A stretch of 64,000 nucleotides of DNA, taken from NCBI RefSeq assembly GCF_000973725.1, contig NZ_CP009621.1, positions 310,001 through 374,000 of the forward strand. The letters are read 5' to 3'. The notes beneath the pieces are model-generated. The model searched no databases, was not told where the DNA came from, and was given only the letters and a program-made list of their open reading frames with translations. Shown here piece by piece: positions 1-64,000 of the stretch. The stretch is from Pontibacter korlensis. GTDB lineage: Bacteria > Bacteroidota > Bacteroidia > Cytophagales > Hymenobacteraceae. A program made the position numbers and the translations under genes. Positions within the stretch are counted from its first letter, which is position 1, and every line of letters begins with the position of its first letter.

Positions 1-256
1 ACAGCTTGAAGTTCCGGTTCCCATCCAGAAAAAGGCTCATACCGGAAGCTTCCACAAAACTCACCCCCACAGATTTGGCATAAGCAAGCTTCTCCGGCGT
101 AAACTTACTGATGGCCAATCCATAGCCAATTTGGAGGGGCGCTACCGGGGTTTCTTTGGCAGGCTCCTCCGGCGCAGGCTCATCTTTCCCAGTATCACAG
201 GCACTGAAGTTGAGCAAACAGGCAAATAGTATCGCTAACATTGCTATTCTTGTCAT
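1..256 (-). CDS. TIM-barrel lipoprotein, sugar phosphate isomerase/epimerase-like (3' part outside window)
   Basis: The ATG lies at 254-256 on the minus strand and the frame runs open to the window edge, so only the first 85 residues are visible. They begin with a short hydrophobic signal ending in a lipobox (NFSAC), then a Pro/Glu-rich linker, then IGYGLAISKFTPEKLAYAK and a VGVSFVEASG strand. This is how AP-endonuclease-type sugar phosphate isomerase/epimerase barrels start. Only 12 bp separate it from the SusD stop, so it is probably the last visible gene of the FecR-SusC-SusD operon and would act on the imported sugar or a derivative. The family assignment rests on the N-terminus only. Confidence 0.55.
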   Translation of the reverse strand, partial: MTRIAMLAILFACLLNFSACDTGKDEPAPEEPAKETPVAPLQIGYGLAISKFTPEKLAYAKSVGVSFVEASGMSLFLDGNRNFKL

Positions 257-268
257 GAGTGTGAAAAA

Positions 269-2005
269 TTACTCCCAGTTTGGGTTTTGTACCAGATTCT
301 CGTTCAGTCTCAGGTCTTCGATTGGAAGCGGGTAATAATAGTCCCGGTTTTCGTCGAAATAGCCGCCTAGTGAGAAAGGGTTCAGGTAGCCGGAGGTACC
401 GTTGGTTAATGGCCTTTGTTGTATGTTGATAATAGTGGAAGCCTCTTTTGGCGCGCCGGCGGCGTTGCCATCGTGCAGGAACACATCAGTTTTGCCGTCG
501 TTGTTGAAGTCGTGTGCGCCCAGGCCTGAGAAGTAAATGCCCACCATCGGCTGCTCTATTTTTTTGCCCTCTTTCCAGCGCATCAAATCATCCCAGCGGT
601 GTCCTTCGTTAAAGAGCTCAATGCGGCGCTCCCGGCGAATCTCCAGGAGCACGCCTTTGTTAGCTCCTCCATCTATATTTGGATACATAGCCGCCAGGTA
701 CGGATCGGGGTTGGCATTGGCCTGCGCCAGGTTGAGGTGCGGCATACCTACTCTGTCTCTGAGCTTGTTGATGCTGATATCCAGGTCCTGCTGCGTGAGG
801 GTGCCCAGCTCGGCTTTGGCCTCCGCATAAATCAATAAGGCCTCTGCGTAACGGAAGATGATAATGTCCATGTAAGAGGCACTCCACTGGTCTCGGGACG
901 GAAGTGCTTTGATCACGCGGTAACCTGTGGTTGTACCGTTCAGGTTCACCGGCTCAGGGGTGCTCTCTCCGTATACCATAAAATTCGGTCCGGCTGTAGT
1001 CTGGGTCAGGCGAGGGTCGCGGTCTTGCATCTCCTCATAAAACTCCATGGTTTCATAGCCCGTCTTATCTGTAAACCGGCTACCGTCCTTCATCAGGTAG
1101 CTATTGATAACATCCTTTGTGATACCCCAGGCACCCATGGTAGGGGCCGTCATCAGGTAACCCAGGTTGTGCTGGCCTAAATCCCGCTCGTAGTCCCTGG
1201 CCAGGATGGTTTCCGTAGGGTCCTGCACGTTACGGGCAAACAGCTCACGGTATGCCTCATTAGGGCCGCCTGCGGTAAACAAGCGGTAAGCACCTGAGTT
1301 TATCAGTTCCCCGGACGCAGCGGCCGCTTCCTGCAGCAGCTGCTCATAATCTCCAAGACCATGATACTTTCTGAACGTGCCCTCGTACAGCGCGATTCTG
1401 GCTTTCAGAAGCAAAGCTGTATACTTGGTAATGCGGTTTAGCTCTACCTCCGCCGGAATGTTGGCTATGGCATAGTCAATATCGGCCATCACCGAATCGA
1501 TCACCAGCTTGCGCGGATCTCGCGCCTTGTACAGATCAGGGTCCCCGGCCTCCAGCACTTTGCTGTACCACGGCACATCCCCAAAGCGCTGCACCTTCTC
1601 AAAGTAGAAGTAGGCCCGGAAGAAGCGGGCGATGCCGCCATACTTGCGCTTGGCTGCCTCATCAGGCACGCGGTGGTAGTTCTCCAGGAAAAAGTTAATA
1701 TCTCTGAGCCTGCTCCAGGACCAGCCCCCGCTCCCACGGGTGGTAGGCACCATACGGTTGCCCCTCACTCTATCGGACGCGTTCAAGGGCACGATGTTAT
1801 CTGAGGAGGCATCATCGCTGTAGACCCCGGTGGTGGGTAGCATACTGTAAAAGTCATTTGTGGCCACCTCCAGGTCCGTAGCTGTTTTGAAGAAGAACTC
1901 TGCGTCCACTTTGTCCTTTGGGGGCCTGTCCAGGAAATCTTTTTCGCAGCCGGTAAAGAGCATGGTAAGGAAGGCGAAAACGGAAGTAATGTATATTCTT
2001 TTCAT
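269..2005 (-). CDS. SusD/RagB-family nutrient-binding outer-membrane lipoprotein
   Basis: 578 residues with an N-terminal lipoprotein signal (lipobox FTGC, Cys about residue 20) followed by the usual EKDFLDRPPKD start of mature SusD proteins. The TPR-like region contains the FFRAYFYFEKVQRFGDVPW helix typical of the family. The C-terminal part has RYAEALLIYAEAKAELG and RRERRIELFNEGHRWDDLMR, the conserved SusD signature. The protein caps its SusC partner on the cell surface and binds the ligand. It lies 26 bp after the SusC gene. The substrate cannot be read from the sequence; the neighbouring epimerase-like lipoprotein suggests a carbohydrate. Confidence 0.95.
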   Translation of the reverse strand: MKRIYITSVFAFLTMLFTGCEKDFLDRPPKDKVDAEFFFKTATDLEVATNDFYSMLPTTGVYSDDASSDNIVPLNASDRVRGNRMVPTTRGSGGWSWSRLRDINFFLENYHRVPDEAAKRKYGGIARFFRAYFYFEKVQRFGDVPWYSKVLEAGDPDLYKARDPRKLVIDSVMADIDYAIANIPAEVELNRITKYTALLLKARIALYEGTFRKYHGLGDYEQLLQEAAAASGELINSGAYRLFTAGGPNEAYRELFARNVQDPTETILARDYERDLGQHNLGYLMTAPTMGAWGITKDVINSYLMKDGSRFTDKTGYETMEFYEEMQDRDPRLTQTTAGPNFMVYGESTPEPVNLNGTTTGYRVIKALPSRDQWSASYMDIIIFRYAEALLIYAEAKAELGTLTQQDLDISINKLRDRVGMPHLNLAQANANPDPYLAAMYPNIDGGANKGVLLEIRRERRIELFNEGHRWDDLMRWKEGKKIEQPMVGIYFSGLGAHDFNNDGKTDVFLHDGNAAGAPKEASTIINIQQRPLTNGTSGYLNPFSLGGYFDENRDYYYPLPIEDLRLNENLVQNPNWE

Positions 2006-2031
2006 CTTTTATTAAAAATCATGAGGGTGAA

Positions 2032-5000
2032 CTATAGGGTCACGTTAATGCCCAGCGAATATGTTTTACCCATAGGATAAGACCTTAAGTCGGCTCTGCC
2101 CACGGCGCTGCCTGGACTAGAATAGTTGATGGCGGAGCCTGCCTGCTCCGGATCGATATATTTGCTCAGGCCGCCGAAACGCAGGGTAAACAGGTTCTCT
2201 CCGCTAAAGTATACACGCAGCTTACGCACGCTGATCTTGGAGGTCAGGTCCTCTGGCAAGGTATAGCCAAAGGTCAGGTTCTTCACGCGCATATAGCCGA
2301 CATCCTCCAGGTAGTAGTCGTTCATCTCATAGAGCGAGCGACCGCTGTTCAGCGAAGCGTAGCCCCGCTCGATCTGCGGATACTTACCAGGATTTTCCGG
2401 TGTCCAGGCGTTCTCTACCAGGTCTTTTCTCAGGAAGGATAAATAGGGTCTTTGATAGGTACCCCAGTAAATGTCACCGGTCGGGTACCAGTTCTGCTTG
2501 GCCACACCGGCACCGGCAACAGAAAGGTCAAAGCCTTTCCAGCTGGCGCTCACGTTAAATCCAAACGGGAACTTTGGCATGGCATTACCAATCGGCTGCA
2601 AGTCGCCATGGTCTTCCAACGTATAGTTGCCCCGGTCTATGCGACCGTCACCGTCCACGTCTACATACTTGATGTCCCCGGCGCGCAGCTTGTTCCAGTC
2701 GTTGTTCTGCACTACGTTCAGGATGTAGTTGTACACGTTTCCAAGGCTATTGCCAGGGTTCACAAAGGAGTTCTGGTAGGCCAGTGCCTCCTCATCCGTC
2801 TGGAACTGCCCGTCCACATGGTAACCCCATATTTGTCCCAGCTCCTGCCCTTCCCAGTAAGTACTCATCAGCCCGTTCGGGTTATCAAACTTGGTTATCA
2901 CGCCCTTGAAATTGGACACGCTGGCTGTGGCGCGAACTGTGAGCGGAGAGCCTCCTACTTCAAAGCTGTTATTGTAGCCCAGGCTCAGGTCAAACCCTCT
3001 GTTTCTCAAAGAAGCCAGGTTCTCTCTTGGCTCAGCGGCCCCGAACACCCCTGGCAGTGGTGTACCCGGCAGATACATGTCTTCCGTCTCCTTCTGGTAC
3101 ACATCGATGGAGGCCATTAATTTGTTCTGGAAAAAGCCCAAGTCAGCCCCGAAGTTGATCGTGCTGGTTGTTTCCCAGCTCACCACTTTTGGCAGCGGAC
3201 CAGGAGCGCCGGCATATACCAGCCTTTTACCTTCGTTTAGCCAGTCGGAGTTGCCAATGCTCATGGTTTGCTGGAAGGTGTTGGTGCTGATGTTCTGGTT
3301 GCCTAACGAGCCATAGGAAGCTCTTAGTTTAAAGAAGCTGATGGCATTCTCCAGTGGCTGCCAGAACTTTTCCCTGTTCACCTGCCAGCCTGCAGACACA
3401 GAAGGGAACCAACCCCATCTGCTCTCGCTCGGAAAACGCGACGAGCCATCATAGCGGGCATTTACCTCCAACAGGTACTTGCCGTCGAAGTCATAATTAA
3501 AACGCCCGAAATACCCCTGCACTGACCACAGTTCGGCCGATCCGTCAGCCGCCATCAATTCGGTGCCAAGGGCCAGGTTAGCCAGGTCTCTCATCAACAG
3601 CCCCCCTTGTTGGGCAAACACACGGTCACGCTCAAACTCCTCCTGGTTAAAGCCCGCCATCAGCTTAAAGTGATGGTTGCGCCCTACCTCTTGCGAGTAA
3701 GTACCATAGGCGTTCAGGGCATTGTAGTTATCCTTCCAGCGATATTCGTTCAGACGGTTAACACCTACCGTGCGCCTGTCCAGGCGCGCACTGGTCAGGT
3801 ACTCAAACTCGTTGAGACGGGTAGAACTGGCCTGGTTAGTAAACCTGTTGCTGTAGTTGAAGTTGAACTCCAGATTTTTTAGAGGAGTAACCTTGGCCCT
3901 GAAGGTGTTTGTAAGCTCCTCGATATTGGTGCGCTCCCAGTTCTGCGCGTACCCCATTGCTGCCGGACCGCCCTGGCCATACACGTCCACAGGCATGCCA
4001 TCTACCATGTTGGGTTGGAAGGGGTACAGGTAGTACCAGGTGGTGGTGCTCCACATGCCGCCGTAGCCATTTCGATAGCCGCCAAATTCCACGTCCTTCT
4101 CCTGGTTAAAAAGGATGTTGTTCGACAACTCCAGCCACTTTTTCGGCTTAAAGCTTACGTTGGCCTTCAGGTTATAGCGGTCCATGCCCCCTTCGGCAAT
4201 GTTGTTGATGTCTTCCCGCTCAAAAATCCTTCCGGACAGGTAACCCTTGAGCTTTTCCGTCCCCCCGGATACAGAGACGTTGTGCATGTTAGAATACTGG
4301 TATTTCTTAAAGAGGTGATCGTACCAGTTGGTTTTGTAGAAAAACTTGTAGGTTCCGTTTGGCTGCAGTTCGTGGAAAGGTGCAATCTCTCCCTTCGATA
4401 CCATCCTGATCGTTTCCCAGTCCAGATCATTGTAGCCGGTGTAGGTCGTTCCGTTATACCCGAAAATAGCGGCATCCACTGTCTTTCCATACAGGTAAGG
4501 ATCTGAAATAAAATCGGTTCGGGTAGTAGGCGTGGTCCAACCAAAGTTGTTGGAGTAGTTTACCACCATGTCCCCTACCTCGCCTGTTTTGGTGGTGATC
4601 AGAATAACGCCAAAAGCACCCCTGGCACCATAAATCGCTGCAGAGGCGGCGTCTTTGAGCACCGTCACACTCTCTACATCCTGCGGGTTCACCCGTGTGA
4701 TGTCTCCCTCAATGCCATCAATGAGCACCAGCGGTCCACCACCGTTGATGGAGTTAAAGCCCCTAATATTGATATCGGGAGTGGCTGTCGGGTCACCGGA
4801 ATTTACCTGTATGTTCAGGCCCGGCAACAGGCCCTGCAGAGAGCTGGTAATATCATTGGCTGGGCGCAGGGCAATATCTTCGGCGTTCACCTGGTCCACG
4901 GCTCCGGTCAGGTTAGCTTTCTTCTGGGTACCGTAGCCCACAATCACCACTTCTTCCAGCGCTTTGGTATCCTCTGAGAGCGTAACATGGATGGCTGCAC

Positions 5001-5580
5001 GGTTGTTAATCTCTACCTCCTGGGACTGAAAGCCGATGTAGGAAAAGACAAGGGTGCCATTTCCATCCGGAACAGCGATCGTATAATTCCCTTCCCCGTC
5101 GGTGGGAACTCCTTTGTTAGTTCCCTTCACGACCACCGTTACGCCGGGCAGACCAACTCCATTTTTGTCGGTAACCTTTCCTGTAACTGTAACAACTGTC
5201 TGCTTCTTTCTAACCGGCTCAGCAGGCTTTACTACAATGGTTTTCTCCACTAAACTGTACGTCAGCGGTTGTCCCTGGAAACATTCGGTTAGTACCCGTT
5301 CTAATGGTGCATCCTTTAGTTTAAGTGTTACTGGCATTGCCTGCTGTAACAGCTCATCGTTATAAAGAAAAAGGTAACCGCTTTGTCTACTGATAGTCTT
5401 GAAAATCTCTTTCAGTGAGGCACCTTCCTTTGTGATAGTGATACCTTGGGAAAAACCATAAGCATGGATATGCATGCACGTCACGAGCAAAAAGAGAGTT
5501 ACCAGCTTTAATGCCTGGAACTGTTTAGGAAGCCATTCGCGAGGTCCCCGACTGCTCTTGAATAGTAGATTTTGTTTCAT
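2032..5580 (-). CDS. SusC/RagA-family TonB-dependent transporter with N-terminal STN signalling domain
   Basis: 1182 residues. After a signal segment (about 1-45) comes an STN (secretin/TonB N-terminal) domain at about 47-115, then a carboxypeptidase D regulatory-like fold (about 128-205, VTGKVTDKNGVGLPGVTVVV). Next is a TonB-box region (EEVVIVGYG), a plug with the SusC signature (NIRGFNSINGGGPLVLIDG, VTVLKDAASAAIYGARGAFG) and a long beta-barrel to the C-terminus. The STN domain is the part that contacts FecR-type anti-sigma factors, and a FecR gene sits directly upstream with an ECF sigma factor divergent. That makes this a transducing transporter: ligand uptake should switch on the operon. 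The other two SusC proteins in this window lack STN. Confidence 0.96.
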   Translation of the reverse strand: MKQNLLFKSSRGPREWLPKQFQALKLVTLFLLVTCMHIHAYGFSQGITITKEGASLKEIFKTISRQSGYLFLYNDELLQQAMPVTLKLKDAPLERVLTECFQGQPLTYSLVEKTIVVKPAEPVRKKQTVVTVTGKVTDKNGVGLPGVTVVVKGTNKGVPTDGEGNYTIAVPDGNGTLVFSYIGFQSQEVEINNRAAIHVTLSEDTKALEEVVIVGYGTQKKANLTGAVDQVNAEDIALRPANDITSSLQGLLPGLNIQVNSGDPTATPDINIRGFNSINGGGPLVLIDGIEGDITRVNPQDVESVTVLKDAASAAIYGARGAFGVILITTKTGEVGDMVVNYSNNFGWTTPTTRTDFISDPYLYGKTVDAAIFGYNGTTYTGYNDLDWETIRMVSKGEIAPFHELQPNGTYKFFYKTNWYDHLFKKYQYSNMHNVSVSGGTEKLKGYLSGRIFEREDINNIAEGGMDRYNLKANVSFKPKKWLELSNNILFNQEKDVEFGGYRNGYGGMWSTTTWYYLYPFQPNMVDGMPVDVYGQGGPAAMGYAQNWERTNIEELTNTFRAKVTPLKNLEFNFNYSNRFTNQASSTRLNEFEYLTSARLDRRTVGVNRLNEYRWKDNYNALNAYGTYSQEVGRNHHFKLMAGFNQEEFERDRVFAQQGGLLMRDLANLALGTELMAADGSAELWSVQGYFGRFNYDFDGKYLLEVNARYDGSSRFPSESRWGWFPSVSAGWQVNREKFWQPLENAISFFKLRASYGSLGNQNISTNTFQQTMSIGNSDWLNEGKRLVYAGAPGPLPKVVSWETTSTINFGADLGFFQNKLMASIDVYQKETEDMYLPGTPLPGVFGAAEPRENLASLRNRGFDLSLGYNNSFEVGGSPLTVRATASVSNFKGVITKFDNPNGLMSTYWEGQELGQIWGYHVDGQFQTDEEALAYQNSFVNPGNSLGNVYNYILNVVQNNDWNKLRAGDIKYVDVDGDGRIDRGNYTLEDHGDLQPIGNAMPKFPFGFNVSASWKGFDLSVAGAGVAKQNWYPTGDIYWGTYQRPYLSFLRKDLVENAWTPENPGKYPQIERGYASLNSGRSLYEMNDYYLEDVGYMRVKNLTFGYTLPEDLTSKISVRKLRVYFSGENLFTLRFGGLSKYIDPEQAGSAINYSSPGSAVGRADLRSYPMGKTYSLGINVTL

Positions 5581-5687
5581 AAAAAGGGTGTTTGGATAAA
5601 TGGTAAAGTCAAATAGAAATGATTGTACTTGCGTTTAGGGCCAACACTACCTGGGAAGCATGCAACCGCCCCTATCATGTGTGTACT

Positions 5688-6911
5688 TTATTTGGTGGAA
5701 ACAATAATTTTTCGCCCCTCTGCCTTAAACTCTACAGAACCTGTCAGTGCCAGCATTTTCAGCACTTTGTCAAGCTCCGTATCGCGGGAGATAATACCTG
5801 AAAAGTGCTTTGAGGAGGGCATCCCGCCATAAACTGCCTCTATCCCATACCACCTTTCCAGCTGCCTCATCACAGTAGCTATATCCGCTTGGTTGAAATA
5901 AAAGAGCCCGTTTTTCCAGGCTACCGCCTCTTCTACATCTACCTCTCTTAACTGGATAACCTTGCCTATACTAGCCTGCTGTCCGGGCCTCATCATCTTA
6001 CTGACACTGCCGCTTTGAACTTTCACCGATCCCTCTAACAATGTGGTAGTGATAGGGCCTTCACTGGCGTAAGCCATCACGTTAAAATGTGTACCCAACA
6101 CCTCTACTGTCGCTGTGCCTACATCTACCTTGAATGTTTTCTGCTTATGCTTTGAGACCTCGAAATACCCTTCCCCTGTTAATTCAACAACCCGATGGTT
6201 TCCTACAAATGCCGACGGGAAATGGAGTGAGGAAGCAGAATTCAGCCAAACCTTAGTCCCATCTGGTAGCACCACTTGATACTGTCCACCTACAGGTGTT
6301 GAGATTGTGTTAAAAAAGACCTCATTGCTATTATTGTCAGCAAGCTCAAAAATCACCTGTCCGTCCTGTTTAGATACCTTTACCCCATTTTTCTCCCGGA
6401 CTACACCGTTGTTCATCTCATCCAACATAAAGACAGAGCCATCACTAAGTGTGAGCTTTGCTCTATCCTCCCCTGGTAGTATTGCTTCAGTTTTATGCTC
6501 TGAAACTGCGACAGCAGCACTGTCAAGGCTGCCAGTTTTCTTGATCTGAAACTGGTAAACAGCCAGTACTGTAGCTAGAAGCAGAGCAATAGCCGCAGCG
6601 TACTTCCATGCTGTACTGTACCAACTGCTGCCTGTTTGGCTATGCGGCTCTACAGTCTGCAAGGCTATTCGCTGCCAAGCTTTATCTAAGTCCAGAGTTG
6701 AGAAGTAGCTGAGCTCTTCCTCCAGGGTTTGCTGATTTCTGAGCCTATCAAGGAAGCGTCTGTTTTCCTCATTTTCCTCAAGCCATTGTTGTAGCTCCTT
6801 CTCTTCCTCAGCGTTTAACTCCCCCTGCAGATGTCTTAGAATAAGGCCTGCTCTTTTGAATTGTGGTTGATGGTTCTCCATAGTGGCTGTGTCTGATGTG
6901 TAGACACCCAT
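5688..6911 (-). CDS. FecR-family anti-sigma factor (periplasmic sensor)
   Basis: 407 residues as given; initiation at Met11 (position 6881, MENHQPQFKR) is equally plausible and no strong ribosome binding site decides. The cytoplasmic N-terminal region (about 11-100) would hold the sigma factor. One membrane segment lies at about 104-122. The FecR domain follows (about 140-290, with PVGGQYQVVLPDGTKVWLNS and EGYFEV), then a C-terminal DUF4974-like domain that ends in the family pattern of an STN-like fold (TELDKVLKMLALTGSVEFK). It sits 107 bp upstream of the STN-type SusC and is transcribed away from the ECF sigma gene. Known role of the family: relay of occupancy of the outer-membrane transporter to the sigma factor. 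Confidence 0.95.
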   Translation of the reverse strand: MGVYTSDTATMENHQPQFKRAGLILRHLQGELNAEEEKELQQWLEENEENRRFLDRLRNQQTLEEELSYFSTLDLDKAWQRIALQTVEPHSQTGSSWYSTAWKYAAAIALLLATVLAVYQFQIKKTGSLDSAAVAVSEHKTEAILPGEDRAKLTLSDGSVFMLDEMNNGVVREKNGVKVSKQDGQVIFELADNNSNEVFFNTISTPVGGQYQVVLPDGTKVWLNSASSLHFPSAFVGNHRVVELTGEGYFEVSKHKQKTFKVDVGTATVEVLGTHFNVMAYASEGPITTTLLEGSVKVQSGSVSKMMRPGQQASIGKVIQLREVDVEEAVAWKNGLFYFNQADIATVMRQLERWYGIEAVYGGMPSSKHFSGIISRDTELDKVLKMLALTGSVEFKAEGRKIIVSTK

Positions 6912-7336
6912 GAAGACAAAAAGGGTGAAAGGTTTTATGGAACATTGTTATGAAGCAGGCTGACACTCCGCGCTAAACAATCCACACTAACTTCTAAATC
7001 AACGCGTTAACACCTTTCCAGCAAACCTTTTTCATATTTGCTTAACTCAATCATAACAGTATCATAATCTCCATGTGGGAAGTAGCGGCGATTTTAGAAA
7101 TAACTTTGAAGGGTTGAATAAGAGCAAATCCCTACGCCAAGTATGGAAGGGCAGGTTCTGTCAGATGTAATTCACCGTATGAGGCAAGGCTTTCATCCTG
7201 TACCAGGTAAAGGGGGGAAGCCTGCCAGAGCTGAAGCTGCATTAAAAACCGTGACTTGTGTGTGCCGCCTCAAACGCAAGCAAGGGGTGCTTCAGTCGCC
7301 ATTTGATCAGGAATCACTATTTTACAAAGCAATACC
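6912..7336. other. Divergent intergenic region between fecR and the ECF sigma gene
   Basis: 425 bp with no convincing gene. A 65-codon frame at 7143-7340 has no family features and I do not call it. The region must hold the promoters of both divergent transcription units. The only recognisable box is TAACTTTG at 7101-7108 on the plus strand. Confidence 0.6.
7101..7108 (+). promoter_or_regulatory. Candidate Bacteroidota -7 box (TAnnTTTG)
   Basis: TAACTTTG matches the Bacteroidota primary-sigma -7 consensus TAnnTTTG exactly. I see no good TTTG box 18-20 bp upstream. If used, it leaves a leader of about 220 nt before the sigma gene. Confidence 0.3.
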
Positions 7337-7891
7337 ATGATGATTGAGAATGAGGAGCCAGCTACGCTTTGTGTTGAATTGAGCCTAAAGCAGCTGTTTG
7401 ACAGATACTATACCCGCCTAGTACACTTTTCAGCTCAAATAACAGGTTCCACACAAGCCGCTGAGGACGTTGTACAGGAAGCTTTCATCAAATACTGGAA
7501 CCAACAGTCTGACGTTACTCCCCACCCATTGGCTGTTAAGAGCTACCTCTATACTGCCGTAAAGCACGCCAGCCTGAATTTTGTTCGGCACCAGAAGGTG
7601 AAAGCAGGCTATGCTGTAGACTTTGACGACACAGCTGTAGAAGATAGCCTTGAAAGTGCGATCATACATGCGGAGGTCCTCGCTGAGCTGCACCGTGCCC
7701 TGAGCACCTTGCCAGCTGTCTGCCAGCAGGTCTCCCGAATGTGTTACCTGAATGGAATGAAGAACCAAGAAGTTGCCCAGGAACTAGGCATCTCCGTCAA
7801 TTCTGTCAAGACACACAAGCAACGGGCTCTGCAGCTCCTGCGACTACAGCTCCGCCCGGAGCTATTTGCCTTGGTGGTTTTCCTTAATTAG
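7337..7891 (+). CDS. ECF-type RNA polymerase sigma factor (Bacteroidota sigma-70 family 1)
   Basis: 184 residues. Region 2 spans about 15-80 (LFDRYYTRLVHFSAQITGS, EDVVQEAFIKYW) and region 4 spans about 120-175 with a helix-turn-helix (NQEVAQELGISVNSVKTHKQRAL). Two in-frame ATG codons start the frame; the first is given. It is divergent from the FecR gene, whereas these pairs are more often arranged in tandem. It is expected to transcribe the fecR-susC-susD operon once FecR is released by the STN-type transporter. Confidence 0.95.
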   Translation: MMIENEEPATLCVELSLKQLFDRYYTRLVHFSAQITGSTQAAEDVVQEAFIKYWNQQSDVTPHPLAVKSYLYTAVKHASLNFVRHQKVKAGYAVDFDDTAVEDSLESAIIHAEVLAELHRALSTLPAVCQQVSRMCYLNGMKNQEVAQELGISVNSVKTHKQRALQLLRLQLRPELFALVVFLN

Positions 7892-8212
7892 GCTTGACTG
7901 CAATAGTAGAAGCCTCCTTAGAGACCTTGCCATAAGTGCTCATTATAGTATAGCAAATTGTTCTTCTGTTAGCTACTTCCTTTACTTGTTGCCGTTGGCA
8001 ACCTAAGGCTCTGACAACACTAGATACACAATCAACAAGGTTGCTGTATGTCAGCTGTTACGGATAGGTTACGCCTGCGTTATTTATTATTTATATCTAA
8101 CTGGTGCTGTTTAATGGTCCAGGCAAGCACCTTACCTTGGCTATAAATAGTAAGTAATCTTGTTTGCTTGGTGAGTGCGCTTGCAGGCGCACTCTGTTTA
8201 ACAACTTCCTGT
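7892..8212. other. Intergenic region
   Basis: 321 bp between the sigma gene and a small membrane-protein gene. I find no gene, clear terminator or repeat in it. The upstream in-frame TTG/GTG codons at 8168-8171 could extend the next gene, but the extension has no family support. Confidence 0.5.
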
Positions 8213-8632
8213 ATGCCGAGTTTTGTTAAAAGCGTTGGAATCTTAATAACCACATGCTCCGCTTTGATGCTGGCAGTCAGTCTGGCGGGTTTCTTTCTGG
8301 TGGATTTCCTGCCAATAAGAGCTGACAGCGTAGGAGAATCCCCCTTCTACCACCAGACCCTTCACCATGGGAAGCTCATCTCATTGCTGTTCACTGTTCT
8401 AAGCCTAAGCTCTCTGCTCACAGGGTTGTTCATAGCACGCTGTAAGAACTGGGCCAGGGTATTGGGGCGAGCTATCGCTTTGGTTTACCTAACTTACATC
8501 TGGCACCAGGCTTTATTTATTGCCGGCGGCACGGGAGTGGACATTGCACGTGGGTTGTTAGGGTCCATCCCTTTACTGCTACTCATCGGGTACTTAGGTA
8601 GGAAAGAGGTAAAAAATCACTTCGGGTTTTAA
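8213..8632 (+). CDS. Small integral membrane protein, unknown function
   Basis: I chose the ATG at 8213, giving 139 residues starting MPSFVKSVGILI; a TTG start at 8168 would add 15 residues. Four hydrophobic segments are visible, roughly residues 7-32, 55-75, 85-105 and 112-130. Segment 1 ends in FFLVDFLPIRAD and is followed by a loop with HHGKLISLLF. The overall look is a four-helix membrane protein. I do not recognise the family. It stands alone, with more than 300 bp on each side. Confidence 0.6.
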   Translation: MPSFVKSVGILITTCSALMLAVSLAGFFLVDFLPIRADSVGESPFYHQTLHHGKLISLLFTVLSLSSLLTGLFIARCKNWARVLGRAIALVYLTYIWHQALFIAGGTGVDIARGLLGSIPLLLLIGYLGRKEVKNHFGF

Positions 8633-9247
8633 ATAGGCCTACCTCTAGCAGTACGGCTTTGCTATGAAAACTCCTTTCCTGCATATACCCAATTGACTTC
8701 CTCCCAGGCTTAGAGGCACTCAGTAAAGGTTGCGTTCCAACGGCTGTCTGAACACCTAAGTCTATACTATGCTAAAACCTTCACAGGTTTCCCAGGGCCA
8801 CTTGGCTCATAGCTGCCTTCAATATAAAAACCATCTGCTAGCCTCAACCTCATACTTACAAGTAGACCCTGGGCAGAGAGCCGGGGTCAAAGCAGTTACT
8901 CTAGCCTCTCTAAAGGTGCCCGCGCAGCCTTACACCCCACCCTTTCCTCTGTCTATCCCTAGGCTGCTTCTGTTATTGCTCCCATTTCCGCTAACTTCTT
9001 AACTCAAAGATAACCAGCTCATAACCTGCAAATAACAGCTCTATTTTATTTTTACACTCAAGCAAAGAAAGCCTTTGCCAGGAGGAGTTCTAACCAGATT
9101 CACATCAGACATGAGCAGGCAAAAGCTATTAATCCGCACCATTACAGAAAAGCTACTGGATATTTTCCTATTCAGGCTGTACTCCTTCTACTCCCCTTTT
9201 AAATTTAATAGGGAGAAACCTTAATGCAACACACCCAACCCTGCTGA
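8633..9247. other. Long intergenic region
   Basis: 615 bp. Apart from one possible 37-codon frame at 9111-9224, I see no coding signal, hairpin or repeat. A 77-codon frame at 8769-9002 is low-complexity and unsupported. An AGGAGGAG stretch at about 9080 is too far from any start to serve as a ribosome site. Confidence 0.5.
9111..9224 (+). CDS. Possible small ORF, 37 residues
   Basis: ATG at 9111 and TAA at 9222-9224. The product begins MSRQKLLIRTITEKLLDIF and continues with an aromatic, basic C-terminus, so it would be a short amphipathic peptide. It ends 23 bp before the phosphoesterase gene and could be a leader ORF. There is no family match and the call may be chance. Confidence 0.25.
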   Translation: MSRQKLLIRTITEKLLDIFLFRLYSFYSPFKFNREKP

Positions 9248-10090
9248 ATGGGACAAAAAAGAAAAGTAGAGGTAGCCGTCATTTCAGACGTGCACCTGGG
9301 AACCTACGGCTGCCATGCCAAAGAGCTGCTGGCTTACCTCAAAAGCATCCAGCCCGACACACTCATCCTTAACGGCGACATTATCGACATCTGGCAGTTC
9401 AGCAAGAGCTATTGGCCTGCCTCGCACATGCGGGTGATCAAGTATCTGATGGGCCTTATCGCCAAAGGCACCAAAGTCTACTACATCACAGGAAACCATG
9501 ATGAGATGCTACGCAAGTTCACCGGGTTTCAGCTCGGCTCGTTTCAGGTGGTAAACAAACTGGTGCTGGAGCTTGACGGTAAGCGCGCCTGGATGTTTCA
9601 CGGCGACGTGTTTGACGTGACCATGCAGCATTCTAAGTGGCTGGCAAAGCTGGGAAGCCAAGGCTACGACCTGTTAATCCTGCTCAACCGCCTGGTGAAC
9701 TTCTTCTGCCTTAAGTTCAAACGCGAGAAGATACAACTGTCGCGCAACATCAAAAACCGGGTTAAAAGCGCTGTTAAGTTCATCAACAACTTTGAGAGGA
9801 CTGCTGCTGACATTGCCATTTCCAGCGGTTACGATTACGTGGTCTGCGGCCATATCCACCAGCCGGAAATGCGCGACATTTCCAATCAGCAGGGTCGCGT
9901 TACCTACCTTAACTCCGGAGACTGGATTGAGAACCTGACGGCACTCGAGTTCGACCAGGGGGAATGGCGCTTGTACCGTTTCCGGGAGGACTTGAACGCG
10001 GTGGTCATGGATGAGGAAGAGGAGCATGTACCTACAAACCTACAGCTCTTCCAGCACATGATGGTAGAATTTAACCTCCGGTCTGCGTGA
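9248..10090 (+). CDS. Calcineurin-like metallophosphoesterase, UDP-2,3-diacylglucosamine diphosphatase (LpxH)-like
   Basis: 280 residues with the full metallophosphoesterase motif set: D14-x-H16 (ISDVHLG), GD at 43-44 (LNGDIIDIW), GNHD at 82-85, the HGD at 118-120 and the C-terminal GHIH (His202/His204). The LpxH/YbbF branch is suggested by ISDVHLGTYGCHAKEL and the spacing of these blocks. That family hydrolyses a pyrophosphate bond in lipid A precursors, but the wider group includes other glycolipid and sugar phosphoesterases. The gene overlaps the next one by GTGA, so the two proteins are probably made together. The pairing with a glycosyltransferase suggests glycolipid work rather than the canonical lipid A step. 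Confidence 0.85.
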   Translation: MGQKRKVEVAVISDVHLGTYGCHAKELLAYLKSIQPDTLILNGDIIDIWQFSKSYWPASHMRVIKYLMGLIAKGTKVYYITGNHDEMLRKFTGFQLGSFQVVNKLVLELDGKRAWMFHGDVFDVTMQHSKWLAKLGSQGYDLLILLNRLVNFFCLKFKREKIQLSRNIKNRVKSAVKFINNFERTAADIAISSGYDYVVCGHIHQPEMRDISNQQGRVTYLNSGDWIENLTALEFDQGEWRLYRFREDLNAVVMDEEEEHVPTNLQLFQHMMVEFNLRSA

Positions 10091-11073
10091 GAATTCTGTA
10101 TGCTATCCAAGGCACCGGTAACGGCCACTTGACCCGGGCCATGGACATCATACCAGCCCTGCAACAACACGGTGAGGTGGAGATTCTGGTAAGCGGTTGC
10201 CAGGTAGACATTCCCCTACCCTATCCTGTCAGGTACCGCCTCAACGGCCTGGGTTTCATTTTTGGCAAGAGCGGGGGCATAGACTTCTACCGGACGTTTG
10301 CCAAGGCCCGCACACGCAGCTTCTACAGGGAGATGCGCCAGCTGCCCGTTAACGAGTATGACCTGGTGATTACAGATTTTGAGCCGGTATCGGCCTGGGC
10401 CTGTATGCTGGCCGGGAAGCATTGCGTGGGGCTGAGCAATCAGGTGGCGGTGCTCCATAAGCTGGTGCCCAAGCCCAAAGAGACAGACCACTTTGGGGCA
10501 TTTATTCTCAGAAACTACGCGCCTACCACCACCCAATATGGGTTTCACTTCGCAAGGTTCGACGACACGGTTTTCACCCCAATTATCCGCAAGCAGGTTC
10601 GGGAGCTTACAGTATCTAACCAAGGACACTACACAGTGTACCTGCCGGCCCACGACGATCAAAAAATCATAAGCAGGCTTGGTCGCTTTGAAGGAGTTGA
10701 GTGGCAAGTGTTTTCCAAGCACAACCGGCAGCCTTTCCGGCACGGGAACGTGTCGGTGCAGCCTATCCAGAATGAGGCTTTCCTGGAGAGCATGGCCTCG
10801 TCTGCCGGCGTTTTGTGCGCGGCAGGGTTTGGCACTCCTTCCGAAGCACTGTACCTACAGAAAAAGCTCATGGTCGTACCCATGAAGAGTCAATACGAGC
10901 AACAATGCAATGCGGCTGCGCTACAGCATATGGGCGTTGCCATGATCAAAAGCCTCAAGAAAAAGCACCTCCCCATCATAGGGCAATGGCTTGAGGAAGG
11001 CCAGCCGGTGCACGTAAACTACCCTGATGAAACAGCCTCCCTTGTGCAGCGTATCGTGAGTGAAAATACCTGA
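10087..11073 (+). CDS. Glycosyltransferase, GT-B fold (UDP-glucuronosyltransferase-like family)
   Basis: 328 residues starting at GTG, which overlaps the preceding stop codon. The N-terminus MRILYAIQGTGNGHLTRAMD is the classic start of the Glyco_trans_1_3 family (nucleotide-binding glycine loop plus GH). The C-terminal half carries the donor-site pattern AAGFGTPSEALYLQKKLMVV with the downstream QYEQQCNA block. No signal peptide or membrane segment is seen, so it would be a peripheral cytoplasmic enzyme. With the coupled phosphoesterase it may build or remodel a membrane glycolipid. The acceptor is unknown. Confidence 0.85.
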   Translation: MRILYAIQGTGNGHLTRAMDIIPALQQHGEVEILVSGCQVDIPLPYPVRYRLNGLGFIFGKSGGIDFYRTFAKARTRSFYREMRQLPVNEYDLVITDFEPVSAWACMLAGKHCVGLSNQVAVLHKLVPKPKETDHFGAFILRNYAPTTTQYGFHFARFDDTVFTPIIRKQVRELTVSNQGHYTVYLPAHDDQKIISRLGRFEGVEWQVFSKHNRQPFRHGNVSVQPIQNEAFLESMASSAGVLCAAGFGTPSEALYLQKKLMVVPMKSQYEQQCNAAALQHMGVAMIKSLKKKHLPIIGQWLEEGQPVHVNYPDETASLVQRIVSENT

Positions 11074-11125
11074 CTTATAACTCTAACGCAGCAGGCACTC
11101 TTCAGAGGCACTGCTGCTTTTCTAT

Positions 11126-12508
11126 ATGCCTGATACTTTAACAAACCCGGTAGCTGAAAAACCGGTATTAACACGTTCTTCATTCGGCCAGGATTTTCAA
11201 TGGGGGGTTGCCACGGCAGCCTACCAGATTGAGGGGGCGCACAGCGCAGCAGGCAAAGGGAAATCCATCTGGGATGTTTTCTCTGCCAAGAGGGGCAAGG
11301 TCAGAAAGCGCCACAACGGCAACACCGCCTGCGACTTTTTCAACCGCTTTCCTGATGACCTGCAGCTCATGCAGGCCATGGGTATTCCCAACTTCCGCTT
11401 CTCGCTTTCCTGGTCACGCTTGCTCCCACAGGGTACCGGTGAAGTGAACCAGGCAGGCCTAGACTACTACGACCGTTTGATCGACCATTGCCTGGAACTG
11501 GGCATCACTCCCTGGGTTACGCTCTACCATTGGGACCTGCCCCAGGAGCTCGAAAGAAGAGGGGGCTGGACTAACCGTGATATTCTGGGTTGGTTTGAAG
11601 AATACACTGCCCTATGTGCCCACCGCTTTGGTGACCGTGTCAAGCACTGGATGGTGCTCAACGAGCCGATGGTGTTTACCGGGGCCGGTTACTTTCTGGG
11701 GGTGCACGCTCCCGGGCGGCGCGGATTTGGTTCCTTTATACCAGCGGTTCACCACGCGGCACTCTGCCAGGCTACAGGAGGTCGCGTGCTTAAGGACATA
11801 CTGCCCAAAGCCGAAGTAGGTACCACCTTTTCCTGTTCCCATGTGGAGCCCCTCCGCCAGCAGGAGAAAGACATACAGGCGGCTATCCGGGTGGATGCCC
11901 TGCTCAACCGGCTTTTCCTGGAGCCTGCCCTGGGCTTAGGCTATCCGCTGGACGATTTAAAATTCATGCGCCGGATCGAAAAGTACATGAAGCCTGGCGA
12001 TGAGGAGGTGCTAAAACACACCTTTGACTTTATCGGCATTCAGAACTACACCCGCGAGGTTGTGAAATATGCTTTCTGGACACCTTTCATACAGGCTAAC
12101 CTGGTGCCGGCCAAGAAACGCGGGGTACCTTACACGCGCATGAACTGGGAAGTATACCCAGAGGGAATCTACCACCTGCTCCACAAGTATAGTGCCTACA
12201 GCGGCATTCCCAAGCTCATCATCACCGAGAACGGGGCCGCCTTTGCCGATGAAGTGTACCAGGGGCAGGTACACGACCCCCTGCGCGTAGACTTCCTACA
12301 GCGCTACCTCCAGCAGGTGTTGCACGCCAAGCAGGAAGGGGTTAATGTACAGGGATATTTTGTGTGGTCTTTCGTCGACAACTTTGAATGGGCTGAAGGC
12401 TATGACCCGCGGTTCGGGCTCGTACACGTAGACTTCGATACCCAGAAGCGTACCATTAAGAGCTCTGGCTATTGGTTTCAGCAATTTCTAAAGGAGAGCA
12501 GAAAGTGA
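11126..12508 (+). CDS. Glycoside hydrolase family 1 (beta-glucosidase-like)
   Basis: 460 residues, the normal GH1 length. Diagnostic elements are FQWGVATAAYQIEG at about 24-37, the TLYHWDLPQ motif at 132-140, the general acid/base glutamate E180 in LNEP, and the nucleophile E368 in ITENG. The C-terminal WSFVDNFEWAEGYDPRFGL supplies the aglycone/glycone-binding residues. There is no signal peptide, so the enzyme should be cytoplasmic and cleave beta-linked disaccharides or glycosides. It follows the glycosyltransferase by 52 bp in the same direction and may share its transcript. About 80 bp downstream begins the IS3-type element. Confidence 0.95.
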   Translation: MPDTLTNPVAEKPVLTRSSFGQDFQWGVATAAYQIEGAHSAAGKGKSIWDVFSAKRGKVRKRHNGNTACDFFNRFPDDLQLMQAMGIPNFRFSLSWSRLLPQGTGEVNQAGLDYYDRLIDHCLELGITPWVTLYHWDLPQELERRGGWTNRDILGWFEEYTALCAHRFGDRVKHWMVLNEPMVFTGAGYFLGVHAPGRRGFGSFIPAVHHAALCQATGGRVLKDILPKAEVGTTFSCSHVEPLRQQEKDIQAAIRVDALLNRLFLEPALGLGYPLDDLKFMRRIEKYMKPGDEEVLKHTFDFIGIQNYTREVVKYAFWTPFIQANLVPAKKRGVPYTRMNWEVYPEGIYHLLHKYSAYSGIPKLIITENGAAFADEVYQGQVHDPLRVDFLQRYLQQVLHAKQEGVNVQGYFVWSFVDNFEWAEGYDPRFGLVHVDFDTQKRTIKSSGYWFQQFLKESRK

Positions 12509-12638
12509 GGTTGGAGTAGTAAAGCTGACTTTGACTGATGCTATTGCCCGCTCCACATACTTTCAGGCATATTGTGCTGTAGACTTCCTTGAAAGTCGGC
12601 CATTGTAAAGTTACAAAAACCTATAACTTTATAATGGA

Positions 12639-12880
12639 ATGAAAAAGACACGCTTCACAGAATCACAAATCATCAAGGCCCTCAAGGAGCACGAGAGCTC
12701 TGTCGGGAACTTGGGATCACCACCGCTGCCTTCTACAAGTGGCGCCAGCGCTACGCAGGACTGGAAGTCAAAGAACTAAAGCGGATGAAGGAATTGGAGG
12801 AGGAGAACGCTCGCCTCAAGAAGATGTTCGCCGAGCTCTCGCTGGTGCACCACGCCCTCAAGGACGCTGTGGAAAAAAAG
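12639..12880 (+). pseudogene. IS3-family OrfA (helix-turn-helix), internally deleted
   Basis: The frame opens MKKTRFTESQIIKALKEHES and then loses register at about 12700. The expected continuation (CRELGITTAAFYKWRQRY, then LKRMKELEEENARLKKMFAE) lies in another frame. The missing residues between KEHES and CRELG fit a deletion of some 20-30 bp that removed part of the first helix-turn-helix. The leucine-zipper part and the 3' A7G slippery run (12873-12880), used by these elements for programmed frameshifting into OrfB, remain. The IS110 element sits immediately after that run. Confidence 0.8.
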
Positions 12881-12936
12881 GTACTGTCTTGAAAGTCAAG
12901 AATTTTAGTTGCATTTTTCTTATCTGTTCCTTATCT

Positions 12937-14145
12937 TTAGTCTACCTGAAAGAGAGCTCCCGGGCCGACTGGTAGGGGAAGTTCATCTTGTGTAGCCCTG
13001 GCCTGAGCCGGGGCTATTTCTTTTTCCCCTGTCCCTGGCTCCGTTTCTTCTGTTATTGCGTCTTTGTCAGCTTCGCTGACACCTGAAAGAGAGGCTCCGG
13101 CCTCCTGGATGAGGTTGTTGTTTTCAGTTTCCTCCTGCTTTTGCCCATACTGCGGGTCAAAGGCCTGGTTCCTTTTCCAGAGGGTGTAGATGAGCACGAG
13201 CAGCTTCTTTTGCACGGCCACGTAAGCCACCATCTTCCTCTTTCCCTTGCCTGTCAGGCGCTCATACAGGGCCCGGCAGACGGGCACCTTGCGGCTCACG
13301 GCATTGAGTGCCGGCATATGCAGTATGCGCCTGATATGGCTATTGCCCTGCTTAGAGATCTTCTCTCGGCCCACCCTGTTGCCCGACTGGTTCTCCACCA
13401 CGTCATAGCCGGCGTAGCTGACCAGCTGCTTGTGGCTGGTGAACAGGGCAAAGCCGTTGGTCTCGGCCACCAACGTGGCCGCTGTCAGCAGGCCTACTCC
13501 CGGAATAGTAGTGATTTTCTGTATCCGCTCCTCCAGCTGCGCATCGGCCTGCAGGGTGGCCTTGATCTCCCGGGCGATCTGCTGCAGCTGCGCCTCGTAG
13601 AGCTGCAGGGTTTTGTTAAGCCTTCGCTGCGTGCCCTTGCCGGGCAGCATGGCGTGGGACTCGGCGTGGAGGCGATTGATAGCCTCTGTTCGCATCAGCT
13701 GCACCTGCTCATGCTCCCTGGTAAGCTTGCGCAACAGGTAGAGCTGGGGGCTCATCGGCTGCCAGGGCGCCAGGTGCCGTTCCGCGCCCATGTGGGCCAG
13801 GGCCTTGGCGTCGATCCGGTCGTTCTTGGACTTGTGGCCCAGGCTCTGGGCAAACTTCCTGGCCCGGTTGGGCAGCATCACTACTACCTGGCGACCCTGC
13901 TGGTGCAGCCGCCAGGCCAGGTTCTCGTAGTACACCCCGGTGGCCTCCATGATAAAGACGAGCTGCGCTTGCGGGTTTTCCCATTTGCCCGCCCAGCGGC
14001 TGAACTCAGCAAAGCCTGTGGGGGTGTTGGCAAATTGGCGTGTGGCTTTCACCACCACCCGGTGCTCTGCTGTGAGCACCGAGAAGCAGGCGTCGAACTT
14101 GTCCTTGGCGATGTCGGCGCTCACTGATTGCTTGAGGATCATCAT
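12937..14145 (-). CDS. IS110-family DEDD recombinase (Tnp), intact
   Basis: 402 residues. The N-terminal RuvC-like domain has the DEDD set: D11 (VSADIAKDKFDA), E67 (IMEATGVYYE), D109 and D112 (KNDRIDAKALA). A coiled-coil middle follows at about 135-215. The C-terminal Transposase_20 domain has TTIPGVGLLTAA, SYAGYDVVENQSG and ISKQGNSHIRR, where the serine used for strand exchange is expected. After about residue 335 there is an unusual acidic, Glu/Ala/Pro-rich tail of about 65 residues with no family counterpart. The start has two ATGs in a row; the first is given. The frame is uninterrupted, so the element may still be active. Confidence 0.93.
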   Translation of the reverse strand: MMILKQSVSADIAKDKFDACFSVLTAEHRVVVKATRQFANTPTGFAEFSRWAGKWENPQAQLVFIMEATGVYYENLAWRLHQQGRQVVVMLPNRARKFAQSLGHKSKNDRIDAKALAHMGAERHLAPWQPMSPQLYLLRKLTREHEQVQLMRTEAINRLHAESHAMLPGKGTQRRLNKTLQLYEAQLQQIAREIKATLQADAQLEERIQKITTIPGVGLLTAATLVAETNGFALFTSHKQLVSYAGYDVVENQSGNRVGREKISKQGNSHIRRILHMPALNAVSRKVPVCRALYERLTGKGKRKMVAYVAVQKKLLVLIYTLWKRNQAFDPQYGQKQEETENNNLIQEAGASLSGVSEADKDAITEETEPGTGEKEIAPAQARATQDELPLPVGPGALFQVD

Positions 14146-14169
14146 GGCCTAGAAATTAAAAGGTGTAAC

Positions 14170-14400
14170 AAAGACTTGAAACCCGTTGCCCTCCCCACTG
14201 CTTTTCTCATGGTCTTATGCCAGATCATCTCCTGTGACCAGATGTCCGTAAGTACTGTTCCGCCTCAAGGGAAGAAGCAGGCAGGGTGGAACTTCCTTTT
14301 TTTCTGTATCACCCAAGGTGTACTTGCTTTAGGGCATTCTTGCCATCCTGCCTGTGGTTCCTTTTGTTCTTACTTGTATTTTCCCTACTGGATTCAAAGA
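14170..14400 (-). ncRNA. Predicted bridge RNA of the IS110-family element
   Basis: This is the non-coding left end of the element, read on the transposase strand. A GGGUG/CACCC stem closes a loop (about 14287-14315) containing UACAG followed by a run of A and AAAG. UACAG equals the target bases left of the CT core. GAAAAAAAG is complementary to the target bases starting at the core. Further 3' (14252-14258) the RNA reads ACAGUAC, identical to the element's right end next to the core. Target loop first and donor loop second is the IS621 order. The exact RNA ends and the right donor guide are not resolved. Confidence 0.6.
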
Positions 14401-14406
14401 TATGAG

Positions 14407-15234
14407 CTGTAGGGCTCGGGCGAGAAGAAGGCGCTGGTGGGGTTATGGTAGAGGAGCACGGGGTGAGCGTGCGTCAGGCTTGCAGGGCAGCGGGTGTAGC
14501 CAGAAGCACCTATGAGTACAGACCAAAAGAGAAAGACGACAGCCTCATCGCCCAGGAGCTGCAACTGTTGGTGGAGAAGCACCCGGCCATCGGCTTCTGG
14601 CAATGCTTCCATAGGATCAGGAGGAAGGGCCACGGCTGGAATCACAAGCGGGTGTACAGGGTCTACAGCCAACTGAGATTAAACATCCGCAGGAGGCACA
14701 AAAAGCGGCTGCCGGCCTGCGTGAAGCAGGCTTTGTTCCAGCCGGAGAAGATCAACCAGGTCTGGTCGGTGGACTTCATGAGTGACAGCCTCTGGGACGG
14801 CCGTAAGTTCCGGCTCCTCAACATCGTCGATGACTATAACCGGGAGATCCTCTCCATGGAGGCGGATCTCTCGATCCCGGCTCTTCGGCTGATACGGGTG
14901 CTCCGGGTACCTCAAAGAGTTCAGAGGGCTGCCGGAGATGATCCGGGTGGACAACGGGCAGGAGTTCATCTCCCAAAAGCTCGAGGACTGGTGCAAGGAG
15001 AACAAGGTGCGGCTGGTGTTCATCCAACCCGGCAAGCCCATGCAGAACGCCCACATCGAGCGCTGCAACGGCAGCATCAGAAGGGAGCTGCTCAACGCCT
15101 ACGTGTTCAAAACGCTATCAGAGGTGCGCCAGAAGGCCGAGGAGTGGATGGAGGACTACAACCACCACCGGCCGCATCAGGCGCTGAACTTCAGAACGCC
15201 GGTGGAATTATTGGAGGAGCTCACAAACCACTAA
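14407..15234 (+). pseudogene. IS3-family OrfB (DDE transposase), frameshifted
   Basis: From MVEEHGVSVRQACRAAGVAR (14445) the frame reads a normal IS3 integrase core: WSVDFMSD with the first catalytic Asp, then NIVDDYNREIL. At about 14905 it shifts. The rest lies in another frame (VDNGQEFISQKLEDW with the second Asp, then HIERCNGSIRREL with the Glu), ending LEELTNH at 15234. Upstream, GEKKALVG is in yet another register relative to MVEEHG. All three catalytic residues survive in DNA but not in one frame, so the protein is dead. Confidence 0.85.
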
Positions 15235-15282
15235 ACTGTCAGATAAACTCCGACTTTTGATTAACAATTACGTTTCAAATTA

Positions 15283-15321
15283 GCAAGAAACCCGCTATTG
15301 CTTATACATATTGTTAGCGGT
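15283..15321 (-). repeat. attC-like site at the end of cassette A, truncated
   Basis: The inverse core ACCGCTAAC (read on the minus strand, 15321-15313) lies 14 bp after the DUF1761 stop and matches the 5' core of the same unit. The first arm follows (AATATGTATAAGC), but the second half is missing; the IS3 remnant begins about 20 bp away. Confidence 0.55.
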
Positions 15322-15335
15322 TCGGCTTTTTTCAT

Positions 15336-15755
15336 TCAGTTTGATATTGCGTAAATTATTAGTGTTAATAAAATTATTCCTAATGCTTGAGCTGTTCCTG
15401 TTATTGCTCCAAAAGTTAAAGGTTTTTTCATTATAGGAATTACAGAGGTTGTAAAAACAACTGCCGTAGCAATCCCGAATCCTATCAATATCCCAAGTCT
15501 TAATGCATCATTGTATGAATTTGCGATTGTAAGCTTCAACAGAATGGCGATTACAACTGTAGTAACGCAACAAGATACTAAAGGCACTATGTAATAAATG
15601 TTGGTTTCTTTCCAATTTTCAGGTCTTTGAAATCCCATCGCTTCTTCCCACTTTTTACCGAAAGCAAATTGCCGGTGCCAAATACCACAAAATACACAAT
15701 AGAATATTGTCCCAACTGCAATAGCGACCCAATTAAGTTCTGTTATTATCTCCAT
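15336..15755 (-). CDS. DUF1761 family membrane protein (cassette-borne)
   Basis: 139 residues with four hydrophobic segments (about 5-25, 50-72, 85-105 and 118-137). The DUF1761 hallmarks are WHRQFAFGKKWEEAMGF after the first helix and the glycine-rich third helix (LGILIGFGIATA). The function of the family is unknown. It starts 4 bp after the upstream DUF6157 gene ends, so the two are co-transcribed and belong to one cassette. Codon use is AT-rich compared with chromosomal neighbours, which suggests acquisition. Confidence 0.85.
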   Translation of the reverse strand: MEIITELNWVAIAVGTIFYCVFCGIWHRQFAFGKKWEEAMGFQRPENWKETNIYYIVPLVSCCVTTVVIAILLKLTIANSYNDALRLGILIGFGIATAVVFTTSVIPIMKKPLTFGAITGTAQALGIILLTLIIYAISN

Positions 15756-15759
15756 TGGG

Positions 15760-16170
15760 CTATTTCCTGGATTTCATTGCTTTCACTTTTTTAATTTCCG
15801 TGTCCGCTAAGAATTTTTGATAATCGTCTGTTTCCATTCCAAAAAGCGCCACCTTCCCGTTACTGTCGCTATGAATGCCAAAACCGTAAGTTTTGGTCAA
15901 AGGGGAAGCTCGGAAGCAAGGTTGTCCATTTGAGAAAAACTGATCTCGTGCTTGTTTATATTCGGATTTTGTCAATTCCTTTCTGTCAGCAAACACCTGA
16001 AAGAAAACATCATCAGAAGTGAATTTATAGGGATTTTTTGCAATCATTTCGTATTGCATTTCCGCAACAGTCTTTTTGTCTTTTGTTGGTGGTTTAGTTC
16101 CACTGTCAGCTTTTGTGTCGTCCGCAACTTCAATAAAAGTGTCAAAATAGTTTGTAGAATGTATTTTCAT
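15760..16170 (-). CDS. DUF6157 family protein (cassette-borne)
   Basis: 136 residues, soluble, without a signal peptide. Recognisable family features are the N-terminal STNYFDTFIEVADDTKADSG, KKTVAEMQYEMIAKNPYKF, SDDVFFQVFADR, and the C-terminal GQPCFRASPLTKTYGFGIH. I assign DUF6157 from memory of this pattern. No biochemical role is known to me. It is the first gene of cassette A; its 5' core site lies 40 bp upstream of the ATG, leaving little room for a separate promoter. Confidence 0.75.
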   Translation of the reverse strand: MKIHSTNYFDTFIEVADDTKADSGTKPPTKDKKTVAEMQYEMIAKNPYKFTSDDVFFQVFADRKELTKSEYKQARDQFFSNGQPCFRASPLTKTYGFGIHSDSNGKVALFGMETDDYQKFLADTEIKKVKAMKSRK

Positions 16171-16209
16171 TTCGTTGTCGCTTTAATTCTTTTTGGTCGT
16201 TTTTAGCTG

Positions 16210-16277
16210 ACCGCTAACGTTTAGTACAAAAGGTGAGCGAGGCTTAGGCGAAGCTTAACTTTTGTGCCGTGTTGGGG
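16210..16277 (-). repeat. attC-like site between cassettes B and A
   Basis: 68 bp imperfect palindrome. Outer parts: ACCGCTAAC at 16210-16218 (core of cassette A) and GTTGGGG at 16271-16277 (inverse core of cassette B). Inner stem: GTACAAAAG 16224-16232 against CTTTTGTGC 16259-16267 with one wobble. The layout of outer R boxes, inner L arms and a variable middle is that of an attC site. The outer boxes deviate from the strict RYYYAAC/GTTRRRY consensus. Confidence 0.65.
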
Positions 16278-16287
16278 AGAGCTTTTC

Positions 16288-16764
16288 TTATTTCAGCTTA
16301 TTCACGTGAATTTCTAAAAATCCAATTCCTGTATCTTCTACTTCTTCCAAGTACCCTTCTTTCATGATGAAACATGATTGAGTGAAGTATTCTTTCTGCT
16401 TAGGATTGTCGCTGGCGGTGATAAAGAGGGTATCTGATTTCAAGTAATAGGTTCCAGCTGATTTTACTTCTCTGAATCCACCAATTTCAAATGTCTTATC
16501 TTCATAAAGCTTTAGTACTATGCCGCCGATTGATGCTTCTCTGGAAGCAACTAAAACTTCTTTCTTGTTTTCAGAATTATAAGAGAAGAACAGTTCTTCC
16601 GCTACTATTAATAAACTTAATGATAATACCGCAGAAGCAAAAGATATAGCTGCATTTCTTAGCGTTGCTTTTCTTCTTTTTATCAGAAAGCCTAATAGAA
16701 ATATTAAAGTTAGTATGAGACCAACTGCCATTATTAATATCACTATTATTGAAGCTATTTCCAT
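16288..16764 (-). CDS. Two-helix membrane protein of unknown function (cassette-borne)
   Basis: 158 residues. The first membrane helix is at about 4-27, followed by a basic loop (KRRKATLRN). The second is at about 37-57. Then comes a soluble domain of about 100 residues, rich in beta-strand-like stretches (GGIVLKLYEDKTFEIGGF, GTYYLKSDTLFITAS), which would lie outside the cytoplasm if both helices span. I do not recognise the family; similar short lipocalin-like tails occur in Bacteroidota surface proteins. It is the sole gene of cassette B, with cassette cores 10 bp after the stop and 12 bp before the start. Confidence 0.7.
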   Translation of the reverse strand: MEIASIIVILIMAVGLILTLIFLLGFLIKRRKATLRNAAISFASAVLSLSLLIVAEELFFSYNSENKKEVLVASREASIGGIVLKLYEDKTFEIGGFREVKSAGTYYLKSDTLFITASDNPKQKEYFTQSCFIMKEGYLEEVEDTGIGFLEIHVNKLK

Positions 16765-16826
16765 ACTTTAAGTTTACCCCAACGGTTGGGCTAAAAAGCG
16801 TTTAAATGATTTTTAGCTTTTGTGCT

Positions 16827-18455
16827 TGTTGCACAACCTATTGAAGATAATCGTAAAAGCATATATTACCAAATCTTTGACAGGATGCAGGGCAGGAAAA
16901 CTTTCGAAGACGAGCGGGAGCTGTGCTTCTCGCTCTCGGTGCACGTGCCGGCGCACAACTTCTACCGGCGGCTCAAGGACAAGCTCGACCTGGAGTTTCT
17001 CTACGAGCTGACGGCTCCTTATTACGGCAGGTGCGGCCAGCACTCGATTGACCCGGTGGTCTTCTTCAAGCTCTGCCTGGTAGGGCACCTGGAGAACATC
17101 AGCTCTGACCGCCGCCTCATTGAGCACTGCAGCCTGCGCCTGGACCTGCTCTACTTCCTGGGTTACCAGCTTGACGAGCCCCTGCCCTGGCACTCGACCG
17201 TATCCCGCACCCGCCAGCTGCTACCCACCGAACTCTTCGAGGAGGTCTTCACCCGCGTGCTCGCCCTGTGCGCAGACGCCGGTATGGTGTCAGGCCATAC
17301 ACAGGTAGTGGATTCAGCCTTGATCAAAGCCAACGCCTCGATGGACTCGCTCGAGCTGAAGGTGCCCCGCCAGGAACTGGCTGATCATCTGGAGCAGGTC
17401 AGAGCCATCAGCCCTGCCGACCGCAAAGCCATGCGTGACAAGGCCAGCCAGCAGCAGCGCACCCTCTCCGCCAGCCGCGACGAGCTGCAGGAGATCCGGG
17501 CCCGTAACCGCAAGTGGGGCAAGGACCAGCACCCCGGAGCGAGCAACAAGGATAGCCGCTTCACCTCCAACAAGACGCACTACTCGCCGGTGGACCCCGA
17601 CTCCCGCATCGCGGTAAAGCCGGGAAAGGCCCGCAAGCTTTGCTATCTCCTGCAGCTGGCGGTGGACACCAGCCGCCATGTCATCACCCATGTGCATGCC
17701 GACCTGGCCGACAAAAAAGACAACCAGTGCCTGCCTCCCCTCTTACAGCAACTGCTCCCCAGGCTAGAGCACCTGGAGCTACACTGCAGCACCTTGCTGG
17801 CCGATACTGGCTACTCCTCAGGCGAGAACTACGCGCTCTTGGAGCGGCAGGCCGTCACGGCCTTCATCCCGCCCCACGGCCCTTACAAAGGTGGGCCGGA
17901 GGGCTTTACCTACCACCGGGAGGGTGATTACTGGCTGTGCCCCGAGGGCAGGAAGGTGACCTTCCGCAACGTGCTGGTGGAGAAGAAGAACAGCAATAAA
18001 AAGAGAACCTACTACACGACCAGAAAGGACTGCAGAAACTGCCCCTCAAAAGAGAGTTGCATCGGTCACTTGCATGTCAAAAAGATAGAGGTCACCTACT
18101 ACCGCGACGAGTACGAGCGCACCATTGCCCGCCTGAACAGCCGCTGGGGCCGGCGCATGAAACGCCTGCGGCAGGCCACCGTGGAGCCGGTGCTGGGCAC
18201 GCTGCTCGACTTCCTGGGCATGCGCCGGGTCAACACCCGGGGGCTGGAGCTGGCCCACAAGGGTATGCTGGTGGCCGCCGCAGCCTACAACCTGCAGAAG
18301 TTCTTGCGCTTCACCCCAAAAAGAAGCCAAACAGCCGTCATGGCCCTGCCCAGGCCTGACCTGGAAACGTTTTTCAAGATGGTTTTGGGGAGCCTGAAGA
18401 GAAGTGAAATCAGAAATGGTATAGAGACCACAAGTTACTGAAGAGTTGTGCAACA
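16827..18455 (+). mobile_element. IS1182-family insertion sequence
   Basis: 1629 bp with perfect 11-bp terminal inverted repeats (TGTTGCACAAC at 16827-16837 and GTTGTGCAACA at 18445-18455). The flanks show GCT on both sides (16824-16826 and 18456-18458), a possible 3-bp target duplication. A single transposase gene fills the element. It lies inside an attC-like palindrome. Confidence 0.88.
16885..18441 (+). CDS. IS1182-family transposase (DDE)
   Basis: I choose ATG 16885 (MQGRKTFEDERELCF), giving 518 residues; the longer frame would start outside the element. The N-terminal DUF772/InsH domain is at about 15-120 (IDPVVFFKLCLVGHLENISSD). A DDE_Tnp_1 core follows with QVVDSALIKANAS, the middle LADTGYSSGENYALLE and a cysteine-bearing block (RKDCRNCPSKESCIG). 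The C-terminal RQATVEPVLGTLLDFLGMRR carries the final glutamate and the HKGMLVAAAAYNLQKFL signature. The frame is intact and GC-rich compared with the cassettes around it. Confidence 0.93.
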   Translation: MQGRKTFEDERELCFSLSVHVPAHNFYRRLKDKLDLEFLYELTAPYYGRCGQHSIDPVVFFKLCLVGHLENISSDRRLIEHCSLRLDLLYFLGYQLDEPLPWHSTVSRTRQLLPTELFEEVFTRVLALCADAGMVSGHTQVVDSALIKANASMDSLELKVPRQELADHLEQVRAISPADRKAMRDKASQQQRTLSASRDELQEIRARNRKWGKDQHPGASNKDSRFTSNKTHYSPVDPDSRIAVKPGKARKLCYLLQLAVDTSRHVITHVHADLADKKDNQCLPPLLQQLLPRLEHLELHCSTLLADTGYSSGENYALLERQAVTAFIPPHGPYKGGPEGFTYHREGDYWLCPEGRKVTFRNVLVEKKNSNKKRTYYTTRKDCRNCPSKESCIGHLHVKKIEVTYYRDEYERTIARLNSRWGRRMKRLRQATVEPVLGTLLDFLGMRRVNTRGLELAHKGMLVAAAAYNLQKFLRFTPKRSQTAVMALPRPDLETFFKMVLGSLKRSEIRNGIETTSY

Positions 18456-18483
18456 GCTACTGTGGTTATGGGTAGGAGTGCTA

Positions 18484-19251
18484 TTAATGCACTAATTTGA
18501 TATGGCTATTAGTAAGTTCTATAACCCTAAATCTCTGCCCATAGATTAACCCTTCACCATTTTTTTCGTCATCACCATTCATATACAAATAGGTTGTGCC
18601 ATTTATGATATCAAATTGGTAATCATAATAGATTTTTCTCCTTTTGCGATACAATACCGCTTCTTGAGGTTGAACAAATTCAAAATATTCATCCATTGTG
18701 GAGTTTGCTGGAATTTTTTCCAGTATCCATTCTGATTCTAATTTTAGGTTTTCAAGTTTTTCGTTTTCCTTCCATTTACCAACCAATCTTTTTGAAAGTA
18801 AAACATTAAAGTTTTCTCTCTCAATTTGAAGTTCCTTGAAGTAGCTTTCAAAGATTTCGTTTTCTAAATTCTCAAATGTTAGTGACTTCCAATCGCAGAA
18901 TTTGAAGATTTTCAACTTTCGGTCGTCTATTTCAACTTCGTAATATTGAACATATGAACTTAGCATAGTCTCCTCGCAATCCTCTGAATAGCTTTCCGCT
19001 AACTTCACGAAGGAGTTTAAATTAGATATTGATTTTTCGCTTAGTACAGTTTTGGATGAAGCAAGTTTATCCTTATTTGGAATTGTAATCCTTCCGACAA
19101 CGGCATTTCCTTCCAGATTAAATGACATTTCCCTAACTGTATAACTCTCATCACCAAAAGTGTGCTTTATTTTCAATGTATTGAACACTGGCTTTTCTTG
19201 CGTTGTGCAACCCAAAAGGAAAAGCGAGAATATATAAATGAGAATTTTCAA
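18484..19251 (-). CDS. Lipoprotein of unknown function (cassette-borne)
   Basis: 255 residues. A short signal ends in a lipobox (LFLLGC, Cys15), predicting a lipid-anchored periplasmic or outer-membrane protein. The mature part is lysine- and glutamate-rich with alternating strand-like segments (VVGRITIPNKDKL, YYEVEIDDRKLKIFKFCDW). A C-terminal domain (about 155-255) starts KRLVGKWKENEKLENL and has many tyrosines, similar in style to lipocalin-like immunity or surface proteins, but I cannot name a family. Base composition is strongly AT-rich. It is the sole gene of cassette C, flanked by matching cores at 19270-19279 and 18465-18474. Confidence 0.7.
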   Translation of the reverse strand: MKILIYIFSLFLLGCTTQEKPVFNTLKIKHTFGDESYTVREMSFNLEGNAVVGRITIPNKDKLASSKTVLSEKSISNLNSFVKLAESYSEDCEETMLSSYVQYYEVEIDDRKLKIFKFCDWKSLTFENLENEIFESYFKELQIERENFNVLLSKRLVGKWKENEKLENLKLESEWILEKIPANSTMDEYFEFVQPQEAVLYRKRRKIYYDYQFDIINGTTYLYMNGDDEKNGEGLIYGQRFRVIELTNSHIKLVH

Positions 19252-19269
19252 AATTTCGGATTTATATCT

Positions 19270-19411
19270 TACCCATAACTATAGTATATACGACAACATA
19301 CGCTTATCTGCACTATGTACGTAGTTGCTGCAGCATGCTTTCGCACTTCTTTGCTGGCTAAATCCTGTAAAATTGAATGAGGCGTACATGGTCGTATATG
19401 TTTAAGCTAAT
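19270..19411 (-). repeat. Large attC-like palindrome between the recombinase remnant and cassette C
   Basis: Long imperfect inverted repeat: 19285-19303 (TATATACGACAACATACGC) against 19382-19400 (GCGTACATGGTCGTATATG), with a middle of about 78 nt. Its inner end carries TACCCATAAC, the core of cassette C. On the other side it runs to within about 12 bp of the recombinase stop codon. Confidence 0.6.
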
Positions 19412-19422
19412 ATAGGTGTTTG

Positions 19423-20056
19423 CTATAAATTATCCAATGGGCTGGTGATTTTATCCAAGGCATGGGTGGTGATGTGGGTGTAGATTTCGGTGGTCTTGCT
19501 GCTCCGGTGCCCCAGCAGCACCTGGATATACCTTAAGTCTGTTCCCTGCTCCAATAAATGGGTGGCAAAGGAATGGCGCAGCGTATGGGGCGTGGCGGGC
19601 GCTTTTAAACCCGCCTTTCCCCTTACTAGCTCGAAAGACATTGCGGATGCTTTCCACCGTGTACTGCCCGCCCGTCTGCCCCTCAAAGAGCCATACATTG
19701 GGCTTATACGCTTCATAGTAGGCACGCAAACTTTCCAGTAGTTTTTGCGAGAGCAGTGTGGTGCGGTCTTTCTTGCCCTTGCCGCCCCGTATGAGCAGCA
19801 GATTCCGCTCTGACTGCACGTCGGTAAGCTTCAGGTTGATCACCTCCCCAATTCTTAGTCCGCCTGCATACAGCAACTGGAGCATGCAGCGGTGCTTTAA
19901 GTTCTCGGTCACGGATAGGATCCTGAGCACATCCTGCTTGCTTAAGACCTGGGGCAGGCGCTGGGGCTTTTCAGGCTGCTCTACCTGGCTGAGCTGCACT
20001 TCGTGGGGTAATAATACGCGCTTGTAGTAAAACCTCACCGCGTTGATCGACTAATT
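19423..20056 (-). pseudogene. Tyrosine recombinase (XerC/D-like), truncated and frameshifted
   Basis: Read on the minus strand, the remnant begins at about INAVRFYYKRVLLPHE, immediately after an in-frame TAG, so the N-terminal SAM-like half is missing. The catalytic domain is recognisable: Arg I in [13 protein letters not shown], Lys in [14 protein letters not shown] one-base insertion at about 19611-19615 then shifts the frame. [35 protein letters not shown] (with the Tyr nucleophile) and the end SPLDNL are in the second frame. There is no sign of the extra helix that distinguishes integron integrases. It lies in the same orientation as, and directly upstream of, the cassette array. Confidence 0.85.
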
Positions 20057-20174
20057 GCAAAGGAGCAGGAATAGGTGCCTGCCTGCTCCAGCGGGTTCAG
20101 GTAAAGGACAGGTAATTGAGAGGGATAAGCCATAAGTATAATGAGACGGTTACTGCCCCTAAAGGTAAAACCTT

Positions 20175-20236
20175 TCAAAACCGTATCCGTGTTACTACCC
20201 GGGTATACCCGGGTAGTAACACGGATACGGTTTTGA
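20175..20236. repeat. Perfect 62-bp palindrome
   Basis: Two 31-bp arms with no spacer, centred between 20205 and 20206. The inner part is CCCGGGTATACCCGGG and the outer parts are TCAAAACCGTATCC and its complement. A smaller AAAGG/CCTTT inverted repeat abuts it at 20161-20175. There is no T-run and no gene end, so it is not a terminator. It could be two abutting terminal repeats, a minimal hairpin element, or an inverted duplication. Confidence 0.9.
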
Positions 20237-20614
20237 GCCAATCCAGAACATGCGCCCAGTGCGGCACCGGCATCATGGGCAGGAGCGACAAGCGGTACTG
20301 CTCCGACCAGTGCCGCTACCTGGCCAACAACGCCGCCAAGCAACAGAGCCAAGGTGAGAGGCGCGTGCAGCAGGTCAACGCGGCCCTGAAGAGGAACCGC
20401 AGCATCCTCCGCCAGCTCAGCCCCCAGGGCAAGACCACCTTGCCGCGGCAGTACCTGGAGCTGGCCGGCTTCGACTTCCGCTACCTGACCCAGATCTACC
20501 GCACGCAGAAAGAAAACACGTATCATTTGTGCTACGACTAGGGGTATATGCTTTTGCCCGAGGAAGAAAGTGCTGATCGTGAACTGGCAGCCTTACATGG
20601 ACGGGGGGCGGTGA
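20232..20614 (+). pseudogene. Zinc-ribbon protein gene (Bacteroidota conserved), broken
   Basis: From a TTG at 20232 the frame reads SQSRTCAQCGTGIMGRSDKR, then YCSDQCR: a CxxC...CxxxC zinc ribbon. A helical part and LSPQGKTTLPRQYLELAGF, FRYLTQIYRTQKENTYHLCYD follow. This matches a common small Bacteroidota protein that normally continues YGYLLLPEE..VLIVxWQ. Here a TAG stands at the YD-Y junction (20539-20541). The remaining VLIVNWQPYMDGGR is in a shifted frame ending at 20614. The normal ATG is missing and the palindrome lies exactly where the N-terminus should be. The gene is inactive or expresses a truncated product. Confidence 0.65.
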
Positions 20615-21273
20615 TGGCGTTGCTGATGTGGCAACGTGTGCATGCCGGCCGCTCCCCTGTGGCTGTAGCCAAGGCGGCACACCACTTTGAATGCATCAAG
20701 TAAGTCAATCTCTTGCTGGCACAGCCTTCCTTGGCTCCTGCTGCCGTTCTCTGGTTTATCCTGCAGAGAGAGCCCATAACACAGTTCATGTTATAGTTAG
20801 GTTGATTTGAGCTTAAGGAATTCCTCTTATACAGATGGACATCTACTGGATAGCCAGAACCTCTCCCCCTGTTTCTTTCACTCCTGTAAATTATGGGTTT
20901 ATTTTCACAAAAGATATTCACTATTTGCCATAACTACTCTGTAATGGAGGGTACAGCCCCAGAATAAGGAATTATAGAAGCTTACCTAGCACTTTCAATA
21001 CACGATTCAAAATGTCTTAAAACGGCTTATTCAGCCTCTAAATAGGATGCTGTGATGTAACCTTGATTGATGTCAGTTGCGCTGAGTGAATGCCCCCCTT
21101 CGCCTTTCGCGGCTTACCTCTGTCGAGCTTTTACTACATACCTATTCGACCAGCCTCCTAACTAATGTCATCGCATGTCGTTTATTAAAGTAGATGTAAT
21201 AATTATTTCAACTGACTAGATAATTATTATATTTTCATAACACTCTATTAATCATCTATAAAACAAACTTAAT
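20615..21273. other. Gene-free stretch at the right edge of the accessory island
   Basis: About 660 bp. Frames here are short or lack family features. An AT-rich inverted repeat (TAATAATTAT at 21197-21206 and ATAATTATTA at 21220-21229) precedes the small gene at 21274 and could be an operator or part of its promoter. The LLMWQRVHAGRSP-like reading at 20617-20703 may be debris of another gene; I cannot identify it. Confidence 0.5.
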
Positions 21274-21450
21274 ATGACAAAGGGACATAATCAGGACCGT
21301 AACAAAACGAGTAAACCAGAGGCTAAAAAACAAGGAGGGCAGGAAGGCCACCGCAGCCTAAGCGATCAGCAAAAGGATAAGAGCCCGAACCAAGGCCGTC
21401 GTGATGACAAAGACCAATCAGGCGGTACTAAAGGCCAAAACGCTATTTAA
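21274..21450 (+). CDS. Small hydrophilic low-complexity protein, 58 residues
   Basis: ATG at 21274 and TAA at 21448-21450. The product starts MTKGHNQDRNKTSKPEAKKQ and ends GGTKGQNAI. It is almost free of hydrophobic residues and rich in Lys, Asp, Gln, Gly and Asn, so it would be intrinsically disordered, in the style of hydrophilin or stress-associated peptides. It is followed 20 bp later by a strong terminator and preceded by an AT-rich upstream region with an inverted repeat, so it looks like a single-gene unit. I know of no named family. The composition and the terminator argue that it is a real gene. Confidence 0.55.
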   Translation: MTKGHNQDRNKTSKPEAKKQGGQEGHRSLSDQQKDKSPNQGRRDDKDQSGGTKGQNAI

Positions 21451-21470
21451 AACAAACTTACAGAAACAAA

Positions 21471-21503
21471 CAGCCCCGGCAGCTTTACTTACTGCCGGGG
21501 CTG
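21471..21503. terminator. Bidirectional rho-independent terminator
   Basis: CAGCCCCGGCAG and CTGCCGGGGCTG form a perfect 12-bp stem with a 9-nt loop, followed by a T-rich run on the plus strand. It sits between two convergent genes. Confidence 0.85.
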
Positions 21504-21525
21504 TGCATTTTTATACTTCTATAAT

Positions 21526-22155
21526 TTAACGTCTCTCCTTTTTTCTGTCATCATAAGCGTCTTTGGCTTCGCGGCTTTTCTTCAGGGTAACAAACTCCAC
21601 TTGCAGCGCTGCAATTTTGATTTTGTCACCTGTGTTTAGCAGATCCAGCACCTCCTGCTTGCGTGAGTTTAGCTCCCCTACCACAAACTCAGCGTAAGCC
21701 CACTGGTCCGGGCTCCAGTTTTGGCGGTATTCACGGGTATAATCAAGGGCACGCACAAAAGCATCACGCAGGTGCACTGGCTTTATTTTGCTGATCTGAA
21801 TGGTACCTGTCATCTCACGCTCCCAACGCTCCAGCTCACGGCCGTCCAGGTTTACCAATTCGCTCTCATGCCGGGCCTCCCATTCCTGGTAGCGTTGCTT
21901 ATACTCACTGTACTCTGCCCTGGACTTTTCTGAAAGCTTTTTCGTGTTGCTATCCAGGCTGTAGGTTAGCTCTTTAAACTCCTTTTTTACCGTTGGCCAC
22001 TCAGCAGATATCGTGCTATCAGCCTGGGAACTGCGCTTCTGCATCCAGGTACGCAGGTCTGCAAGATCCCGCTCCAACTGCGACTGCGCCTGCGCTACAT
22101 TAATTGTTATAAAAGCCATTGCGGCTACCAGTATCCATTTAAGGGTCTTCTTCAT
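21526..22155 (-). CDS. Exported helical protein of unknown function
   Basis: 209 residues with a clear Sec signal (MKKTLKWILVAAMAFITINV, cleavage after AQA). The mature protein is almost entirely charged alpha-helix, with repeated Trp/Tyr positions (EWPTVKKEFKELTYSLDS, YKQRYQEWEARHESELVNL, REYRQNWSPDQWAYAEFV). A coiled-coil or helical-bundle periplasmic protein is likely. It resembles a Bacteroidota DUF6565-type protein, but I am unsure of that number. It is monocistronic, with its own terminator region and a 214-bp upstream gap. Confidence 0.65.
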   Translation of the reverse strand: MKKTLKWILVAAMAFITINVAQAQSQLERDLADLRTWMQKRSSQADSTISAEWPTVKKEFKELTYSLDSNTKKLSEKSRAEYSEYKQRYQEWEARHESELVNLDGRELERWEREMTGTIQISKIKPVHLRDAFVRALDYTREYRQNWSPDQWAYAEFVVGELNSRKQEVLDLLNTGDKIKIAALQVEFVTLKKSREAKDAYDDRKKERR

Positions 22156-22369
22156 AGTGTTTCTAATGTGTGCTTGTAAACTTTAACAAGCTATTACCGT
22201 AAATATTGTGCCACAAAAATACTCTTAGCAGGCTAAATATCCAGCCGCAGACGGCAGCAGAGTATAAAGCGATAGGTAACAAAACCATAACACCTGTCAT
22301 ACTAAGCCACACTATACTTTTAAAGGTAAACATCGTTTATAAGAAAGCATAAAGTATGGCCAAGTAAGT

Positions 22370-24829
22370 ATGGCAACAACACAATTTATGAGTAAACACC
22401 ACAAAGCCAGTTTTCATGAGACGGTAGTTTCGATGAGCAGCGACGATGACGTTATACTGAGCGTGAACGACTTTCCGTTCAAAACAACGCTCAGCCTGGC
22501 TCCGCTTATTTCTTATTGGGAAGACAAGCTAGTAAACGACCCTAATTGTAATACCGGCCGCGTGCGTGAACTTATCAAACTGCTGCGTAGCACTCCCGAG
22601 CTCATGGGCTCTATACAGGATGTTTCTGTTATTGATAAGCATATTGATACAGTAGACGTGCTGATGGAGGATATTTTTCCCGGAGCCTTATGGGAAAATG
22701 ACCTGAAGGCTGTTTCGGTGCCATTCCGCTTCCAGAGCTTTTATGCCACACCCAAGTTAGAGGAGTTGGAGCTGTTGGAGGGCAACGACTCCTCCGAAAA
22801 GCTTGACCTGGACCGCCAGACATTACTTTTCCGTCTTACGCTTCAGGCTTACACCATCATATTAGAGAAGTTTTACAACGCCAACTTTGTGGTGGAAGAG
22901 CCTTTTGTGTTTACTGTACATGACAAGTTTACTGGCTTGCCACGCCAATACAAGGCCGACGTTGACCTAAAATTTATGGAGGTACGGGCCAAGGGTGCAG
23001 TAAAACCACTGAAGACACAGCAAATTAACTTCCTGATCAACCGCTACAACGATTTGGACCTCTGGATGCAGCTTTTGCCCCCAGACAACTTTGAGTTTAG
23101 CGGATTTGCCATCTATGATTTTACTGATGTAACCATGGAGGAGACTATTTCCTCTCTGCGTTACGATTTGCTGGACAAGGATACAGTAAGCACTGAGGAA
23201 GGATTTGACAGCCTGCAGCAAAAGCTGCGTGTGCTCTTTGGCCTGCCAGGCATAAAACTTGGTTTTGCCTCCTGCCCTGAATCACGTGAGTTTGACACTA
23301 GCTATGCCCGCCGCATCTGGAGTGGCCTGATCCTGACACAGGATTGCAAGCTGTCGATAAACGACCTGAAAGGCTCTGTTTATGAGCCTGTGCTAAAAGA
23401 GGGCAGAACTGTAGTGGTAGGTGATTTACAGGAACTTCCTCAGCCTACAGCTATTGAGCAACAGTTGCTGGAAACCGGTGTGCGCAACCTTATTATTGCT
23501 CCCTTGCGGTATGAGGACAACACCATTGGACTTATGGAACTTGCCTCCCCTATACCCGGAGAGCTCAATGCCTTGTCCACCATCAGGCTAAAAGAGATTC
23601 TGCCCCTGTTTGCGCTGGCACTGAACCGCAGCCTGGACGAATTGCGAAGCAGCATTCAGAGCATCATCAAGGAAAAGTATACCGCTATTCATCCTATTGT
23701 AGAATGGCGTTTTACCCAAGCTGCCATCAACCTGCTGGAAAAAATGGAGCGCAATGCCAGCCCGGAAATCGAGCCTATCATCTTCCGGGACATATATCCA
23801 ATTTATGGCTCTTCCGATGTGCGCAGCTCTGCTGCTGAGCGCAACAAGGCCATTCAAGGCGATATGCTGGAACAGCTGGTGCTGGCTAAAGAGGTAATCT
23901 TGGCTGTAAAAGACAAAATGCCGCTCGCTATACTTGATGAGCTCATGTTCAAGATAGACAAGCTCTCGCAGGGAATTTTGCACGAACTGAGCTCCGGGGA
24001 TGAAGTGGTTATACTTGACTTTCTGCGTACTGAAATAGAGCCGCTATTTGACTATTTCTTTAAAAAGGAAGCATCTGCCCAGCCTGCTATTCAGGCCTAC
24101 CGCTCCGCTATCAATAATCCTTACCGTACTGTTTATAATAAGCGCCGTGCCTACGAGGAAAGCCTGTTCATGATAAACGAGACCATTTCCAGCTTCCTGG
24201 ACCGTGAAGAGGAAAAGGCACAGCAGATCTTCCCGCACTACTTTGAGAAGTATAAAACAGATGGCATCGAGTATAACATCTACATTGGTGCTTCTTTGCT
24301 CAGCAACGGGGATTTCCAGCCGCTCTACCTGAAGAACATGCGCCTGTGGCAGTTGATGCTTACCTGCGAGATTGCCCGCCGAATCCAGAAACTGCGCGCC
24401 AGCCTGAAGCTACCGCTCGAAATCACGCAGCTTATACTGGTACACTCTGACCCTATCTCCATCCGCTACAGGCTGGATGAGAAGAAGTTTGATGTGGAGG
24501 GGGCTAACAATATCAGCTATGAAATCATCAAAAAACGCATCGACAAAGCCACTATACTTGACTCTGAAGAGCGCCTGACGCAGCCCGGTAAGATTGCCAT
24601 AGTGTATACACAGCAGAAAGCTTTGCAGGAGTACCTGCGCTATGTAGAGTTTTTGCAGGCAGAGGGATACATACAGGACGAGATAGAACACCTGGAAGTT
24701 GAGGACCTGCAAGGGGTGCAGGGGCTGAAAGCCATACGTGTTACGGTTAACCTAAAGGAGGAACTCCGGCACAACATAGATGCCGGCGATGAGCTCCTTA
24801 ATATTGCTCAATCTGCCAGCCTGAACTAA
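22370..24829 (+). CDS. Large GAF-domain protein, cytoplasmic, likely signalling
   Basis: 819 residues without a signal peptide or membrane segment. The N-terminal 270 residues have a conserved look but no named domain. A GAF domain is evident at about 285-430 (LSINDLKGSVYEPVLKEGRT, TGVRNLIIAPLRYEDNTIGL, then MELASPIPGEL). The rest is helical, with a final part (about 740-815) of strand/helix alternation. There is no histidine kinase, cyclase or helix-turn-helix domain. The family occurs in Cytophagales as stand-alone GAF proteins of unknown role. An ATG at 22391 (MSKHHKASFHE) is an alternative start. Confidence 0.8.
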   Translation: MATTQFMSKHHKASFHETVVSMSSDDDVILSVNDFPFKTTLSLAPLISYWEDKLVNDPNCNTGRVRELIKLLRSTPELMGSIQDVSVIDKHIDTVDVLMEDIFPGALWENDLKAVSVPFRFQSFYATPKLEELELLEGNDSSEKLDLDRQTLLFRLTLQAYTIILEKFYNANFVVEEPFVFTVHDKFTGLPRQYKADVDLKFMEVRAKGAVKPLKTQQINFLINRYNDLDLWMQLLPPDNFEFSGFAIYDFTDVTMEETISSLRYDLLDKDTVSTEEGFDSLQQKLRVLFGLPGIKLGFASCPESREFDTSYARRIWSGLILTQDCKLSINDLKGSVYEPVLKEGRTVVVGDLQELPQPTAIEQQLLETGVRNLIIAPLRYEDNTIGLMELASPIPGELNALSTIRLKEILPLFALALNRSLDELRSSIQSIIKEKYTAIHPIVEWRFTQAAINLLEKMERNASPEIEPIIFRDIYPIYGSSDVRSSAAERNKAIQGDMLEQLVLAKEVILAVKDKMPLAILDELMFKIDKLSQGILHELSSGDEVVILDFLRTEIEPLFDYFFKKEASAQPAIQAYRSAINNPYRTVYNKRRAYEESLFMINETISSFLDREEEKAQQIFPHYFEKYKTDGIEYNIYIGASLLSNGDFQPLYLKNMRLWQLMLTCEIARRIQKLRASLKLPLEITQLILVHSDPISIRYRLDEKKFDVEGANNISYEIIKKRIDKATILDSEERLTQPGKIAIVYTQQKALQEYLRYVEFLQAEGYIQDEIEHLEVEDLQGVQGLKAIRVTVNLKEELRHNIDAGDELLNIAQSASLN

Positions 24830-25093
24830 GAAATCAGCAAGTATAAAATATTACAAATATCATATTTATTAAATATTTTAAACTTTTTTTCACATTCTCC
24901 AGTAGCCACATATCACTACATAAATAACCTTATTATCAACTACTTATACCTTCAAAGCAGCTCCAGAACTATCTCCCCCAGAAACTTTTCTTCAGACCAA
25001 GTGCAATTATTTAGAAAAAGAAGGCGTTCTCACTGAGACTTGCGGGCAAAGGCAGCCGGCAAGTGTTGTTTCATCAAATCAACTTTTAGCCCA

Positions 25094-25900
25094 ATGAAAC
25101 TGAGAAACAAATTTATGCCTGCCATGCTGATGTTAGGCGTGGTAGCGTTTAGCTCTTGCGAAAAGCAGGAAGGAGAGTCTGTTCAGCCAGAGTTTGAACA
25201 AGGCATGATCTCACACATTATGGCAGATTCTGCCGAAGTAACCTCTTACAGCTTTGCAGGTAAGCAACTAAGCCAGGTAAACCACTACGATGTGGAGACA
25301 GGCGATCTGGAGAGCTTTGAAAAGTATGAGCGCGACAGCAAAGGCAGAATTTTAAAAACCAGCATGTACGCTGGCAAGAACCAAGCCCTTCTTTCGGAGC
25401 AAAGCTTTACCTACAACACAAGCGGCGAGCTGACAAAGAGCAGCATGGCTTACTACAACAACAATAAGTTGGAGTATACAGCCTACGCTACTTACGAGTA
25501 CGACTCTAACAACAAGCTGGAGAAAAAATCTCTGTTTGAAGGTACTGACGAAGAAGGCCAGGGAGAACTGAAGTCTTTTACCAAGTATGAAGTACTGCCA
25601 AATGGTAACTACACGCAGGAGAAACAGTATGTGGTTGATGATAACAACGAAGCAAAACTGTTCTCTACCACAACAAACTCTTTCGATGCCAGCACGAACC
25701 CTTTCCATGGGTTAACTGAGCCAGGCACTGCCAGCAGCCCGAATAACCTGGTAGCTTCTAAAACTGTGGTACATAGCAGCAAGAAGACTTACGAGTACAG
25801 CTATACTTACACGTATGACGAGCGTGGCTATCCACTAACTCAAACAGTGGTGTCGCCAAACGGTAAGCGCCAGACGTACAAGTACCTGTACAGCAACTAA
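25094..25900 (+). CDS. Lipoprotein with YD-like beta repeats
   Basis: Start chosen at ATG 25094 (MKLRNKFMPAMLMLGVVAFS), because it directly yields a lipoprotein signal with lipobox FSSC; an upstream start would bury it. 268 residues. The mature part is built of short strand repeats with Tyr-aromatic patterns (FEKYERDSKGRI, SFTYNTSGELT, YEYDSNNKLEKK, YTYDERGYPLTQTV). They resemble YD/RHS-type hairpins and DUF4595-like lipoproteins. The protein is probably on the outer membrane facing the periplasm or the surface. Function unknown. Confidence 0.75.
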   Translation: MKLRNKFMPAMLMLGVVAFSSCEKQEGESVQPEFEQGMISHIMADSAEVTSYSFAGKQLSQVNHYDVETGDLESFEKYERDSKGRILKTSMYAGKNQALLSEQSFTYNTSGELTKSSMAYYNNNKLEYTAYATYEYDSNNKLEKKSLFEGTDEEGQGELKSFTKYEVLPNGNYTQEKQYVVDDNNEAKLFSTTTNSFDASTNPFHGLTEPGTASSPNNLVASKTVVHSSKKTYEYSYTYTYDERGYPLTQTVVSPNGKRQTYKYLYSN

Positions 25901-25918
25901 GGTACCAGAATTATTTTG

Positions 25919-25957
25919 CAGCAGCGGCCTCAGATAACTTATCTGAGGCCGCTGCTG
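25919..25957 (+). terminator. Rho-independent terminator
   Basis: Perfect inverted repeat with 17-19 bp arms (CAGCAGCGGCCTCAGAT... and complement) followed by TTTTG. It ends the lipoprotein gene 18 bp upstream. Confidence 0.85.
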
Positions 25958-25986
25958 TTTTGTACCTGTCTTACCTACACTCCCGC

Positions 25987-25994
25987 TACTTTTG
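25987..25994 (+). promoter_or_regulatory. Candidate -7 box for the CDGSH-DUF2007 operon
   Basis: TACTTTTG matches TAnnTTTG exactly and lies about 50 bp before the ATG at 26046. A TTTTG lies upstream, but at a longer spacing (24 bp) than usual. Confidence 0.4.
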
Positions 25995-26045
25995 CAGAGA
26001 TATCGGCAGAAATGGGTATATTGGGAGAGCAAACAAACAAATACT

Positions 26046-26270
26046 ATGGCAAAAACTAAGATTACAGTAAACAGCAACGGGTCCTTGCGAGTAGAAGGCG
26101 ATGAGTTCGAGATAGTAGACAAAGAGGGTAACAGCTACGGGCTGGGCGGACGTACGCTTGTGTCTATCTGCCGCTGTGGCCTCTCTAAAAATAAGCCTTT
26201 CTGCGATGGCTCCCACAAAGGGCACTTTGAGCATGATGCAAAAGCTTTCGATCTTCCTCCTAAAAAATAA
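26046..26270 (+). CDS. CDGSH-type iron-sulfur protein (mitoNEET-like)
   Basis: Start at ATG 26046 (MAKTKITVNSNGSLRVEG); the frame continues upstream without support. 74 residues. The 2Fe-2S-binding signature CRCGLSKNKPFCDGSHKGHF has the three cysteines and the histidine of the CDGSH family at the normal spacing. Members carry a labile cluster coordinated by 3 Cys and 1 His and act in Fe-S or redox handling. Small free-standing bacterial versions such as this are cytoplasmic. The DUF2007 gene follows by 6 bp, so the two are co-transcribed. Confidence 0.95.
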   Translation: MAKTKITVNSNGSLRVEGDEFEIVDKEGNSYGLGGRTLVSICRCGLSKNKPFCDGSHKGHFEHDAKAFDLPPKK

Positions 26271-26276
26271 CACCTG

Positions 26277-26720
26277 ATGGCAGAGCGCCTGGTTACCATT
26301 GCTACGTTTAACGAGCTTACAGAGGCCCACATCGTGAAAGGTCGCCTGGAGGCAGAGGGTATACTTTGCTTTTTAGGAGACGAACACATTGTGGGGGTGC
26401 AGCCGTTTTACTCTGTGGCTGTGGGAGGCGTTAAACTGAAAGTAACCGAAGGCGACGTAATGGAAGCCAAAGCTATACTTGCCCGCATTCAGGAAGGCTC
26501 CAGCCAGTTCGATTACGATACTGTTGAGATGGCCCCACCTATGCAGGAGCACGTACAGCCACGCACCTGCCCTAACTGTGGTTCTGATAACGTAGCCGAG
26601 GAGAAGTATAACAAAACGGTATTTTCATTCAGCTACCTATTGCTGGGCTTCCCGGTGCCCTTCCTGAGCCGGAAGTATAAATGCTATAACTGCGGCCACC
26701 ATTGGAAGGACAGGAAATAG
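26277..26720 (+). CDS. DUF2007 protein with C-terminal zinc ribbon
   Basis: 147 residues. The N-terminal DUF2007 domain (about 1-72) shows the usual EAHIVKGRLEAEGILCFLGD and VGGVKLKVTEGDVMEAKAIL pattern. The C-terminal part has two CxxC pairs (CPNCGSD at about 99 and CYNCGHHW at about 139) with a hydrophobic stretch between them (FSYLLLGFPVPFLS), so the zinc ribbon brackets a membrane-contacting hairpin. DUF2007 proteins are annotated as putative signal transducers without known ligands. The stop codon lies inside the long terminator stem. Confidence 0.88.
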   Translation: MAERLVTIATFNELTEAHIVKGRLEAEGILCFLGDEHIVGVQPFYSVAVGGVKLKVTEGDVMEAKAILARIQEGSSQFDYDTVEMAPPMQEHVQPRTCPNCGSDNVAEEKYNKTVFSFSYLLLGFPVPFLSRKYKCYNCGHHWKDRK

Positions 26721-26760
26721 AAAAGGCAGCCATCATCGGCTGCCTCTTCTATTTCCTGTC
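26709..26760. terminator. Very long bidirectional terminator hairpin overlapping the DUF2007 stop
   Basis: 23-bp arms (26709-26731 and 26738-26760) with one mismatch and the loop ATCATC. The left arm contains the last codons and TAG of the DUF2007 gene. It also serves the converging SusD gene. Confidence 0.8.
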
Positions 26761-26770
26761 TACTTCTCTT

Positions 26771-28123
26771 TTATTCTGCCCGTTCAATAAACGGCCTTGG
26801 GAAGGTAGTCCACACGTCGTCTCCTGGGCGGTCAAGAGGCAGCTCATCTAACCGGCCGTAGCGACGCATATCCACCCAGCGGTGCCCCTCAAAGTATAAA
26901 GAGAAACGGCGCTGCTCCAGCATCTCATCTATCAGAGCCTCTCTTGTAACCAAGCCCGTGTAAGGCAACAGCCCATGGCCTGTGCGGATAATATTCAGTG
27001 CTCTTACTGCTTCAAGAAGGTTGCCGGTTTGGATGTTAGCCTCCGCATAGATCAGGATCAGTTCCTCGTTCCGGATGAGTGGGATGGGATCTGTGTTTGA
27101 TTTGTAAACCGCCACATCATACTCCCCTGTAAGGCCACTTTGTGTAGCTATTTCGTTTCTTCTGGATACTTTCGAGATTCTGTCATCACCAGGAGCAATG
27201 TCCTCAACAAAGCTTGGATGGGCTATACGCACCTCCCCTGTAGCATTAGGTGCATAAAATGCGGGGTTCAGCTGGTCGTTTGGCGCAGTACTGAAGATAT
27301 AATACACTCCTTTCGCAAAGTTATCGTTCAACTCCAGGAACGAGCCTTCCAAGGCCTGCAGTGCTCCGGCAAAGTCCTCGCGGTACACATCTACCCGGGC
27401 AGCCAGGGCACGGTTAAACTTCTGAAAATCCTCAGGATCCAGTTCATCATCCCCTGTATCGTACAGGTCGGCAAAACCAGAGGACAAAGCAAACGGAAAC
27501 TCCTCCCCTGCATTCTGCGCATGAACCATTGCCTGATCAAGCAGGCCTGCAATAGAATCCAGCGCAGCAGGTCTTTGCACAAACGGTCCCAGGTTATCGA
27601 AGTCCTCCACATTAATCCGTATGCCAGGCTCATCCATCATGGTAAGGTTCATGAGTAACTGGTGTGCTTTGATGGTTTTCGCGAAGGCTAGGTATCCTTG
27701 CCGCTGCTCATCAGTGATCAGCGTAGTATTGTTGGCTGCTTCAATCAGGATGTTTGCATTCTTCACTACCCGATAGCGTGCTGCCCAGGGATTGGTTGTG
27801 TAAAATGTGTTATCATCTAAACGGGCACTACCGGCGCCCAATAAGTCTGAGGTAAAACGTGGATCAGCACTGGAAAAGCGGTAGTGCTCTCTGCCTATCA
27901 CCCCCACGTTATCGAAGTACGTGCCTAATAAATTTCGCATCCCCGACTCTGTACCTACCACCATGTTGTTTAAGTCGTCCACAGTGGCATTCTCCAGCAC
28001 AGACTCTACAGTAGGGTTGTTGGGATCCGGAATATCATTGATCTCGCAAGACGGCAGCACCAGTCCCACTATTATCAAAATGGCTACCGGTGCATGCTTT
28101 AGCTGTTTTATATGTCTTTTCAT
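26771..28123 (-). CDS. SusD/RagB-family outer-membrane lipoprotein
   Basis: I use the second ATG (MKRHIKQLKHAPVAILIIVG, 28123); an upstream ATG adds four residues. 450 residues with lipobox VLPSC. The conserved features are INDIPDPNNPTVESVLENA at the mature N-terminus, RYRVVKNANILIEA in the helical core and, near the C-terminus, NEELILIYAEANIQTGNL, then RRFSLYFEGHRWVDMRRYG. It pairs with the SusC gene that ends 18 bp upstream. It is shorter than the first SusD here and belongs to a different branch. The ligand is unknown and no carbohydrate enzyme lies nearby. Confidence 0.94.
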   Translation of the reverse strand: MKRHIKQLKHAPVAILIIVGLVLPSCEINDIPDPNNPTVESVLENATVDDLNNMVVGTESGMRNLLGTYFDNVGVIGREHYRFSSADPRFTSDLLGAGSARLDDNTFYTTNPWAARYRVVKNANILIEAANNTTLITDEQRQGYLAFAKTIKAHQLLMNLTMMDEPGIRINVEDFDNLGPFVQRPAALDSIAGLLDQAMVHAQNAGEEFPFALSSGFADLYDTGDDELDPEDFQKFNRALAARVDVYREDFAGALQALEGSFLELNDNFAKGVYYIFSTAPNDQLNPAFYAPNATGEVRIAHPSFVEDIAPGDDRISKVSRRNEIATQSGLTGEYDVAVYKSNTDPIPLIRNEELILIYAEANIQTGNLLEAVRALNIIRTGHGLLPYTGLVTREALIDEMLEQRRFSLYFEGHRWVDMRRYGRLDELPLDRPGDDVWTTFPRPFIERAE

Positions 28124-28141
28124 AAGTAGTATCACGTTTTG

Positions 28142-31108
28142 TTAAAAGCCAATTGAGAAATGGAAGAAGTAGCGTCTGGATGACGGGAAAGGGGTAACAT
28201 CCACCCCTGTTGAAAGGCCGTTGCCGCCGAAGTTGGAAACTTCCGGATCATAGCTATCATAATCTGTAATAGTGAACAGGTTATTAGCCGAAGCCCCAAC
28301 TCGAACCTGGCGTACCAGTCCACCAAAAGCACTTTGCAGGAAGGCTGTAGGCAGCGAATAGTAAAGGCCAATTTCCCGCAGGCGGAGGTAAGATGCATCC
28401 TGTACGAACGGCTCCGCGCTCGAACCTAAAGCACCTATACGCTCCTGTGCGTTAGACACTCCGTCTCCATCATCGTCGTCGTCGTAGTCAAAGGAAGTGC
28501 CGCCAAGGTCAGTCAGGAGCTGTGTCAGGTTTATGTTATCGCCCCCTTGCTTCCAGTGCAGCAGGAAGGAGAAAGTAAGGTTCTGCCTGATCGTAAAGAA
28601 GTTGTGGAAGTTCATCTGAAAATCAGGTGTTGCATCACCTAGTTGCACCACTCCCTCATCTCCTCTGATACCCGTAATCTGTGTAGCAGATTTGCCTTCC
28701 TCTATAAAGAAAGTACCTAGCGTGTTACCAAAGGCGCCTAGCGGGAAAGCTGGCACATTCAGCTCTGTTATCTCCGACACGTTTTTCCAGTAGCTTGTTC
28801 TGGAGTCCCATTTCAAGTTGGGTGTCTCTATTGGAGTTGTACTTAAAGCGAGCTCTACTCCCCGGTTTCGCAGCTCGCCGGCGTTAACAACCTGTGTAGA
28901 AAAACCACTTGAGCCGGGCACGTTCTGTACCAGAATCAAATCAGATACTGTTTTGACGTAATAAGTCGCCTCTAACAGTATTCTATCGTTCAGCACCCCT
29001 ACATCTATACCTGTTTCAAACTCTTTTTGTCGCTCCTGCTTTATGTTTTCGTTACCCCGCTGTATAGGCACAACAGAACCCGGGTTACCACCAATGTTAG
29101 AGGGAGCAAAAGAAGTATACTTAGCGCCAAAAGGGGGGAAACCACCCGCCTCGCCGTAGGCAGCCCGCAGCTTAAGCAGGCTGATTGACTCTGCAGTCCA
29201 GAAGTCGAAGTTAGCCAGGTTCAGGGCAAGTGAGAACTTAGGGAAATACTGAAACTCGTTTACATCTGCATTGTTAGAAGATTTATCCAGTCGCAGACCG
29301 GCCGTAGCTATGATGCGGTCCCGGAAGTTCACTTCCTCCTGAAAGAAAAGGCCTTTGTTACGCACTATCTGCCGTGTTTGCTCTACCTCTAAGGCTCCGG
29401 CCTGGTCCAGGTTTGTCTGTGTACCGATAAGCTGTGTTGCCACATTCAGCACCTGGTCCTGGTTAAAGTTCTCCCGGGTAGCACCTACCGTGGTAGTAAA
29501 TGTCAGGTTATCATCTGCCACAGAAAGGTTGTTAACCACAAAGGCAGCATAGTTGGTATTCAGGTTATAGTTGTTACCCCGAATGGAAGCACCTCCTGTA
29601 CCCCTACCCTGTGACTGGAACTGCAACAACCTTGGAAAAATGGCGATTGTGCGCAGGTTGTAAAAGTCCAGACCAGCCCTAATGACAAGCCTTGTGTTAG
29701 TTGAGGTGCCACTATGAAGGTTAGTGTTTAAGGTTAAGCCTCCCAGGAAGCGATCTGTGTTTTCCTCGTTTGTTATCAGATCCCGGGTTTGAAGGAAGTT
29801 TGAGGCTGCAAAAGGGTTATCTGGGTACAAACCGCTCTCATCCGGAAACAGGTCTACAAAGCTAGGGGTTGCAGACAAAGCCACCCCAAAGGAGACACCT
29901 GCGTTATCGTTGTTGGTTAAGCCGCGGGAAGCAGAAGAGTTGATGTAGTTGGTGCTAAGGCTAAAGTCGAACGTTTTGGAGATGATGTGGTCCAGGTTAA
30001 AACGGACTGATTTCTTTTCGTAACCAGTCCGCTTGATGATTCCTTCCTCATCCTGAATAAGGCCACCAACAAAGAAACGCGTATTCTCACTGCCACCGCT
30101 TACGTTCAGGCGTGTGTTATAAAGCATGCCCGTGTTGCCGTAAAGCTCCTCCTCATAGTCTATCAGACGGCCTGCGTTACGTGCGGCCACAAAAAGTGGT
30201 ACAGCGCTAGCTCCATACGTTGCCTCCACCCGTTCTTCGGTAAAATTGCGCATACCTAACAAATTGGCTGCCCTGGCAATGCCAATATCCTGCGAAAGGT
30301 CTACTATTGTTTTGCCGGCAGCACCGCGCTTGGTTGCAATAATAACCACACCCGCCGAGGCCAGGGAACCATAAATGGCCGCAGCAGAGGCGCCTTTCAA
30401 TACCTCAATAGTCTCTATATCATCCGGGTTTAAGTCAGCGATACGGTTAGAGGCGTTGTCCTGGTTAGAAGTATTACCACCGCCACTGGCAGCTGTTACC
30501 GCATTCAGGCCGGACGAGATGGAAGAGTTATCTACTATAACACCATCCACCACATACAGTGGCTGCGCATTTCCGAAAATAGAAGTGATGCCACGCAACT
30601 TCATAGCAATGCCACCACCCGGTGCTCCTGAGTTAGACACCACATTCGCTCCCACTAGCTTACCGCTGATGGCAGCGTCCATGGTCTGTGGCGTTGTGAT
30701 ACCGGTTATCTCACGGGTATTTATGGTGGCTACTGCATTGGCTGCGTTGGCTCGCTTTACCGTTGTAGCAAGCCCTGTAACAACAACTTCGTTCAGGTTG
30801 GTAACACTTTCCTTCAGCTGTACCTGCAATTCTGTTACAGCAGGTGTTACATCTACTGTCTGCGATGTATAGCCTAGAAAGGAGAAAGTTAGCCTGCCGG
30901 TGGCAGTAGGCAGTGTGATGGAAAAGTTACCATCAGCATCAGTGTTGGTACCTACTGTAGTGCCAGGCACTACCACACTTACACCGGGTAAGGCTCTGCC
31001 AGATCCAAAATCTGTAACCGTGCCTCGTACAGTAGCCTGCCCGTACAAGGCGAGTGGCATCATACATAACAGCAGCAATAGTAGCCGCATAGGGTAATTT
31101 TTCTTCAT
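28142..31108 (-). CDS. SusC/RagA-family TonB-dependent transporter
   Basis: 988 residues. Signal peptide about 1-23, carboxypeptidase-regulatory fold about 25-100 (RGTVTDFGSGRALPGVSVVV), TonB-box region LNEVVVTGLAT, then plug and beta-barrel. The plug signature reads NAQPLYVVDGVIVDNSSI and IETIEVLKGASAAAIYGSLA, with the barrel end at FFHFSIGF. There is no STN domain, so it is not expected to signal through a sigma/FecR pair. The protein imports a ligand captured by the SusD partner, energised by TonB. An unusual acidic run (FDYDDDDDGDGVSNAQE) near the C-terminus looks like an extracellular calcium-binding thrombospondin-type loop. Confidence 0.95.
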   Translation of the reverse strand: MKKNYPMRLLLLLLCMMPLALYGQATVRGTVTDFGSGRALPGVSVVVPGTTVGTNTDADGNFSITLPTATGRLTFSFLGYTSQTVDVTPAVTELQVQLKESVTNLNEVVVTGLATTVKRANAANAVATINTREITGITTPQTMDAAISGKLVGANVVSNSGAPGGGIAMKLRGITSIFGNAQPLYVVDGVIVDNSSISSGLNAVTAASGGGNTSNQDNASNRIADLNPDDIETIEVLKGASAAAIYGSLASAGVVIIATKRGAAGKTIVDLSQDIGIARAANLLGMRNFTEERVEATYGASAVPLFVAARNAGRLIDYEEELYGNTGMLYNTRLNVSGGSENTRFFVGGLIQDEEGIIKRTGYEKKSVRFNLDHIISKTFDFSLSTNYINSSASRGLTNNDNAGVSFGVALSATPSFVDLFPDESGLYPDNPFAASNFLQTRDLITNEENTDRFLGGLTLNTNLHSGTSTNTRLVIRAGLDFYNLRTIAIFPRLLQFQSQGRGTGGASIRGNNYNLNTNYAAFVVNNLSVADDNLTFTTTVGATRENFNQDQVLNVATQLIGTQTNLDQAGALEVEQTRQIVRNKGLFFQEEVNFRDRIIATAGLRLDKSSNNADVNEFQYFPKFSLALNLANFDFWTAESISLLKLRAAYGEAGGFPPFGAKYTSFAPSNIGGNPGSVVPIQRGNENIKQERQKEFETGIDVGVLNDRILLEATYYVKTVSDLILVQNVPGSSGFSTQVVNAGELRNRGVELALSTTPIETPNLKWDSRTSYWKNVSEITELNVPAFPLGAFGNTLGTFFIEEGKSATQITGIRGDEGVVQLGDATPDFQMNFHNFFTIRQNLTFSFLLHWKQGGDNINLTQLLTDLGGTSFDYDDDDDGDGVSNAQERIGALGSSAEPFVQDASYLRLREIGLYYSLPTAFLQSAFGGLVRQVRVGASANNLFTITDYDSYDPEVSNFGGNGLSTGVDVTPFPSSRRYFFHFSIGF

Positions 31109-31310
31109 AGAATGGAGGTTATAGTGATGGAAAAGGGAACAGTTGCAGTTAAATAATTATAACGCAGTATATTTACGGGTTTACCAACACCTAAGTATAA
31201 ATTATCTAACAATAATTTATAATAACACCAAATGTTTAAACACTAAACGTGGACCTTGGTGCCAAGTCTCGTTTTTTTCAGGACAGCTACCCTCCACGCT
31301 GGAAAAAACA

Positions 31311-31338
31311 AAGCCGCAACCATACATGGCTGCGGCTT
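31311..31338 (-). terminator. Rho-independent terminator of the ACBP gene
   Basis: AAGCCGCA and TGCGGCTT arms with inner pairing, followed on the minus strand by TTTGTTTTTT. It lies 26 bp after the ACBP stop. Confidence 0.8.
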
Positions 31339-31363
31339 CACCTGTGCCTGATAAGTTGTTCTC

Positions 31364-31618
31364 TTAGCCTACCAACTGGTTCACATATTGCACATATTCA
31401 GCACGAGCTTCCTCCTGCCCCTTGCCCTCCTGCTTCTTCCAGGCATCCCATTTGGCGATATTCTTAAAGTCAAAACCTCCCGGGCGCTCTGTCGTAACAT
31501 CACCTTCTGTAGCCTGCTTGTAGAGGGCGTACAGTTTCAACAGCACCTCGTTGCTTGGGCGCTCGGTCAGGGTTTGAGATTTTGCTACTGCGCTTTCGAA
31601 TTCTTCTTGTGTGGCCAT
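31364..31618 (-). CDS. Acyl-CoA-binding protein (ACBP)
   Basis: 84 residues, the full length of the eukaryotic ACBP fold (four helices). Diagnostic pieces are FESAVAKSQTLTERPSNEVL, LKLYALYKQATEGDVTTERP and the GGFDFKNIAKWDAWKKQEGK block. These contain the conserved Tyr/Lys residues that hold the CoA phosphate and the acyl chain. There is no signal peptide, so it should bind cytosolic long-chain acyl-CoA esters. ACBP is near-universal in eukaryotes and patchy in bacteria, with Bacteroidota among the carriers. The gene stands alone with its own terminator. Confidence 0.95.
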   Translation of the reverse strand: MATQEEFESAVAKSQTLTERPSNEVLLKLYALYKQATEGDVTTERPGGFDFKNIAKWDAWKKQEGKGQEEARAEYVQYVNQLVG

Positions 31619-31695
31619 TTTAATACGCTTTTAAAGTGAAAAGATGAGATGCATTAAGATAAGCAAACAAGCTCTGCATGCATAACGTTATCTGT

Positions 31696-31725
31696 TTTGT
31701 ATGCTAAAGATTTTATATAACTTTA
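31696..31725 (+). promoter_or_regulatory. Bacteroidota-type promoter for the oligopeptidase gene
   Basis: TTTG at 31696-31699, an 18-bp spacer, and TAACTTTA at 31718-31725. This is close to the consensus TTTG-N19-TAnnTTTG and about 68 bp upstream of the ATG at 31793. Confidence 0.45.
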
Positions 31726-31792
31726 AAAACCTGCAGCTACATCATCACTAGCTATAGGCACTTTATTAGTATGACACTTACCAACCTCACCT

Positions 31793-33991
31793 ATGAAATA
31801 TAAAAAGCCCAAAGCAACCGCCCCGGCATCGCTTCTGGTTGCCTGCCTGTTGGCAGGTTCTGGTTGCTCCTCCAGCAACACCAGCAGTGGCACATCTGCC
31901 ACTACACAAGCTACCGAAGCTGCAGCTACGCAAAATGAGCAAGCACAGCCGCCAATAGCCAAAAAGGTACCGAAAGAGCTTACCACCCATGGCCACACCC
32001 GCATAGATAACTACTATTGGCTGAATGAGCGGGAGAACCCGGAGGTGATAGCTTACCTGAACGCCGAGAACGCGTACACCAAACAAATGCTGGCCGATAC
32101 CGAAGAGCTGCAGGAGCAGCTTTATGGCGAGATGGTGGGCCGCATAAAGCAGACCGATGAGTCAGTGCCCTACAAGGACAATGGCTACTGGTACTTTGTG
32201 CGCTATGAAGAAGGCAAAGAGTACCCGATCTTCGCTCGCAAAAAAAGCACCATGGAGGCACAGGAGCAGGTCATGCTGAACGCCAACAAGCGTGCAGAGG
32301 GTAAAAGCTACTACAATGCCGCGGGCCTGAGTGTTAGCCCTGATAACCAGTTGTTAGCTTTTGGGGAGGACACGGTGAGTCGCCGCAAGTATACCATCCG
32401 CTTTAAAAACCTGCAGACCGGTGAGCTGTTGGCTGACGCCATCCCAAACACTACAGGCGGAGCCGTGTGGGCCAATGATAATAAAACTGTCTACTACTCT
32501 GTAAAAGACCCTGCCCTGCGCTCTTTCAAGATCTTTAAGCACACCTTGGGCACTCCTGCCTCACAGGATAAAGAAATCTACCACGAGGCAGACGAAACCT
32601 TCAGCACCTATGTGTTCAAGACCAAGTCCGATAAGTATATCATGATCGGCAGCCACAGCACGATGGCGCAGGAGTACCGTTACCTCGAGGCCAACAACCC
32701 AAACGGCGCCTTTAAAGTAATTCAGCCGCGGGAGCGTGGCCTGGAGTACAGTGTAGACCATTTCGGCGACAATTTCTACATAGTAACCAATAAGGATGGC
32801 GCTACCAACTTTAAGCTGATGCAGACCCCTGTTAACAAGACGGGCAAGGAGAACTGGAAAGAGCTGATCCCGCACCGTGAAGACGTGTTGCTGGAGGGGA
32901 TTGAGATCTTCAAGGACTACCTGACGCTGCAGGAGCGTAAGAATGGCCTTACCCAAATCCGAATCAAAGGCTGGAAAGACGCCAAAAACGATTACTATAT
33001 TAATTTTGACGAGGAGGCCTATACGGCCTACATCGGCAACAACCCAGACTTCGACAGCAAGGAACTGCGCTTTGGTTATACTTCGCTTACCACGCCCTAC
33101 TCAACCTACGACTACAACATGCAGACCAAGGAGCGCGAGTTGCTGAAGCGTGATGAGGTGGTAGGCAATTTCGACCCAAAAAACTACGAAGCCAAGCGCA
33201 TTTACGCTACTGCCGACGATGGTACCAAGCTTCCTGTATCGCTGGTGTACCGCAAGGGACTTACCCTGAACGGAAACAACCCCACGCTACTTTATGCCTA
33301 CGGCTCCTACGGCAACAGCATGAACCCTAGCTTCAGCTCGGTACGACTCAGCCTGCTCGATCGCGGCTTTGTGTACGCCATTGCGCACATTCGTGGTGGT
33401 CAGGAAATGGGGCGCCAGTGGTATGAGTATGGGAAAATGCTGAAGAAGAAAAATACCTTCACCGACTTTATCGATGCCTCCGAGTACCTGATTGAGCAAA
33501 AGTATACCAATCCGGATAAACTGTTTGCCATGGGTGGCAGTGCCGGTGGTTTGCTGATGGGTGCTGTAGTGAACATGCGTCCTGAGCTCTACAAAGGTGT
33601 GATCGCGGCTGTTCCGTTTGTGGACGTCGTGACCACCATGCTCGACACCAGTATACCGCTTACAACCAGTGAGTTTGACGAATGGGGAAACCCGGCCGAG
33701 AAGCAGTATTACGACTACATGCTTTCTTACTCGCCATACGATAATGTAGAAGCTAAAGAGTACCCGAACATGCTCGTTACCACCGGCCTCCACGACTCGC
33801 AGGTGCAGTACTGGGAACCTGCCAAATGGGTAGCCAAACTCCGCGAGATGAAAACTGACGATAATATGCTCTTGCTGCATACCAATATGGAAGCCGGACA
33901 CGGCGGTGCCTCCGGTCGTTTCCAGCGCTACAAAGAAACTGCACTGCAGTACGCTTTCCTGCTAAACCTGCTGGAGCAAGAGAATCAATAA
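31793..33991 (+). CDS. Prolyl oligopeptidase family lipoprotein, oligopeptidase B-like (S9A)
   Basis: 732 residues. Lipoprotein signal with lipobox GSGC, then a low-complexity Ser/Thr/Ala linker. The N-terminal seven-bladed propeller domain (about 60-470) starts with the S9A hallmark DNYYWLNERENPEVIAYLNA. The alpha/beta-hydrolase domain holds the catalytic triad: Ser in MGGSAGGLLMG (about 583), Asp in TTGLHDSQVQYWEP (about 666) and His in EAGHGG (about 702). Oligopeptidase B cleaves after basic residues in short peptides. The S1 acidic residues cannot be confirmed by eye, so Pro specificity is not excluded. The location is the periplasm or outer membrane. Other S9 and M13 enzymes in this window suggest extensive peptide use. 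Confidence 0.92.
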   Translation: MKYKKPKATAPASLLVACLLAGSGCSSSNTSSGTSATTQATEAAATQNEQAQPPIAKKVPKELTTHGHTRIDNYYWLNERENPEVIAYLNAENAYTKQMLADTEELQEQLYGEMVGRIKQTDESVPYKDNGYWYFVRYEEGKEYPIFARKKSTMEAQEQVMLNANKRAEGKSYYNAAGLSVSPDNQLLAFGEDTVSRRKYTIRFKNLQTGELLADAIPNTTGGAVWANDNKTVYYSVKDPALRSFKIFKHTLGTPASQDKEIYHEADETFSTYVFKTKSDKYIMIGSHSTMAQEYRYLEANNPNGAFKVIQPRERGLEYSVDHFGDNFYIVTNKDGATNFKLMQTPVNKTGKENWKELIPHREDVLLEGIEIFKDYLTLQERKNGLTQIRIKGWKDAKNDYYINFDEEAYTAYIGNNPDFDSKELRFGYTSLTTPYSTYDYNMQTKERELLKRDEVVGNFDPKNYEAKRIYATADDGTKLPVSLVYRKGLTLNGNNPTLLYAYGSYGNSMNPSFSSVRLSLLDRGFVYAIAHIRGGQEMGRQWYEYGKMLKKKNTFTDFIDASEYLIEQKYTNPDKLFAMGGSAGGLLMGAVVNMRPELYKGVIAAVPFVDVVTTMLDTSIPLTTSEFDEWGNPAEKQYYDYMLSYSPYDNVEAKEYPNMLVTTGLHDSQVQYWEPAKWVAKLREMKTDDNMLLLHTNMEAGHGGASGRFQRYKETALQYAFLLNLLEQENQ

Positions 33992-34018
33992 CCGCAGATG
34001 CGGACTGGCCAGCCATAT

Positions 34019-34061
34019 AGGAACAGAGAAGGCGACCCTTTGGGTCGCCTTCTCTGTTCCT
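34019..34061 (+). terminator. Rho-independent terminator, 20-bp perfect stem
   Basis: AGGAACAGAGAAGGCGACCC (34019-34038) and its exact complement at 34042-34061, with loop TTT. It lies 28 bp after the oligopeptidase stop. Confidence 0.85.
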
Positions 34062-34135
34062 ATCAAACATTATGCTTACATAAAAGCCCTATCTCTTAGA
34101 AGAAAAACACTCATCGTGATTCTATGCTGCTGTCT

Positions 34136-34822
34136 TCATGATTTGGGAGAACCTTTAAGCCCCAGATCCTTTGTACGTTTCCTGATCTTTTTCATGAAGC
34201 CTACACCCGGGTCTACCTTCTGGGTTCTGTAACCGGAATCTACTTCCTTCCAGAGTGGATGGCCCTCAAAATCCTTGTACTCATAGTGCCCGATCAGGTA
34301 CTCAATGTCATACCTGCTTTTTAGATATCTTACTAACTCTTCATTGGCTTTCAGCTGGGCTTTGGTTAACCCCTCGCTCCCTCCTCCCACGTTCTCTACA
34401 CCTATGGCACAGTGGTTCAAGCCAATGACGTGTCGAGCAAAAGCCGTATCGGGAAGCTGGCGGTAAACAGTACCATCCCGGTCTACCAGAAACTGAGCGG
34501 ATACATTTAGGTTACTTGCTGCACCAATCTCGGTACGGGCACCAGGCAGCAGCGTCGGGTTCATGGCTGCGAAAGATCTTTCCAGAGTAGGTATGGCTGT
34601 CCAGTGCAACACGATCATTTTGGGCTCTATGTAGGGAGCGTCCTTTTGCATGTTGTACCTGGCTTCCATGTACTCTAAGGAGAGTTGCTTGCGCTCCTGA
34701 TCAAACACGATGGGCTTTTCTACTATTTTGAAAGCTGGTCCGGCACAGGCGCTCAGAAACAATAGGCCTATGGCCCCCACTCTTACCACCATCCCTTTAA
34801 ATGGCCTTGTGATCACATTCAT
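34136..34822 (-). CDS. N-acetylmuramoyl-L-alanine amidase, Amidase_2 family lipoprotein
   Basis: 228 residues with lipobox LSAC (Cys26). The Amidase_2 fold is marked by MIVLHWTAI (zinc His), GTVYRQLPDTAFARHVIGLN, then HCAIGVENVGGG. The C-terminal LIGHYEYKDFEGHPLW and KVDPGVGF hold the second His and the catalytic Lys/Asp segment. Such enzymes cut the amide bond between MurNAc (or anhydroMurNAc) and the stem peptide. As a lipoprotein it would work in the periplasm. It is one of three adjacent cell-wall genes, all on the minus strand. Confidence 0.93.
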   Translation of the reverse strand: MNVITRPFKGMVVRVGAIGLLFLSACAGPAFKIVEKPIVFDQERKQLSLEYMEARYNMQKDAPYIEPKMIVLHWTAIPTLERSFAAMNPTLLPGARTEIGAASNLNVSAQFLVDRDGTVYRQLPDTAFARHVIGLNHCAIGVENVGGGSEGLTKAQLKANEELVRYLKSRYDIEYLIGHYEYKDFEGHPLWKEVDSGYRTQKVDPGVGFMKKIRKRTKDLGLKGSPKS

Positions 34823-34875
34823 CTATAGTTCTTTTGTTGTTGCGATAGATTTACTTGCTCTATTATGGGCACACT

Positions 34876-35886
34876 TTAAAGCTGCCTCTCACTTACATGC
34901 ACATAATGCTCCTCAGCCCGCAGTGTCTCCTGGTGGGCTTCTTCCACTTTTCCCAACTTCTTCAGAATGAAGGCTCTGTTCATATGGCATTGCGCTGCCA
35001 CATACGAGTCGGGGAAAGAGCGGGCAGATTGGGTGAACAACTCATAAGCATGCTGCAGTGAGGTAGCGTCTCCTTTTGCCATCAGCTCCTGCGCTCGCAG
35101 GTAATCCTGGTGCCAGAGGCGGGCCGTTTCGCTCATGCGTTCAGCCTCTTGAAGAGCCTTGAAAGGAGGAAGCTTCACCTGTGAGTTTTTATCAAGTATA
35201 GGAGGAACCTGTTTGCTGAAAAATTTCTCCAACGCTGCTACATAAGCACGTGCCTCCTTGCGGTTGTACGCCCGCTTCTTCAGCCGCTTCTCTTCCGAAG
35301 TATTGGTAAAGAAGGAGGCCTCTGCTATTACACCCGGAATACCATAAGTGTCGCGCAGGACCTTAGTGCCCGCCGTCGCAAAAATAGTATGATCTGATAC
35401 CAGGCTTGCTGGTGTATTCCCATTATACAAATGCTCAGCAAGAGCCTGCGCTATATCTTTGCCTAAAGCAACACTGGCAGCATTCTCAGAAGCATTTCCG
35501 TGAAAGTAAATGATTGGGAAATTAGCCTTGGCGTCAGCAGTGGCATTGTGGTGGACCGACAGGAAAACATCAGCCTGGCTCTCTATAGCTAACTTAGCGC
35601 GTTCCGCTAGCGGTATATTGTCATCGGCCGTGCGTGTCATCAACACCCTGGCCCCTTTCTCCTCCAGCATTTTTTGCAGCAGTAGCGCCACCCGTAAGTT
35701 AATCCACTCTTCTCGCTCACCAGTAGGCCCTGCGCGGTAACTATCTGTTTCTGCCGTACCCCCATGCCCGGCATCCAGGCAAATGATTTTACCTATCAAG
35801 GGACTGGCCCGCTCCTGGGCAAGTATAGAAGCGGGGTGCACAGACATGCATAACATGAGTAGTAGGAAGATTAGGTATCCGGACAT
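34876..35886 (-). CDS. N-acetylmuramoyl-L-alanine amidase, Amidase_3 family (AmiC-like)
   Basis: 336 residues with a Sec signal (MSGYLIFLLLMLCMSVHPAS). The Amidase_3 motifs are in order: ICLDAGHGG (zinc His), the glutamate in GEREEWINL, VFLSVHHNATADA (zinc His) and VIAEASFFTNTSEE (catalytic Glu). The catalytic domain covers about 32-240. A helical C-terminal extension of about 95 residues (ERMSETARLWHQDYLRAQEL, SARSFPDSYVAAQCHMNRAF) looks TPR-like and may bind a partner or regulator. It lies 54 bp upstream of the Amidase_2 gene and probably forms one transcript with it. Confidence 0.94.
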   Translation of the reverse strand: MSGYLIFLLLMLCMSVHPASILAQERASPLIGKIICLDAGHGGTAETDSYRAGPTGEREEWINLRVALLLQKMLEEKGARVLMTRTADDNIPLAERAKLAIESQADVFLSVHHNATADAKANFPIIYFHGNASENAASVALGKDIAQALAEHLYNGNTPASLVSDHTIFATAGTKVLRDTYGIPGVIAEASFFTNTSEEKRLKKRAYNRKEARAYVAALEKFFSKQVPPILDKNSQVKLPPFKALQEAERMSETARLWHQDYLRAQELMAKGDATSLQHAYELFTQSARSFPDSYVAAQCHMNRAFILKKLGKVEEAHQETLRAEEHYVHVSERQL

Positions 35887-35915
35887 AGCTAGCGTATACT
35901 TTAGAAGGCTGTGGT

Positions 35916-36836
35916 TTACTTAATAAGTTTCGGATCTACATAGGTGCCATAGCGGGTGGCATTGCCTGTTCGCCAGAAATACTGATACAGCACTTCTGAT
36001 AGCTCCTCCACCGTGTGCTCAGCCTGCCCCTCTACTTTATAACTTTCCATCACGGCCACGGCATAAGGTCGCTCGGGCAGCAAGATAATAGCCCACTCCG
36101 TCGAAACGCCATTCAAAACACCTGGTTTGAAGGCTATCGGCACATGGCCTGGCAACCTTGTTGCTAACCGGCTTGTCTGGCGATCCGTTTTCTTCAGGAT
36201 AGAAATGATTTCATCTGAAGTAGTCTTGTTGATAAACTCTCCTTTATAAAGTAGCTGCAGGATTTTAGCCGCATCAGCCGGAGTAGAAAGGTTCTCCTCT
36301 CCCCTACCAGAAGCTGCTGAATTGATCATTTTGCGCTGAACCAGCGTTTGCTTTGCACCTAATGACCGTAGCATAGAATTAATTTCTTGCATGCTCACCA
36401 GATCAATAAGCGAATTGGTAGCAGTATTGTCGCTCAGCGTAATCATTAGCACACCCAGGTTCCGGATGCTCACCGAAGGCAGGTCCACCAGGTCCTTCAG
36501 AATGCCGGTTCCGCCTACTACATCCGTGGCAGCCACTTCACGCTTATCAGAAAGAGTGAACTTTCCCTCATGTGCCTGTTTGTATACGCTCATCAGGATG
36601 GGAACCTTGATGGCACTGGCCTGCGGAAACACCACATCAGCGTTGAAAGAGAAGGTATCCCCTGTGGTAAGATCAACAGCCACCAGCCCAGTAATCGCCG
36701 GTGATCGGCTGATTAACTCACCCAGCTGTCTCTCTGTTTGCTGCCGCAGCACTTTATGGGCAGAAGTCTGTGCAGTAGCATGTAAATTCATACAAAACAA
36801 AATCAACCCGAGGAAAATAGCTGAAATACTCTTCAT
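35916..36836 (-). CDS. Class A beta-lactamase-related serine hydrolase
   Basis: 306 residues with a Sec signal (cleaved after TAQ). The serine-hydrolase motifs are SxxK at 74-77 (QASAIKVPI), SDN at 135-137 (ITLSDNTATN) and a glutamate-bearing GRGEENLSTP segment at about 177-186, where the omega loop is expected. The third motif reads KPG (235-237, AFKPGVLNGV) in place of the usual KTG/KSG. The fold is that of class A beta-lactamases (PF13354). With Pro in the third motif its hydrolytic spectrum is uncertain, and it may be a peptidase relative. Its position directly upstream of two amidase genes favours a cell-wall role. Confidence 0.88.
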   Translation of the reverse strand: MKSISAIFLGLILFCMNLHATAQTSAHKVLRQQTERQLGELISRSPAITGLVAVDLTTGDTFSFNADVVFPQASAIKVPILMSVYKQAHEGKFTLSDKREVAATDVVGGTGILKDLVDLPSVSIRNLGVLMITLSDNTATNSLIDLVSMQEINSMLRSLGAKQTLVQRKMINSAASGRGEENLSTPADAAKILQLLYKGEFINKTTSDEIISILKKTDRQTSRLATRLPGHVPIAFKPGVLNGVSTEWAIILLPERPYAVAVMESYKVEGQAEHTVEELSEVLYQYFWRTGNATRYGTYVDPKLIK

Positions 36837-36860
36837 ACTTAAATATAATAAAAAAAGAAA

Positions 36861-36880
36861 GTCCTCCTTTTCAGGAGGAC
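36861..36880 (-). terminator. Rho-independent terminator of the SusC-SusD operon
   Basis: GTCCTCC/GGAGGAC stem followed on the minus strand by a TTTCTTTTTTT run; it lies 25 bp past the SusD stop. Confidence 0.75.
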
Positions 36881-36905
36881 CTCTAAATCTAACTACAGCT
36901 TCAAT

Positions 36906-38474
36906 TTATTCAGGAATGTTCCACCAAAGCGGAGTCAGCAAGCGGTACTGCTCTGAATTATCTCCGATCTGAGCACCATTTCGGTTCTGCTCGTTGGTTT
37001 CGTAAACCATGGCCTGTATCCATTGATTCGGATCATTGGCATTGAACACAACCGTGTTGATGTTTGCCGGACGCTGCAGGTAAGGTCCGTAAATCTCTTG
37101 GCTGTAGTCCATACGGCGCATATCTACCCATGTCTCAGGGTTCAGGCATTGTGTAATGTACTTCTGACGCATGATATGGCTCAGGCCTTGTGTCAGGTTA
37201 TTAAAGTGCTGTTCTACACCATTAGCAAGCTGCGCACTCCAATAAGCATTGATTTCATCAGCCGACACGCCCAGTTTGCGCATGTTGGCTTTCACGCCTT
37301 CTTCGTAAGCGGCCAATGCTCCAGATGCATCATTAGAGCGTAAACGAGCTTCAGCCTCTATCAGCTTTACTTCAGAATATGTAATGAAAGGGAATGGAGA
37401 AGTTGCTCTTGTATAGAACCCGCTGTTTTTAAACTGTCCATAATCATCAACGTCTGTAAACTGACCGGTACCTCCCTGGCCTCCTGCTAAACCTAAGCCT
37501 GACTTCAGGCCGCGGTATTGCCCATCAGACGGAGCCGGTTCCATGATACGGCTTATGCGTGGATCCTGGTAATCGGTTTCTGTAACGGGCAGGTTTTGTA
37601 ACAGGTCCACAAAGAACTGAGTCCAGGTGAAGTAGCGGTTGTTCACCGGATCGGCAGCAGTAAAGCCACCCCAGCTGTACCACGGGTTTTCGTCAGTCTG
37701 TTGCCCGCCTTCCAAGTAGGCAAACTCTGCGTCCATACCATCTGCATTAAAGCCATTCTGGGTAGCCTCGATAATCTTCTGGGCATCGTACAGGCTGCTC
37801 TTTTTAGACAGATGGTTCAGGTACCGGGCCTTCAATGACCATGCAAAGCGACGCCACTTGTCCACATCCCCTTGATACATGATATCTCCCCCACTGAAGT
37901 TCAACGGAGTCTTGTTGTTTGGATTGTCAAAAGCAACAATGGCCTCATCCAGCAGTTGCTGAATGCGCTGGTATACTTCTTCCTGAGAGTTGAAGGTGGG
38001 CGTAAGGTTGATCTGAGAATTCCCGTCATAGTAGTCATCTACCACAATTGCTCCGTACTGATCCGTCAGCATACCCAGATTGAGCGCCAGAAGGGTTTTG
38101 CCGGCTCCCACAAAATGAGGGTTACCTTCTTTCTCGCCCAGCACAATAAGGTCTACACAGTTAGGCATGGTGAATACGTAGGCGTTTTGCCAGAAGAAAT
38201 AACTGGCTGTAAACCTCCACGTTTCAGCATTCCTGTTCGAACCTGTTGTAAGGGCTGTAGAGGCGTACTGCGTAACAGCGGCAACTTCTCGGGAGGCCCG
38301 CCACATAGACGACCCATTGGAAGTGGTAATGGCACCTACCAATCGGCTATGAGCCGGCACAGAGGTTGGCAGGTTGGGGTCATCATTTATATCCAGATAA
38401 CTTTCACAAGAAGTATTGAACAGTAAGGTTGTAGCAACTAAAAGCAGCTTTATATTTAAAAATCTCCTTTTCAT
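36906..38474 (-). CDS. SusD/RagB-family outer-membrane lipoprotein (SusD-like_2 type)
   Basis: 522 residues with lipobox NTSC. The mature protein opens ESYLDINDDPNLPTSVPAHS, typical of the SusD-like_2 branch. Further marks are MLTDQYGAIVVDDYYDG, the WRRFAWSLKARYLNHLSKK helix and, near the C-terminus, YSEVKLIEAEARLRS and YITQCLNPETWVDMRRMDYS. It lies 12 bp after its SusC partner, and together they form one surface uptake complex. This branch is often linked with peptide or unknown ligands rather than known glycans. No enzyme gene in the operon points to a substrate. Confidence 0.94.
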   Translation of the reverse strand: MKRRFLNIKLLLVATTLLFNTSCESYLDINDDPNLPTSVPAHSRLVGAITTSNGSSMWRASREVAAVTQYASTALTTGSNRNAETWRFTASYFFWQNAYVFTMPNCVDLIVLGEKEGNPHFVGAGKTLLALNLGMLTDQYGAIVVDDYYDGNSQINLTPTFNSQEEVYQRIQQLLDEAIVAFDNPNNKTPLNFSGGDIMYQGDVDKWRRFAWSLKARYLNHLSKKSSLYDAQKIIEATQNGFNADGMDAEFAYLEGGQQTDENPWYSWGGFTAADPVNNRYFTWTQFFVDLLQNLPVTETDYQDPRISRIMEPAPSDGQYRGLKSGLGLAGGQGGTGQFTDVDDYGQFKNSGFYTRATSPFPFITYSEVKLIEAEARLRSNDASGALAAYEEGVKANMRKLGVSADEINAYWSAQLANGVEQHFNNLTQGLSHIMRQKYITQCLNPETWVDMRRMDYSQEIYGPYLQRPANINTVVFNANDPNQWIQAMVYETNEQNRNGAQIGDNSEQYRLLTPLWWNIPE

Positions 38475-38486
38475 GAGAAAACAAAT

Positions 38487-41400
38487 TTACAGGGTTAATT
38501 TCAATCCAATGTCAAAACCACGGGTCGCAGGAACACCCAGGTTGTCAAAGCCAAACGAACCGGAGCCTCCCACACCGGCACCGCTTCCTGATACTTCAGG
38601 ATCAACGCCAGAGTAATCTGTGATAAGGACCAGGTTACGGCCGGTAGCAAAAACCTGCAGGTTGCTGATTGGTGTTTTTTCTAGTATTTGCGACGGCAAA
38701 TTGTAAGTTAAGGTGATGTAGCGCATTCTTAGCCAGCTGCCATCTTCCACAAAATCGTATCCCTGAAAAGGGTAGATTGTTTGGTAGTAGTTCTGATCCA
38801 GCACCACACTCTTAGTGTTAGGCTCACCAGTTGACTCTATCACTCCTTCAAATACCCTGGTTTGGCCTCTATCAAGCGTCTTGGTGCTCAGGCCGGAGCG
38901 CACCAGCGTGTTTTCCGTAGCGTTGTAAATATCACCACCCACACGAATATCCCACAGGAAGGAGAGTGACAGGTTTTTGTAGCTAAATGTATTTGTGATA
39001 CCGCCTGTCCAGTCAGGGTTACGGTCACCGATGTACTGCAGCGTAGACTGTACCTGCGGATACCCCTCGTCGTTGAGCAGTAACTGCCCCTGCTCATTTC
39101 GCTTCCAAACGTTACCGTTGATGCCAAACAAAGAACCTCCTAAGAAGGCAGCGCCCTGCGCCACAGAGCCAGCTACCCATGCATCTGATAACTCAACACG
39201 GTCAAGGGTACCAGGCAGTTCTTTTACAGTGGCTGTGTTTTTAGCAATGTTAAAGTCTAGCTGCCAGGTGAAGTTCTCATTTGTAACCGGCTGCGTGTTC
39301 AGCATTAATTCTACTCCTTCATTGTCGATGCGGCCACCATTCATGTAGGCCAAGAAAGCTCCGGAAGATGGAGGTGTTCGGGTTCCAAGTATCTGTTCGT
39401 CGGTACTGGTTTTATAGTATGTGAAGTCCAGACCTAACCTGTTGCGGAAGAAGCGAACATCAGCACCTAACTCGATAGAATTTGTGAACTCCGGCTTCAG
39501 TGCAGGGTTACCGTAGTAATCATTCGCATTGGAGATAAAACCACGCGGAGCGATGGTAAAGCTGTTGGTAGCAGTAGCAAGCGTTGTTGCCAACACATGC
39601 GGAGGAGCGTCCTTGCCTACTCTAGCCCATGACGCTCTTATCTTAGCAAACGAGAGCACACTGCTTCCTGAGATGGCACCCATATCTTCCAGCAGATCTG
39701 TTATAACCAGTGATGTGCTTACCGATGGGTAAAAGAAAGAACGAGAGCTGACTGGCAAGGTAGAGGACCAATCGTTTCGCCCGCGGAAGCTCAGGAAGGC
39801 AATTCCTTTCCAGTCCAGGTTTAAGTCCCCGAATACACCCACTATCCTGCGTTGTGAGATAGCCTGTGAGATGGTTCTGTCGGTTTGTACCACGTTGTTT
39901 ATACTTGCAAAACCTGGATCGATGAAGTTACGGCCGTACCAAGTAGCAGTCTGGCGACGGGAATCCTCAGCATTGTGCCCCAAGGTGAGACTTGTATTAA
40001 AATCGCCAAATGATTTCTTACCTGTTACCAGCAAGGTAGAGGTTGTGATGCGGTTATTAGTGGTAGACTCCGATATGGCACCTCTTTCCTCACCAACCGT
40101 TGTCGTACCAGGCATACGGACACTCTTGAAATTATCCGTATAGTAATCTGTACCTAAACGGTAAGTCACATTCAGGAACTCAAATGGATCATAAATAACC
40201 GTACCAACAGCCATAATCCGGTCCACGTCGCTGGTAATTGGCTTGTTTCGGACACTCCAGTGCGGGTTGTCATTAACGCCAATGGTGCGCTGCGTTCCAT
40301 CCGGGTTCAGGTAAAGACCCATATCATCGTTCAGAGGCCAGTACACAGCACCCATCACACCACTGGCACTACCCTGCGACACATACGTTCTTCCGGTTTT
40401 AATGTAGTTGGCCGTACCGCCGATTTTTAGTTTCTCTCCGACTTTGGTATCAGCTGACAGGCGGAAAGAGTTACGTTCCAACGCTGTGTTTTCAACAATA
40501 CCCCCCTGGTCGAAGTGAGAGGCAGAGGCATAGAATGTGGAGCGGTCATTTCCTCCGCTTACAGATAAGTCATGTTTCTGTGTGAAAGCTGACTTGAACA
40601 TGCTCTCCAGGTTATTGTACCTGGTTTCATTCGCACTGAAGGCTGGCCCCCAGGATCCCATAGCTGCCGGATCAAAGTCGCCCTGCTCTCCTTGCTTATA
40701 CACAGACTGGAAGTCCGGAAGCTTGTTCACTTTATCAAAAGAGAAGGTGTTGGAATAGTTGATTTTTGCTTTGCCAGCCGTTCCTTTTTTGGTCGTGATA
40801 ACCACTACACCTTCCGCTGCCCTTAGGCCATAAAGCGCAGCCGCAGAAGGTCCTTTTAGTACTGTAATACTAGCGATGTCCTCTGGGTTGATATCAATAG
40901 CCCGGTTAGAAGCAGGTGCTGTTCCTGCCGAAAGCCCCCCCTGCCCCACTGGCGTGGTATTGTCTATCGGAATACCGTCCACCACGTATAGCGGCTGGTT
41001 GTTGCCACTCAGCGAGGTACCACCCCGAATCATCATGATAGCTGATGCTCCCGGAGCTCCTCCTGAGTTTGTTATCTGTACGCCGGCTACCTTGCCTTGC
41101 ATAGCATTTACAATGTTAGCTTGCTGGGTTTCTGTGATGTCTCTGGTTTGTAGTTCCTGCACAGAGTACCCGAGAGCTCTTTTCTCCTGCTCCACACCAA
41201 AGGCTGTTACCACCACCTCTCCTAAGTTCTGCGAACTTTCCTGCAAGGCTACATTGATGGTGGAAGCGTTGCCCACCTTCACCTCTTTTGTCAGAAAGCC
41301 AATGTATCGAAACACAAGACTGCTGCCTGCAGGAGCCTGGAGCGTAAACTGCCCGTCTGCATCGGTATGGGTGCCGGTTGTTGTTCCTTTAACCGCCACA

Positions 41401-41531
41401 CTGACACCAGGTAAGGGGTTGTTATCTGCTGCCGAGGTTACCTGGCCGGAGATTGAAACGCTTTGTGCCCACCCTTGCCATGGCATGAAGCTGACATAGG
41501 CAAGGAAGAAAAGTAGTAATAGTTTCCTCAT
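38487..41531 (-). CDS. SusC/RagA-family TonB-dependent transporter
   Basis: 1014 residues. Signal peptide about 1-22 (cleaved after GWAQ), carboxypeptidase-regulatory fold about 24-105 (SGQVTSAADNNPLPGVSVAV), TonB box (NLGEVVVTAFGVEQEKRAL). The plug carries MIRGGTSLSGNNQPLYVVDG and ITVLKGPSAAALYGLRAAEG, then a long barrel ends RGFDIGLKLTL. The FGVEQEKRALGYSVQEL stretch after the TonB box is shared by a large SusC subgroup. It has no STN domain and no adjacent sigma/FecR genes. It is expressed with the downstream SusD gene. Confidence 0.95.
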   Translation of the reverse strand: MRKLLLLFFLAYVSFMPWQGWAQSVSISGQVTSAADNNPLPGVSVAVKGTTTGTHTDADGQFTLQAPAGSSLVFRYIGFLTKEVKVGNASTINVALQESSQNLGEVVVTAFGVEQEKRALGYSVQELQTRDITETQQANIVNAMQGKVAGVQITNSGGAPGASAIMMIRGGTSLSGNNQPLYVVDGIPIDNTTPVGQGGLSAGTAPASNRAIDINPEDIASITVLKGPSAAALYGLRAAEGVVVITTKKGTAGKAKINYSNTFSFDKVNKLPDFQSVYKQGEQGDFDPAAMGSWGPAFSANETRYNNLESMFKSAFTQKHDLSVSGGNDRSTFYASASHFDQGGIVENTALERNSFRLSADTKVGEKLKIGGTANYIKTGRTYVSQGSASGVMGAVYWPLNDDMGLYLNPDGTQRTIGVNDNPHWSVRNKPITSDVDRIMAVGTVIYDPFEFLNVTYRLGTDYYTDNFKSVRMPGTTTVGEERGAISESTTNNRITTSTLLVTGKKSFGDFNTSLTLGHNAEDSRRQTATWYGRNFIDPGFASINNVVQTDRTISQAISQRRIVGVFGDLNLDWKGIAFLSFRGRNDWSSTLPVSSRSFFYPSVSTSLVITDLLEDMGAISGSSVLSFAKIRASWARVGKDAPPHVLATTLATATNSFTIAPRGFISNANDYYGNPALKPEFTNSIELGADVRFFRNRLGLDFTYYKTSTDEQILGTRTPPSSGAFLAYMNGGRIDNEGVELMLNTQPVTNENFTWQLDFNIAKNTATVKELPGTLDRVELSDAWVAGSVAQGAAFLGGSLFGINGNVWKRNEQGQLLLNDEGYPQVQSTLQYIGDRNPDWTGGITNTFSYKNLSLSFLWDIRVGGDIYNATENTLVRSGLSTKTLDRGQTRVFEGVIESTGEPNTKSVVLDQNYYQTIYPFQGYDFVEDGSWLRMRYITLTYNLPSQILEKTPISNLQVFATGRNLVLITDYSGVDPEVSGSGAGVGGSGSFGFDNLGVPATRGFDIGLKLTL

Positions 41532-41865
41532 AAGTTCTACGTTATAACTTTAACTTTCTAATACTCAGAAATCTATATTACTTAATATTTCAGAACAATG
41601 CAGTATATCAGAGGTATTATTTTGAGCTAAAGTGCTCAAAACCTTCACTATTTATATCTGGAATCATGCAGCACGCACCTTAACTCCATAAGTAAACCCG
41701 ACGCAGGATCTTTGCGTTTACAGCGGCTTTAAAAAACAAAAAGCGGGAGTGCTAGCAGGGCAACTCCCCTGCTGGCATTCCCGCTTCAATGGTGAGTATA
41801 CTGTTTGTCAAACCCTGCCAGGTAGGCTAGTGTTCATACAGCTCCTACAGGCAATCAATATTTTC
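41532..41865. other. Intergenic region between two minus-strand units
   Basis: 334 bp. It holds the terminator of the oxidoreductase gene (41741-41786) and must contain the promoter of the SusC-SusD operon (near 41540-41640, AT-rich). I see no gene in it. Confidence 0.6.
41741..41786 (-). terminator. Rho-independent terminator of the oxidoreductase gene
   Basis: AAGCGGGA...AGCAGGG pairs with CCCTGCT...TCCCGCTT, and a TTTTTGTTTTTT run follows on the minus strand. Confidence 0.8.
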
Positions 41866-42864
41866 TTACTGTACCTTCAGCACAATTTTACCAAACTGTT
41901 TACCAGCCTCCATGTAGCGCATAGCCTCTTCGGCTTTCTCCAGCGGATATACTATATCCACCACAGGGTGTATCTCCTTCTCCTCTACAAGTCGTACCAT
42001 CTGGGCAAAGTCTTGGGCTGTGCCCATGGTGCTACCGTAAATAGATAGCTGCTTCCAGAAAATTTCTGCCGGGTTTAGCTGCCCGATCATTCCCGTAGTG
42101 CCACCATACATGCTAATACGACCACCTGGCTTTGCCAGCTTCACTAACTGCACAAAACCCTCGCCGGCCGCGCTGTCAATAATCACATCAAAGCCTCCTG
42201 TCTGGGCTTTCAGATCCTTACCCCAGTTCTCCTGCTTATAGTTTATACCTCCGGCAGCACCCAGATCCTGGGCCAGGCCTATTTTTTCATCTGCACCGGA
42301 GGTAACCCATACTTCAGCTCCGGCAGCCAAGGCAAACTGTAGGGCAAACAGTGCCACACCACCACCAGCGCCTGTTACCAGCACCCGCTCCCCAGCCTGT
42401 AACTGGCACTTTGTAAACAGGGCACGGTAAGCAGTTACTCCAGCCAACGGTAAGGCCGAGGCTTCTTCAAAACTCAGGTGCAGCGGCTTCTGATATAGAT
42501 TATCGGCAGGTACTTTCACATATTCGGCAAAGGCTCCATCGGCAGGCATACCCAGTATCTTAAACTTCTCAGCATGTGCCCGCGGGTTGTCTCCCCAGTC
42601 AGTAGAGGGGTCTACCATCACCTCCTGGTTTAGCCAGATCTTATCAACACCCTCTCCTAGCTCAGTTACTACTCCGGCACAATCAGAGCCAAGTATAGCC
42701 GGATACTTCTTTATAAAGTATTTTCCTTTCTGAATCCACACATCCCGACGGTTTAGGGCAGCCGCTTTTACCTGTACTACTACCTCTCCGGGGCCAGCAG
42801 CTGGTTTCTCTTTCTCTATGATGGTGAAGGGAGTGTTGATATCGTCTAAGTATAATGCTTTCAT
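41866..42864 (-). CDS. Zinc-type alcohol dehydrogenase / quinone oxidoreductase-like (MDR superfamily)
   Basis: Start chosen at MKALYLDDINTPFTIIEKEK (42864) rather than nine codons upstream. 332 residues. GroES-like N-terminal domain with AAALNRRDVWIQKGKY and ILGSDCAGVVTELGEG. The nucleotide-binding Rossmann domain has VLVTGAGGGVALFALQFALA. The C-terminal end is MRYMEAGKQFGKIVLKV. The catalytic zinc ligands of true alcohol dehydrogenases are not evident (SDCAG, no GHE), so a zinc-free NADPH-dependent quinone/enone reductase is more likely. It is cytoplasmic and monocistronic. Confidence 0.88.
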   Translation of the reverse strand: MKALYLDDINTPFTIIEKEKPAAGPGEVVVQVKAAALNRRDVWIQKGKYFIKKYPAILGSDCAGVVTELGEGVDKIWLNQEVMVDPSTDWGDNPRAHAEKFKILGMPADGAFAEYVKVPADNLYQKPLHLSFEEASALPLAGVTAYRALFTKCQLQAGERVLVTGAGGGVALFALQFALAAGAEVWVTSGADEKIGLAQDLGAAGGINYKQENWGKDLKAQTGGFDVIIDSAAGEGFVQLVKLAKPGGRISMYGGTTGMIGQLNPAEIFWKQLSIYGSTMGTAQDFAQMVRLVEEKEIHPVVDIVYPLEKAEEAMRYMEAGKQFGKIVLKVQ

Positions 42865-42995
42865 AAAATCCGTTTTAGAAATAATACGCACTTATATAGA
42901 CAAAGATAAGGTTTACAGGCTGAGTTGAAAGGCTACCCTTGGTTGGCATTTGTGCTGACAGCACTTAACTTGCGGGCAACGCCAACATATACCAC

Positions 42996-43502
42996 ATGAG
43001 CACAAGCAAGCACATACGCCAAGCCACAACTGCCGACATTCCACTAATCATGCAACTGGCAGAAGCCACCTGGGAGCCAACTTACCGCAGCATCCTTACA
43101 AAGGAGCAGCTAGATTTCATGTTTGGAGTAATCTACACGGAAGAAGCTTTGCATAAACAGATGCAGCAGGGACAGACATTCTTACTCTTCCATGAGGAGG
43201 AAGGCCAGCCAGTAGGATTCGCTTCTTACTCGCTAAAAGACGAAGCAGAGAAAGTATACAAGCTGAATAAAATCTACCTGCTGCCCCAGACCCAAGGCAA
43301 AGGCTACGGCAAAGTACTTATACAAGCTGTGGAACAGGAAGTGAGGGAACTTGGCGGAGCTGTACTCGACCTGAACGTAAACCGGTATAACGCAGCTAAA
43401 AGCTTTTATGAACGCTGTGGCTATCATGTACACCAGCAGGAGGATATACCAATAGGCCCTTATTGGATGAACGATTTTGTAATGCGCAAAAGCCTGAAAT
43501 AA
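42996..43502 (+). CDS. GNAT-family N-acetyltransferase
   Basis: 168 residues. The GNAT acetyl-CoA-binding signature is clear: VYKLNKIYLLPQTQGKGYGK (motif A, Q-x-x-G-x-G/A) followed by LDLNVNRYNAAKSFYERCGY (motif B). The N-terminus HIRQATTADIPLIMQLAEAT is the usual first strand and helix. The substrate cannot be deduced; the shape fits small-molecule or ribosomal-protein acetylases of the RimI-like group. It is divergent from the oxidoreductase and followed at once by a terminator. Confidence 0.92.
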   Translation: MSTSKHIRQATTADIPLIMQLAEATWEPTYRSILTKEQLDFMFGVIYTEEALHKQMQQGQTFLLFHEEEGQPVGFASYSLKDEAEKVYKLNKIYLLPQTQGKGYGKVLIQAVEQEVRELGGAVLDLNVNRYNAAKSFYERCGYHVHQQEDIPIGPYWMNDFVMRKSLK

Positions 43503-43503
43503 A

Positions 43504-43528
43504 AAAGGGCAGCCATTGGCTGCCCTTT
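43504..43528. terminator. Rho-independent terminator
   Basis: AAAGGGCAGCC/GGCTGCCCTTT with loop ATT, between convergent genes; it starts at the GNAT stop codon. Confidence 0.85.
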
Positions 43529-43556
43529 ATAACTCACTTTAAACTATGCTCAGAAC

Positions 43557-44783
43557 CTAGCGGTGTGCTATTGGGTCTGCGCTACCGTCTGGATCACCGT
43601 TTACATAACCGTCCGTTACTGGTTTACCTCCAGTAAGCAACAGTACACCTGCAACGTGCGGAGAGGCCATAGAAGTACCACTAATAGTATTATATCCACC
43701 ATCTTTCCAGGTCGATTTGATACTTACACCCGGCGCACAATAATCTACAGGAGGGTTACCAAAATTAGAGAAGCTGGCAAATGTATCTGTAGAGTTCATG
43801 GCAGATACAGTAAAGATGTTTGTGTGATTTGCACGAGCCGGAGATGAATTATTGGCATCAGCACCATCATTACCGGCTGCTAGAGCAAAGAAAACACCCT
43901 TAGAGGCTGCACTTATCACTGCATCATCCAAAGCCTGTGACACAGGTCCTCCTAAGCTCATATTAGCCACATCACCAGCTTTTGCATTAGCAGCAACATA
44001 GTCTACTCCAGCGATAACACCTGAGTACGAACCACTTCCTCTGGAGTCAAGAACTTTTACAGCTACTACAGTGGCATCATATGCTACACCGATCACACCT
44101 GTTGTATTGTTTTTAGCAGCAATGGTACCAGCTACGTGAGAGCCATGTCCGTTACCATCATCAGCAGAGTTCGCATCTCTACCGGTTGTAAACACTGTTA
44201 TACTACGGGCAGCATCTACATTCAAATCTGGGTGGTCAAGGTCGATACCCGTGTCAATTACCCAGGCAGTTTTACCAGCGCCGCTTGCATAGCCTACCCG
44301 ATCAATTCCGTAAGGAACTTCCTGGGCACCACCGCCACTGCCGCCTGTGCCAGGCTTGGCTAGCATTACTACTCTGTCTGGCTCCACGTATGCTACACGC
44401 GGATCTTTGCGAAGCTGCTCAGCCTCTTCTGCAGAAAGCTTTACGGCAATACCCTTCACGGCCTGGCCAAAAGTCTGCTCTACTTTAAAGTCACTGATAC
44501 CGTTATCAGCCAAGATACTCTTGCTGACTTCGCGTACTGTTTCAATGCGTTGCTGATAGGAAGCGCCATTGCCAAGACGAAGGTTAGCGCCATCTTTATA
44601 TACAACAATATACTGCCCTGCTATAATTGCACCATTTTGACTTTCTGCCTGAAATTCAGCCATTGGTTCAGCCACATCGCCAGACTCATTATCGCAGGCG
44701 GTGAAGGTGCATGAGAACGTTACTGCTGCAGCTCCTAACATAAGTGAGCGCATCACATTTTTGAAATGTAATCTGTTTTTCAT
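43557..44783 (-). CDS. Subtilisin-family (S8) serine protease, proteinase K-like lipoprotein
   Basis: 408 residues with lipobox FTAC (Cys30). A propeptide of inhibitor I9 type follows (about 55-140: GQYIVVYKDGANLRLGNG, DPRVAYVEPDRVV). The catalytic domain has Asp in AWVIDTGIDLDHPDLN (about 174), His in GNGHGSHVAGTIAAKN (about 214), the oxyanion Asn in LAAGNDGADANN and Ser in ISGTSMASPHVAGVLLL (about 370). The spacing matches proteinase K/aqualysin enzymes. Unlike many Bacteroidota homologues, it ends soon after the catalytic domain, with no secretion or PKD domain. It should act outside the inner membrane. Confidence 0.95.
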   Translation of the reverse strand: MKNRLHFKNVMRSLMLGAAAVTFSCTFTACDNESGDVAEPMAEFQAESQNGAIIAGQYIVVYKDGANLRLGNGASYQQRIETVREVSKSILADNGISDFKVEQTFGQAVKGIAVKLSAEEAEQLRKDPRVAYVEPDRVVMLAKPGTGGSGGGAQEVPYGIDRVGYASGAGKTAWVIDTGIDLDHPDLNVDAARSITVFTTGRDANSADDGNGHGSHVAGTIAAKNNTTGVIGVAYDATVVAVKVLDSRGSGSYSGVIAGVDYVAANAKAGDVANMSLGGPVSQALDDAVISAASKGVFFALAAGNDGADANNSSPARANHTNIFTVSAMNSTDTFASFSNFGNPPVDYCAPGVSIKSTWKDGGYNTISGTSMASPHVAGVLLLTGGKPVTDGYVNGDPDGSADPIAHR

Positions 44784-45176
44784 GGGGGAAATTTTAAGGT
44801 GAATAAAAAGTTATTTATAGGAACAATAATTCCAAACTATTGATATTGGACAACATACACAAATAATTTTATCTAAATATTTATCCACACTATATAGAAA
44901 TCCCTCCTGTGTTACGCATTAGGTGATTTTACCAGAACAACAGTTGCACGTGTTTTTGATGACTTTGATGTGAGAGCCAATTAGATGGTTAGCTTCCATT
45001 TTGAAGAGGACAAACACATTAATACGTGTTTGTATTTAAGCCGGACAACATCAAATCCAACTCATTAGAAAATTACAAATTTTCTAATGCCTTATTTTAC
45101 CTAATGCACGTTAACAATAGTAGCTATATAGCTAAAAAGAATTATCTTTAACTACAAAGAGAAAAGTAAAAGCACT
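44784..45176. other. Divergent intergenic region with a palindrome
   Basis: 393 bp, AT-rich, between the divergent S8 protease and cyclophilin genes. It holds a 12-bp-arm palindrome at 45063-45089 and a possible -7 box TATCTTTA at 45143-45150, 27 bp before the cyclophilin ATG. There is no gene. Confidence 0.55.
45063..45089. promoter_or_regulatory. Palindrome, candidate operator
   Basis: CATTAGAAAATT and AATTTTCTAATG are exact complements around ACA, about 90 bp upstream of the cyclophilin gene. It has no T-run on either side and does not follow a gene end, so an operator or cruciform is more likely than a terminator. Confidence 0.4.
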
Positions 45177-45947
45177 ATGAAGAAACTGTTCTTATCTCCT
45201 CTTAGCCGGCCAATGCTATTTGCAGCGTGCCTGCTGCCCCTGTTCAGCTGCAACAAAGGATCTTCTAACGAGACGGATGGTGAGCAAACTGAGGCTGTAG
45301 CTGAAGATGAGCAAACACTGGAGCCTTTGACTACTGAGACCGCTGTTGCCAAGTTGGAGGCATATGGCCAAAACAACCAGGATAGCCTTGCAGTGATCAG
45401 TACCCGCCATGGCGACATAAAAGTGCGCCTTTATAAGGATACACCATTGCACCGGGCCAATTTTGTGCGCCTTACCAAGGCTGGCTTCTATAACGAGGGT
45501 GAGTTTTACCGTGTCGTGGAGGGCTTTGCCATACAGGGCGGCGATTCCGACGAGCGGCAGATGAGTCAGGGCGCTTATAAAATTCCTCAGGAGTTCAACC
45601 CTAAGTACATTCACAAGCGTGGTGCACTGGCCATGGCACGCTATGGCGATGACCGAAACCCGGATAAGGAGTCGTCTTCCCATAACTTCTATATTGTTAC
45701 CGGTAAACCAGTAAGCAAGGACGAGCTACTGGCGTTTGAGCAAAAGCATGGTATCGACTACACGCCTGAGCAAGAGAAAACCTACTTATCAGTAGGCGGT
45801 GAGCCTGGCCTGGATACAGAGTATACTGTTTTTGGGGAAGTGGTAGAAGGCATGGATGTAGTAGAGAAGATTGAGAAGGAGCCTGTAGATGCTTCTGACT
45901 GGCCACGCCAGGTTGTACCGCACACCATTAAGATCGTAAACGAATAG
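45177..45947 (+). CDS. Cyclophilin-type peptidyl-prolyl isomerase, lipoprotein
   Basis: 256 residues. Lipoprotein signal (lipobox PLFSC, Cys25), an acidic Glu-rich linker (about 35-60), then the cyclophilin domain (about 70-256). Characteristic pieces are ISTRHGDIKVRLYKDTPLHR, ANFVRLTKAGFYNEGEFYRV, EGFAIQGGDSDERQ, HKRGALAMARYGDDRNPDKE and SSSHNFYIVTG. The catalytic FYR and QGGD residues are present. A middle insertion (SKDELLAFEQKHGIDYTPEQ) is typical of Bacteroidota cyclophilins. Role: folding of exported proteins in the periplasm. Confidence 0.94.
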   Translation: MKKLFLSPLSRPMLFAACLLPLFSCNKGSSNETDGEQTEAVAEDEQTLEPLTTETAVAKLEAYGQNNQDSLAVISTRHGDIKVRLYKDTPLHRANFVRLTKAGFYNEGEFYRVVEGFAIQGGDSDERQMSQGAYKIPQEFNPKYIHKRGALAMARYGDDRNPDKESSSHNFYIVTGKPVSKDELLAFEQKHGIDYTPEQEKTYLSVGGEPGLDTEYTVFGEVVEGMDVVEKIEKEPVDASDWPRQVVPHTIKIVNE

Positions 45948-45968
45948 GAGATCAATTCTTCTGCTAGG

Positions 45969-46016
45969 CAAAAAAGCAAGAGGCGCTGCAAAACTGCAGC
46001 GCCTCTTGCTTTTTTG
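45969..46016. terminator. Bidirectional rho-independent terminator, 22-bp stem
   Basis: CAAAAAAGCAAGAGGCGCTGCA and its exact complement around AAAC. It serves both the cyclophilin gene and the converging M13 peptidase gene. Confidence 0.88.
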
Positions 46017-46029
46017 CTTTATCTTATAC

Positions 46030-48099
46030 TTACCAGATTTTGATTCGCTCCTCTTCGCCACGAACCATAGGCTCACCTTGGTTGCACCCAAACGCCTCGT
46101 AAAACTGTGGCATGTTGGCCACCGGCCCGTTGGTACGGAAACGTCCTGGAGCGTGTGGGTCCGTCAGGATCTGTTGGTTTTGTGCCTCATCGCGCATGTT
46201 CACGCGCCAGATCTGAGCCCAGGCCAGGAAGAAGCGCTGCTCTGGCGTAAGCCCATCGATGTTACCAGGGTGTGTCTCTACCAGTGCCTTTTGGAGCGCT
46301 GTGTAGGCAATGTTTAAGCCACCGATATCGGCGATGTTCTCCCCTAGCGTCAGCTTTCCATTTACATGCAGGTTATCCAGTACAGTGTACTGGCTATACT
46401 GATCTACCACGGCGTTGGCTCTGGCATTAAACTTCTCCAGGTCCTCTTCGGTCCACCAGTCTTTCAGGTTGCCCTCAAAATCATACTTGGCTCCCTGGTC
46501 ATCAAAGCCGTGGGTTAGTTCATGCCCGATCACTGCACCCATACCACCATAGTTCACGGCATCATCGGCGTTCGGATCGAAGAACGGAGGCTGCAGGATA
46601 CCGGCCGGGAAAACGATCTCGTTCATACTTGGGTTATAGTATGCATTAACCGTAGGAGGCGACATAAACCATTCCTCACGGTCTACCGGCTGGCCGATCT
46701 TCCCGATGTTATCACGGAAGGCAAACTGGCTGGCACGCATCACATTGGCCGCATAAGAGTCACGTTTTATCTCAAGGCCTCTGTAGTCTTCCCACTTGTC
46801 TGGGTAACCGATTTTAACGGCAAAGGACTCCAGCTTCTGCAGCGCACGCTGCTTGGTCTCTTCTCCCATCCAATCCAAGTCGCGGACGTGCTCCTTAAAC
46901 GCCTCCTGCAGGTTATGTACCATCTCCAGGGCCTTTTGCTTAGCCTCCGGCGAGAACGTCTTCTGTACGTACAGCTGCCCTAGTGCCTCACCCAGCGCAC
47001 TGTCTGTAGCACGCAGCACTCGCTTCCAGCGCGGCTGCATCTCCTGCGCGCCGCTCAGCACTTTGCCATAGAAGTTGAAGTTCTCCTGCACAAAATCCTG
47101 GCTCAGGTATGGAGCTGTAGTGCGAGTCAAGTGCCAGGTAGTATAGGTTTTCCAGTCTTCCAGGGGCATACTTTTCAGCATCGTGTTTAGCTCTTTGAAG
47201 AATGCTGGCTGGCCCACGATGATCTCTTTGGCAGCTGTAGCACCCATACCGCCGAGCAACTGGCTAACCTTCAGGTTAGGATTTTGGCTGGTGAACTCCT
47301 GGACAGTCATCTTATTGTAGTTGGCATATGGGTCGCGCAGCTCCACGCGTGCCTTAGAGGCCTTCGCCAACCTTGTCTCGATATGCATCACGGTCTGCGC
47401 TTTCTTCTGAGCCGCAGCGGCATCATCACCCAGCAACTGGAAGATGTTCTGAAGGTGCTTTACATACTCTGTACGGATGGTCTTTGACCGCTCATCATCC
47501 TTTAAATAATAGTCTCGGTCTGGTAGACCGAGGCCGCCTTGCCCAGCCTGCAGCGCATACTGTGTACTTACCTTGTCATCCTGGGATACATACATACTGA
47601 AGTAGCCGCTAATGCCTTTGGTCTTCAGGTCAGCCACCGCTTTGATCAGGTCATCAGCAGTTTTCACAGACAGAATCCTGTCCAGCTCCGGCTTTATCGG
47701 GTTAACTCCGGCCTTGTTAACAGCTACTGAGTCCATGCCTGACGCATAAAAATCGCCTACCAGTTGTGTAGCAGAACCTTTGGCAGCCGTTGTGTTAGAT
47801 GATGCTTCTGTTAGCAGCTCACGCAGCACAGCATTGTTTTTTTCTGCCAGCTCGTTAAAAGATCCCCAACGGCTTTCTGAAGCTGGGATAGGGTTGTTTT
47901 TTATCCAACCTCCGTTGGCATATTGATAAAAGTCTACGCAAGGGCTTACGGTGGTATCCATGTTGGCCAGGTCCAGGCCGCGCCCCTCTACAGTTTCTGT
48001 CGTGTCAGCTGTACCTCCATCCGTGGTAGAGGAGCTACAACCTCCTAACAGCACACCTACAAGCGCAGCAGAAAACGGCAACAAGTATGTTTTTCTCAT
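46030..48099 (-). CDS. M13-family metallopeptidase (PepO/neprilysin-like) lipoprotein
   Basis: 689 residues with lipobox LLGGC. M13 N-terminal domain from MDTTVSPCVDFYQYANGGW, then SRWGSFNELAEKNNAVLREL. The catalytic part has NAYYNPSMNEIVFPAGILQP, the zinc motif HELTH within GAVIGHELTHGFDDQGAKYD (about 524-528) and the third ligand in LGENIADIGGLNIAYTAL (about 586). The C-terminal CNQGEPMVRGEEERIKIW is the family end. It cleaves small oligopeptides in the periplasm or at the surface. It is monocistronic, with a palindromic upstream site. Confidence 0.96.
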   Translation of the reverse strand: MRKTYLLPFSAALVGVLLGGCSSSTTDGGTADTTETVEGRGLDLANMDTTVSPCVDFYQYANGGWIKNNPIPASESRWGSFNELAEKNNAVLRELLTEASSNTTAAKGSATQLVGDFYASGMDSVAVNKAGVNPIKPELDRILSVKTADDLIKAVADLKTKGISGYFSMYVSQDDKVSTQYALQAGQGGLGLPDRDYYLKDDERSKTIRTEYVKHLQNIFQLLGDDAAAAQKKAQTVMHIETRLAKASKARVELRDPYANYNKMTVQEFTSQNPNLKVSQLLGGMGATAAKEIIVGQPAFFKELNTMLKSMPLEDWKTYTTWHLTRTTAPYLSQDFVQENFNFYGKVLSGAQEMQPRWKRVLRATDSALGEALGQLYVQKTFSPEAKQKALEMVHNLQEAFKEHVRDLDWMGEETKQRALQKLESFAVKIGYPDKWEDYRGLEIKRDSYAANVMRASQFAFRDNIGKIGQPVDREEWFMSPPTVNAYYNPSMNEIVFPAGILQPPFFDPNADDAVNYGGMGAVIGHELTHGFDDQGAKYDFEGNLKDWWTEEDLEKFNARANAVVDQYSQYTVLDNLHVNGKLTLGENIADIGGLNIAYTALQKALVETHPGNIDGLTPEQRFFLAWAQIWRVNMRDEAQNQQILTDPHAPGRFRTNGPVANMPQFYEAFGCNQGEPMVRGEEERIKIW

Positions 48100-48131
48100 A
48101 ATCTGACAGTTTGGTTAGATAAGCATTTAAG

Positions 48132-48148
48132 GTACAAACTTTTTGTAC
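48132..48148. promoter_or_regulatory. Short palindrome in a divergent promoter region, candidate operator
   Basis: GTACAAA and TTTGTAC, exact complements around CTT, 33 bp upstream of the M13 peptidase start and 107 bp upstream of the divergent gene. The size and position suit a dimeric repressor site. Confidence 0.35.
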
Positions 48149-48254
48149 TAGTTTCAAAAGTGATACAGCTTATAGATGATCTGTATTCTCATATATCCGA
48201 AAAAAGGTTTATCTTAACAGGCACTAAGCAAGTATCCTTGCTGGCAAGCAGAAA

Positions 48255-48698
48255 ATGTTGACCGAGAAACCCAATTATAAAGTTTTAAATAACAGCGACT
48301 ACTGTGAGTTTGGCTACGATGCTGACCTGCAGGCCTTAGTGCTGACCTATAAGCGCAGTGGTTCCTCGAAGGAGTTCCGGAACAACCATTATGAGCTACT
48401 AAAGGTGATGGAGAAGGTACGTGTAAGCCGTATGCTGGTAAACACCCTAGACCTTGGTGCTGTAGCTCCTGAAGACCAGCGTTGGCTAGGTGAAAACATT
48501 ATTCCTAAAATGGTAAAGTTTGCTCTTGATGGCTACCTATATATTGCTGTGCTAGCACCCGAGAAGAAAATCTTCACTCAGCTAGCTGTAGAAATGATAG
48601 AGCAACTCTCTGAAAAAACAGGTATGTACACCAACAAACATTTCCATAGCCTGAGCGCGGCCAAAACCTGGCTTCGGGAGCAGCAGCTACAGTCGTAG
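48255..48698 (+). CDS. Cytoplasmic protein of unknown function, STAS/SpoIIAA-like in outline
   Basis: 147 residues, no signal peptide. Alternating strands and helices: YCEFGYDADLQALVLTYKR, NHYELLKVMEKVRVSRMLVN, then DGYLYIAVLAPEKKIFTQLA. The pattern of a central strand MLVNTLDLG and a helix after it recalls SpoIIAA/STAS-like Bacteroidota proteins, but I cannot confirm the family. The last 12 bp overlap the convergent glycosyltransferase gene, so the two transcripts are antisense to each other at their ends. Confidence 0.6.
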   Translation: MLTEKPNYKVLNNSDYCEFGYDADLQALVLTYKRSGSSKEFRNNHYELLKVMEKVRVSRMLVNTLDLGAVAPEDQRWLGENIIPKMVKFALDGYLYIAVLAPEKKIFTQLAVEMIEQLSEKTGMYTNKHFHSLSAAKTWLREQQLQS

Positions 48699-49373
48699 CA
48701 GCCTTTTACATACCTTAACCAGCCGCTCCTGCGATAAGCCAAGCCTGTACAAAGTATAAATCAAGAAATAACTGCACTGCAGCCTATATACCCCGAGCTG
48801 CCTATACTTGCGTGCTGAGGTTATTACCTTTGCTGGCAACACAACAAACGGGGCACACCTGCGCACACGCTCCACAATTTCCTGGTCCTCGAGCAAAAGC
48901 AACTGCTCATTAAAACCACCTGCTTTTTCGAACACATCGCGCCGCACAAACAGGCTTTGGTCGCCAAAGCGAACGGCATCTACATCAAACCTGGTGAACC
49001 AGGCATTCAGGCGCAGGAACCAGTGCTGAAAGTCGAACTTCAGGCGGTAGCAGCCACTACCGTATCCCTGCATTACCGCCCGTGTCAGTTGCTCCTCAAA
49101 ATCTGGTGGAGGAAACGTGTCGGCATGCAGGAAGTATAAAATGTCTCCCGCGGCTATACGTGCACCAGCGTTCATCTGCGTGGCGCGTCCTTTCCGCTCA
49201 CACCCTAGCACTCTTGCTCCTGCCGCTGTGGCTATACGTTGTGTGATGTCTGTACTTCCACCATCGGCCACAATTACTTCTGTTACTGCACTAGTGTGGC
49301 TCCGTAAATAGCCTACCAACTCGCCTATTACAGCCTCTTCGTTGTAAGTTGGTATGATGATGCTAAGCTTCAA
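48687..49373 (-). CDS. Glycosyltransferase family 2, TIGR04283 (arsenosugar biosynthesis-type)
   Basis: 228 residues. GT-A fold with the nucleotide-sugar site SIIIPTYNEEAVIGELVGYL and VIVADGGSTDITQRI, the DxD-like HADTFPPPDF motif and GDQSLFVRRDVFEKAGGFNE for the acceptor loop. Short length and CERKGRATQMNAGARIAAGD are hallmarks of the TIGR04283 subgroup, named from arsenosugar loci. None of the usual partner genes is visible here, so the arsenic link is not supported locally. Confidence 0.88.
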   Translation of the reverse strand: MKLSIIIPTYNEEAVIGELVGYLRSHTSAVTEVIVADGGSTDITQRIATAAGARVLGCERKGRATQMNAGARIAAGDILYFLHADTFPPPDFEEQLTRAVMQGYGSGCYRLKFDFQHWFLRLNAWFTRFDVDAVRFGDQSLFVRRDVFEKAGGFNEQLLLLEDQEIVERVRRCAPFVVLPAKVITSARKYRQLGVYRLQCSYFLIYTLYRLGLSQERLVKVCKRLLRL

Positions 49374-49471
49374 GGGCAGGAAAGTATAGGTATTGAGGGA
49401 AGTACGGTAAATACGTATGAGAGGTACAGCTCAACTCAACTGCTGTAGGCAGCTATGTACATAATCAAAGC

Positions 49472-49506
49472 AAAACGCCCCGACTGCAGGGCAGCCGAGG
49501 CGTTTT
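49472..49506 (-). terminator. Rho-independent terminator of the S9 peptidase gene
   Basis: AAAACGCC and GGCGTTTT arms with internal pairing, 20 bp after the peptidase stop. Confidence 0.7.
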
Positions 49507-49525
49507 ATAAGTAGAGATCTGATGC

Positions 49526-51988
49526 TTATTGCACCGGACGGTTCTTCACGTATTTATCCAACCACTGGTCCATCTCCCACAGCATGTGCAGGATAGACTC
49601 TTTGGCGCGGTAGCCGTGGCTCTCGGCTGGCAGGAACACCAGTCGGGTGGTGGCACCGTGGCCTTTCAGGGCATTATAAAAACGCTCACTCTGGATCGGG
49701 AAGGTACCAGAGTTATTGTCAGCCTCGCCGTGGATAAGCAGGATTGGCTCATTTACCTTGTTGGCAAAAGAGAAAGGCGACATCTGGAAGTATACTTCCG
49801 GGGCATCCCAATACGTACGCTCCTCAGCCTGGAAACCAAATGGCGTCAGGGTACGGTTATAAGCTCCACTACGCGCAATACCAGCAGCAAAAAGGTCGGA
49901 GTGCGCCAACAGGTTACCTGTCATGAAAGCACCGTAAGAGTGACCGCCCACGGCCACACGCTTCGGATCGGCCACGCCCATTTTCACCACCTCGTCGATA
50001 GCTGCCTTGGCGCTGGACACCAGCTGCTGCACATAGGTATCGTTTGGCTGCGCGTCGCCTTCGCCTACAATCGGAATATCGGTTCTGTCGAGCACAGCGT
50101 ATCCTTGCGTTACCCAGAACAGTGGAGAGCCCCAGCTGATGCGGGTAAACTCGTAAGGCGAGCTTTTTACCTGGCCAGCAGCAGAAGCATTCTTGAACTC
50201 ACGTGGGTAAGCCCACAGCAGCATCGGCAGTGGCGCATCTCCTTTTTTATAGTCTTTCGGCAAGTATAAAATGGCAGTCAGGTTCACTCCGTCCTCACGC
50301 TTATACTTCAGCATTTGCTTCTGCACACCTTCCAGCTGTGGGTTAGGGTGCGGGAACGTTGTTACCTGCGTCAGCTTCTTGTCGTCAATGTCGCGCACGA
50401 AGTAGTTAGGTGGATCATTCTCAGACTCTCTCCTGGTAATAATCTTTTTGTCGTTCAGGTCGATGATATCTACCGGACGCTCATAATATGGCGCCTCTGA
50501 TCTCCAGAGAATGTTACCCTTCTTTGATTTCAGGCTAAACTCACTCACGAACGGACGGTTACCTTCCGGCGAGCCGCCTTCTGAAATCATGTAAATGTTC
50601 TGCTTCTTCTTATCAGTAAGCAATACACTGCGCCCGTACTTGTTCTTGGTGAATACCGGAGAGCCTGGGTCGTTGTAGTTGTCCTCGTAAGAACGCTCGA
50701 TCAGCACCGTTGCCTTGGCAGGTTTAGATGGGTCAACCAAGATGCTGCGCTCAGTACGCGTTTTCCACCAACGCTCGTTTACGATCGCCATACCTTCGCC
50801 CCACATCACGCCACGGTAGCGGTACTTGGTAGCTGCCAGTTTAGCTGGCTTGCCATTGAATGGAGCATCCAGCATATACACATGGTCGCGCACGGCAGCC
50901 TCTTTGTTGGCATCTCCGCCATCCTGCGCCTCAGCCCAATACAATGTAGCAGGCTTGTCCGGGCGCCAGCTGTAGCTGCGTGGTCCTTTCGCTACGGCAT
51001 CAAACGCGATGGGAATATCCTCGGCTAAGGGCAGCTTTGCCAGCTCTTTTACCACTTGGCCGTTGCGGTTCCATACTTCAACTTTGTACGGGAAGTAGTA
51101 ATGCGGCACCAGGTAAGAGTATGGCTTCTGCATGGTCTCTACCAACAGGTATTGCCCGTCTGGCGATGTCTCCACACTTTTGATGATACCCGCCTGTCCT
51201 ATCGGCTCCTGCTTTCCGTCCACGCTCACCAGCTTAAGCTGCGTCTGCATATAATAGTCGAACAGCTGCTCATCGTTGCGGTTCTTCAGCAGGTCCTGAT
51301 ACGTGCGCGATGGCTTTGCCTTACCAATGTTCTGCTGCACGGTTGGTCCGGCAGGCACAGTAGAAGCCTTCGGCATTTCGCCACGATTCTCGTCCACAAA
51401 CTTTACCACCAGCCCTTTGCTGTCAGAAAGCCACTCAAACGGACGACCGCTGTAGGCATCGTTCACCACCGCCTCCGTCAGCTTTTTAGCTTCTCTTGTA
51501 CCCAGGTCGGCTATCCACAGTTCAATGCCGTTTGCCTTGGTGTTGGTGAAAGCGATATACTTCTCGTCCGGCGACCAGGTAACGTTTGAAAGCTGTGCGT
51601 TCTGTGGCAGACCCTTGATCTGAAATTCGTCCGCATTGCTCACCTTCTTCAGCTTTAAGCCATTATAGTAGTAACCACGGCTTGGCCCATTGGTGGCAGG
51701 GTTAATGCGCATGCCAGCCAAACGGCTCTCCGGTGCCGACACTTCTTCTATACTTGGGTAGCCCGGGCTTTCGAGCAGCAGCATCCATTCGCCTTTGGCG
51801 CTTATACTTACAGATGGTGTGTTAGGCGCTTCAATAATAGATGCAATAGCCTCTGGCGGCCGCTGGTAGCCAATGTTTGTGTCCTGCCCGCCTTGCGCCA
51901 GTGCCACAGGCGCGGCTCCGGTTAGAAGCAACGCGCACAGTAGCCGAGAGGCCACACGCTTGGCAGCTTTGCTGTTTGTAAAGTTCAT
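49526..51988 (-). CDS. S9-family serine peptidase, glutamyl endopeptidase (CGEP/S9D)-like
   Basis: 820 residues with a signal peptide (cleaved after ALAQG). The N-terminal PPEAIASIIEAPNTPSVSIS, followed by EVSAPESRLAGMRINPATNG, is characteristic of the S9D glutamyl endopeptidases known from chloroplasts and bacteria. A beta-propeller occupies about 60-530. The hydrolase domain has Ser in VAVGGHSYGAFMTGNLLAHS (about 680), Asp in IHGEADNNSGTFP and His in PAESHGYRAKES. Known members cleave after glutamate; specificity here is inferred from similarity. Likely periplasmic. It is monocistronic, with a 330-bp upstream gap. Confidence 0.93.
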   Translation of the reverse strand: MNFTNSKAAKRVASRLLCALLLTGAAPVALAQGGQDTNIGYQRPPEAIASIIEAPNTPSVSISAKGEWMLLLESPGYPSIEEVSAPESRLAGMRINPATNGPSRGYYYNGLKLKKVSNADEFQIKGLPQNAQLSNVTWSPDEKYIAFTNTKANGIELWIADLGTREAKKLTEAVVNDAYSGRPFEWLSDSKGLVVKFVDENRGEMPKASTVPAGPTVQQNIGKAKPSRTYQDLLKNRNDEQLFDYYMQTQLKLVSVDGKQEPIGQAGIIKSVETSPDGQYLLVETMQKPYSYLVPHYYFPYKVEVWNRNGQVVKELAKLPLAEDIPIAFDAVAKGPRSYSWRPDKPATLYWAEAQDGGDANKEAAVRDHVYMLDAPFNGKPAKLAATKYRYRGVMWGEGMAIVNERWWKTRTERSILVDPSKPAKATVLIERSYEDNYNDPGSPVFTKNKYGRSVLLTDKKKQNIYMISEGGSPEGNRPFVSEFSLKSKKGNILWRSEAPYYERPVDIIDLNDKKIITRRESENDPPNYFVRDIDDKKLTQVTTFPHPNPQLEGVQKQMLKYKREDGVNLTAILYLPKDYKKGDAPLPMLLWAYPREFKNASAAGQVKSSPYEFTRISWGSPLFWVTQGYAVLDRTDIPIVGEGDAQPNDTYVQQLVSSAKAAIDEVVKMGVADPKRVAVGGHSYGAFMTGNLLAHSDLFAAGIARSGAYNRTLTPFGFQAEERTYWDAPEVYFQMSPFSFANKVNEPILLIHGEADNNSGTFPIQSERFYNALKGHGATTRLVFLPAESHGYRAKESILHMLWEMDQWLDKYVKNRPVQ

Positions 51989-52318
51989 GTTATAGATGAT
52001 TGGTTAAGGTTAGTTTATGAGTAGACTACAGAGAAAGAAGAGGGTTTAATGCATAATATTAACATTTCTAAATATATTATTCTTTCTATTTATTATCTTA
52101 GTGTTATACCATAAATTATTTAACAACCACATACTCCACCACCTACTGTTATTAAAATAAAGATGGAGCTCTACTATAATTCTAAAGTAAGGCTAAGCTA
52201 CAATTGGGAAATAGCATCAATAAACAGAGGCCAGTAACAGCTGTAGTGCAACTACTAAACTCAATTGATACAAGGGAAATTTTACACTATACAAACTACC
52301 ATTCTAACCTACTAAGCT
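51989..52318. other. AT-rich divergent intergenic region
   Basis: 330 bp between the S9 peptidase and the first glycine-rich secreted protein. It contains AT-rich tracts around 52040-52100 but no clear promoter boxes, hairpins or genes. A 68-codon frame at 52204-52410 overlaps the next gene and is unsupported. Confidence 0.5.
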
Positions 52319-53059
52319 ATGCTAAACAAAATGCACTCTCTCCTTTGCGGAGCTATCCTCAGCCTCCTCTTTCAGACCAATACCTCTGCCCAGCAACTTT
52401 CCAAACTTGAAGTCGGCCAAAAGGAGACCTATGTAGTCGCAGGCAACGTGCTGCAAGTGGATACACTCATCCTGCATGACAAAGCCACCCTGAAGTTTCC
52501 CTCAGGGCAGCAAAGCAGCTTGAAGGTAGCTCATGCTGTAATCGGGCAGCAGTGCACGATTACGGCCGCTGGCCAGGATGGCTCACCCGGTCGCCTTAAC
52601 AACAACGGAGGGGACGGGCAGGATGCAGGCCACCTGCACCTAGAAATGCACCTGGCTAAACTAGGCAGCCTCACCATTGACACCAGAGGCGGCAAAGGCG
52701 GGAACGGCTACGTCGGCAAAAACGGCATGAAAGCATCCGCCCCACTGAACGCCCCCAGGACGCGCACCTCAGGAGAAATAGGAACAGCACCAGGAGTGGG
52801 CGGCAACGGAGGCAACGTTACGCTTTACTACAGTACTAGCGGCTTCACTCCTATTTTCAACCATAAGGTTGCGCCACAACGCATTAACATATTTTATCAG
52901 GCAGGTGTAGTAGGGGCAAATGGTCGTGACGGAACATCTTACTATAAAGATGATAGGGGCAGACCCGGCTTGTCATACTCTCCTCGTAGTAAGGACCACA
53001 TAGATGGTAAAGTCCAGATCGAGCGTGTAGATGCAAGCGTTAATTCAGGTCCATTCTAA
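52319..53059 (+). CDS. Secreted glycine-rich protein of unknown function, paralogue 1
   Basis: 246 residues. Signal peptide about 1-24 (MLNKMHSLLCGAILSLLFQT, cleaved near SAQ). The mature N-terminus QLSKLEVGQKETYVVAGNVL leads into strand repeats (LQVDTLILHDKATLKFPSGQ). Glycine/asparagine-rich loops follow (AGQDGSPGRLNNNGGDGQDA, TRGGKGGNGYVGKNG, GTAPGVGGNGGNVTLYYSTS). The pattern suggests a parallel beta-helix with collagen-like Gly turns, exposed outside the cell. A second copy of the same architecture lies 1.2 kb downstream. I do not know a named family, and there is no lipobox and no type IX sorting domain. Confidence 0.75.
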   Translation: MLNKMHSLLCGAILSLLFQTNTSAQQLSKLEVGQKETYVVAGNVLQVDTLILHDKATLKFPSGQQSSLKVAHAVIGQQCTITAAGQDGSPGRLNNNGGDGQDAGHLHLEMHLAKLGSLTIDTRGGKGGNGYVGKNGMKASAPLNAPRTRTSGEIGTAPGVGGNGGNVTLYYSTSGFTPIFNHKVAPQRINIFYQAGVVGANGRDGTSYYKDDRGRPGLSYSPRSKDHIDGKVQIERVDASVNSGPF

Positions 53060-53219
53060 TAAGCACATCAGCGACTCAAAGAATGGCATTTGAAGATGCA
53101 AATTCCCTTTGGAGAAGCTTTCAAAGTCACTTTATACTTTCGTGAACAGCAATGATGGCCAACTATAGATCCGGAAGACACTCATCGTCCGGACTGAGTA
53201 GAGGTAAAAGATGTGGTAG

Positions 53220-54048
53220 ATGGTAAATTACCTTCAAATCCGCTCTCAAATGACTGTAAATAGAAATCCTTGGCCTTACCTGATCGTTTGCATGATTGCT
53301 ATTACAATTATCCTGCTCCCCGTGCTAACGGGGGTTATCAGAGCCATGATTGAGCGTTTGTATCAGCAATTAGTTTCTACGGATGCGACTATGTACGATA
53401 CCTCAACGCATATCTATTTAACATGGGCTATACCCTTTTCTATTTTACCTGGTCCTTTTTCCTGTGCGTACTTGTTCCCTACAACTTTATTTACTATAAG
53501 GGATATATAGAAAAGAATATATTTAAAAAGCTTCTACTGTTTTATGGGCTGCAGGTACTGATGGGGATTCTACTTCCTTATGCGTCTCTTGTAGACCTTT
53601 ACCCGGCAAGTGCATATCCTAAAGTGTTGTTTGTACACCTGCTGTTAACTATCACGCTTTGTCCTTTGTTTGACACTCCCATGCCTAAAGGCAGTAGGAT
53701 TCTTGGGCTACCGAACCATTGTCCTTGTATATCTCCCAAGCTGAAACGGTCTGCCCGACCGCCTTGTTTCTTATATTACTAGCTGCGTTCACAGCCCGGT
53801 GCAGGGCATGTTTGCTGCAGCAAAGGTAACAGCCGGCAAGTGCAGGCGGTAGAACATAGGGTAAGACCGAGCCCAACAACAGTAAAGGGATGCTGCACCA
53901 CATCGAGTGGTTCAAAAAGAAAACCAAATTCATCCCTTGGCTAAAGACCCAAGTGTTAGGGCTTTCTTTGGCATTTTCTCGTAATCTGATTCTAAACAAG
54001 ATGTTAGCGAAAAGGGAAGCCAGTCCTCCTAATGCAGAAGGCCACTAA
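53220..54048 (+). pseudogene. Membrane-protein gene broken by a frameshift and a TnpB-derived insertion
   Basis: The first part from ATG 53220 (or 53250, MTVNRNPWPYLIVCM) encodes a membrane helix. The frame then changes between about 53360 and 53430. The second part (MGYTLFYFTWSFFLCVLVPY, at 53423) encodes further helices up to 53669, where the 311-bp element begins. If 53670-53980 is removed and the GTAA target kept, the frame runs on (CPLCNLILNKMLAKREASPP) to TAA at 54046-54048. The original product would be a four-helix membrane protein of about 160-170 residues. It lies between the two glycine-rich paralogues. Confidence 0.6.
53670..53980 (-). mobile_element. 311-bp internally deleted derivative of the TnpB element (MITE-like)
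   Basis: Both ends match the full element at 55448-56807: the right end (53670 to about 53793, starting TTGACACTCCC) and the left end (about 53793-53980). Nearly all of tnpB is deleted; the join lies at about GCGTTCACA/GCCCGG. The terminal motifs are conserved, TCAA at one end and TTAC (GTAA at 53981-53984) as target. It interrupts a membrane-protein gene. It has no transposase and would need TnpA in trans. Confidence 0.88.
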
Positions 54049-54262
54049 ATACTCCACAGCACCAATAGTATACTTTCATATCAGCTAATTGTCTGAATCA
54101 TACCTTTGATACCAATTAGCCAATACCTGCAGGTCAGTTGTTAATGAATTAGTATGATTGCACTTCTTTCTAAGACCAAGCACAACCTGCTGTCGATTTT
54201 ATGTCACTGCTCCTTAGCATAAGAACATAAACTACTAAACAACAAGAAACCAATGTAATACT

Positions 54263-55039
54263 ATGAAAATCAAGCTACTTCCATTTATACCACTGCTTCT
54301 GACTTCGGCTTACACCCATGCACAGAACCTTTCTAAACTTGAGGTTGGTAAAAAGGATATTCATGTTGTAACGAGTAATATCCTACAGATAGATACACTC
54401 ATCATGCACGACAAGTCTACCCTGCTTTTTCCTAGTGGGCAGCATAATACACTTAAGGTGAAGTACGCTTCTATTGCCGACAACTGTACCATTTCATCAG
54501 CTGGCACAAACGGGAAGGCAGGGAAACTAGGCGTAGATGGAGAAAACGGCACAGACGCCGGAGGCCTCGACATTGATGTTCACCTGGTACAGCTAGGTAG
54601 CCTAACCGTAGACACACGTGGAGGTAGTGGAGGAAATGGTTACAGAGGTAAAAATGGTAGGAAACCCCGTACAGAAATACATACAAACAAGGTAGATGAT
54701 GGCAAAGGTGGCGTTACTACCGTAACAACCGAACATATAGTAGACGGAACAGCAGGCGAGCAAGGAACTGCCCCCGGCGTTGGAGGAAACGGCGGCGATA
54801 TAACATTTCGCTACAGCACAGGCGGGTTTATACCCAACTTTAACCGCAGTGATGCTAAGCGCAGCATATTCCTACTTTACCAGGCAGGAAAGACAGGGAA
54901 ACCTGGGCGCGATGGCATTTCTTACGGGCGGGGCGAAGGGCGGTATGGTACAGTGCATCAAACACCGGACAAAGAGCGCAAAGACGGCAAACTGCTGATA
55001 GAGAAACGAGACTCAAGCGCACCTGCTGCAGCACAATAG
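54263..55039 (+). CDS. Secreted glycine-rich protein of unknown function, paralogue 2
   Basis: 258 residues, signal peptide about 1-20 (MKIKLLPFIPLLLTSAYTHA). Same order of blocks as paralogue 1: NLSKLEVGKKDIHVVTSNIL, LQIDTLIMHDKSTLLFPSGQ, AGTNGKAGKLGVDGENGTDA, TRGGSGGNGYRGKNGRKP, GTAPGVGGNGGDITFRYSTG and a C-terminal KDGKLLIEKRD. It has an extra insert (about 150-175, VDDGKGGVTTVTTEHIVDGT). By eye the two are clearly homologous throughout, so this is a local duplication. The function is unknown. Glycine-rich loops at fixed intervals suggest a beta-solenoid. Confidence 0.75.
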   Translation: MKIKLLPFIPLLLTSAYTHAQNLSKLEVGKKDIHVVTSNILQIDTLIMHDKSTLLFPSGQHNTLKVKYASIADNCTISSAGTNGKAGKLGVDGENGTDAGGLDIDVHLVQLGSLTVDTRGGSGGNGYRGKNGRKPRTEIHTNKVDDGKGGVTTVTTEHIVDGTAGEQGTAPGVGGNGGDITFRYSTGGFIPNFNRSDAKRSIFLLYQAGKTGKPGRDGISYGRGEGRYGTVHQTPDKERKDGKLLIEKRDSSAPAAAQ

Positions 55040-55160
55040 CTTAGGCTTTTAAATGTACATCAGTTATGAATATCTACTGATATTACCCTCCCTTTGCTCC
55101 CGGCCGAAACTTATCATGCCTGTTTTAGCTTTAACAGGTAGCAACACCGTAACTTTGTAC

Positions 55161-55451
55161 ATGAGCAAGCGTTTTGACACACCCGATAAGGTTATTTATG
55201 TATGCACTGGCAGTAAGTGCAAGAAGAAAGGCGGCAAAGATTTAGGCAAGCTTTTCAGGAGTATGATCAAGGAAATGGGACTGAAAGGCCAGGTGGAAGT
55301 GGTAAAAACAGACTGCACCGACCGCTGCGACTTCGCCCCGGTTACCTGCATACAACCCGATAATCTTTGGACTCCCTACACTGATGAGCTGAAGGCCAAG
55401 GCCGCATTTCAGGAACATATATTACAGGCATCGCCCAAAGAAAACCATTGA
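55161..55451 (+). CDS. Thioredoxin-like [2Fe-2S] ferredoxin
   Basis: Start chosen at MSKRFDTPDKVIYVCTGSKC (55161), where the family begins; the frame is open for 36 codons upstream without homology. 96 residues. The cluster ligands are C-x4-C in VCTGSKCKKKGG and C-x3-C in DCTDRCDFAPV, as in thioredoxin-like 2Fe-2S ferredoxins. The last codon and the stop (CAT TGA) include the first bases of the inserted TnpB element. Without the element, the target GTAA gives CAG TAA, so the insertion changed only the final residue (Gln to His) and the stop codon. Confidence 0.88.
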   Translation: MSKRFDTPDKVIYVCTGSKCKKKGGKDLGKLFRSMIKEMGLKGQVEVVKTDCTDRCDFAPVTCIQPDNLWTPYTDELKAKAAFQEHILQASPKENH

Positions 55452-55610
55452 CACTCCCACGCCTAAAGGCAGTAGGATTCTTGGGCTACCTCGCTACTGC
55501 GACCGTATATCTCCCAAGCTGAAACGGTCTGCCCGACCGCCTTGTTTCTTATATTTCTAGCTGCGTTCACATCCCTGTCCAAAACATGTCCGTTAGAACA
55601 AGTCCAATAC
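55448..55610 (-). ncRNA. Predicted omega RNA scaffold (right end of the TnpB element)
   Basis: The 3' end of tnpB and the right end of the element normally form the omega RNA, with the guide taken from the flanking DNA. Here the guide would be read from the bases just left of 55448 on the minus strand (TGGTTTTCTTTGGGCG...). Hairpins TCGC/GCGA (about 55484-55496) and GCCTAAAGGC lie in the region. The limits are approximate. Confidence 0.5.
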
Positions 55611-56602
55611 CTGTCCGATAGTTTCAGGTCGGTGTTGCGCCAGCCACAAACCCAGCAGTCCTGGGAGGTATGGTTTGGGGCTACCTTCACAAGCTCCCGA
55701 CCATACCATTTGGACTTGTATTCCAGCATCTGCACGAACCCATGCCACCCAGCATCGCTGATGCTTTTAGCAAGCTTATGGTTCTTGAGCATATGCTGCA
55801 CTTGCAGGTTCTCTACAACAATCGCTTGGCTCTCGCGAATGAGTTGCGTGGTCAGCTGGTGGTGGAAATCCTTACGTGTATTCCTGACTTTCAGGTGTAT
55901 TCTGGCAAGCTTTGCGACAGCCTTTCGCCTGTTGCTGCCACCTTTCTTCTTCCTGCTGACCGAACGTTGCGCTTTCCTTAGCTGGTATTGATACTTGTAC
56001 AGGTGCCTGGGGTTGTCCACCACCTGACCGTCTGAGGTGACCACAAAGGACTTGATACCCATGTCTAGCCCCAACACGTTTGTCACTGGTGGAAGCGGTG
56101 CTATCTCCACCTCACAGCACAGGGTCACATACCATCCATCTGCTTCCCTGATCACGCTGGCTGTCTTGATAACCCCCTGCACGTTCTGTGACTTGTGGTA
56201 TTTGACCTTGCCGATTTTCGGTAGCTGGACTGTACAGGTATTCTCGTGCAGCTTCACCCCCTGCTTGTAGGTGAAGGAGCGATACTGGCCTCGCCTGGCG
56301 AACCTGGGGAAGCCTTTGCCTTGCTTGAAGAAGCCATCGTAGGACCTGAACAATCTATCTGTCACCTCCTGTAAAGTTTGTGAGTGCACGCACCCGATCC
56401 ATTCCACGTCCCTGGCGATAGCAGAGAGCTCTTGCTGCATCTGGTTTTTGCCGATGGAAAGCTGGTGGTTCGAGTAGAGTTGCCTCTTGTAGTCCAGGCA
56501 GAGGTTATAGACATACCGGCACGAGCCAAGCCACTGTGCAAAAACCTGTGCCTGCGCCCTGGTGGGTTTGAGTCGGAAGCGGTATGTCTTGATCTGGTTC
56601 AC
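55463..56602 (-). CDS. tnpB: TnpB RNA-guided nuclease (IS605-type), intact
   Basis: The GTG at 56602 gives the normal start VNQIKTYRFRLKPTRAQAQV and 379 residues; the longer frame begins in the element's end. The N-terminal helix-turn-helix/WED part is followed by the RuvC-like core: D180 in VLGLDMGIKSFVV, E264 in AIVVENLQVQHML and D344 in LDRDVNAARN. The zinc ribbon has C316xxC319 but continues TCSNGH (C335, H339), with no fourth Cys at the usual place, so zinc may be bound by Cys3His. TnpB of this group uses an omega RNA from the element's right end to cut DNA next to the TTAC-type motif, which favours retention of the element. Confidence 0.94.
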   Translation of the reverse strand: MNQIKTYRFRLKPTRAQAQVFAQWLGSCRYVYNLCLDYKRQLYSNHQLSIGKNQMQQELSAIARDVEWIGCVHSQTLQEVTDRLFRSYDGFFKQGKGFPRFARRGQYRSFTYKQGVKLHENTCTVQLPKIGKVKYHKSQNVQGVIKTASVIREADGWYVTLCCEVEIAPLPPVTNVLGLDMGIKSFVVTSDGQVVDNPRHLYKYQYQLRKAQRSVSRKKKGGSNRRKAVAKLARIHLKVRNTRKDFHHQLTTQLIRESQAIVVENLQVQHMLKNHKLAKSISDAGWHGFVQMLEYKSKWYGRELVKVAPNHTSQDCWVCGWRNTDLKLSDRYWTCSNGHVLDRDVNAARNIRNKAVGQTVSAWEIYGRSSEVAQESYCL

Positions 56603-56814
56603 TGGTTCTTTTGGCGCCTTGCCCGGTGCAAAGCATGTTTGCTGCAGCAAAGGTAACAGCCGGCAAGTGCAGGCGGTAGAACATAGGGTAAGATCGAACC
56701 CAACAAAAGTGAAGGAATGTCGCACCACATCGAGTGGTTCAAAAAGAAAACCAAATTCATCCCTTGGCTAAAGCCCCAAGTGTTAGGGCTTTCTTTGGCA
56801 TTTTCTCGTAAAGC

Positions 56815-56849
56815 AACAAAGGCCCCGGAGCATTTCCGGGGCCTTTGTT
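56815..56849. terminator. Bidirectional rho-independent terminator
   Basis: AACAAAGGCCCCGGA and TCCGGGGCCTTTGTT with a 5-nt loop. It serves the ferritin gene and, before the TnpB element arrived, probably also the ferredoxin gene, whose stop would have been within 10 bp. Confidence 0.85.
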
Positions 56850-56874
56850 ATGAACGCTTTGTAGCTGAGAGGAA

Positions 56875-57411
56875 TTAATCCTCATATGTATCCTCATACT
56901 TGATCTTAGGTACGCGCTTATCTATCTCATAACGGCCAGTGCCTTCTTCGCCAATGACCTCAAACAGCTCGAGTGCACGGCGGGCCACATACTCTTCTTC
57001 TATCTGCTCCTTCAGGAACCACTGCAGAAACGAAAAGGTCACGTAATCTTTTTCCTTCTGGCACTTATCGGCAATACGGTTAAACGACTGCGTTACTACA
57101 ATCTCCTGCTGTAGTGCCTGCTCAAATACGCCTCTGAACGTCTCAAACTCTACCTGGATGTTTGTTACCTCCGGTGATACAGCTCTGCCGCCCATATCAG
57201 AGACAAACTTGAACAGGCGCAGCATGTGCTCACGCTCTTCATCTGATTGCTTCTTAAAGTAGCCGGCACTGCAGTCGTAACCATTGCGGTCGCACCAGCT
57301 GCTCATGGCCAGGTACATAGCAGAGGCCTCTGCCTCCATTTTGATCTGTTCGTTTAGTACTTGTTCTATAGACTCGCTCAGCGAGGTTCTTAGTCTTAGT
57401 AAGTCTTTCAT
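56875..57411 (-). CDS. Ferritin (non-haem, bacterial FtnA type)
   Basis: Start at MKDLLRLRTSLSESIEQVLN (57411); the longer frame is unsupported. 178 residues forming a four-helix ferritin. The ferroxidase-centre residues are visible: Glu in NEQIKMEAEASAMYLAMSSW, Glu/His in SDEEREHMLRLFKFV and Glu/Gln in FLQWFLKEQIEEEYVARRAL. It stores iron as ferric oxide in 24-mers. Its neighbours are a ferredoxin (convergent) and a small unknown gene. It probably has its own promoter in the AT-rich gap around 57430-57540. Confidence 0.95.
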   Translation of the reverse strand: MKDLLRLRTSLSESIEQVLNEQIKMEAEASAMYLAMSSWCDRNGYDCSAGYFKKQSDEEREHMLRLFKFVSDMGGRAVSPEVTNIQVEFETFRGVFEQALQQEIVVTQSFNRIADKCQKEKDYVTFSFLQWFLKEQIEEEYVARRALELFEVIGEEGTGRYEIDKRVPKIKYEDTYED

Positions 57412-57542
57412 TGGTTTCGGGTGTTTAGGAATAATTGGTGTACACAATGCCCGTAGGCACCTCCTCTTTAATACCATAAGATAAGTGCTTTGGTTGTGTA
57501 TGTGCAACCAAGCGAAGAAATTCGGAAGAAGTCTAAATAAAA

Positions 57543-57569
57543 AAAGCACAGCTGAGCCAGCTGTGCTTT
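57543..57569 (-). terminator. Rho-independent terminator
   Basis: AAAGCACAGCT/AGCTGTGCTTT with a GAGCC loop, followed on the minus strand by TTTTTTTATTT. It ends the unknown gene at 57599-57949. Confidence 0.85.
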
Positions 57570-57598
57570 GTATTGTATAAAACTCTAAACACTATAGC

Positions 57599-57949
57599 CT
57601 AAACCAGGTCAGCATTCAGGCACTCGTGCAGCATACTGTTTAACTCCAGTATAAAACGAGCACCAGCCAACAGTTCTTTCAGCGCAGACAACTCTGTAAG
57701 CGTCAGCACAAAACACCGATCACAGCCACACACCGTCACAATATCAAAATCAGATGCGCGGGAAGGGCTGTTGGCCATGGCATCCAGATCAATACTATCT
57801 ACTGCATACTTGAGCCTCAGAAAAGCATCTACCTTTAGTACAGAAAGTTCACCTGCAAAATGAAGCAGGATACGGTTTTGGCGATCACACTGGTAAACGG
57901 TGCCAGCTTCTGAAGTATAAATCTCGGTTAAATGAGTGGCTGTATGCAT
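57599..57949 (-). CDS. Small conserved-looking protein of unknown function (DUF6686-like)
   Basis: Start taken at MHTATHLTEIYTSEAGTVYQ (57949); a start 15 codons upstream is possible. 116 residues, soluble. The pattern YQCDRQNRILLHFAGELSVL, then SDFDIVTVCGCDRCFVLTLT, with Cys residues in each half, recalls a Bacteroidota family (DUF6686) in which Cys-bearing strands are followed by LKELL helices. I am not certain of the family number. It overlaps the upstream region of the divergent cupin gene. Confidence 0.6.
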   Translation of the reverse strand: MHTATHLTEIYTSEAGTVYQCDRQNRILLHFAGELSVLKVDAFLRLKYAVDSIDLDAMANSPSRASDFDIVTVCGCDRCFVLTLTELSALKELLAGARFILELNSMLHECLNADLV

Positions 57950-58067
57950 GCTGTAGCGTATCTTAGCTGTATCGGCTGAAAGAATGTACTGCAAATCTAA
58001 CCACTATTTAGAACCAGTCCAAATAAAAGTCAGCTTATTTAGAATTTGTATATATAAGTTAATAAGT

Positions 58068-58442
58068 ATGGAAAACAGCCCCCAAAAAGTAAACCTAGCA
58101 GAGAAGTTTAGCCAGTTCTCAGACTATTGGAGCCCGCGTATTGTGGGTGAGCTAAATGGGCAGCAGGTAAAACTGGCAAAATTCATGGGCCCTTTTGAAT
58201 GGCACCACCACCAGCACGAGGATGAGTTCTTCCTGGTAGTTAAAGGGGAATTTGAGATGCACCTGCGGGATAAGGTAGTAGTGTTACAACCCGGGGAGTT
58301 TATGATTGTGCCACGCGGTGTGGAGCACAGGCCAGTTGCAAACCAGGAGGCGGAGGTATTGATGTTTGAGCCTGCCAGCACTGTAAACACAGGCAACCTG
58401 CGGGACAGCAAACGCACCAAAACTAACCTGGAGCACCTGTAA
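58068..58442 (+). CDS. Cupin-domain protein
   Basis: Start at ATG 58068 (MENSPQKVNLAEKFSQFSDY). 124 residues. Cupin motif 1 is WHHHQHEDEFFLVVKGEFEM, with the metal-binding histidines and glutamate. Motif 2 is PGEFMIVPRGVEHRPVA. It is a single-domain cupin as found in many sugar-isomerase-like or metal-binding proteins. The substrate cannot be predicted. It is divergent from the small unknown gene and convergent with the response regulator. Confidence 0.92.
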   Translation: MENSPQKVNLAEKFSQFSDYWSPRIVGELNGQQVKLAKFMGPFEWHHHQHEDEFFLVVKGEFEMHLRDKVVVLQPGEFMIVPRGVEHRPVANQEAEVLMFEPASTVNTGNLRDSKRTKTNLEHL

Positions 58443-58470
58443 CTTCTTACTCCTCAAGTTTTACGATAAA

Positions 58471-58511
58471 GCCACAGCGCTATACGTTGGGTAAAAGCAT
58501 AGCGCTGTGGC
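58471..58511. terminator. Bidirectional rho-independent terminator
   Basis: GCCACAGCGCTAT and ATAGCGCTGTGGC arms with a 15-nt loop and T-rich tails on both strands, between convergent genes. Confidence 0.82.
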
Positions 58512-58540
58512 TCTGTAATTTTTGCTCACCTATTTTCTAC

Positions 58541-59296
58541 TCAGTTTTCCAACAGGTTATTTTGGTTGAGCACCTGCAGCACTTCATTTTTATAGAAGCG
58601 GCCAATAGGAATCTCATTCTTACCCACATCTACAGCTGTGGCAGAGAAAGCCTGTATCTTATCCAGCGCCACTATAAACGAACGATGGATGCGCAGGAAT
58701 TTATCGGTTGGCAGTTTCTCTTCCAGGAAAGAGATTTTTTGATAGGAGATAATTTCTTTTGCTTCGGTTTTTACCCGGATGTAGTCCTTTAAGCTCTCTA
58801 TGTAGAGAATATCGGTCAGCATAACCTTCACCATCTTCTTGTCTGCCTTCAGGTAGATGAAAGCTTCTTTATAGTCAGGTGTAGCAGCTGGTTGGGCTGA
58901 GGTAACTACCGGTGTAGGCACTACCGCCGGCACTGCATGTGCCTCTGCTGCCGACACCTTAGAGACAGCTTTCAGGAAACGCTCAAAGGCGATAGGCTTG
59001 AGCAGGTAGTCAACCACATTTAATTCGTAGCCCTCTACAGCATAATCCCGGTAGGCAGTAGTGAAGATAACTTTCGGAGGGTTTGCAAGGGATTTCAGGA
59101 AATCTATGCCGGTTAACTTTGGCATCTGGATATCCAGAAAAAGCAGGTCGATGTGCTCGCTTTGCAGGCAACTGTAGGCCTCCATAGCATTATTGCAGCG
59201 GCATACTAACTCCAGGTTATCCAGCCTCTGGACGAAAGTCTCCAGCACATCCAGTGCCAGCGGCTCATCATCCACAATCATGCAGCGTAATTTCAT
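58541..59296 (-). CDS. LytTR-family DNA-binding response regulator
   Basis: Start at MKLRCMIVDDEPLALDVLET (59296). 251 residues. Receiver domain about 1-118 with the acidic pair D9/D10, phospho-acceptor D55 (LLFLDIQMPKLTG), Thr in VIFTTAYRDYAVEGY and Lys in VVDYLLKPIAFERF. A Pro/Ala-rich linker (about 123-147) leads to a LytTR domain (about 150-250, with LKADKKMVKVMLTDILYIES and FLRIHRSFIVALDKI). It is paired with the histidine kinase gene upstream (134 bp gap). The pair is a LytS/LytR-type system with unknown targets. Confidence 0.95.
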   Translation of the reverse strand: MKLRCMIVDDEPLALDVLETFVQRLDNLELVCRCNNAMEAYSCLQSEHIDLLFLDIQMPKLTGIDFLKSLANPPKVIFTTAYRDYAVEGYELNVVDYLLKPIAFERFLKAVSKVSAAEAHAVPAVVPTPVVTSAQPAATPDYKEAFIYLKADKKMVKVMLTDILYIESLKDYIRVKTEAKEIISYQKISFLEEKLPTDKFLRIHRSFIVALDKIQAFSATAVDVGKNEIPIGRFYKNEVLQVLNQNNLLEN

Positions 59297-59430
59297 AGTT
59301 AAGTATTGGGTGTCTCTACAAAAGAAGTATGGCAAAGGCCTTAACACCAGTAAATATAAACGCTGCCACCATACAGCACTTACAAATAAGCCGGATTTAA
59401 ATGCCTTTAGGCTTAGAGCAATTGGATGTG

Positions 59431-60537
59431 CTATTCAAAAATGATTTCTAACCTGGCTGCATAGCTATCCGGCTCGTCCTCCACCTCTAGCTCGTAACGG
59501 CCCTCATATAGCAGCTCCAGGCGGCGCTGCAGGTTCTTAAGGCCAATACCAGAAGCCAGATCGCGGGAAGATTTACTGGCTCTCTCTGCACATTTGCAAT
59601 TCTCTACGAGAAGTACCAGTTTCTCATCTGTCACCTTCACATCTATCCGTATCCAGGCATCATGCGTTTCGGTGCTTACGCCGTGTTTGAAAGCATTTTC
59701 CACAAATGGCAGCAGCATCATAGGAGCGATCTGCTTACCCGCTATACTTCCGGTGGCAGAAAATTGCACCTCCACGCGCTCCCCATACCTTACCTGCTCC
59801 AGGGCGATGTAATTTTTAATATACTCCAGCTCCTTGTCCAGTGGTACCATGGCCGCATTGGCATCATGAAGCATGTAGTCCATCAGGCCCGACAGCTTCA
59901 GCACTACCTCCGGAGCTTTGTCAGACTTCTTCAGCGTAAGCGAGTAAAGGCTGTTAAGTGTGTTAAACAGGAAGTGTGGATGCACCTGTCCTTTCAGGAA
60001 TTTTAGCTCTGCTTCCAGCTTGTCCTGTGTCAGGTTGCGTGCCGCCTGCTGATGGCTGTACCAATGCTTCAGGAGCGCAATAACCGCCGTAATGGCCACC
60101 ACATAGTTGATGTTAACGATGTTCTTCACGAAACGCACCATGGTCAGGCTGTCTTCGGTACAGGTGGTAGGGCAGAAAATCGGATGGATAAGGAAGGGCA
60201 GCAGCACAAACTGCATCAAACCGGCAATTGCCCCCATCAGCAGCAGCAAGTACACAAAAAACTCCAGGTAACGCTTCTGCAGCAGATAACGAGGCATCAG
60301 GTAATACATGTTAAAGTATACCAGCCCCATTTTAAAAGGAAGCTCCACCAACTCCACCATAAACGCATTATAGTAGTCGTCGATGTAACTGCCATACAGC
60401 AGGCCGAAGAATACAACATACACCGTCCAGAAGGCCAGATGCAGCAGCATACGGTTCTGCGTAACGTTACGCACCTCAGGTAAACTCCAGGTGGCGCCGG
60501 TTTCAAACGTACTGACGGTACTCAACTTTACTTCCAT
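59431..60537 (-). CDS. LytS-like sensor histidine kinase (His_kinase family)
   Basis: 368 residues. Four membrane helices lie at about 30-160 (LAFWTVYVVFFGLLYGSYID, YLLLLMGAIAGLMQFVLLPF and others). The phospho-acceptor is His in QVHPHFLFNTLNSLYSL, and the ATPase domain has MMLLPFVENAFKHGV (N box) and the GIGLKNLQRRLELLY G box. There is no periplasmic sensor domain, so the signal is probably sensed within the membrane. It is in the same operon as the LytTR regulator. Confidence 0.95.
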   Translation of the reverse strand: MEVKLSTVSTFETGATWSLPEVRNVTQNRMLLHLAFWTVYVVFFGLLYGSYIDDYYNAFMVELVELPFKMGLVYFNMYYLMPRYLLQKRYLEFFVYLLLLMGAIAGLMQFVLLPFLIHPIFCPTTCTEDSLTMVRFVKNIVNINYVVAITAVIALLKHWYSHQQAARNLTQDKLEAELKFLKGQVHPHFLFNTLNSLYSLTLKKSDKAPEVVLKLSGLMDYMLHDANAAMVPLDKELEYIKNYIALEQVRYGERVEVQFSATGSIAGKQIAPMMLLPFVENAFKHGVSTETHDAWIRIDVKVTDEKLVLLVENCKCAERASKSSRDLASGIGLKNLQRRLELLYEGRYELEVEDEPDSYAARLEIIFE

Positions 60538-61019
60538 GATACAAAGGTATACTTTCTGTTACAGCCCACTGCTTAACGTCCTATTGTTTTAGACCGATGG
60601 CGAGCTGCTGATGCTTAGCGGCAATTTATACCACCTCAACAGCTATCATCAACAGAATAGTTTATTTTCGAATCTGTTCTGTATTGAGCATTATATCAGA
60701 AAAAGTGGCAAACACATACAACTCTCTAGTGGAGCGGAACTTATTGATATTTAACCTCCCTTTCTAGCTGGCGCACAGCAACTTTCCATTCAACAACCAC
60801 TATATCTACGCTTATTATCAAGTATTTAACTACGTTCATCGGCACTTTCACCAGCGCAAACTCCGCTAATACCAACAAAACAAGCTTAAGTATAATCGTT
60901 TTTCCAGTTTGTCTATAACACAAGCAACCTTCCTGCCTTCTTCTTTATCTTTATACTGCTACTCAGACACAAAAAAGTTATGGGCAGCAATGCATTACTA
61001 CACCAAATCACATAAAACT
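60538..61019. other. Intergenic region with at most a doubtful small frame
   Basis: 482 bp between the divergent histidine kinase and the exported protein. A 60-codon minus-strand frame at 60741-60923 starts at TTG and encodes a hydrophobic peptide. I do not call it because it lacks an ATG start and any neighbour or family support. No strong promoter or hairpin is visible. Confidence 0.5.
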
Positions 61020-61589
61020 ATGAAAAAATTTATTGTTTCTGTACTGGCAGCGGTGCTGCTGGCAGTAGCCGCACCTGTCACCATGGCCCAAGAGCAGGGA
61101 GCAATTACCTCAGCTGAAGCAAATCTACTTCTCCGCAAAATTGCCGGTAACTGGCTGGTAAGCCACTATGCCTGGCAACCCGAAAGCAAAACCTACTACC
61201 AGGCTACGGGCAAGGCCAGCGTTAGCAACGCTCATCAAGGCAGCTACTTGCATGAGAAGACAGATGTCATGCAGCCAGATGGTTCTTACCGCCACCGCGA
61301 ATGCTTCCTGGGGTATTCCCAAGCCAAATCCAGATTTGAGCTGATACAGGCAGATGAGCTTAGCAACAACACCACTTTACTGGTTGGGCAGTGGCACCCA
61401 GAGTACAACGCCATTACTTTAGCACCTGTAGACGGCCTGAAGAAAGGCGATGTGAACAGCCAAGAGTATGTGTACCTGTTCCTGCCAGAAGGAATGCTGC
61501 TCAAAATTGTCCGCACCATGGATGAGGAAGGCAATTATTTAATCCATAGCCAGGACTACTACGCACCGCAGCGCACAGCTGGCCTATAA
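61020..61589 (+). CDS. Exported protein of unknown function (DUF1579-like)
   Basis: Start at MKKFIVSVLAAVLLAVAAPV (61020), which gives a clean signal peptide cleaved after TMAQ; the frame extends upstream without support. 189 residues. The mature part reads as a lipocalin-like barrel: LLRKIAGNWLVSHYAWQPES, YYQATGKASVSNAHQGSYLH, YRHRECFLGYSQAKSRFELI, with Trp/Tyr-rich strands. It resembles the DUF1579 family, whose members open with a G-x-W strand. This is a fold-level guess. It is monocistronic and followed by a terminator. Confidence 0.6.
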   Translation: MKKFIVSVLAAVLLAVAAPVTMAQEQGAITSAEANLLLRKIAGNWLVSHYAWQPESKTYYQATGKASVSNAHQGSYLHEKTDVMQPDGSYRHRECFLGYSQAKSRFELIQADELSNNTTLLVGQWHPEYNAITLAPVDGLKKGDVNSQEYVYLFLPEGMLLKIVRTMDEEGNYLIHSQDYYAPQRTAGL

Positions 61590-61611
61590 TTTAAAACAAC
61601 AACCCTACTCT

Positions 61612-61649
61612 CCCCTGCCAGCAGTTATGAAACACTGTACTGGCAGGGG
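61612..61649 (+). terminator. Rho-independent terminator
   Basis: CCCCTGCCAG/CTGGCAGGGG with an 18-nt loop, followed by ATTTCTTTTT on the plus strand. Confidence 0.8.
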
Positions 61650-61657
61650 ATTTCTTT

Positions 61658-62005
61658 TTAAAGCAGCTCCTTTTGAGGATCCCAGAAAAGCTTATCAAAG
61701 TTTACGACCTTATCATTCTCCACGCGTACTCCCTCCTGCTCCAGCCGCTCCTGCATGGCATTTGCACCCTCAAAGTGCTGCTTTCCCGTTAGCATGCCGT
61801 TTCGGTTCACAACCCGGTGTGTAGGCACCTGCGAAGCAGAAAAAGGGTGTGCTGCTATCAACGCCCATCCTACCATCCTGGCCGAGCCTTTTGCCCCCAA
61901 GTAGCTGGCAATGGCACCGTAAGAAGTAACTCGTCCCCGGGGTATCAGCTGCACCACCTCATATACATTCTGGAAGAAATTCTCCTTGCTATCTTTTTTT
62001 GCCAT
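61658..62005 (-). CDS. Alkyltransferase-like protein (ATL; MGMT family without the active cysteine)
   Basis: 115 residues covering the DNA-binding domain of O6-alkylguanine alkyltransferases (FFQNVYEVVQLIPRGRVTSY, GAIASYLGAKGSARMVGWAL). The active-site motif PCHR is PTHR here (SQVPTHRVVNRNGML), so no alkyl transfer is possible. This is the mark of ATL proteins, which bind O6-alkylguanine and hand the lesion to nucleotide excision repair. The position equals the Trp seen in the E. coli homologue. It is cytoplasmic and convergent with the exported-protein gene. Confidence 0.9.
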   Translation of the reverse strand: MAKKDSKENFFQNVYEVVQLIPRGRVTSYGAIASYLGAKGSARMVGWALIAAHPFSASQVPTHRVVNRNGMLTGKQHFEGANAMQERLEQEGVRVENDKVVNFDKLFWDPQKELL

Positions 62006-62200
62006 TTTAGGTCTTTACTGTTTAAACCTTCACTATTGTTTTCTGTCTTTTAAATAAGCCTGTTTGTAGCGTTTAATTTACGGTAACTTTTACAGTAGGC
62101 AATATTGGCTGTATATTTAAAGCTGCATCCTACTTCCGCCCCGTTACCACCAAGCTAATGTAACGGGTACTTTGAAATTTTAACCTGTGTTAAAACACAA

Positions 62201-63334
62201 ATGAACAAAACCTTAAAAACTATTCTGATTCTTGTAGCCGTTACGGCCATAGGCTACTTTGTTTACAAGCAATTCCCGGCTGAACCAGAGAAGATCGCTA
62301 GAGCCGATGGTGGCGGAGGCCCAATGGCGCAGCAGGTAGCCGTGGATGTATACGTTGTTTCACCGAGTGCTTTCCAGAACAGGATTACCACTACAGGCAC
62401 AGTATTGCCTAACGAGGACGTAGAGCTTCGCAGTGAGATTGCAGGACGAGTAACAGGTATAAATTTCGAGGAAGGTAGCCGTGTGCGTAAGGGCCAGTTG
62501 CTTTTAACCGTGAACGATGCCGATCTGCGCGCGCAGCTGCAAAAGCTGGAATCTAACCAAAAGTTGTACCGCGAGATGGAAGAACGCCAGCGCACCCTCC
62601 TGGAGAAGGAGTATATCAGTGCGCAGGAGTACGACCAGGTAAGCAATCAACTGGCTACCGCCACTGCCGACATACAGGCCCTGAAGGCTACAATGGCCAA
62701 AGCCTATGTTAGAGCTCCTTTTGACGGTGTAATTGGCCTGCGACAAGTGAGTGAAGGTAGCTATGTATCAGCCACCACGCCTATTGCCCGTATTGTGGAC
62801 GTAAGCCCTGTAAAAATAGACTTTGCCATTCCGGGCCGTCACAGCCAGCAGGTAAAGCAAGGCGACAAAATCAGTTTCACGGTAGAAGGTAACCCGGAAA
62901 CGTACCAGGCCTCCATCTACGCTATACAACCGAACATCGACCCTACTACCCGCACCCTTCAGATTCGTGCCCTCTTTGATAACAAAAACCAGGAGGTAAA
63001 ACCAGGAGCCTTTGTTAACGTGAGCCTTGCCCTGAAAGAGTCTGACGATGCCATACTTATCCCGACAGAAGCCATCATCCCAGAGGCTACTGGTCATAAG
63101 ATATACCTGGCCAAAAACGGGAAAGCAGTGCCAAAGATGGTTAAAATAGGGCAACGCTCAGAGACCCTGATCCAGATTATGGAGGGTGTCACACCAGGCG
63201 ATACAATCATCCGCTCCGGTATCCTGCAAGTGCGGGATGGTTCTAAACTGAACATCCGTAAAGTGCAGTCTGCCGAGGAAGTATTGGCGACACCAAACAC
63301 GACACAATCAGGAACAGAGGAAACAGCAGGATAA
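62201..63334 (+). CDS. RND efflux periplasmic adaptor (membrane fusion protein)
   Basis: 377 residues. The N-terminal membrane anchor (about 5-22) has no lipobox. A barrel-sandwich hybrid domain contains VELRSEIAGRVTGINFEEGS and the returning AYVRAPFDGVIGLRQVSEGS. A helical hairpin is at about 105-165, a beta-barrel domain (VKIDFAIPGRHSQQVKQGDK) follows, and then a membrane-proximal part (AIIPEATGHKIYLAKNGKAV). It links the inner-membrane RND pump, encoded 265 bp downstream, to an outer-membrane channel. The exported substrates are unknown; drugs or other hydrophobic compounds are usual for this family. Confidence 0.95.
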   Translation: MNKTLKTILILVAVTAIGYFVYKQFPAEPEKIARADGGGGPMAQQVAVDVYVVSPSAFQNRITTTGTVLPNEDVELRSEIAGRVTGINFEEGSRVRKGQLLLTVNDADLRAQLQKLESNQKLYREMEERQRTLLEKEYISAQEYDQVSNQLATATADIQALKATMAKAYVRAPFDGVIGLRQVSEGSYVSATTPIARIVDVSPVKIDFAIPGRHSQQVKQGDKISFTVEGNPETYQASIYAIQPNIDPTTRTLQIRALFDNKNQEVKPGAFVNVSLALKESDDAILIPTEAIIPEATGHKIYLAKNGKAVPKMVKIGQRSETLIQIMEGVTPGDTIIRSGILQVRDGSKLNIRKVQSAEEVLATPNTTQSGTEETAG

Positions 63335-63599
63335 GAACGCTAACCAAGCGCTAAAAACGTTTATACCTTTGGCTAACAAGCTATTGCAGCAAAATACACA
63401 GGAGTAGCCAAATGGAACAGAGGACCAACATGAAGTAACCTACTGCACCTGCAGCATCAGATTAGAGGATAAGCAGGGGAAGACTGAAGCGATGCAGAAA
63501 ACAAACTTACACACGCTCAACAAGAGGTCAGGAAACGGCTAAAAGAGTTTAGCACTTTTAAACCACATAGCTCCTGCACCAGAACACAGTAAAGACTAT

Positions 63600-64000
63600 A
63601 TGGCAAGTTTATCAAATATAAGTATCAGACGCCCCGTGCTGGCCATCGTGATGAGTATCACGATTATAGTTTTCGGCTTCATCGGCATTACGTACCTGGG
63701 CGTGCGGGAGTATCCAAGCGTAGACCCTCCTATTGTTAGTGTCCGGACTACCTACACGGGCGCCAATGCCGAAACCATTGAATCTGAAATTACAGAGCCG
63801 CTGGAGGAGTCCATAAACGGTATTGCAGGTATCAGAACCCTTACCTCTAGCAGTAGCGAGGGCAACAGTAACATTACCGTAGAGTTTAACCTGGATGTAG
63901 ACCTGGAAACAGCTGCCAACGACGTGCGCGACCGTGTATCCAGAGCACAGCGCAGGCTGCCAGAGGATGCTGAGCCACCTACCGTGGAAAAGGCCGACGC
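63600..64000 (+). CDS. RND efflux pump permease (HAE1/AcrB-like), N-terminal part only
   Basis: ATG at 63600; the frame is open to the window end (133 residues seen). The start MASLSNISIRRPVLAIVMSI is the cytoplasmic segment and first transmembrane helix of RND pumps. It is followed by VREYPSVDPPIVSVRTTYTG and ESEITEPLEESINGIAGIRT, which are strongly conserved in the porter PN1 subdomain of AcrB relatives. SSSSEGNSNITVEFNLDVDL is typical of the HAE1 group rather than metal exporters. It is probably one operon with the adaptor, although the gap of 265 bp is long. Confidence 0.95.
   Translation, partial: MASLSNISIRRPVLAIVMSITIIVFGFIGITYLGVREYPSVDPPIVSVRTTYTGANAETIESEITEPLEESINGIAGIRTLTSSSSEGNSNITVEFNLDVDLETAANDVRDRVSRAQRRLPEDAEPPTVEKAD

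Follow-up and report, generated by a model that had tools for sequence, protein, structure and literature searches.

The IS110-group element at positions 12881-14404 of the window (the whole 64,000-nt stretch of the Pontibacter korlensis contig that we analyzed) very probably owes its position to a bridge RNA encoded in its own left end. The comparison of its predicted guides with the occupied site strongly suggests that this RNA directed the insertion into the A7G frameshift signal of an IS3-family element. As judged from sequence, the element belongs to the IS110 group and has an IS621-type bridge RNA. The evidence comprises the anatomy and ends of the element, the match of its guides to the site, a covariation that links guides to targets and a donor guide to the core, a repeated insertion at the same site, and the conservation of a promoter motif across the circle junction.

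The element is complete and measures 1524 bp without its core; it lies on the minus strand of the window, as do all of its parts, junctions, and target halves described below. Its ends, CATATCTTTG on the left and AAGACAGTAC on the right, are each bordered by CT, and they are found in an identical second copy. The left end CATATCTTTG and an AGTAC-type right end also bound about 40 relatives from Bacteroidota, and because these relatives share the same ends, no guesswork is needed to read their targets. The junctions of the window element, on the transposase strand, read CGAGCCCTACAG-CT-(CATATCTTTG...AAGACAGTAC)-CT-TTTTTTCCACAGC, with the CT core at the left-end junction (14405-14406), as read from ends and target, and its second copy at the right-end junction (12879-12880). 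This CT is the sole shared duplication, since it stands at both junctions and only once in empty IS3 sites. The left target half in IS3, with CGAGCCCTACAG preceding the core, occupies 14407-14418, the right half, with TTTTTTCCACAGC past the core, occupies 12866-12878, and the target reads GAGCCCTACAG-CT-TTTTTTCC. In the layout of the IS110 group, a long non-coding left end (259 nt, 14146-14404), which carries the predicted bridge-RNA gene, is combined with a short right end (56 nt, 12881-12936), which carries the TTG of a promoter that would exist only in the circle.

Between the ends lies the gene of a 402-aa recombinase (12937-14145), with the DEDD RuvC-like domain (PF01548, E=2e-24) and the serine Tnp domain (PF02371, E=1e-24) of the IS110 group. 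The closest solved relatives are ISCro4 (9t56, E=3e-40) and IS621 (8wt6, E=1e-34). The active site of IS621 consists of D11, E60, D102, D105, and S241 (PMC11208158), and the aligned equivalents in the window recombinase are D11, E67, D109, and D112 as the DEDD residues and S254 as the serine.

The host is an IS3-family element on the plus strand (12635-15234; HTH_21 and rve/rve_3 domains), interrupted at the A7G frameshift signal between orfA and orfB. Insert-free IS3 copies in the genomes of congeners, i.e., other Pontibacter species, have the site uninterrupted (e.g., AGGCCCTAAAGCTTTTTTTCAAC in locus L104). Together with the junctions, these empty sites place the element, between orfA and orfB, exactly within the A7G slippery run. 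At 12690-12715, orfA of the window IS3 is without about 19 bp that the other copy in this genome has, and the window IS3 looks decayed, the insertion aside. A further transposase gene nearby (16822-18441), whose product has DUF772 and DDE domains (PF05598, PF13751, PF01609), marks the region as IS-rich.

The genome, a single contig of 5.46 Mb, holds a second IS3 copy, which is 88% identical over the orfB part. Inside this diverged IS3, at the same base, sits a second copy of the element (L002) with 100% identity, and this is the sole other identical copy in the genome; the question of whether identical copies occupy unrelated targets, which bore on the initial annotation, is thus answered in its favor. 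When the genome was searched with the guide-derived pattern GCCCTANAGCTTTTTTT, allowing up to 2 mismatches of 16, no further IS3-like sites were found; the best three genome matches are weak, with 2 mismatches each, and lie outside IS3 sites. It could be argued that the second copy is the product of homologous recombination or gene conversion between insert-bearing IS3 copies, with no independent insertion, as both elements are completely identical and both lie within IS3. We consider this unlikely: identity, complete across the element, is lost 21 and 31 nt beyond the junctions, the orfB parts differ as given above, and a conversion tract would need to stop so near both junctions. Moreover, the main evidence for RNA-directed insertion, to which we now turn, is independent of the pair formed by the window element and L002.

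The predicted target loop is enclosed by an outer stem whose 5′ arm CAGGCAGGATGG (14343-14354) pairs in the predicted fold with the 3′ arm CCACCCTGCCTG (14278-14289). Within the internal loop, the left target guide (LTG) lies 5′ and the right target guide (RTG) 3′, both matching the target. The LTG GCCCUAAAGCA (14325-14335) agrees with the occupied site, GCCCTACAG-CT, at 9/11 positions; one mismatch is an A opposite the second core base T, and the one non-core mismatch (A for C) vanishes when the LTG is compared with the empty IS3 of L104, whose sequence GCCCTAAAGC equals LTG bases 1-10. The RTG GAAAAAAAG (14296-14304) is complementary to CTTTTTTTC at 8/8 positions, i.e., the core and six bases beyond it, although it consists mostly of an A-run and is a weak match if taken alone. 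The two guides are 20 nt apart, separated by the predicted hairpin GUACACCUUGGGUGAUAC (14306-14323). With respect to the core, which takes part in all four pairings in IS621, the RTG and the right donor guide (RDG) pair with both bases, while the LTG reads CA and the left donor guide (LDG) TT opposite CT.

The second loop would pair with the joined ends of the element itself. Its LDG, ACAGUAC (14252-14258), equals the right end, and its RDG, AUGAG (14206-14210), is complementary to the core and left end, CT-CAT. The RDG tracks the core and left-end bases in 35/35 elements, with comparable spacing from the LDG: it is [AG]TGAG where the core is CT, [AG]TGTG where the core is CA, and ACGAG in one element whose left end starts with CGT. 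The CA core is found in Spirosoma and related loci (L030, L035, L040, L041, L063, L074, L076, and L101), with TT or TA on the left side; these elements have a common left target, ACGGTCCGCCG, followed by GCGGC, which is palindromic and REP-like, and their donor guide is accordingly changed to ATGTG.

Much of this arrangement had been proposed in the initial annotation, which described an IS110 bridge RNA with a target loop followed by a donor loop, as in IS621, with a CT core and with guides fitting both the IS3 A7G site and the element's own ends. That description holds, as do the positions and matches given there for the RTG (14304-14296) and the LDG (14258-14252), and the RDG, for which no place had been found, can now be put at 14210-14206. 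Altogether, comparative support places three of the four guides, two as first read and one newly, and the LTG had to be replaced. It had been read as UACAG, adjoining the RTG with an overlap of one G. UACAG is indeed identical to the five bases left of the window core, but the segment consists of the 3′ arm of the hairpin plus two bases before the RTG run. Since a hairpin arm is no guide, the one-G overlap does not exist. The hairpin, with GATACTG, is kept in six relatives despite their other targets; these read TACTG at the position in question and match their left targets there at 0-2 of 5 bases, against 8-10 of 11 for the segment 5′ of the hairpin, and in P. pamirensis L124 the position reads GATATTG for a target of CTTGCGG. 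The chance that UACAG is the LTG after all appears negligible.

With GCCCUAAAGCA as the LTG, the fit between guides and targets can be evaluated statistically. In each left end, we looked for a stretch identical to the left target and core and, 8-45 nt further on, for the complement of the core and right target. For its own target, the window element scores 17/19 jointly, a value attained by only 2/2000 dinucleotide shuffles of its left end, and its guides score at best 14 against 39 dissimilar targets of other elements. For 37 non-redundant elements, the own-target scores sum to 538, compared with a mean of 430 (sd 7.0) when targets are permuted (z = 15.4; 0/20,000 permutations as high). Each part contributes by itself (z = 8.9 for the left and z = 4.2 for the right, in the same 37 elements), and wrong-strand controls give z = 2.0 and 0.0. 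At the level of single elements, the guides beat every wrong target in 22/41 cases, so that about half of the relatives are not separable individually.

Related elements with related targets would be expected to show some correlation even if the recombinase protein read the target and the RNA match were a by-product of common descent of element and target. This possibility is extremely improbable in light of four observations: both the strand and the order of the guide matches are those predicted for a bridge RNA, with the wrong-strand controls failing; near-identical scaffolds with different guides occupy different sites; the change of the core from CT to CA is accompanied by a change of the RDG; and IS621 provides a precedent (PMC11208160).

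The second of these observations is illustrated by two loci of P. pamirensis, L124 and L125. Their left-end stems agree with those of the window element nearly base for base, with TCCTTGCGGCA as LTG and GGGCATGAG as RTG. When their left flank, CCCTTGCGG-CT, is joined to the right flank of L025, CT-CATGCTC, an unbroken IS3 orfB frame, SRKGNCWDNAVAESFF, is obtained. From this uninterrupted frame, we infer that L124 and L025, on different contigs, represent the left and right halves of one kind of insertion. The L124/L025 guides match their own IS3 site at 16/19 positions, and swapping with the window element reduces the scores to 10 and 13. One genus offers an alignable, natural series of bridge RNAs in which the scaffold is constant and the guides vary with the target, which constitutes direct evolutionary evidence for reprogramming.

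The secondary structure is likewise kept among homologues, a point on which the initial annotation depended. In 34/35 relatives, the target guides are predicted to lie within a stem of 7 bp or more, with differing sequences, and the mean length of this stem is 13.6 bp compared with 7.5 bp in shuffled sequences. The individual folds show the same order throughout: outer stem, LTG, hairpin, RTG, outer stem. The left end of the window element taken alone has a folding energy no lower than that of shuffled sequences (z = 0.07). Unlike the folding of each relative individually, which is informative, an alignment-based consensus (RNAalifold on a MAFFT alignment of 11 left ends) yields only 6 pairs, 4 of them with compensatory changes, because guides and stems are too divergent for sequence alignment. 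Rfam returned no relevant family, either for the window at gathering cut-offs or for 14140-14420 at lax cut-offs.

Joining the ends with the core between them juxtaposes two motifs. The left end begins with a TATCTTTG-type -7 element within CATATCTTTG (14397-14404, its last bases reaching 14395), and across the joined ends TTG-N20-TATCTTTG is near-invariant. An exact TAnnTTTG occurs at the left end in 28/38 relatives, and 25 of those have TTG exactly 20 nt upstream. Promoters of sigma-ABfr have TAnnTTTG at -7 and TTTG near -33 (PMC7366714), and the circle of IS621 rebuilds a sigma-70 promoter (PMC11208160). The conserved TTG-N20-TAnnTTTG fits a candidate promoter of the Bacteroidota type that would be completed only in the circular form.

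The relatives extend the range of sites. In the genome of the window, relatives with 57-59% protein identity form two more groups at other targets. These groups (L003, L005, L006, and L007; L008-L012) lie at the two ends of a tnpB (OrfB_IS605) element: the tnpB 3′ end (motif KAVGQTVSA, where an omega RNA is expected) is occupied by one group and the region upstream of tnpB by the other, and the guides of both fit their sites. The same genome contains two near-identical truncated IS110 remnants, L014 (1100-1946) and L015 (1090-1940), whose right ends are followed by T-runs (CTTTTTTTAAG and CTTTTTGATAG); the outer element of L027, with an A-run in its loop, is a relative of both.

In P. pamirensis, elements of the second group are inserted at ACAGTA-CT, which in the left ends of other IS110 elements is the LDG segment; there are four left junctions in total. 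The insertions are those in L123 (1501), L124 (1501), L125 (1501), L027 (2742), and L024 and L025 (1-40), and the own left guide of these elements is GTGACAGTACT or GTAACAGTAAT. They are apparently aimed at the guide-RNA genes of their relatives. Recombination of the P. pamirensis C elements with a donor-like end was also considered and was rejected, as the core lies one base out of the donor register. If the targeting of donor guides is true, one RNA-guided element would break the guide RNA of another. Across all of these elements, the targets include, in IS3, the frameshift signal and the integrase motif KGNCWDNA, as well as both ends of a tnpB (IS605-type) element. Taken together, it is conceivable, albeit somewhat less than an even bet, that a Bacteroidota lineage of IS110 has specialized on sequences that are hallmarks of other mobile elements, including, in P. 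pamirensis, the donor-guide segments of other IS110 elements.

These observations can be arranged into a mechanism for the window element. Upon excision, the right end, CT, and left end would be joined in a circle, completing the Bacteroidota-type promoter, which would then transcribe the left end into the bridge RNA. The first loop (LTG GCCCUAAAGCA, hairpin, and RTG GAAAAAAAG) would pair, around the CT core, with both strands of the orfA/orfB frameshift site in IS3, the second (LDG ACAGUAC and RDG AUGAG) would pair with the circle's own junction, and the IS110 recombinase would join donor and target at CT. For transcription, RNA processing, formation of the RNA-protein complex, and catalysis, we infer the same course as in IS621 by homology. 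More generally, the results suggest that functional sites that are conserved in other transposable elements, and that occur in multiple copies, serve some IS110 lineages as landing pads. The elements described here also provide candidate recombinases with long right guides, the idea of a circle-junction promoter is extended to a Bacteroidota promoter type, and the reading of guides by eye is corrected in that the hairpin arm adjoining the RTG is no guide. In the literature searched, the coverage of which was incomplete, we found no description of an IS3 frameshift signal as an IS110 target.

Among known systems, the closest is IS621, whose bridge RNA, a transcript of about 177 nt, is bound by the recombinase and made from a promoter rebuilt across the circle junction (PMC11208160, PMC11208158). 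The window element resembles it in its long left end with the bridge RNA, the succession of target and donor loops, the logic of LTG, RTG, LDG, and RDG, the CT core, the junction-rebuilt promoter (here predicted from sequence), and the DEDD RuvC and serine Tnp domains. It differs in having, instead of a sigma-70 promoter, the sigma-ABfr-type TTG-N20-TAnnTTTG of a Bacteroidota host; an RTG of about 9 nt rather than 4 nt; a target in the IS3 frameshift signal, a conserved site of another IS, rather than in REP sequences; and a recombinase of 402 aa, with a longer C-terminal tail, rather than 328 aa. ISCro4 (9t56) is the best PDB sequence match to the recombinase over residues 9-331, a likeness that concerns the protein alone, whereas its host group and target are different. 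The seekRNA elements of the IS1111 group, which include IS4321/IS5075, are likewise RNA-guided DEDD recombinases (PMC11187229), but their RNA is in the right end and they have long subterminal inverted repeats, whereas the RNA of the window element is in the left end. Membership of the window element in the IS1111 group was rejected, since its 56-nt right end is without loop structure and its guides are in the left end. IS4321/IS5075 target the ends of Tn21-family transposons (cited in PMC11187229) and thereby offer a precedent for a mobile element that is aimed at another.

Follow-up and report, generated by a model that had tools for sequence, protein, structure and literature searches.

Evidence for a decayed chromosomal integron of a kind outside current definitions in Pontibacter korlensis

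Organization of the locus

The window, i.e. the whole stretch of 64,000 nucleotides that was analysed (positions 310,001 to 374,000 of contig NZ_CP009621.1 of Pontibacter korlensis), contains a short array of gene cassettes that reads, in minus-strand order, recombinase remnant, attI-like site, cassette 1, an IS1182-family element in the attC of this cassette, cassettes 2 and 3, and an IS3 remnant. The features are the following:

20233-20541, plus strand: divergent companion gene encoding a small zinc-ribbon-like protein, shortened (102 codons vs about 126)
20175-20236, unstranded: 62-bp operator-like palindrome between the companion gene and the recombinase gene
19423-20133, minus strand: remnant of a tyrosine recombinase (integrase) gene, with start MAYPSQLPVLYLNPLE and intact C-terminal end ...SPLDNL
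19280-19318, minus strand: attI-like site ACATAGTGCAGATAAGCGTATGTTGTCGTATATACTATA, immediately followed by the first cassette core, intact in the window
18465-19279, minus strand: cassette 1, core GTTATGGGTA at 19270-19279 and inverse core TACCCATAAC at 18465-18474 (pair 3)
19251-18484, minus strand: ORF of cassette 1, 255 aa, no Pfam family
16826-18460, plus strand: IS1182-family insertion inside the attC of cassette 1 (outer limits approximate; NF033551, 331 bits)
16822-18441: IS1182-family transposase
16828-16837 and 18445-18454: terminal repeats of the IS1182-family element, GTTGCACAAC/GTTGTGCAAC
16777-16826, minus strand: IS-separated half of the cassette 1 attC, including R' of cassette 2 (covariance model R1, 21.2 bits, E 0.0086)
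16271-16783, minus strand: cassette 2, core GTTGGGG at 16777-16783 and inverse core CCCCAAC at 16271-16277 (pair 2)
16764-16288, minus strand: ORF of cassette 2, 158 aa
16212-16277, minus strand: attC of cassette 2 (model R1, built without the window, 55.9 bits, E 3.5e-11)
15313-16218, minus strand: cassette 3, core GTTAGCGGT at 16210-16218 and inverse core ACCGCTAAC at 15313-15321 (pair 1)
16170-15760 and 15755-15336, minus strand: DUF6157 and DUF1761 genes (Pfam) of cassette 3
15261-15312, minus strand: distal array end, a weak inverted repeat where an attC would be expected
14445-15260: IS3-family transposase remnant (partial IS3 match), into which the distal array end runs

An earlier note, made from the sequence alone, had claimed that three neighbouring units are each delimited by a private core and its exact complement, that such pairs are unlikely to arise by chance and that the units are integron-type cassettes whose genes share one orientation. 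The three pairs were confirmed exactly at their positions, the inverse core lying 14, 10 and 9 bp after the stop codon for pairs 1, 2 and 3, respectively. The claim on chance held as well: with the ORF ends fixed, matches this long occurred in shuffled flanks with P = 3e-4, 0.025 and 1e-4 (product 7e-10, about 1e-9), and the flanks of 39 other ORFs of the window, taken as controls, showed complementarity of no more than 5 bp. The cassette reading also held, on the minus strand, and is better supported than it was at first, because the array is headed by an attI-like site and a matching recombinase, long intact arrays exist in relatives and the search for the same gene with the same pair was positive (see below). 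Two points on the genes required correction, namely that the shared strand is minus, so that the array runs from 19279 to 15313, and that the 906-bp unit contains two genes (DUF6157 and DUF1761). The earlier note had also overlooked that the integron differs from the known IntI kind and that its copy in the window is decayed.

Structure of the attC-like sites

The statement that the sequences between the units fold as attC-like palindromes was only partly upheld: a strong attC exists only at 16277-16212, the attC between units 2 and 3 is interrupted by an IS1182-family element and so does not form a plain palindrome, and the distal site below 15313 does not match the attC model (model R1; fold z of -1.65). 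The remark that the cores deviate from GTTRRRY was correct, as 13 of 73 cores fit this consensus (the sites had been chosen for GTTR).

An alignment of 61 attC sites was examined with a 19-pair structure, in which pairing amounts to 84.5%, compensatory cells number 214 vs 86+-11 in shuffles and the covariation score is 0.399 vs 0.147. Since MAFFT followed by RNAalifold yielded only a short consensus stem, columns that are complementary to each other were used to derive the structure, which was tested with count_structure_pairs; this biases the slid-column control towards the structure and, to a lesser degree, the shuffle control. The bottom strand is the more stable one in 66 of 70 attC-like sites (mean -11.2 vs -8.2 kcal/mol). 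In 59 of the 61 sites the top strand has A.C at one position, which corresponds to G.T on the bottom strand; at a distance of two positions outwards, 50 of 61 sites have a pyrimidine-pyrimidine mismatch, purine-purine on the bottom strand. When all attC pairs of the top strand are counted, A.C occurs 126 times vs 23 for G.T. The better folding of the bottom strand is explained by the A.C pairs of the top strand, which become G.T, together with this mismatch pattern. No length asymmetry was seen in the stems, and the pair of A.C and Y.Y mismatches stands at the place where bulged (extrahelical) bases would be expected.

A covariance-model check was also performed. Model R1, built from these aligned sites and none of the window, recovered both the attC of cassette 2 and the half-site cut by the insertion sequence, with the scores listed above, and detects about 39 sites in the P. 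korlensis genome. It did not match the one class 1 integron region tested, and an Rfam search of the window gave no match.

With regard to the IS1182-family element, the four copies in the P. korlensis genome that have both terminal repeats (the window copy and L251, L252 and L253) are all located inside attC sites, inserted between the R'' spacer and the L'' arm. This element is an attC-targeting insertion sequence, a behaviour unreported for the family in the open-access literature searched.

The recombinase remnant, the attI-like site and the upstream region

The ORFs in 19423-20038 represent fragments of a tyrosine recombinase. TIGR02249 (integron integrase) is the top profile of the C-terminal fragment, with XerD close behind, and the remnant matches a recombinase family with 97% over 147 aa. 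Full-length members in relatives have 484 residues; the start MAYPSQLPVLYLNPLE of the window gene resembles theirs, residues about 16-264 are missing, and a stop and a frameshift follow. Because the gene is broken by deletion and frameshift, the window copy is dead, i.e. inactive in cis. A second copy of the gene, at 4.62 Mb of the same genome, has lost residues about 302-432, and no intact member of the family was found in this genome.

The attI-like motif is conserved in relatives across the family, about 117 nt after the recombinase stop. There, ACATAGTGCAGATAAGCGTATG...TA is found directly 3' of the recombinase stop, followed by cassettes that start at GTT (TA|GTT).

Palindromes of other sequence occupy the same upstream place in relatives, long in several and weak in others, and the divergent zinc-ribbon gene, whose product shows weak similarity to DUF2116, below the cutoff, is also present in about half of the relatives examined. 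The LexA motif of Hymenobacteraceae is CTAA-N5-TTAG (PMC8565304). Since this motif is absent upstream of the recombinase in 20 relatives and in the window, SOS (LexA) control of the recombinase is not supported, other kinds of control not being excluded. A promoter (Pc) reading into the array was searched for with a crude Bacteroidetes promoter pattern, without a match.

A recombinase clade without the IntI additional domain

The additional domain near patch III is the defining mark of the IntI integrase (PMC2426708, PMC9668308), and the shift from Xer-like recombination of double strands to single-strand recombination has been credited to the gain of the I2 helix (PMC7790495, PMC4792948). This insertion is not fully conserved among integron-like recombinases (PMC8138268), and in view of that report the gap described here may have been glimpsed before.

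Members of the clade retain the catalytic residues and are 41 residues shorter, at the place of the additional domain, than every IntI compared; the domain is missing. The spacing between the catalytic lysine loop and the HxLRH motif is 65-66 residues in the clade (62 in two members) vs 107 in every IntI measured. In all four relatives scanned, TIGR02249 scored about 200 bits, below its cutoff of 265, with the match split at profile position 179. The best profile score was that of the XerA-type NF040815 (202-209 bits in the family), also below its curated cutoff of 220, which one more distant array-linked member does pass (233.7 bits). In a tree of 68 rows the IntI proteins grouped together with 100/100 support, and the Bacteroidota recombinases formed a separate clade (98/86), sister to IntI in the best tree (98/83). 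A grouping with XerA was not rejected by the AU test (p 0.34), so that the sister relation to IntI remains tentative.

A second TIGR02249-like recombinase of the P. korlensis genome (102268-103064) was considered and discarded, being IS91-linked and without cassettes.

The N-terminal extension consists of a duplicated beta-beta-alpha-beta-beta-alpha-beta module (residues 9-75 and 112-179). The N-terminal part was folded alone (predicted structure, mean pLDDT 88), and the whole-protein fold search gave little information on it. The best VIA neighbour of the module was the XPB damage-recognition domain (Z 6.4, rmsd 2.3 A, 57 residues), and Foldseek returned SMARCAL1 HARP (probability 0.75, E 0.15); both matches are middling and could be due to chance. 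The XPB damage-recognition domain and SMARCAL1 HARP both interact with DNA that is distorted or forked. For many of the more remote recombinases the alignment begins only near residue 112 and covers a single module. It is no more than a guess that the modules read the attC hairpin in place of I2.

Arrays in relatives

Members of the recombinase family were detected (E<1e-40) in about half of the genomes of the taxonomic family, 77 out of 150. A scan of contigs covered 80 named loci (Pontibacter, Rufibacter, Adhaeribacter, Gillisia, Arenibacter, Aquimarina, Arcicella and others), of which 58 were tested. At least three linked private pairs were present 3' of the recombinase in 20 of the 38 named loci with at least 1.5 kb of downstream sequence, and 5' of it in none of the 57 with at least 1.5 kb of upstream sequence. 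Arrays with short cores are fused by the strict chain detection or escape it, and hence these array counts are lower bounds. As about half of the testable homologous loci show no array under the strict test, it is conceivable that some members of the clade serve other functions or that their arrays were lost. The private pairs of relatives are mostly 7-10 bp long and up to 15 cassettes occur in a row (L058). Plasmid-borne copies were found in Pontibacter kalidii and Rufibacter tibetensis, both with arrays full of attC matches; both plasmids are typed as mobilizable and their annotation mentions only a tyrosine-type recombinase and mostly hypothetical proteins.

Draft contigs often end within about 1.5 kb past the recombinase stop (L046, L048, L055, L060 and many of L117-L150). 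Array counts based on drafts are too low, because contigs break after the recombinase, as expected if cassette repeats break assemblies.

In an intact relative (L056, 5408-6200) one cassette carries, as judged by eye, a RelE/HigB-like toxin and an XRE-type antitoxin, and resembles the toxin-antitoxin cassettes of large chromosomal integrons. In more distant Bacteroidota (L096, L097, L101, L103, L107) some attC-like matches measure about 130 nt, twice the length found in the family of the window.

Traces of cassette movement

Two attI copies of the P. korlensis genome, at about 2.176 and 5.457 Mb, are preceded by about 700 bp that are alike (12 mismatches) and diverge exactly at GTT, their first cassettes being unrelated. 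One 247-aa cassette is present at two loci of this genome. The check for the same gene with the same pair was positive for the 158-aa gene of cassette 2 in four other genomes (L208, L209, L212, L216), where homologues 50-79% identical are flanked by GTTGGGG/CCCCAAC at about the same distances. The closest homologue of DUF6157 (L221) has GTTATCGGT and its exact complement in place of the GTTAGCGGT of the window; other DUF6157 homologues are without flanking pairs, and therefore this gene also lives outside cassettes. The attI copies, the duplicated cassette and the recurring pairs are most readily taken as traces of past movement, and they are not proof of present activity.

The same genome carries an 11-cassette array with no intact recombinase beside it (2168893-2176440, L245). 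Given that no intact recombinase of the family was found in the genome, its present arrays may no longer move or may depend on another enzyme.

One cassette of L245 carries a gene for a homologue of class D beta-lactamases (NF012161, 211 bits, cutoff 250; NF047782, 356 bits). Three of the attI copies of this genome (L095, L248, L249) continue with GTGCCTGTATTG... after TA instead of a GTT core; another element apparently inserted at or next to the attI cut point.

Interpretation and alternative explanations

Based on the available evidence, the window very likely contains a decayed chromosomal integron of a kind outside current definitions, although recombination was not observed: there is little doubt that it is an IntI-type integron in its architecture and not in its integrase. 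It is equally probable that intact versions, with the recombinase, an attI-like site just 3' of it and same-strand cassettes ending in attC-like sites, are common in the family of the window and occur in many other Bacteroidota. The architecture, the private pairs, the covarying fold, the strand bias, the conservation of attI, the different first cassettes at near-identical attI sites and the same cassette in different places are shown. The movement of cassettes, cutting by the recombinases of the clade, the single strand as substrate and the replacement of I2 by the N-terminal modules in hairpin reading are inferred, neither excision nor integration having been observed. In the most probable mechanism the bottom strand of attC would fold into a hairpin, which the recombinase would pair with attI, and a single strand would be exchanged at the G/TT that is conserved in the R core; a circular cassette would thereby be inserted at attI (TA|GTT) or cut out again, and the private core pair of each cassette would be the trace of this strand exchange.

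A bolder reading, which we neither favour nor discount, is that a second kind of integron, spread across Bacteroidota, recombines folded single-stranded attC without I2, using the HARP/XPB-like modules and the purine-purine mismatch beside G.T on the bottom strand for recognition, and that it represents either an independent origin or a state that precedes the additional domain.

Among the alternatives, the one that survives best is an ordinary integron whose IntI integrase is merely divergent. In its favour, the C-terminal piece matches TIGR02249 first, the relatives score about 200 bits with this profile and the best tree places the clade beside IntI. However, the four relatives scanned remain below the cutoff with a match that breaks at position 179, the Lys-His spacing is far from the 107 residues of IntI, the IntI proteins form a clade of their own with full support and few cores fit GTTRRRY, which makes this explanation unlikely.

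Less plausible still is that the cassettes are real and were moved in trans by a true IntI or the host XerCD, the neighbouring recombinase being incidental. The arrays of the P. korlensis genome that have no intact recombinase beside them speak for this possibility. Against it, no IntI above the cutoff was found in that genome, beside recombinases of the clade arrays occur on the 3' side only, and of the 105 genomes with canonical IntI among the 395 sampled in the phylum, all but one lie outside the class of the window.

Finally, ordinary interspersed repeats or transcription terminators, with core pairs as accidental stem ends, can be practically ruled out: intergenic palindromes are common and on the top strand the folding of one site in the window does not exceed that of shuffled sequences, but the cores pair across whole genes and not within one stem, the pairs differ between units and match within each, the attC sites show covariation and bottom-strand bias, and near-identical attI regions are followed by different first cassettes.

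Significance of the clade

Integrons of this kind are undescribed in the open-access literature searched; subscription papers and preprints were outside the scope and priority is not settled. Integron surveys, in which the additional domain serves to define the integrase, list almost none for Bacteroidetes; the one complete integron named there by IntegronFinder 2.0 is that of Salinibacter ruber (PMC9024848). Current searches pass the clade over because its recombinase lacks the domain thought to define integrons. If the clade works as it looks, it would constitute a large overlooked reservoir of mobile cassettes, in genomes from soil and marine habitats and in plasmids, including the cassette with the class D beta-lactamase homologue. 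Moreover, the claim on I2 gain could be tested directly in a related clade that has hairpin attC sites but lacks I2, which would also serve as a natural test of the origin of integrons.

Comparison with known systems

The system resembles IntI integrons (class 1 IntI1, Vibrio IntIA and other chromosomal integrons) in its tyrosine recombinase, the attI in cis, the same-strand cassette array, the hairpin attC with a private R core, the folding bias of the bottom strand and the insertion sequences that target attC. In contrast, the system is without the additional domain (I2) and has an N-terminal extension instead, its cores are GTTRNNN, its array lies 3' of the recombinase gene, and symmetric A.C and Y.Y mismatches stand where bulged extrahelical bases are expected. 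Of the criteria of an IntI-type integron, an attI in cis, a core-matched cassette array (in the window, in relatives and elsewhere in the same genome) and a structure-conserved attC with bottom-strand bias are fulfilled; the additional domain, the GTTRRRY core consensus and LexA control of the integrase are not.

Compared with XerA, XerC and XerD (NF040815, TIGR02224, TIGR02225), the clade is alike in the length of the catalytic core and differs in that it is not a single-copy dif system, is linked to cassette arrays and attI, and carries an N-terminal addition of one or two modules. Like CALIN (attC clusters lacking an integrase), the arrays of the window and of L245 are without a working integrase; unlike in CALIN, the cause in the window is the visible decay of the recombinase, and integron software, which requires an IntI-specific profile (PMC9668308), is not expected to recognise even the intact gene. 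Lastly, the IS1111-attC elements are insertion sequences that enter the attC sites of cassettes (PMC11187229 and its references), a property shared by the element of the window, which differs in belonging to the IS1182 family and in lying between the R'' spacer and the L'' arm.
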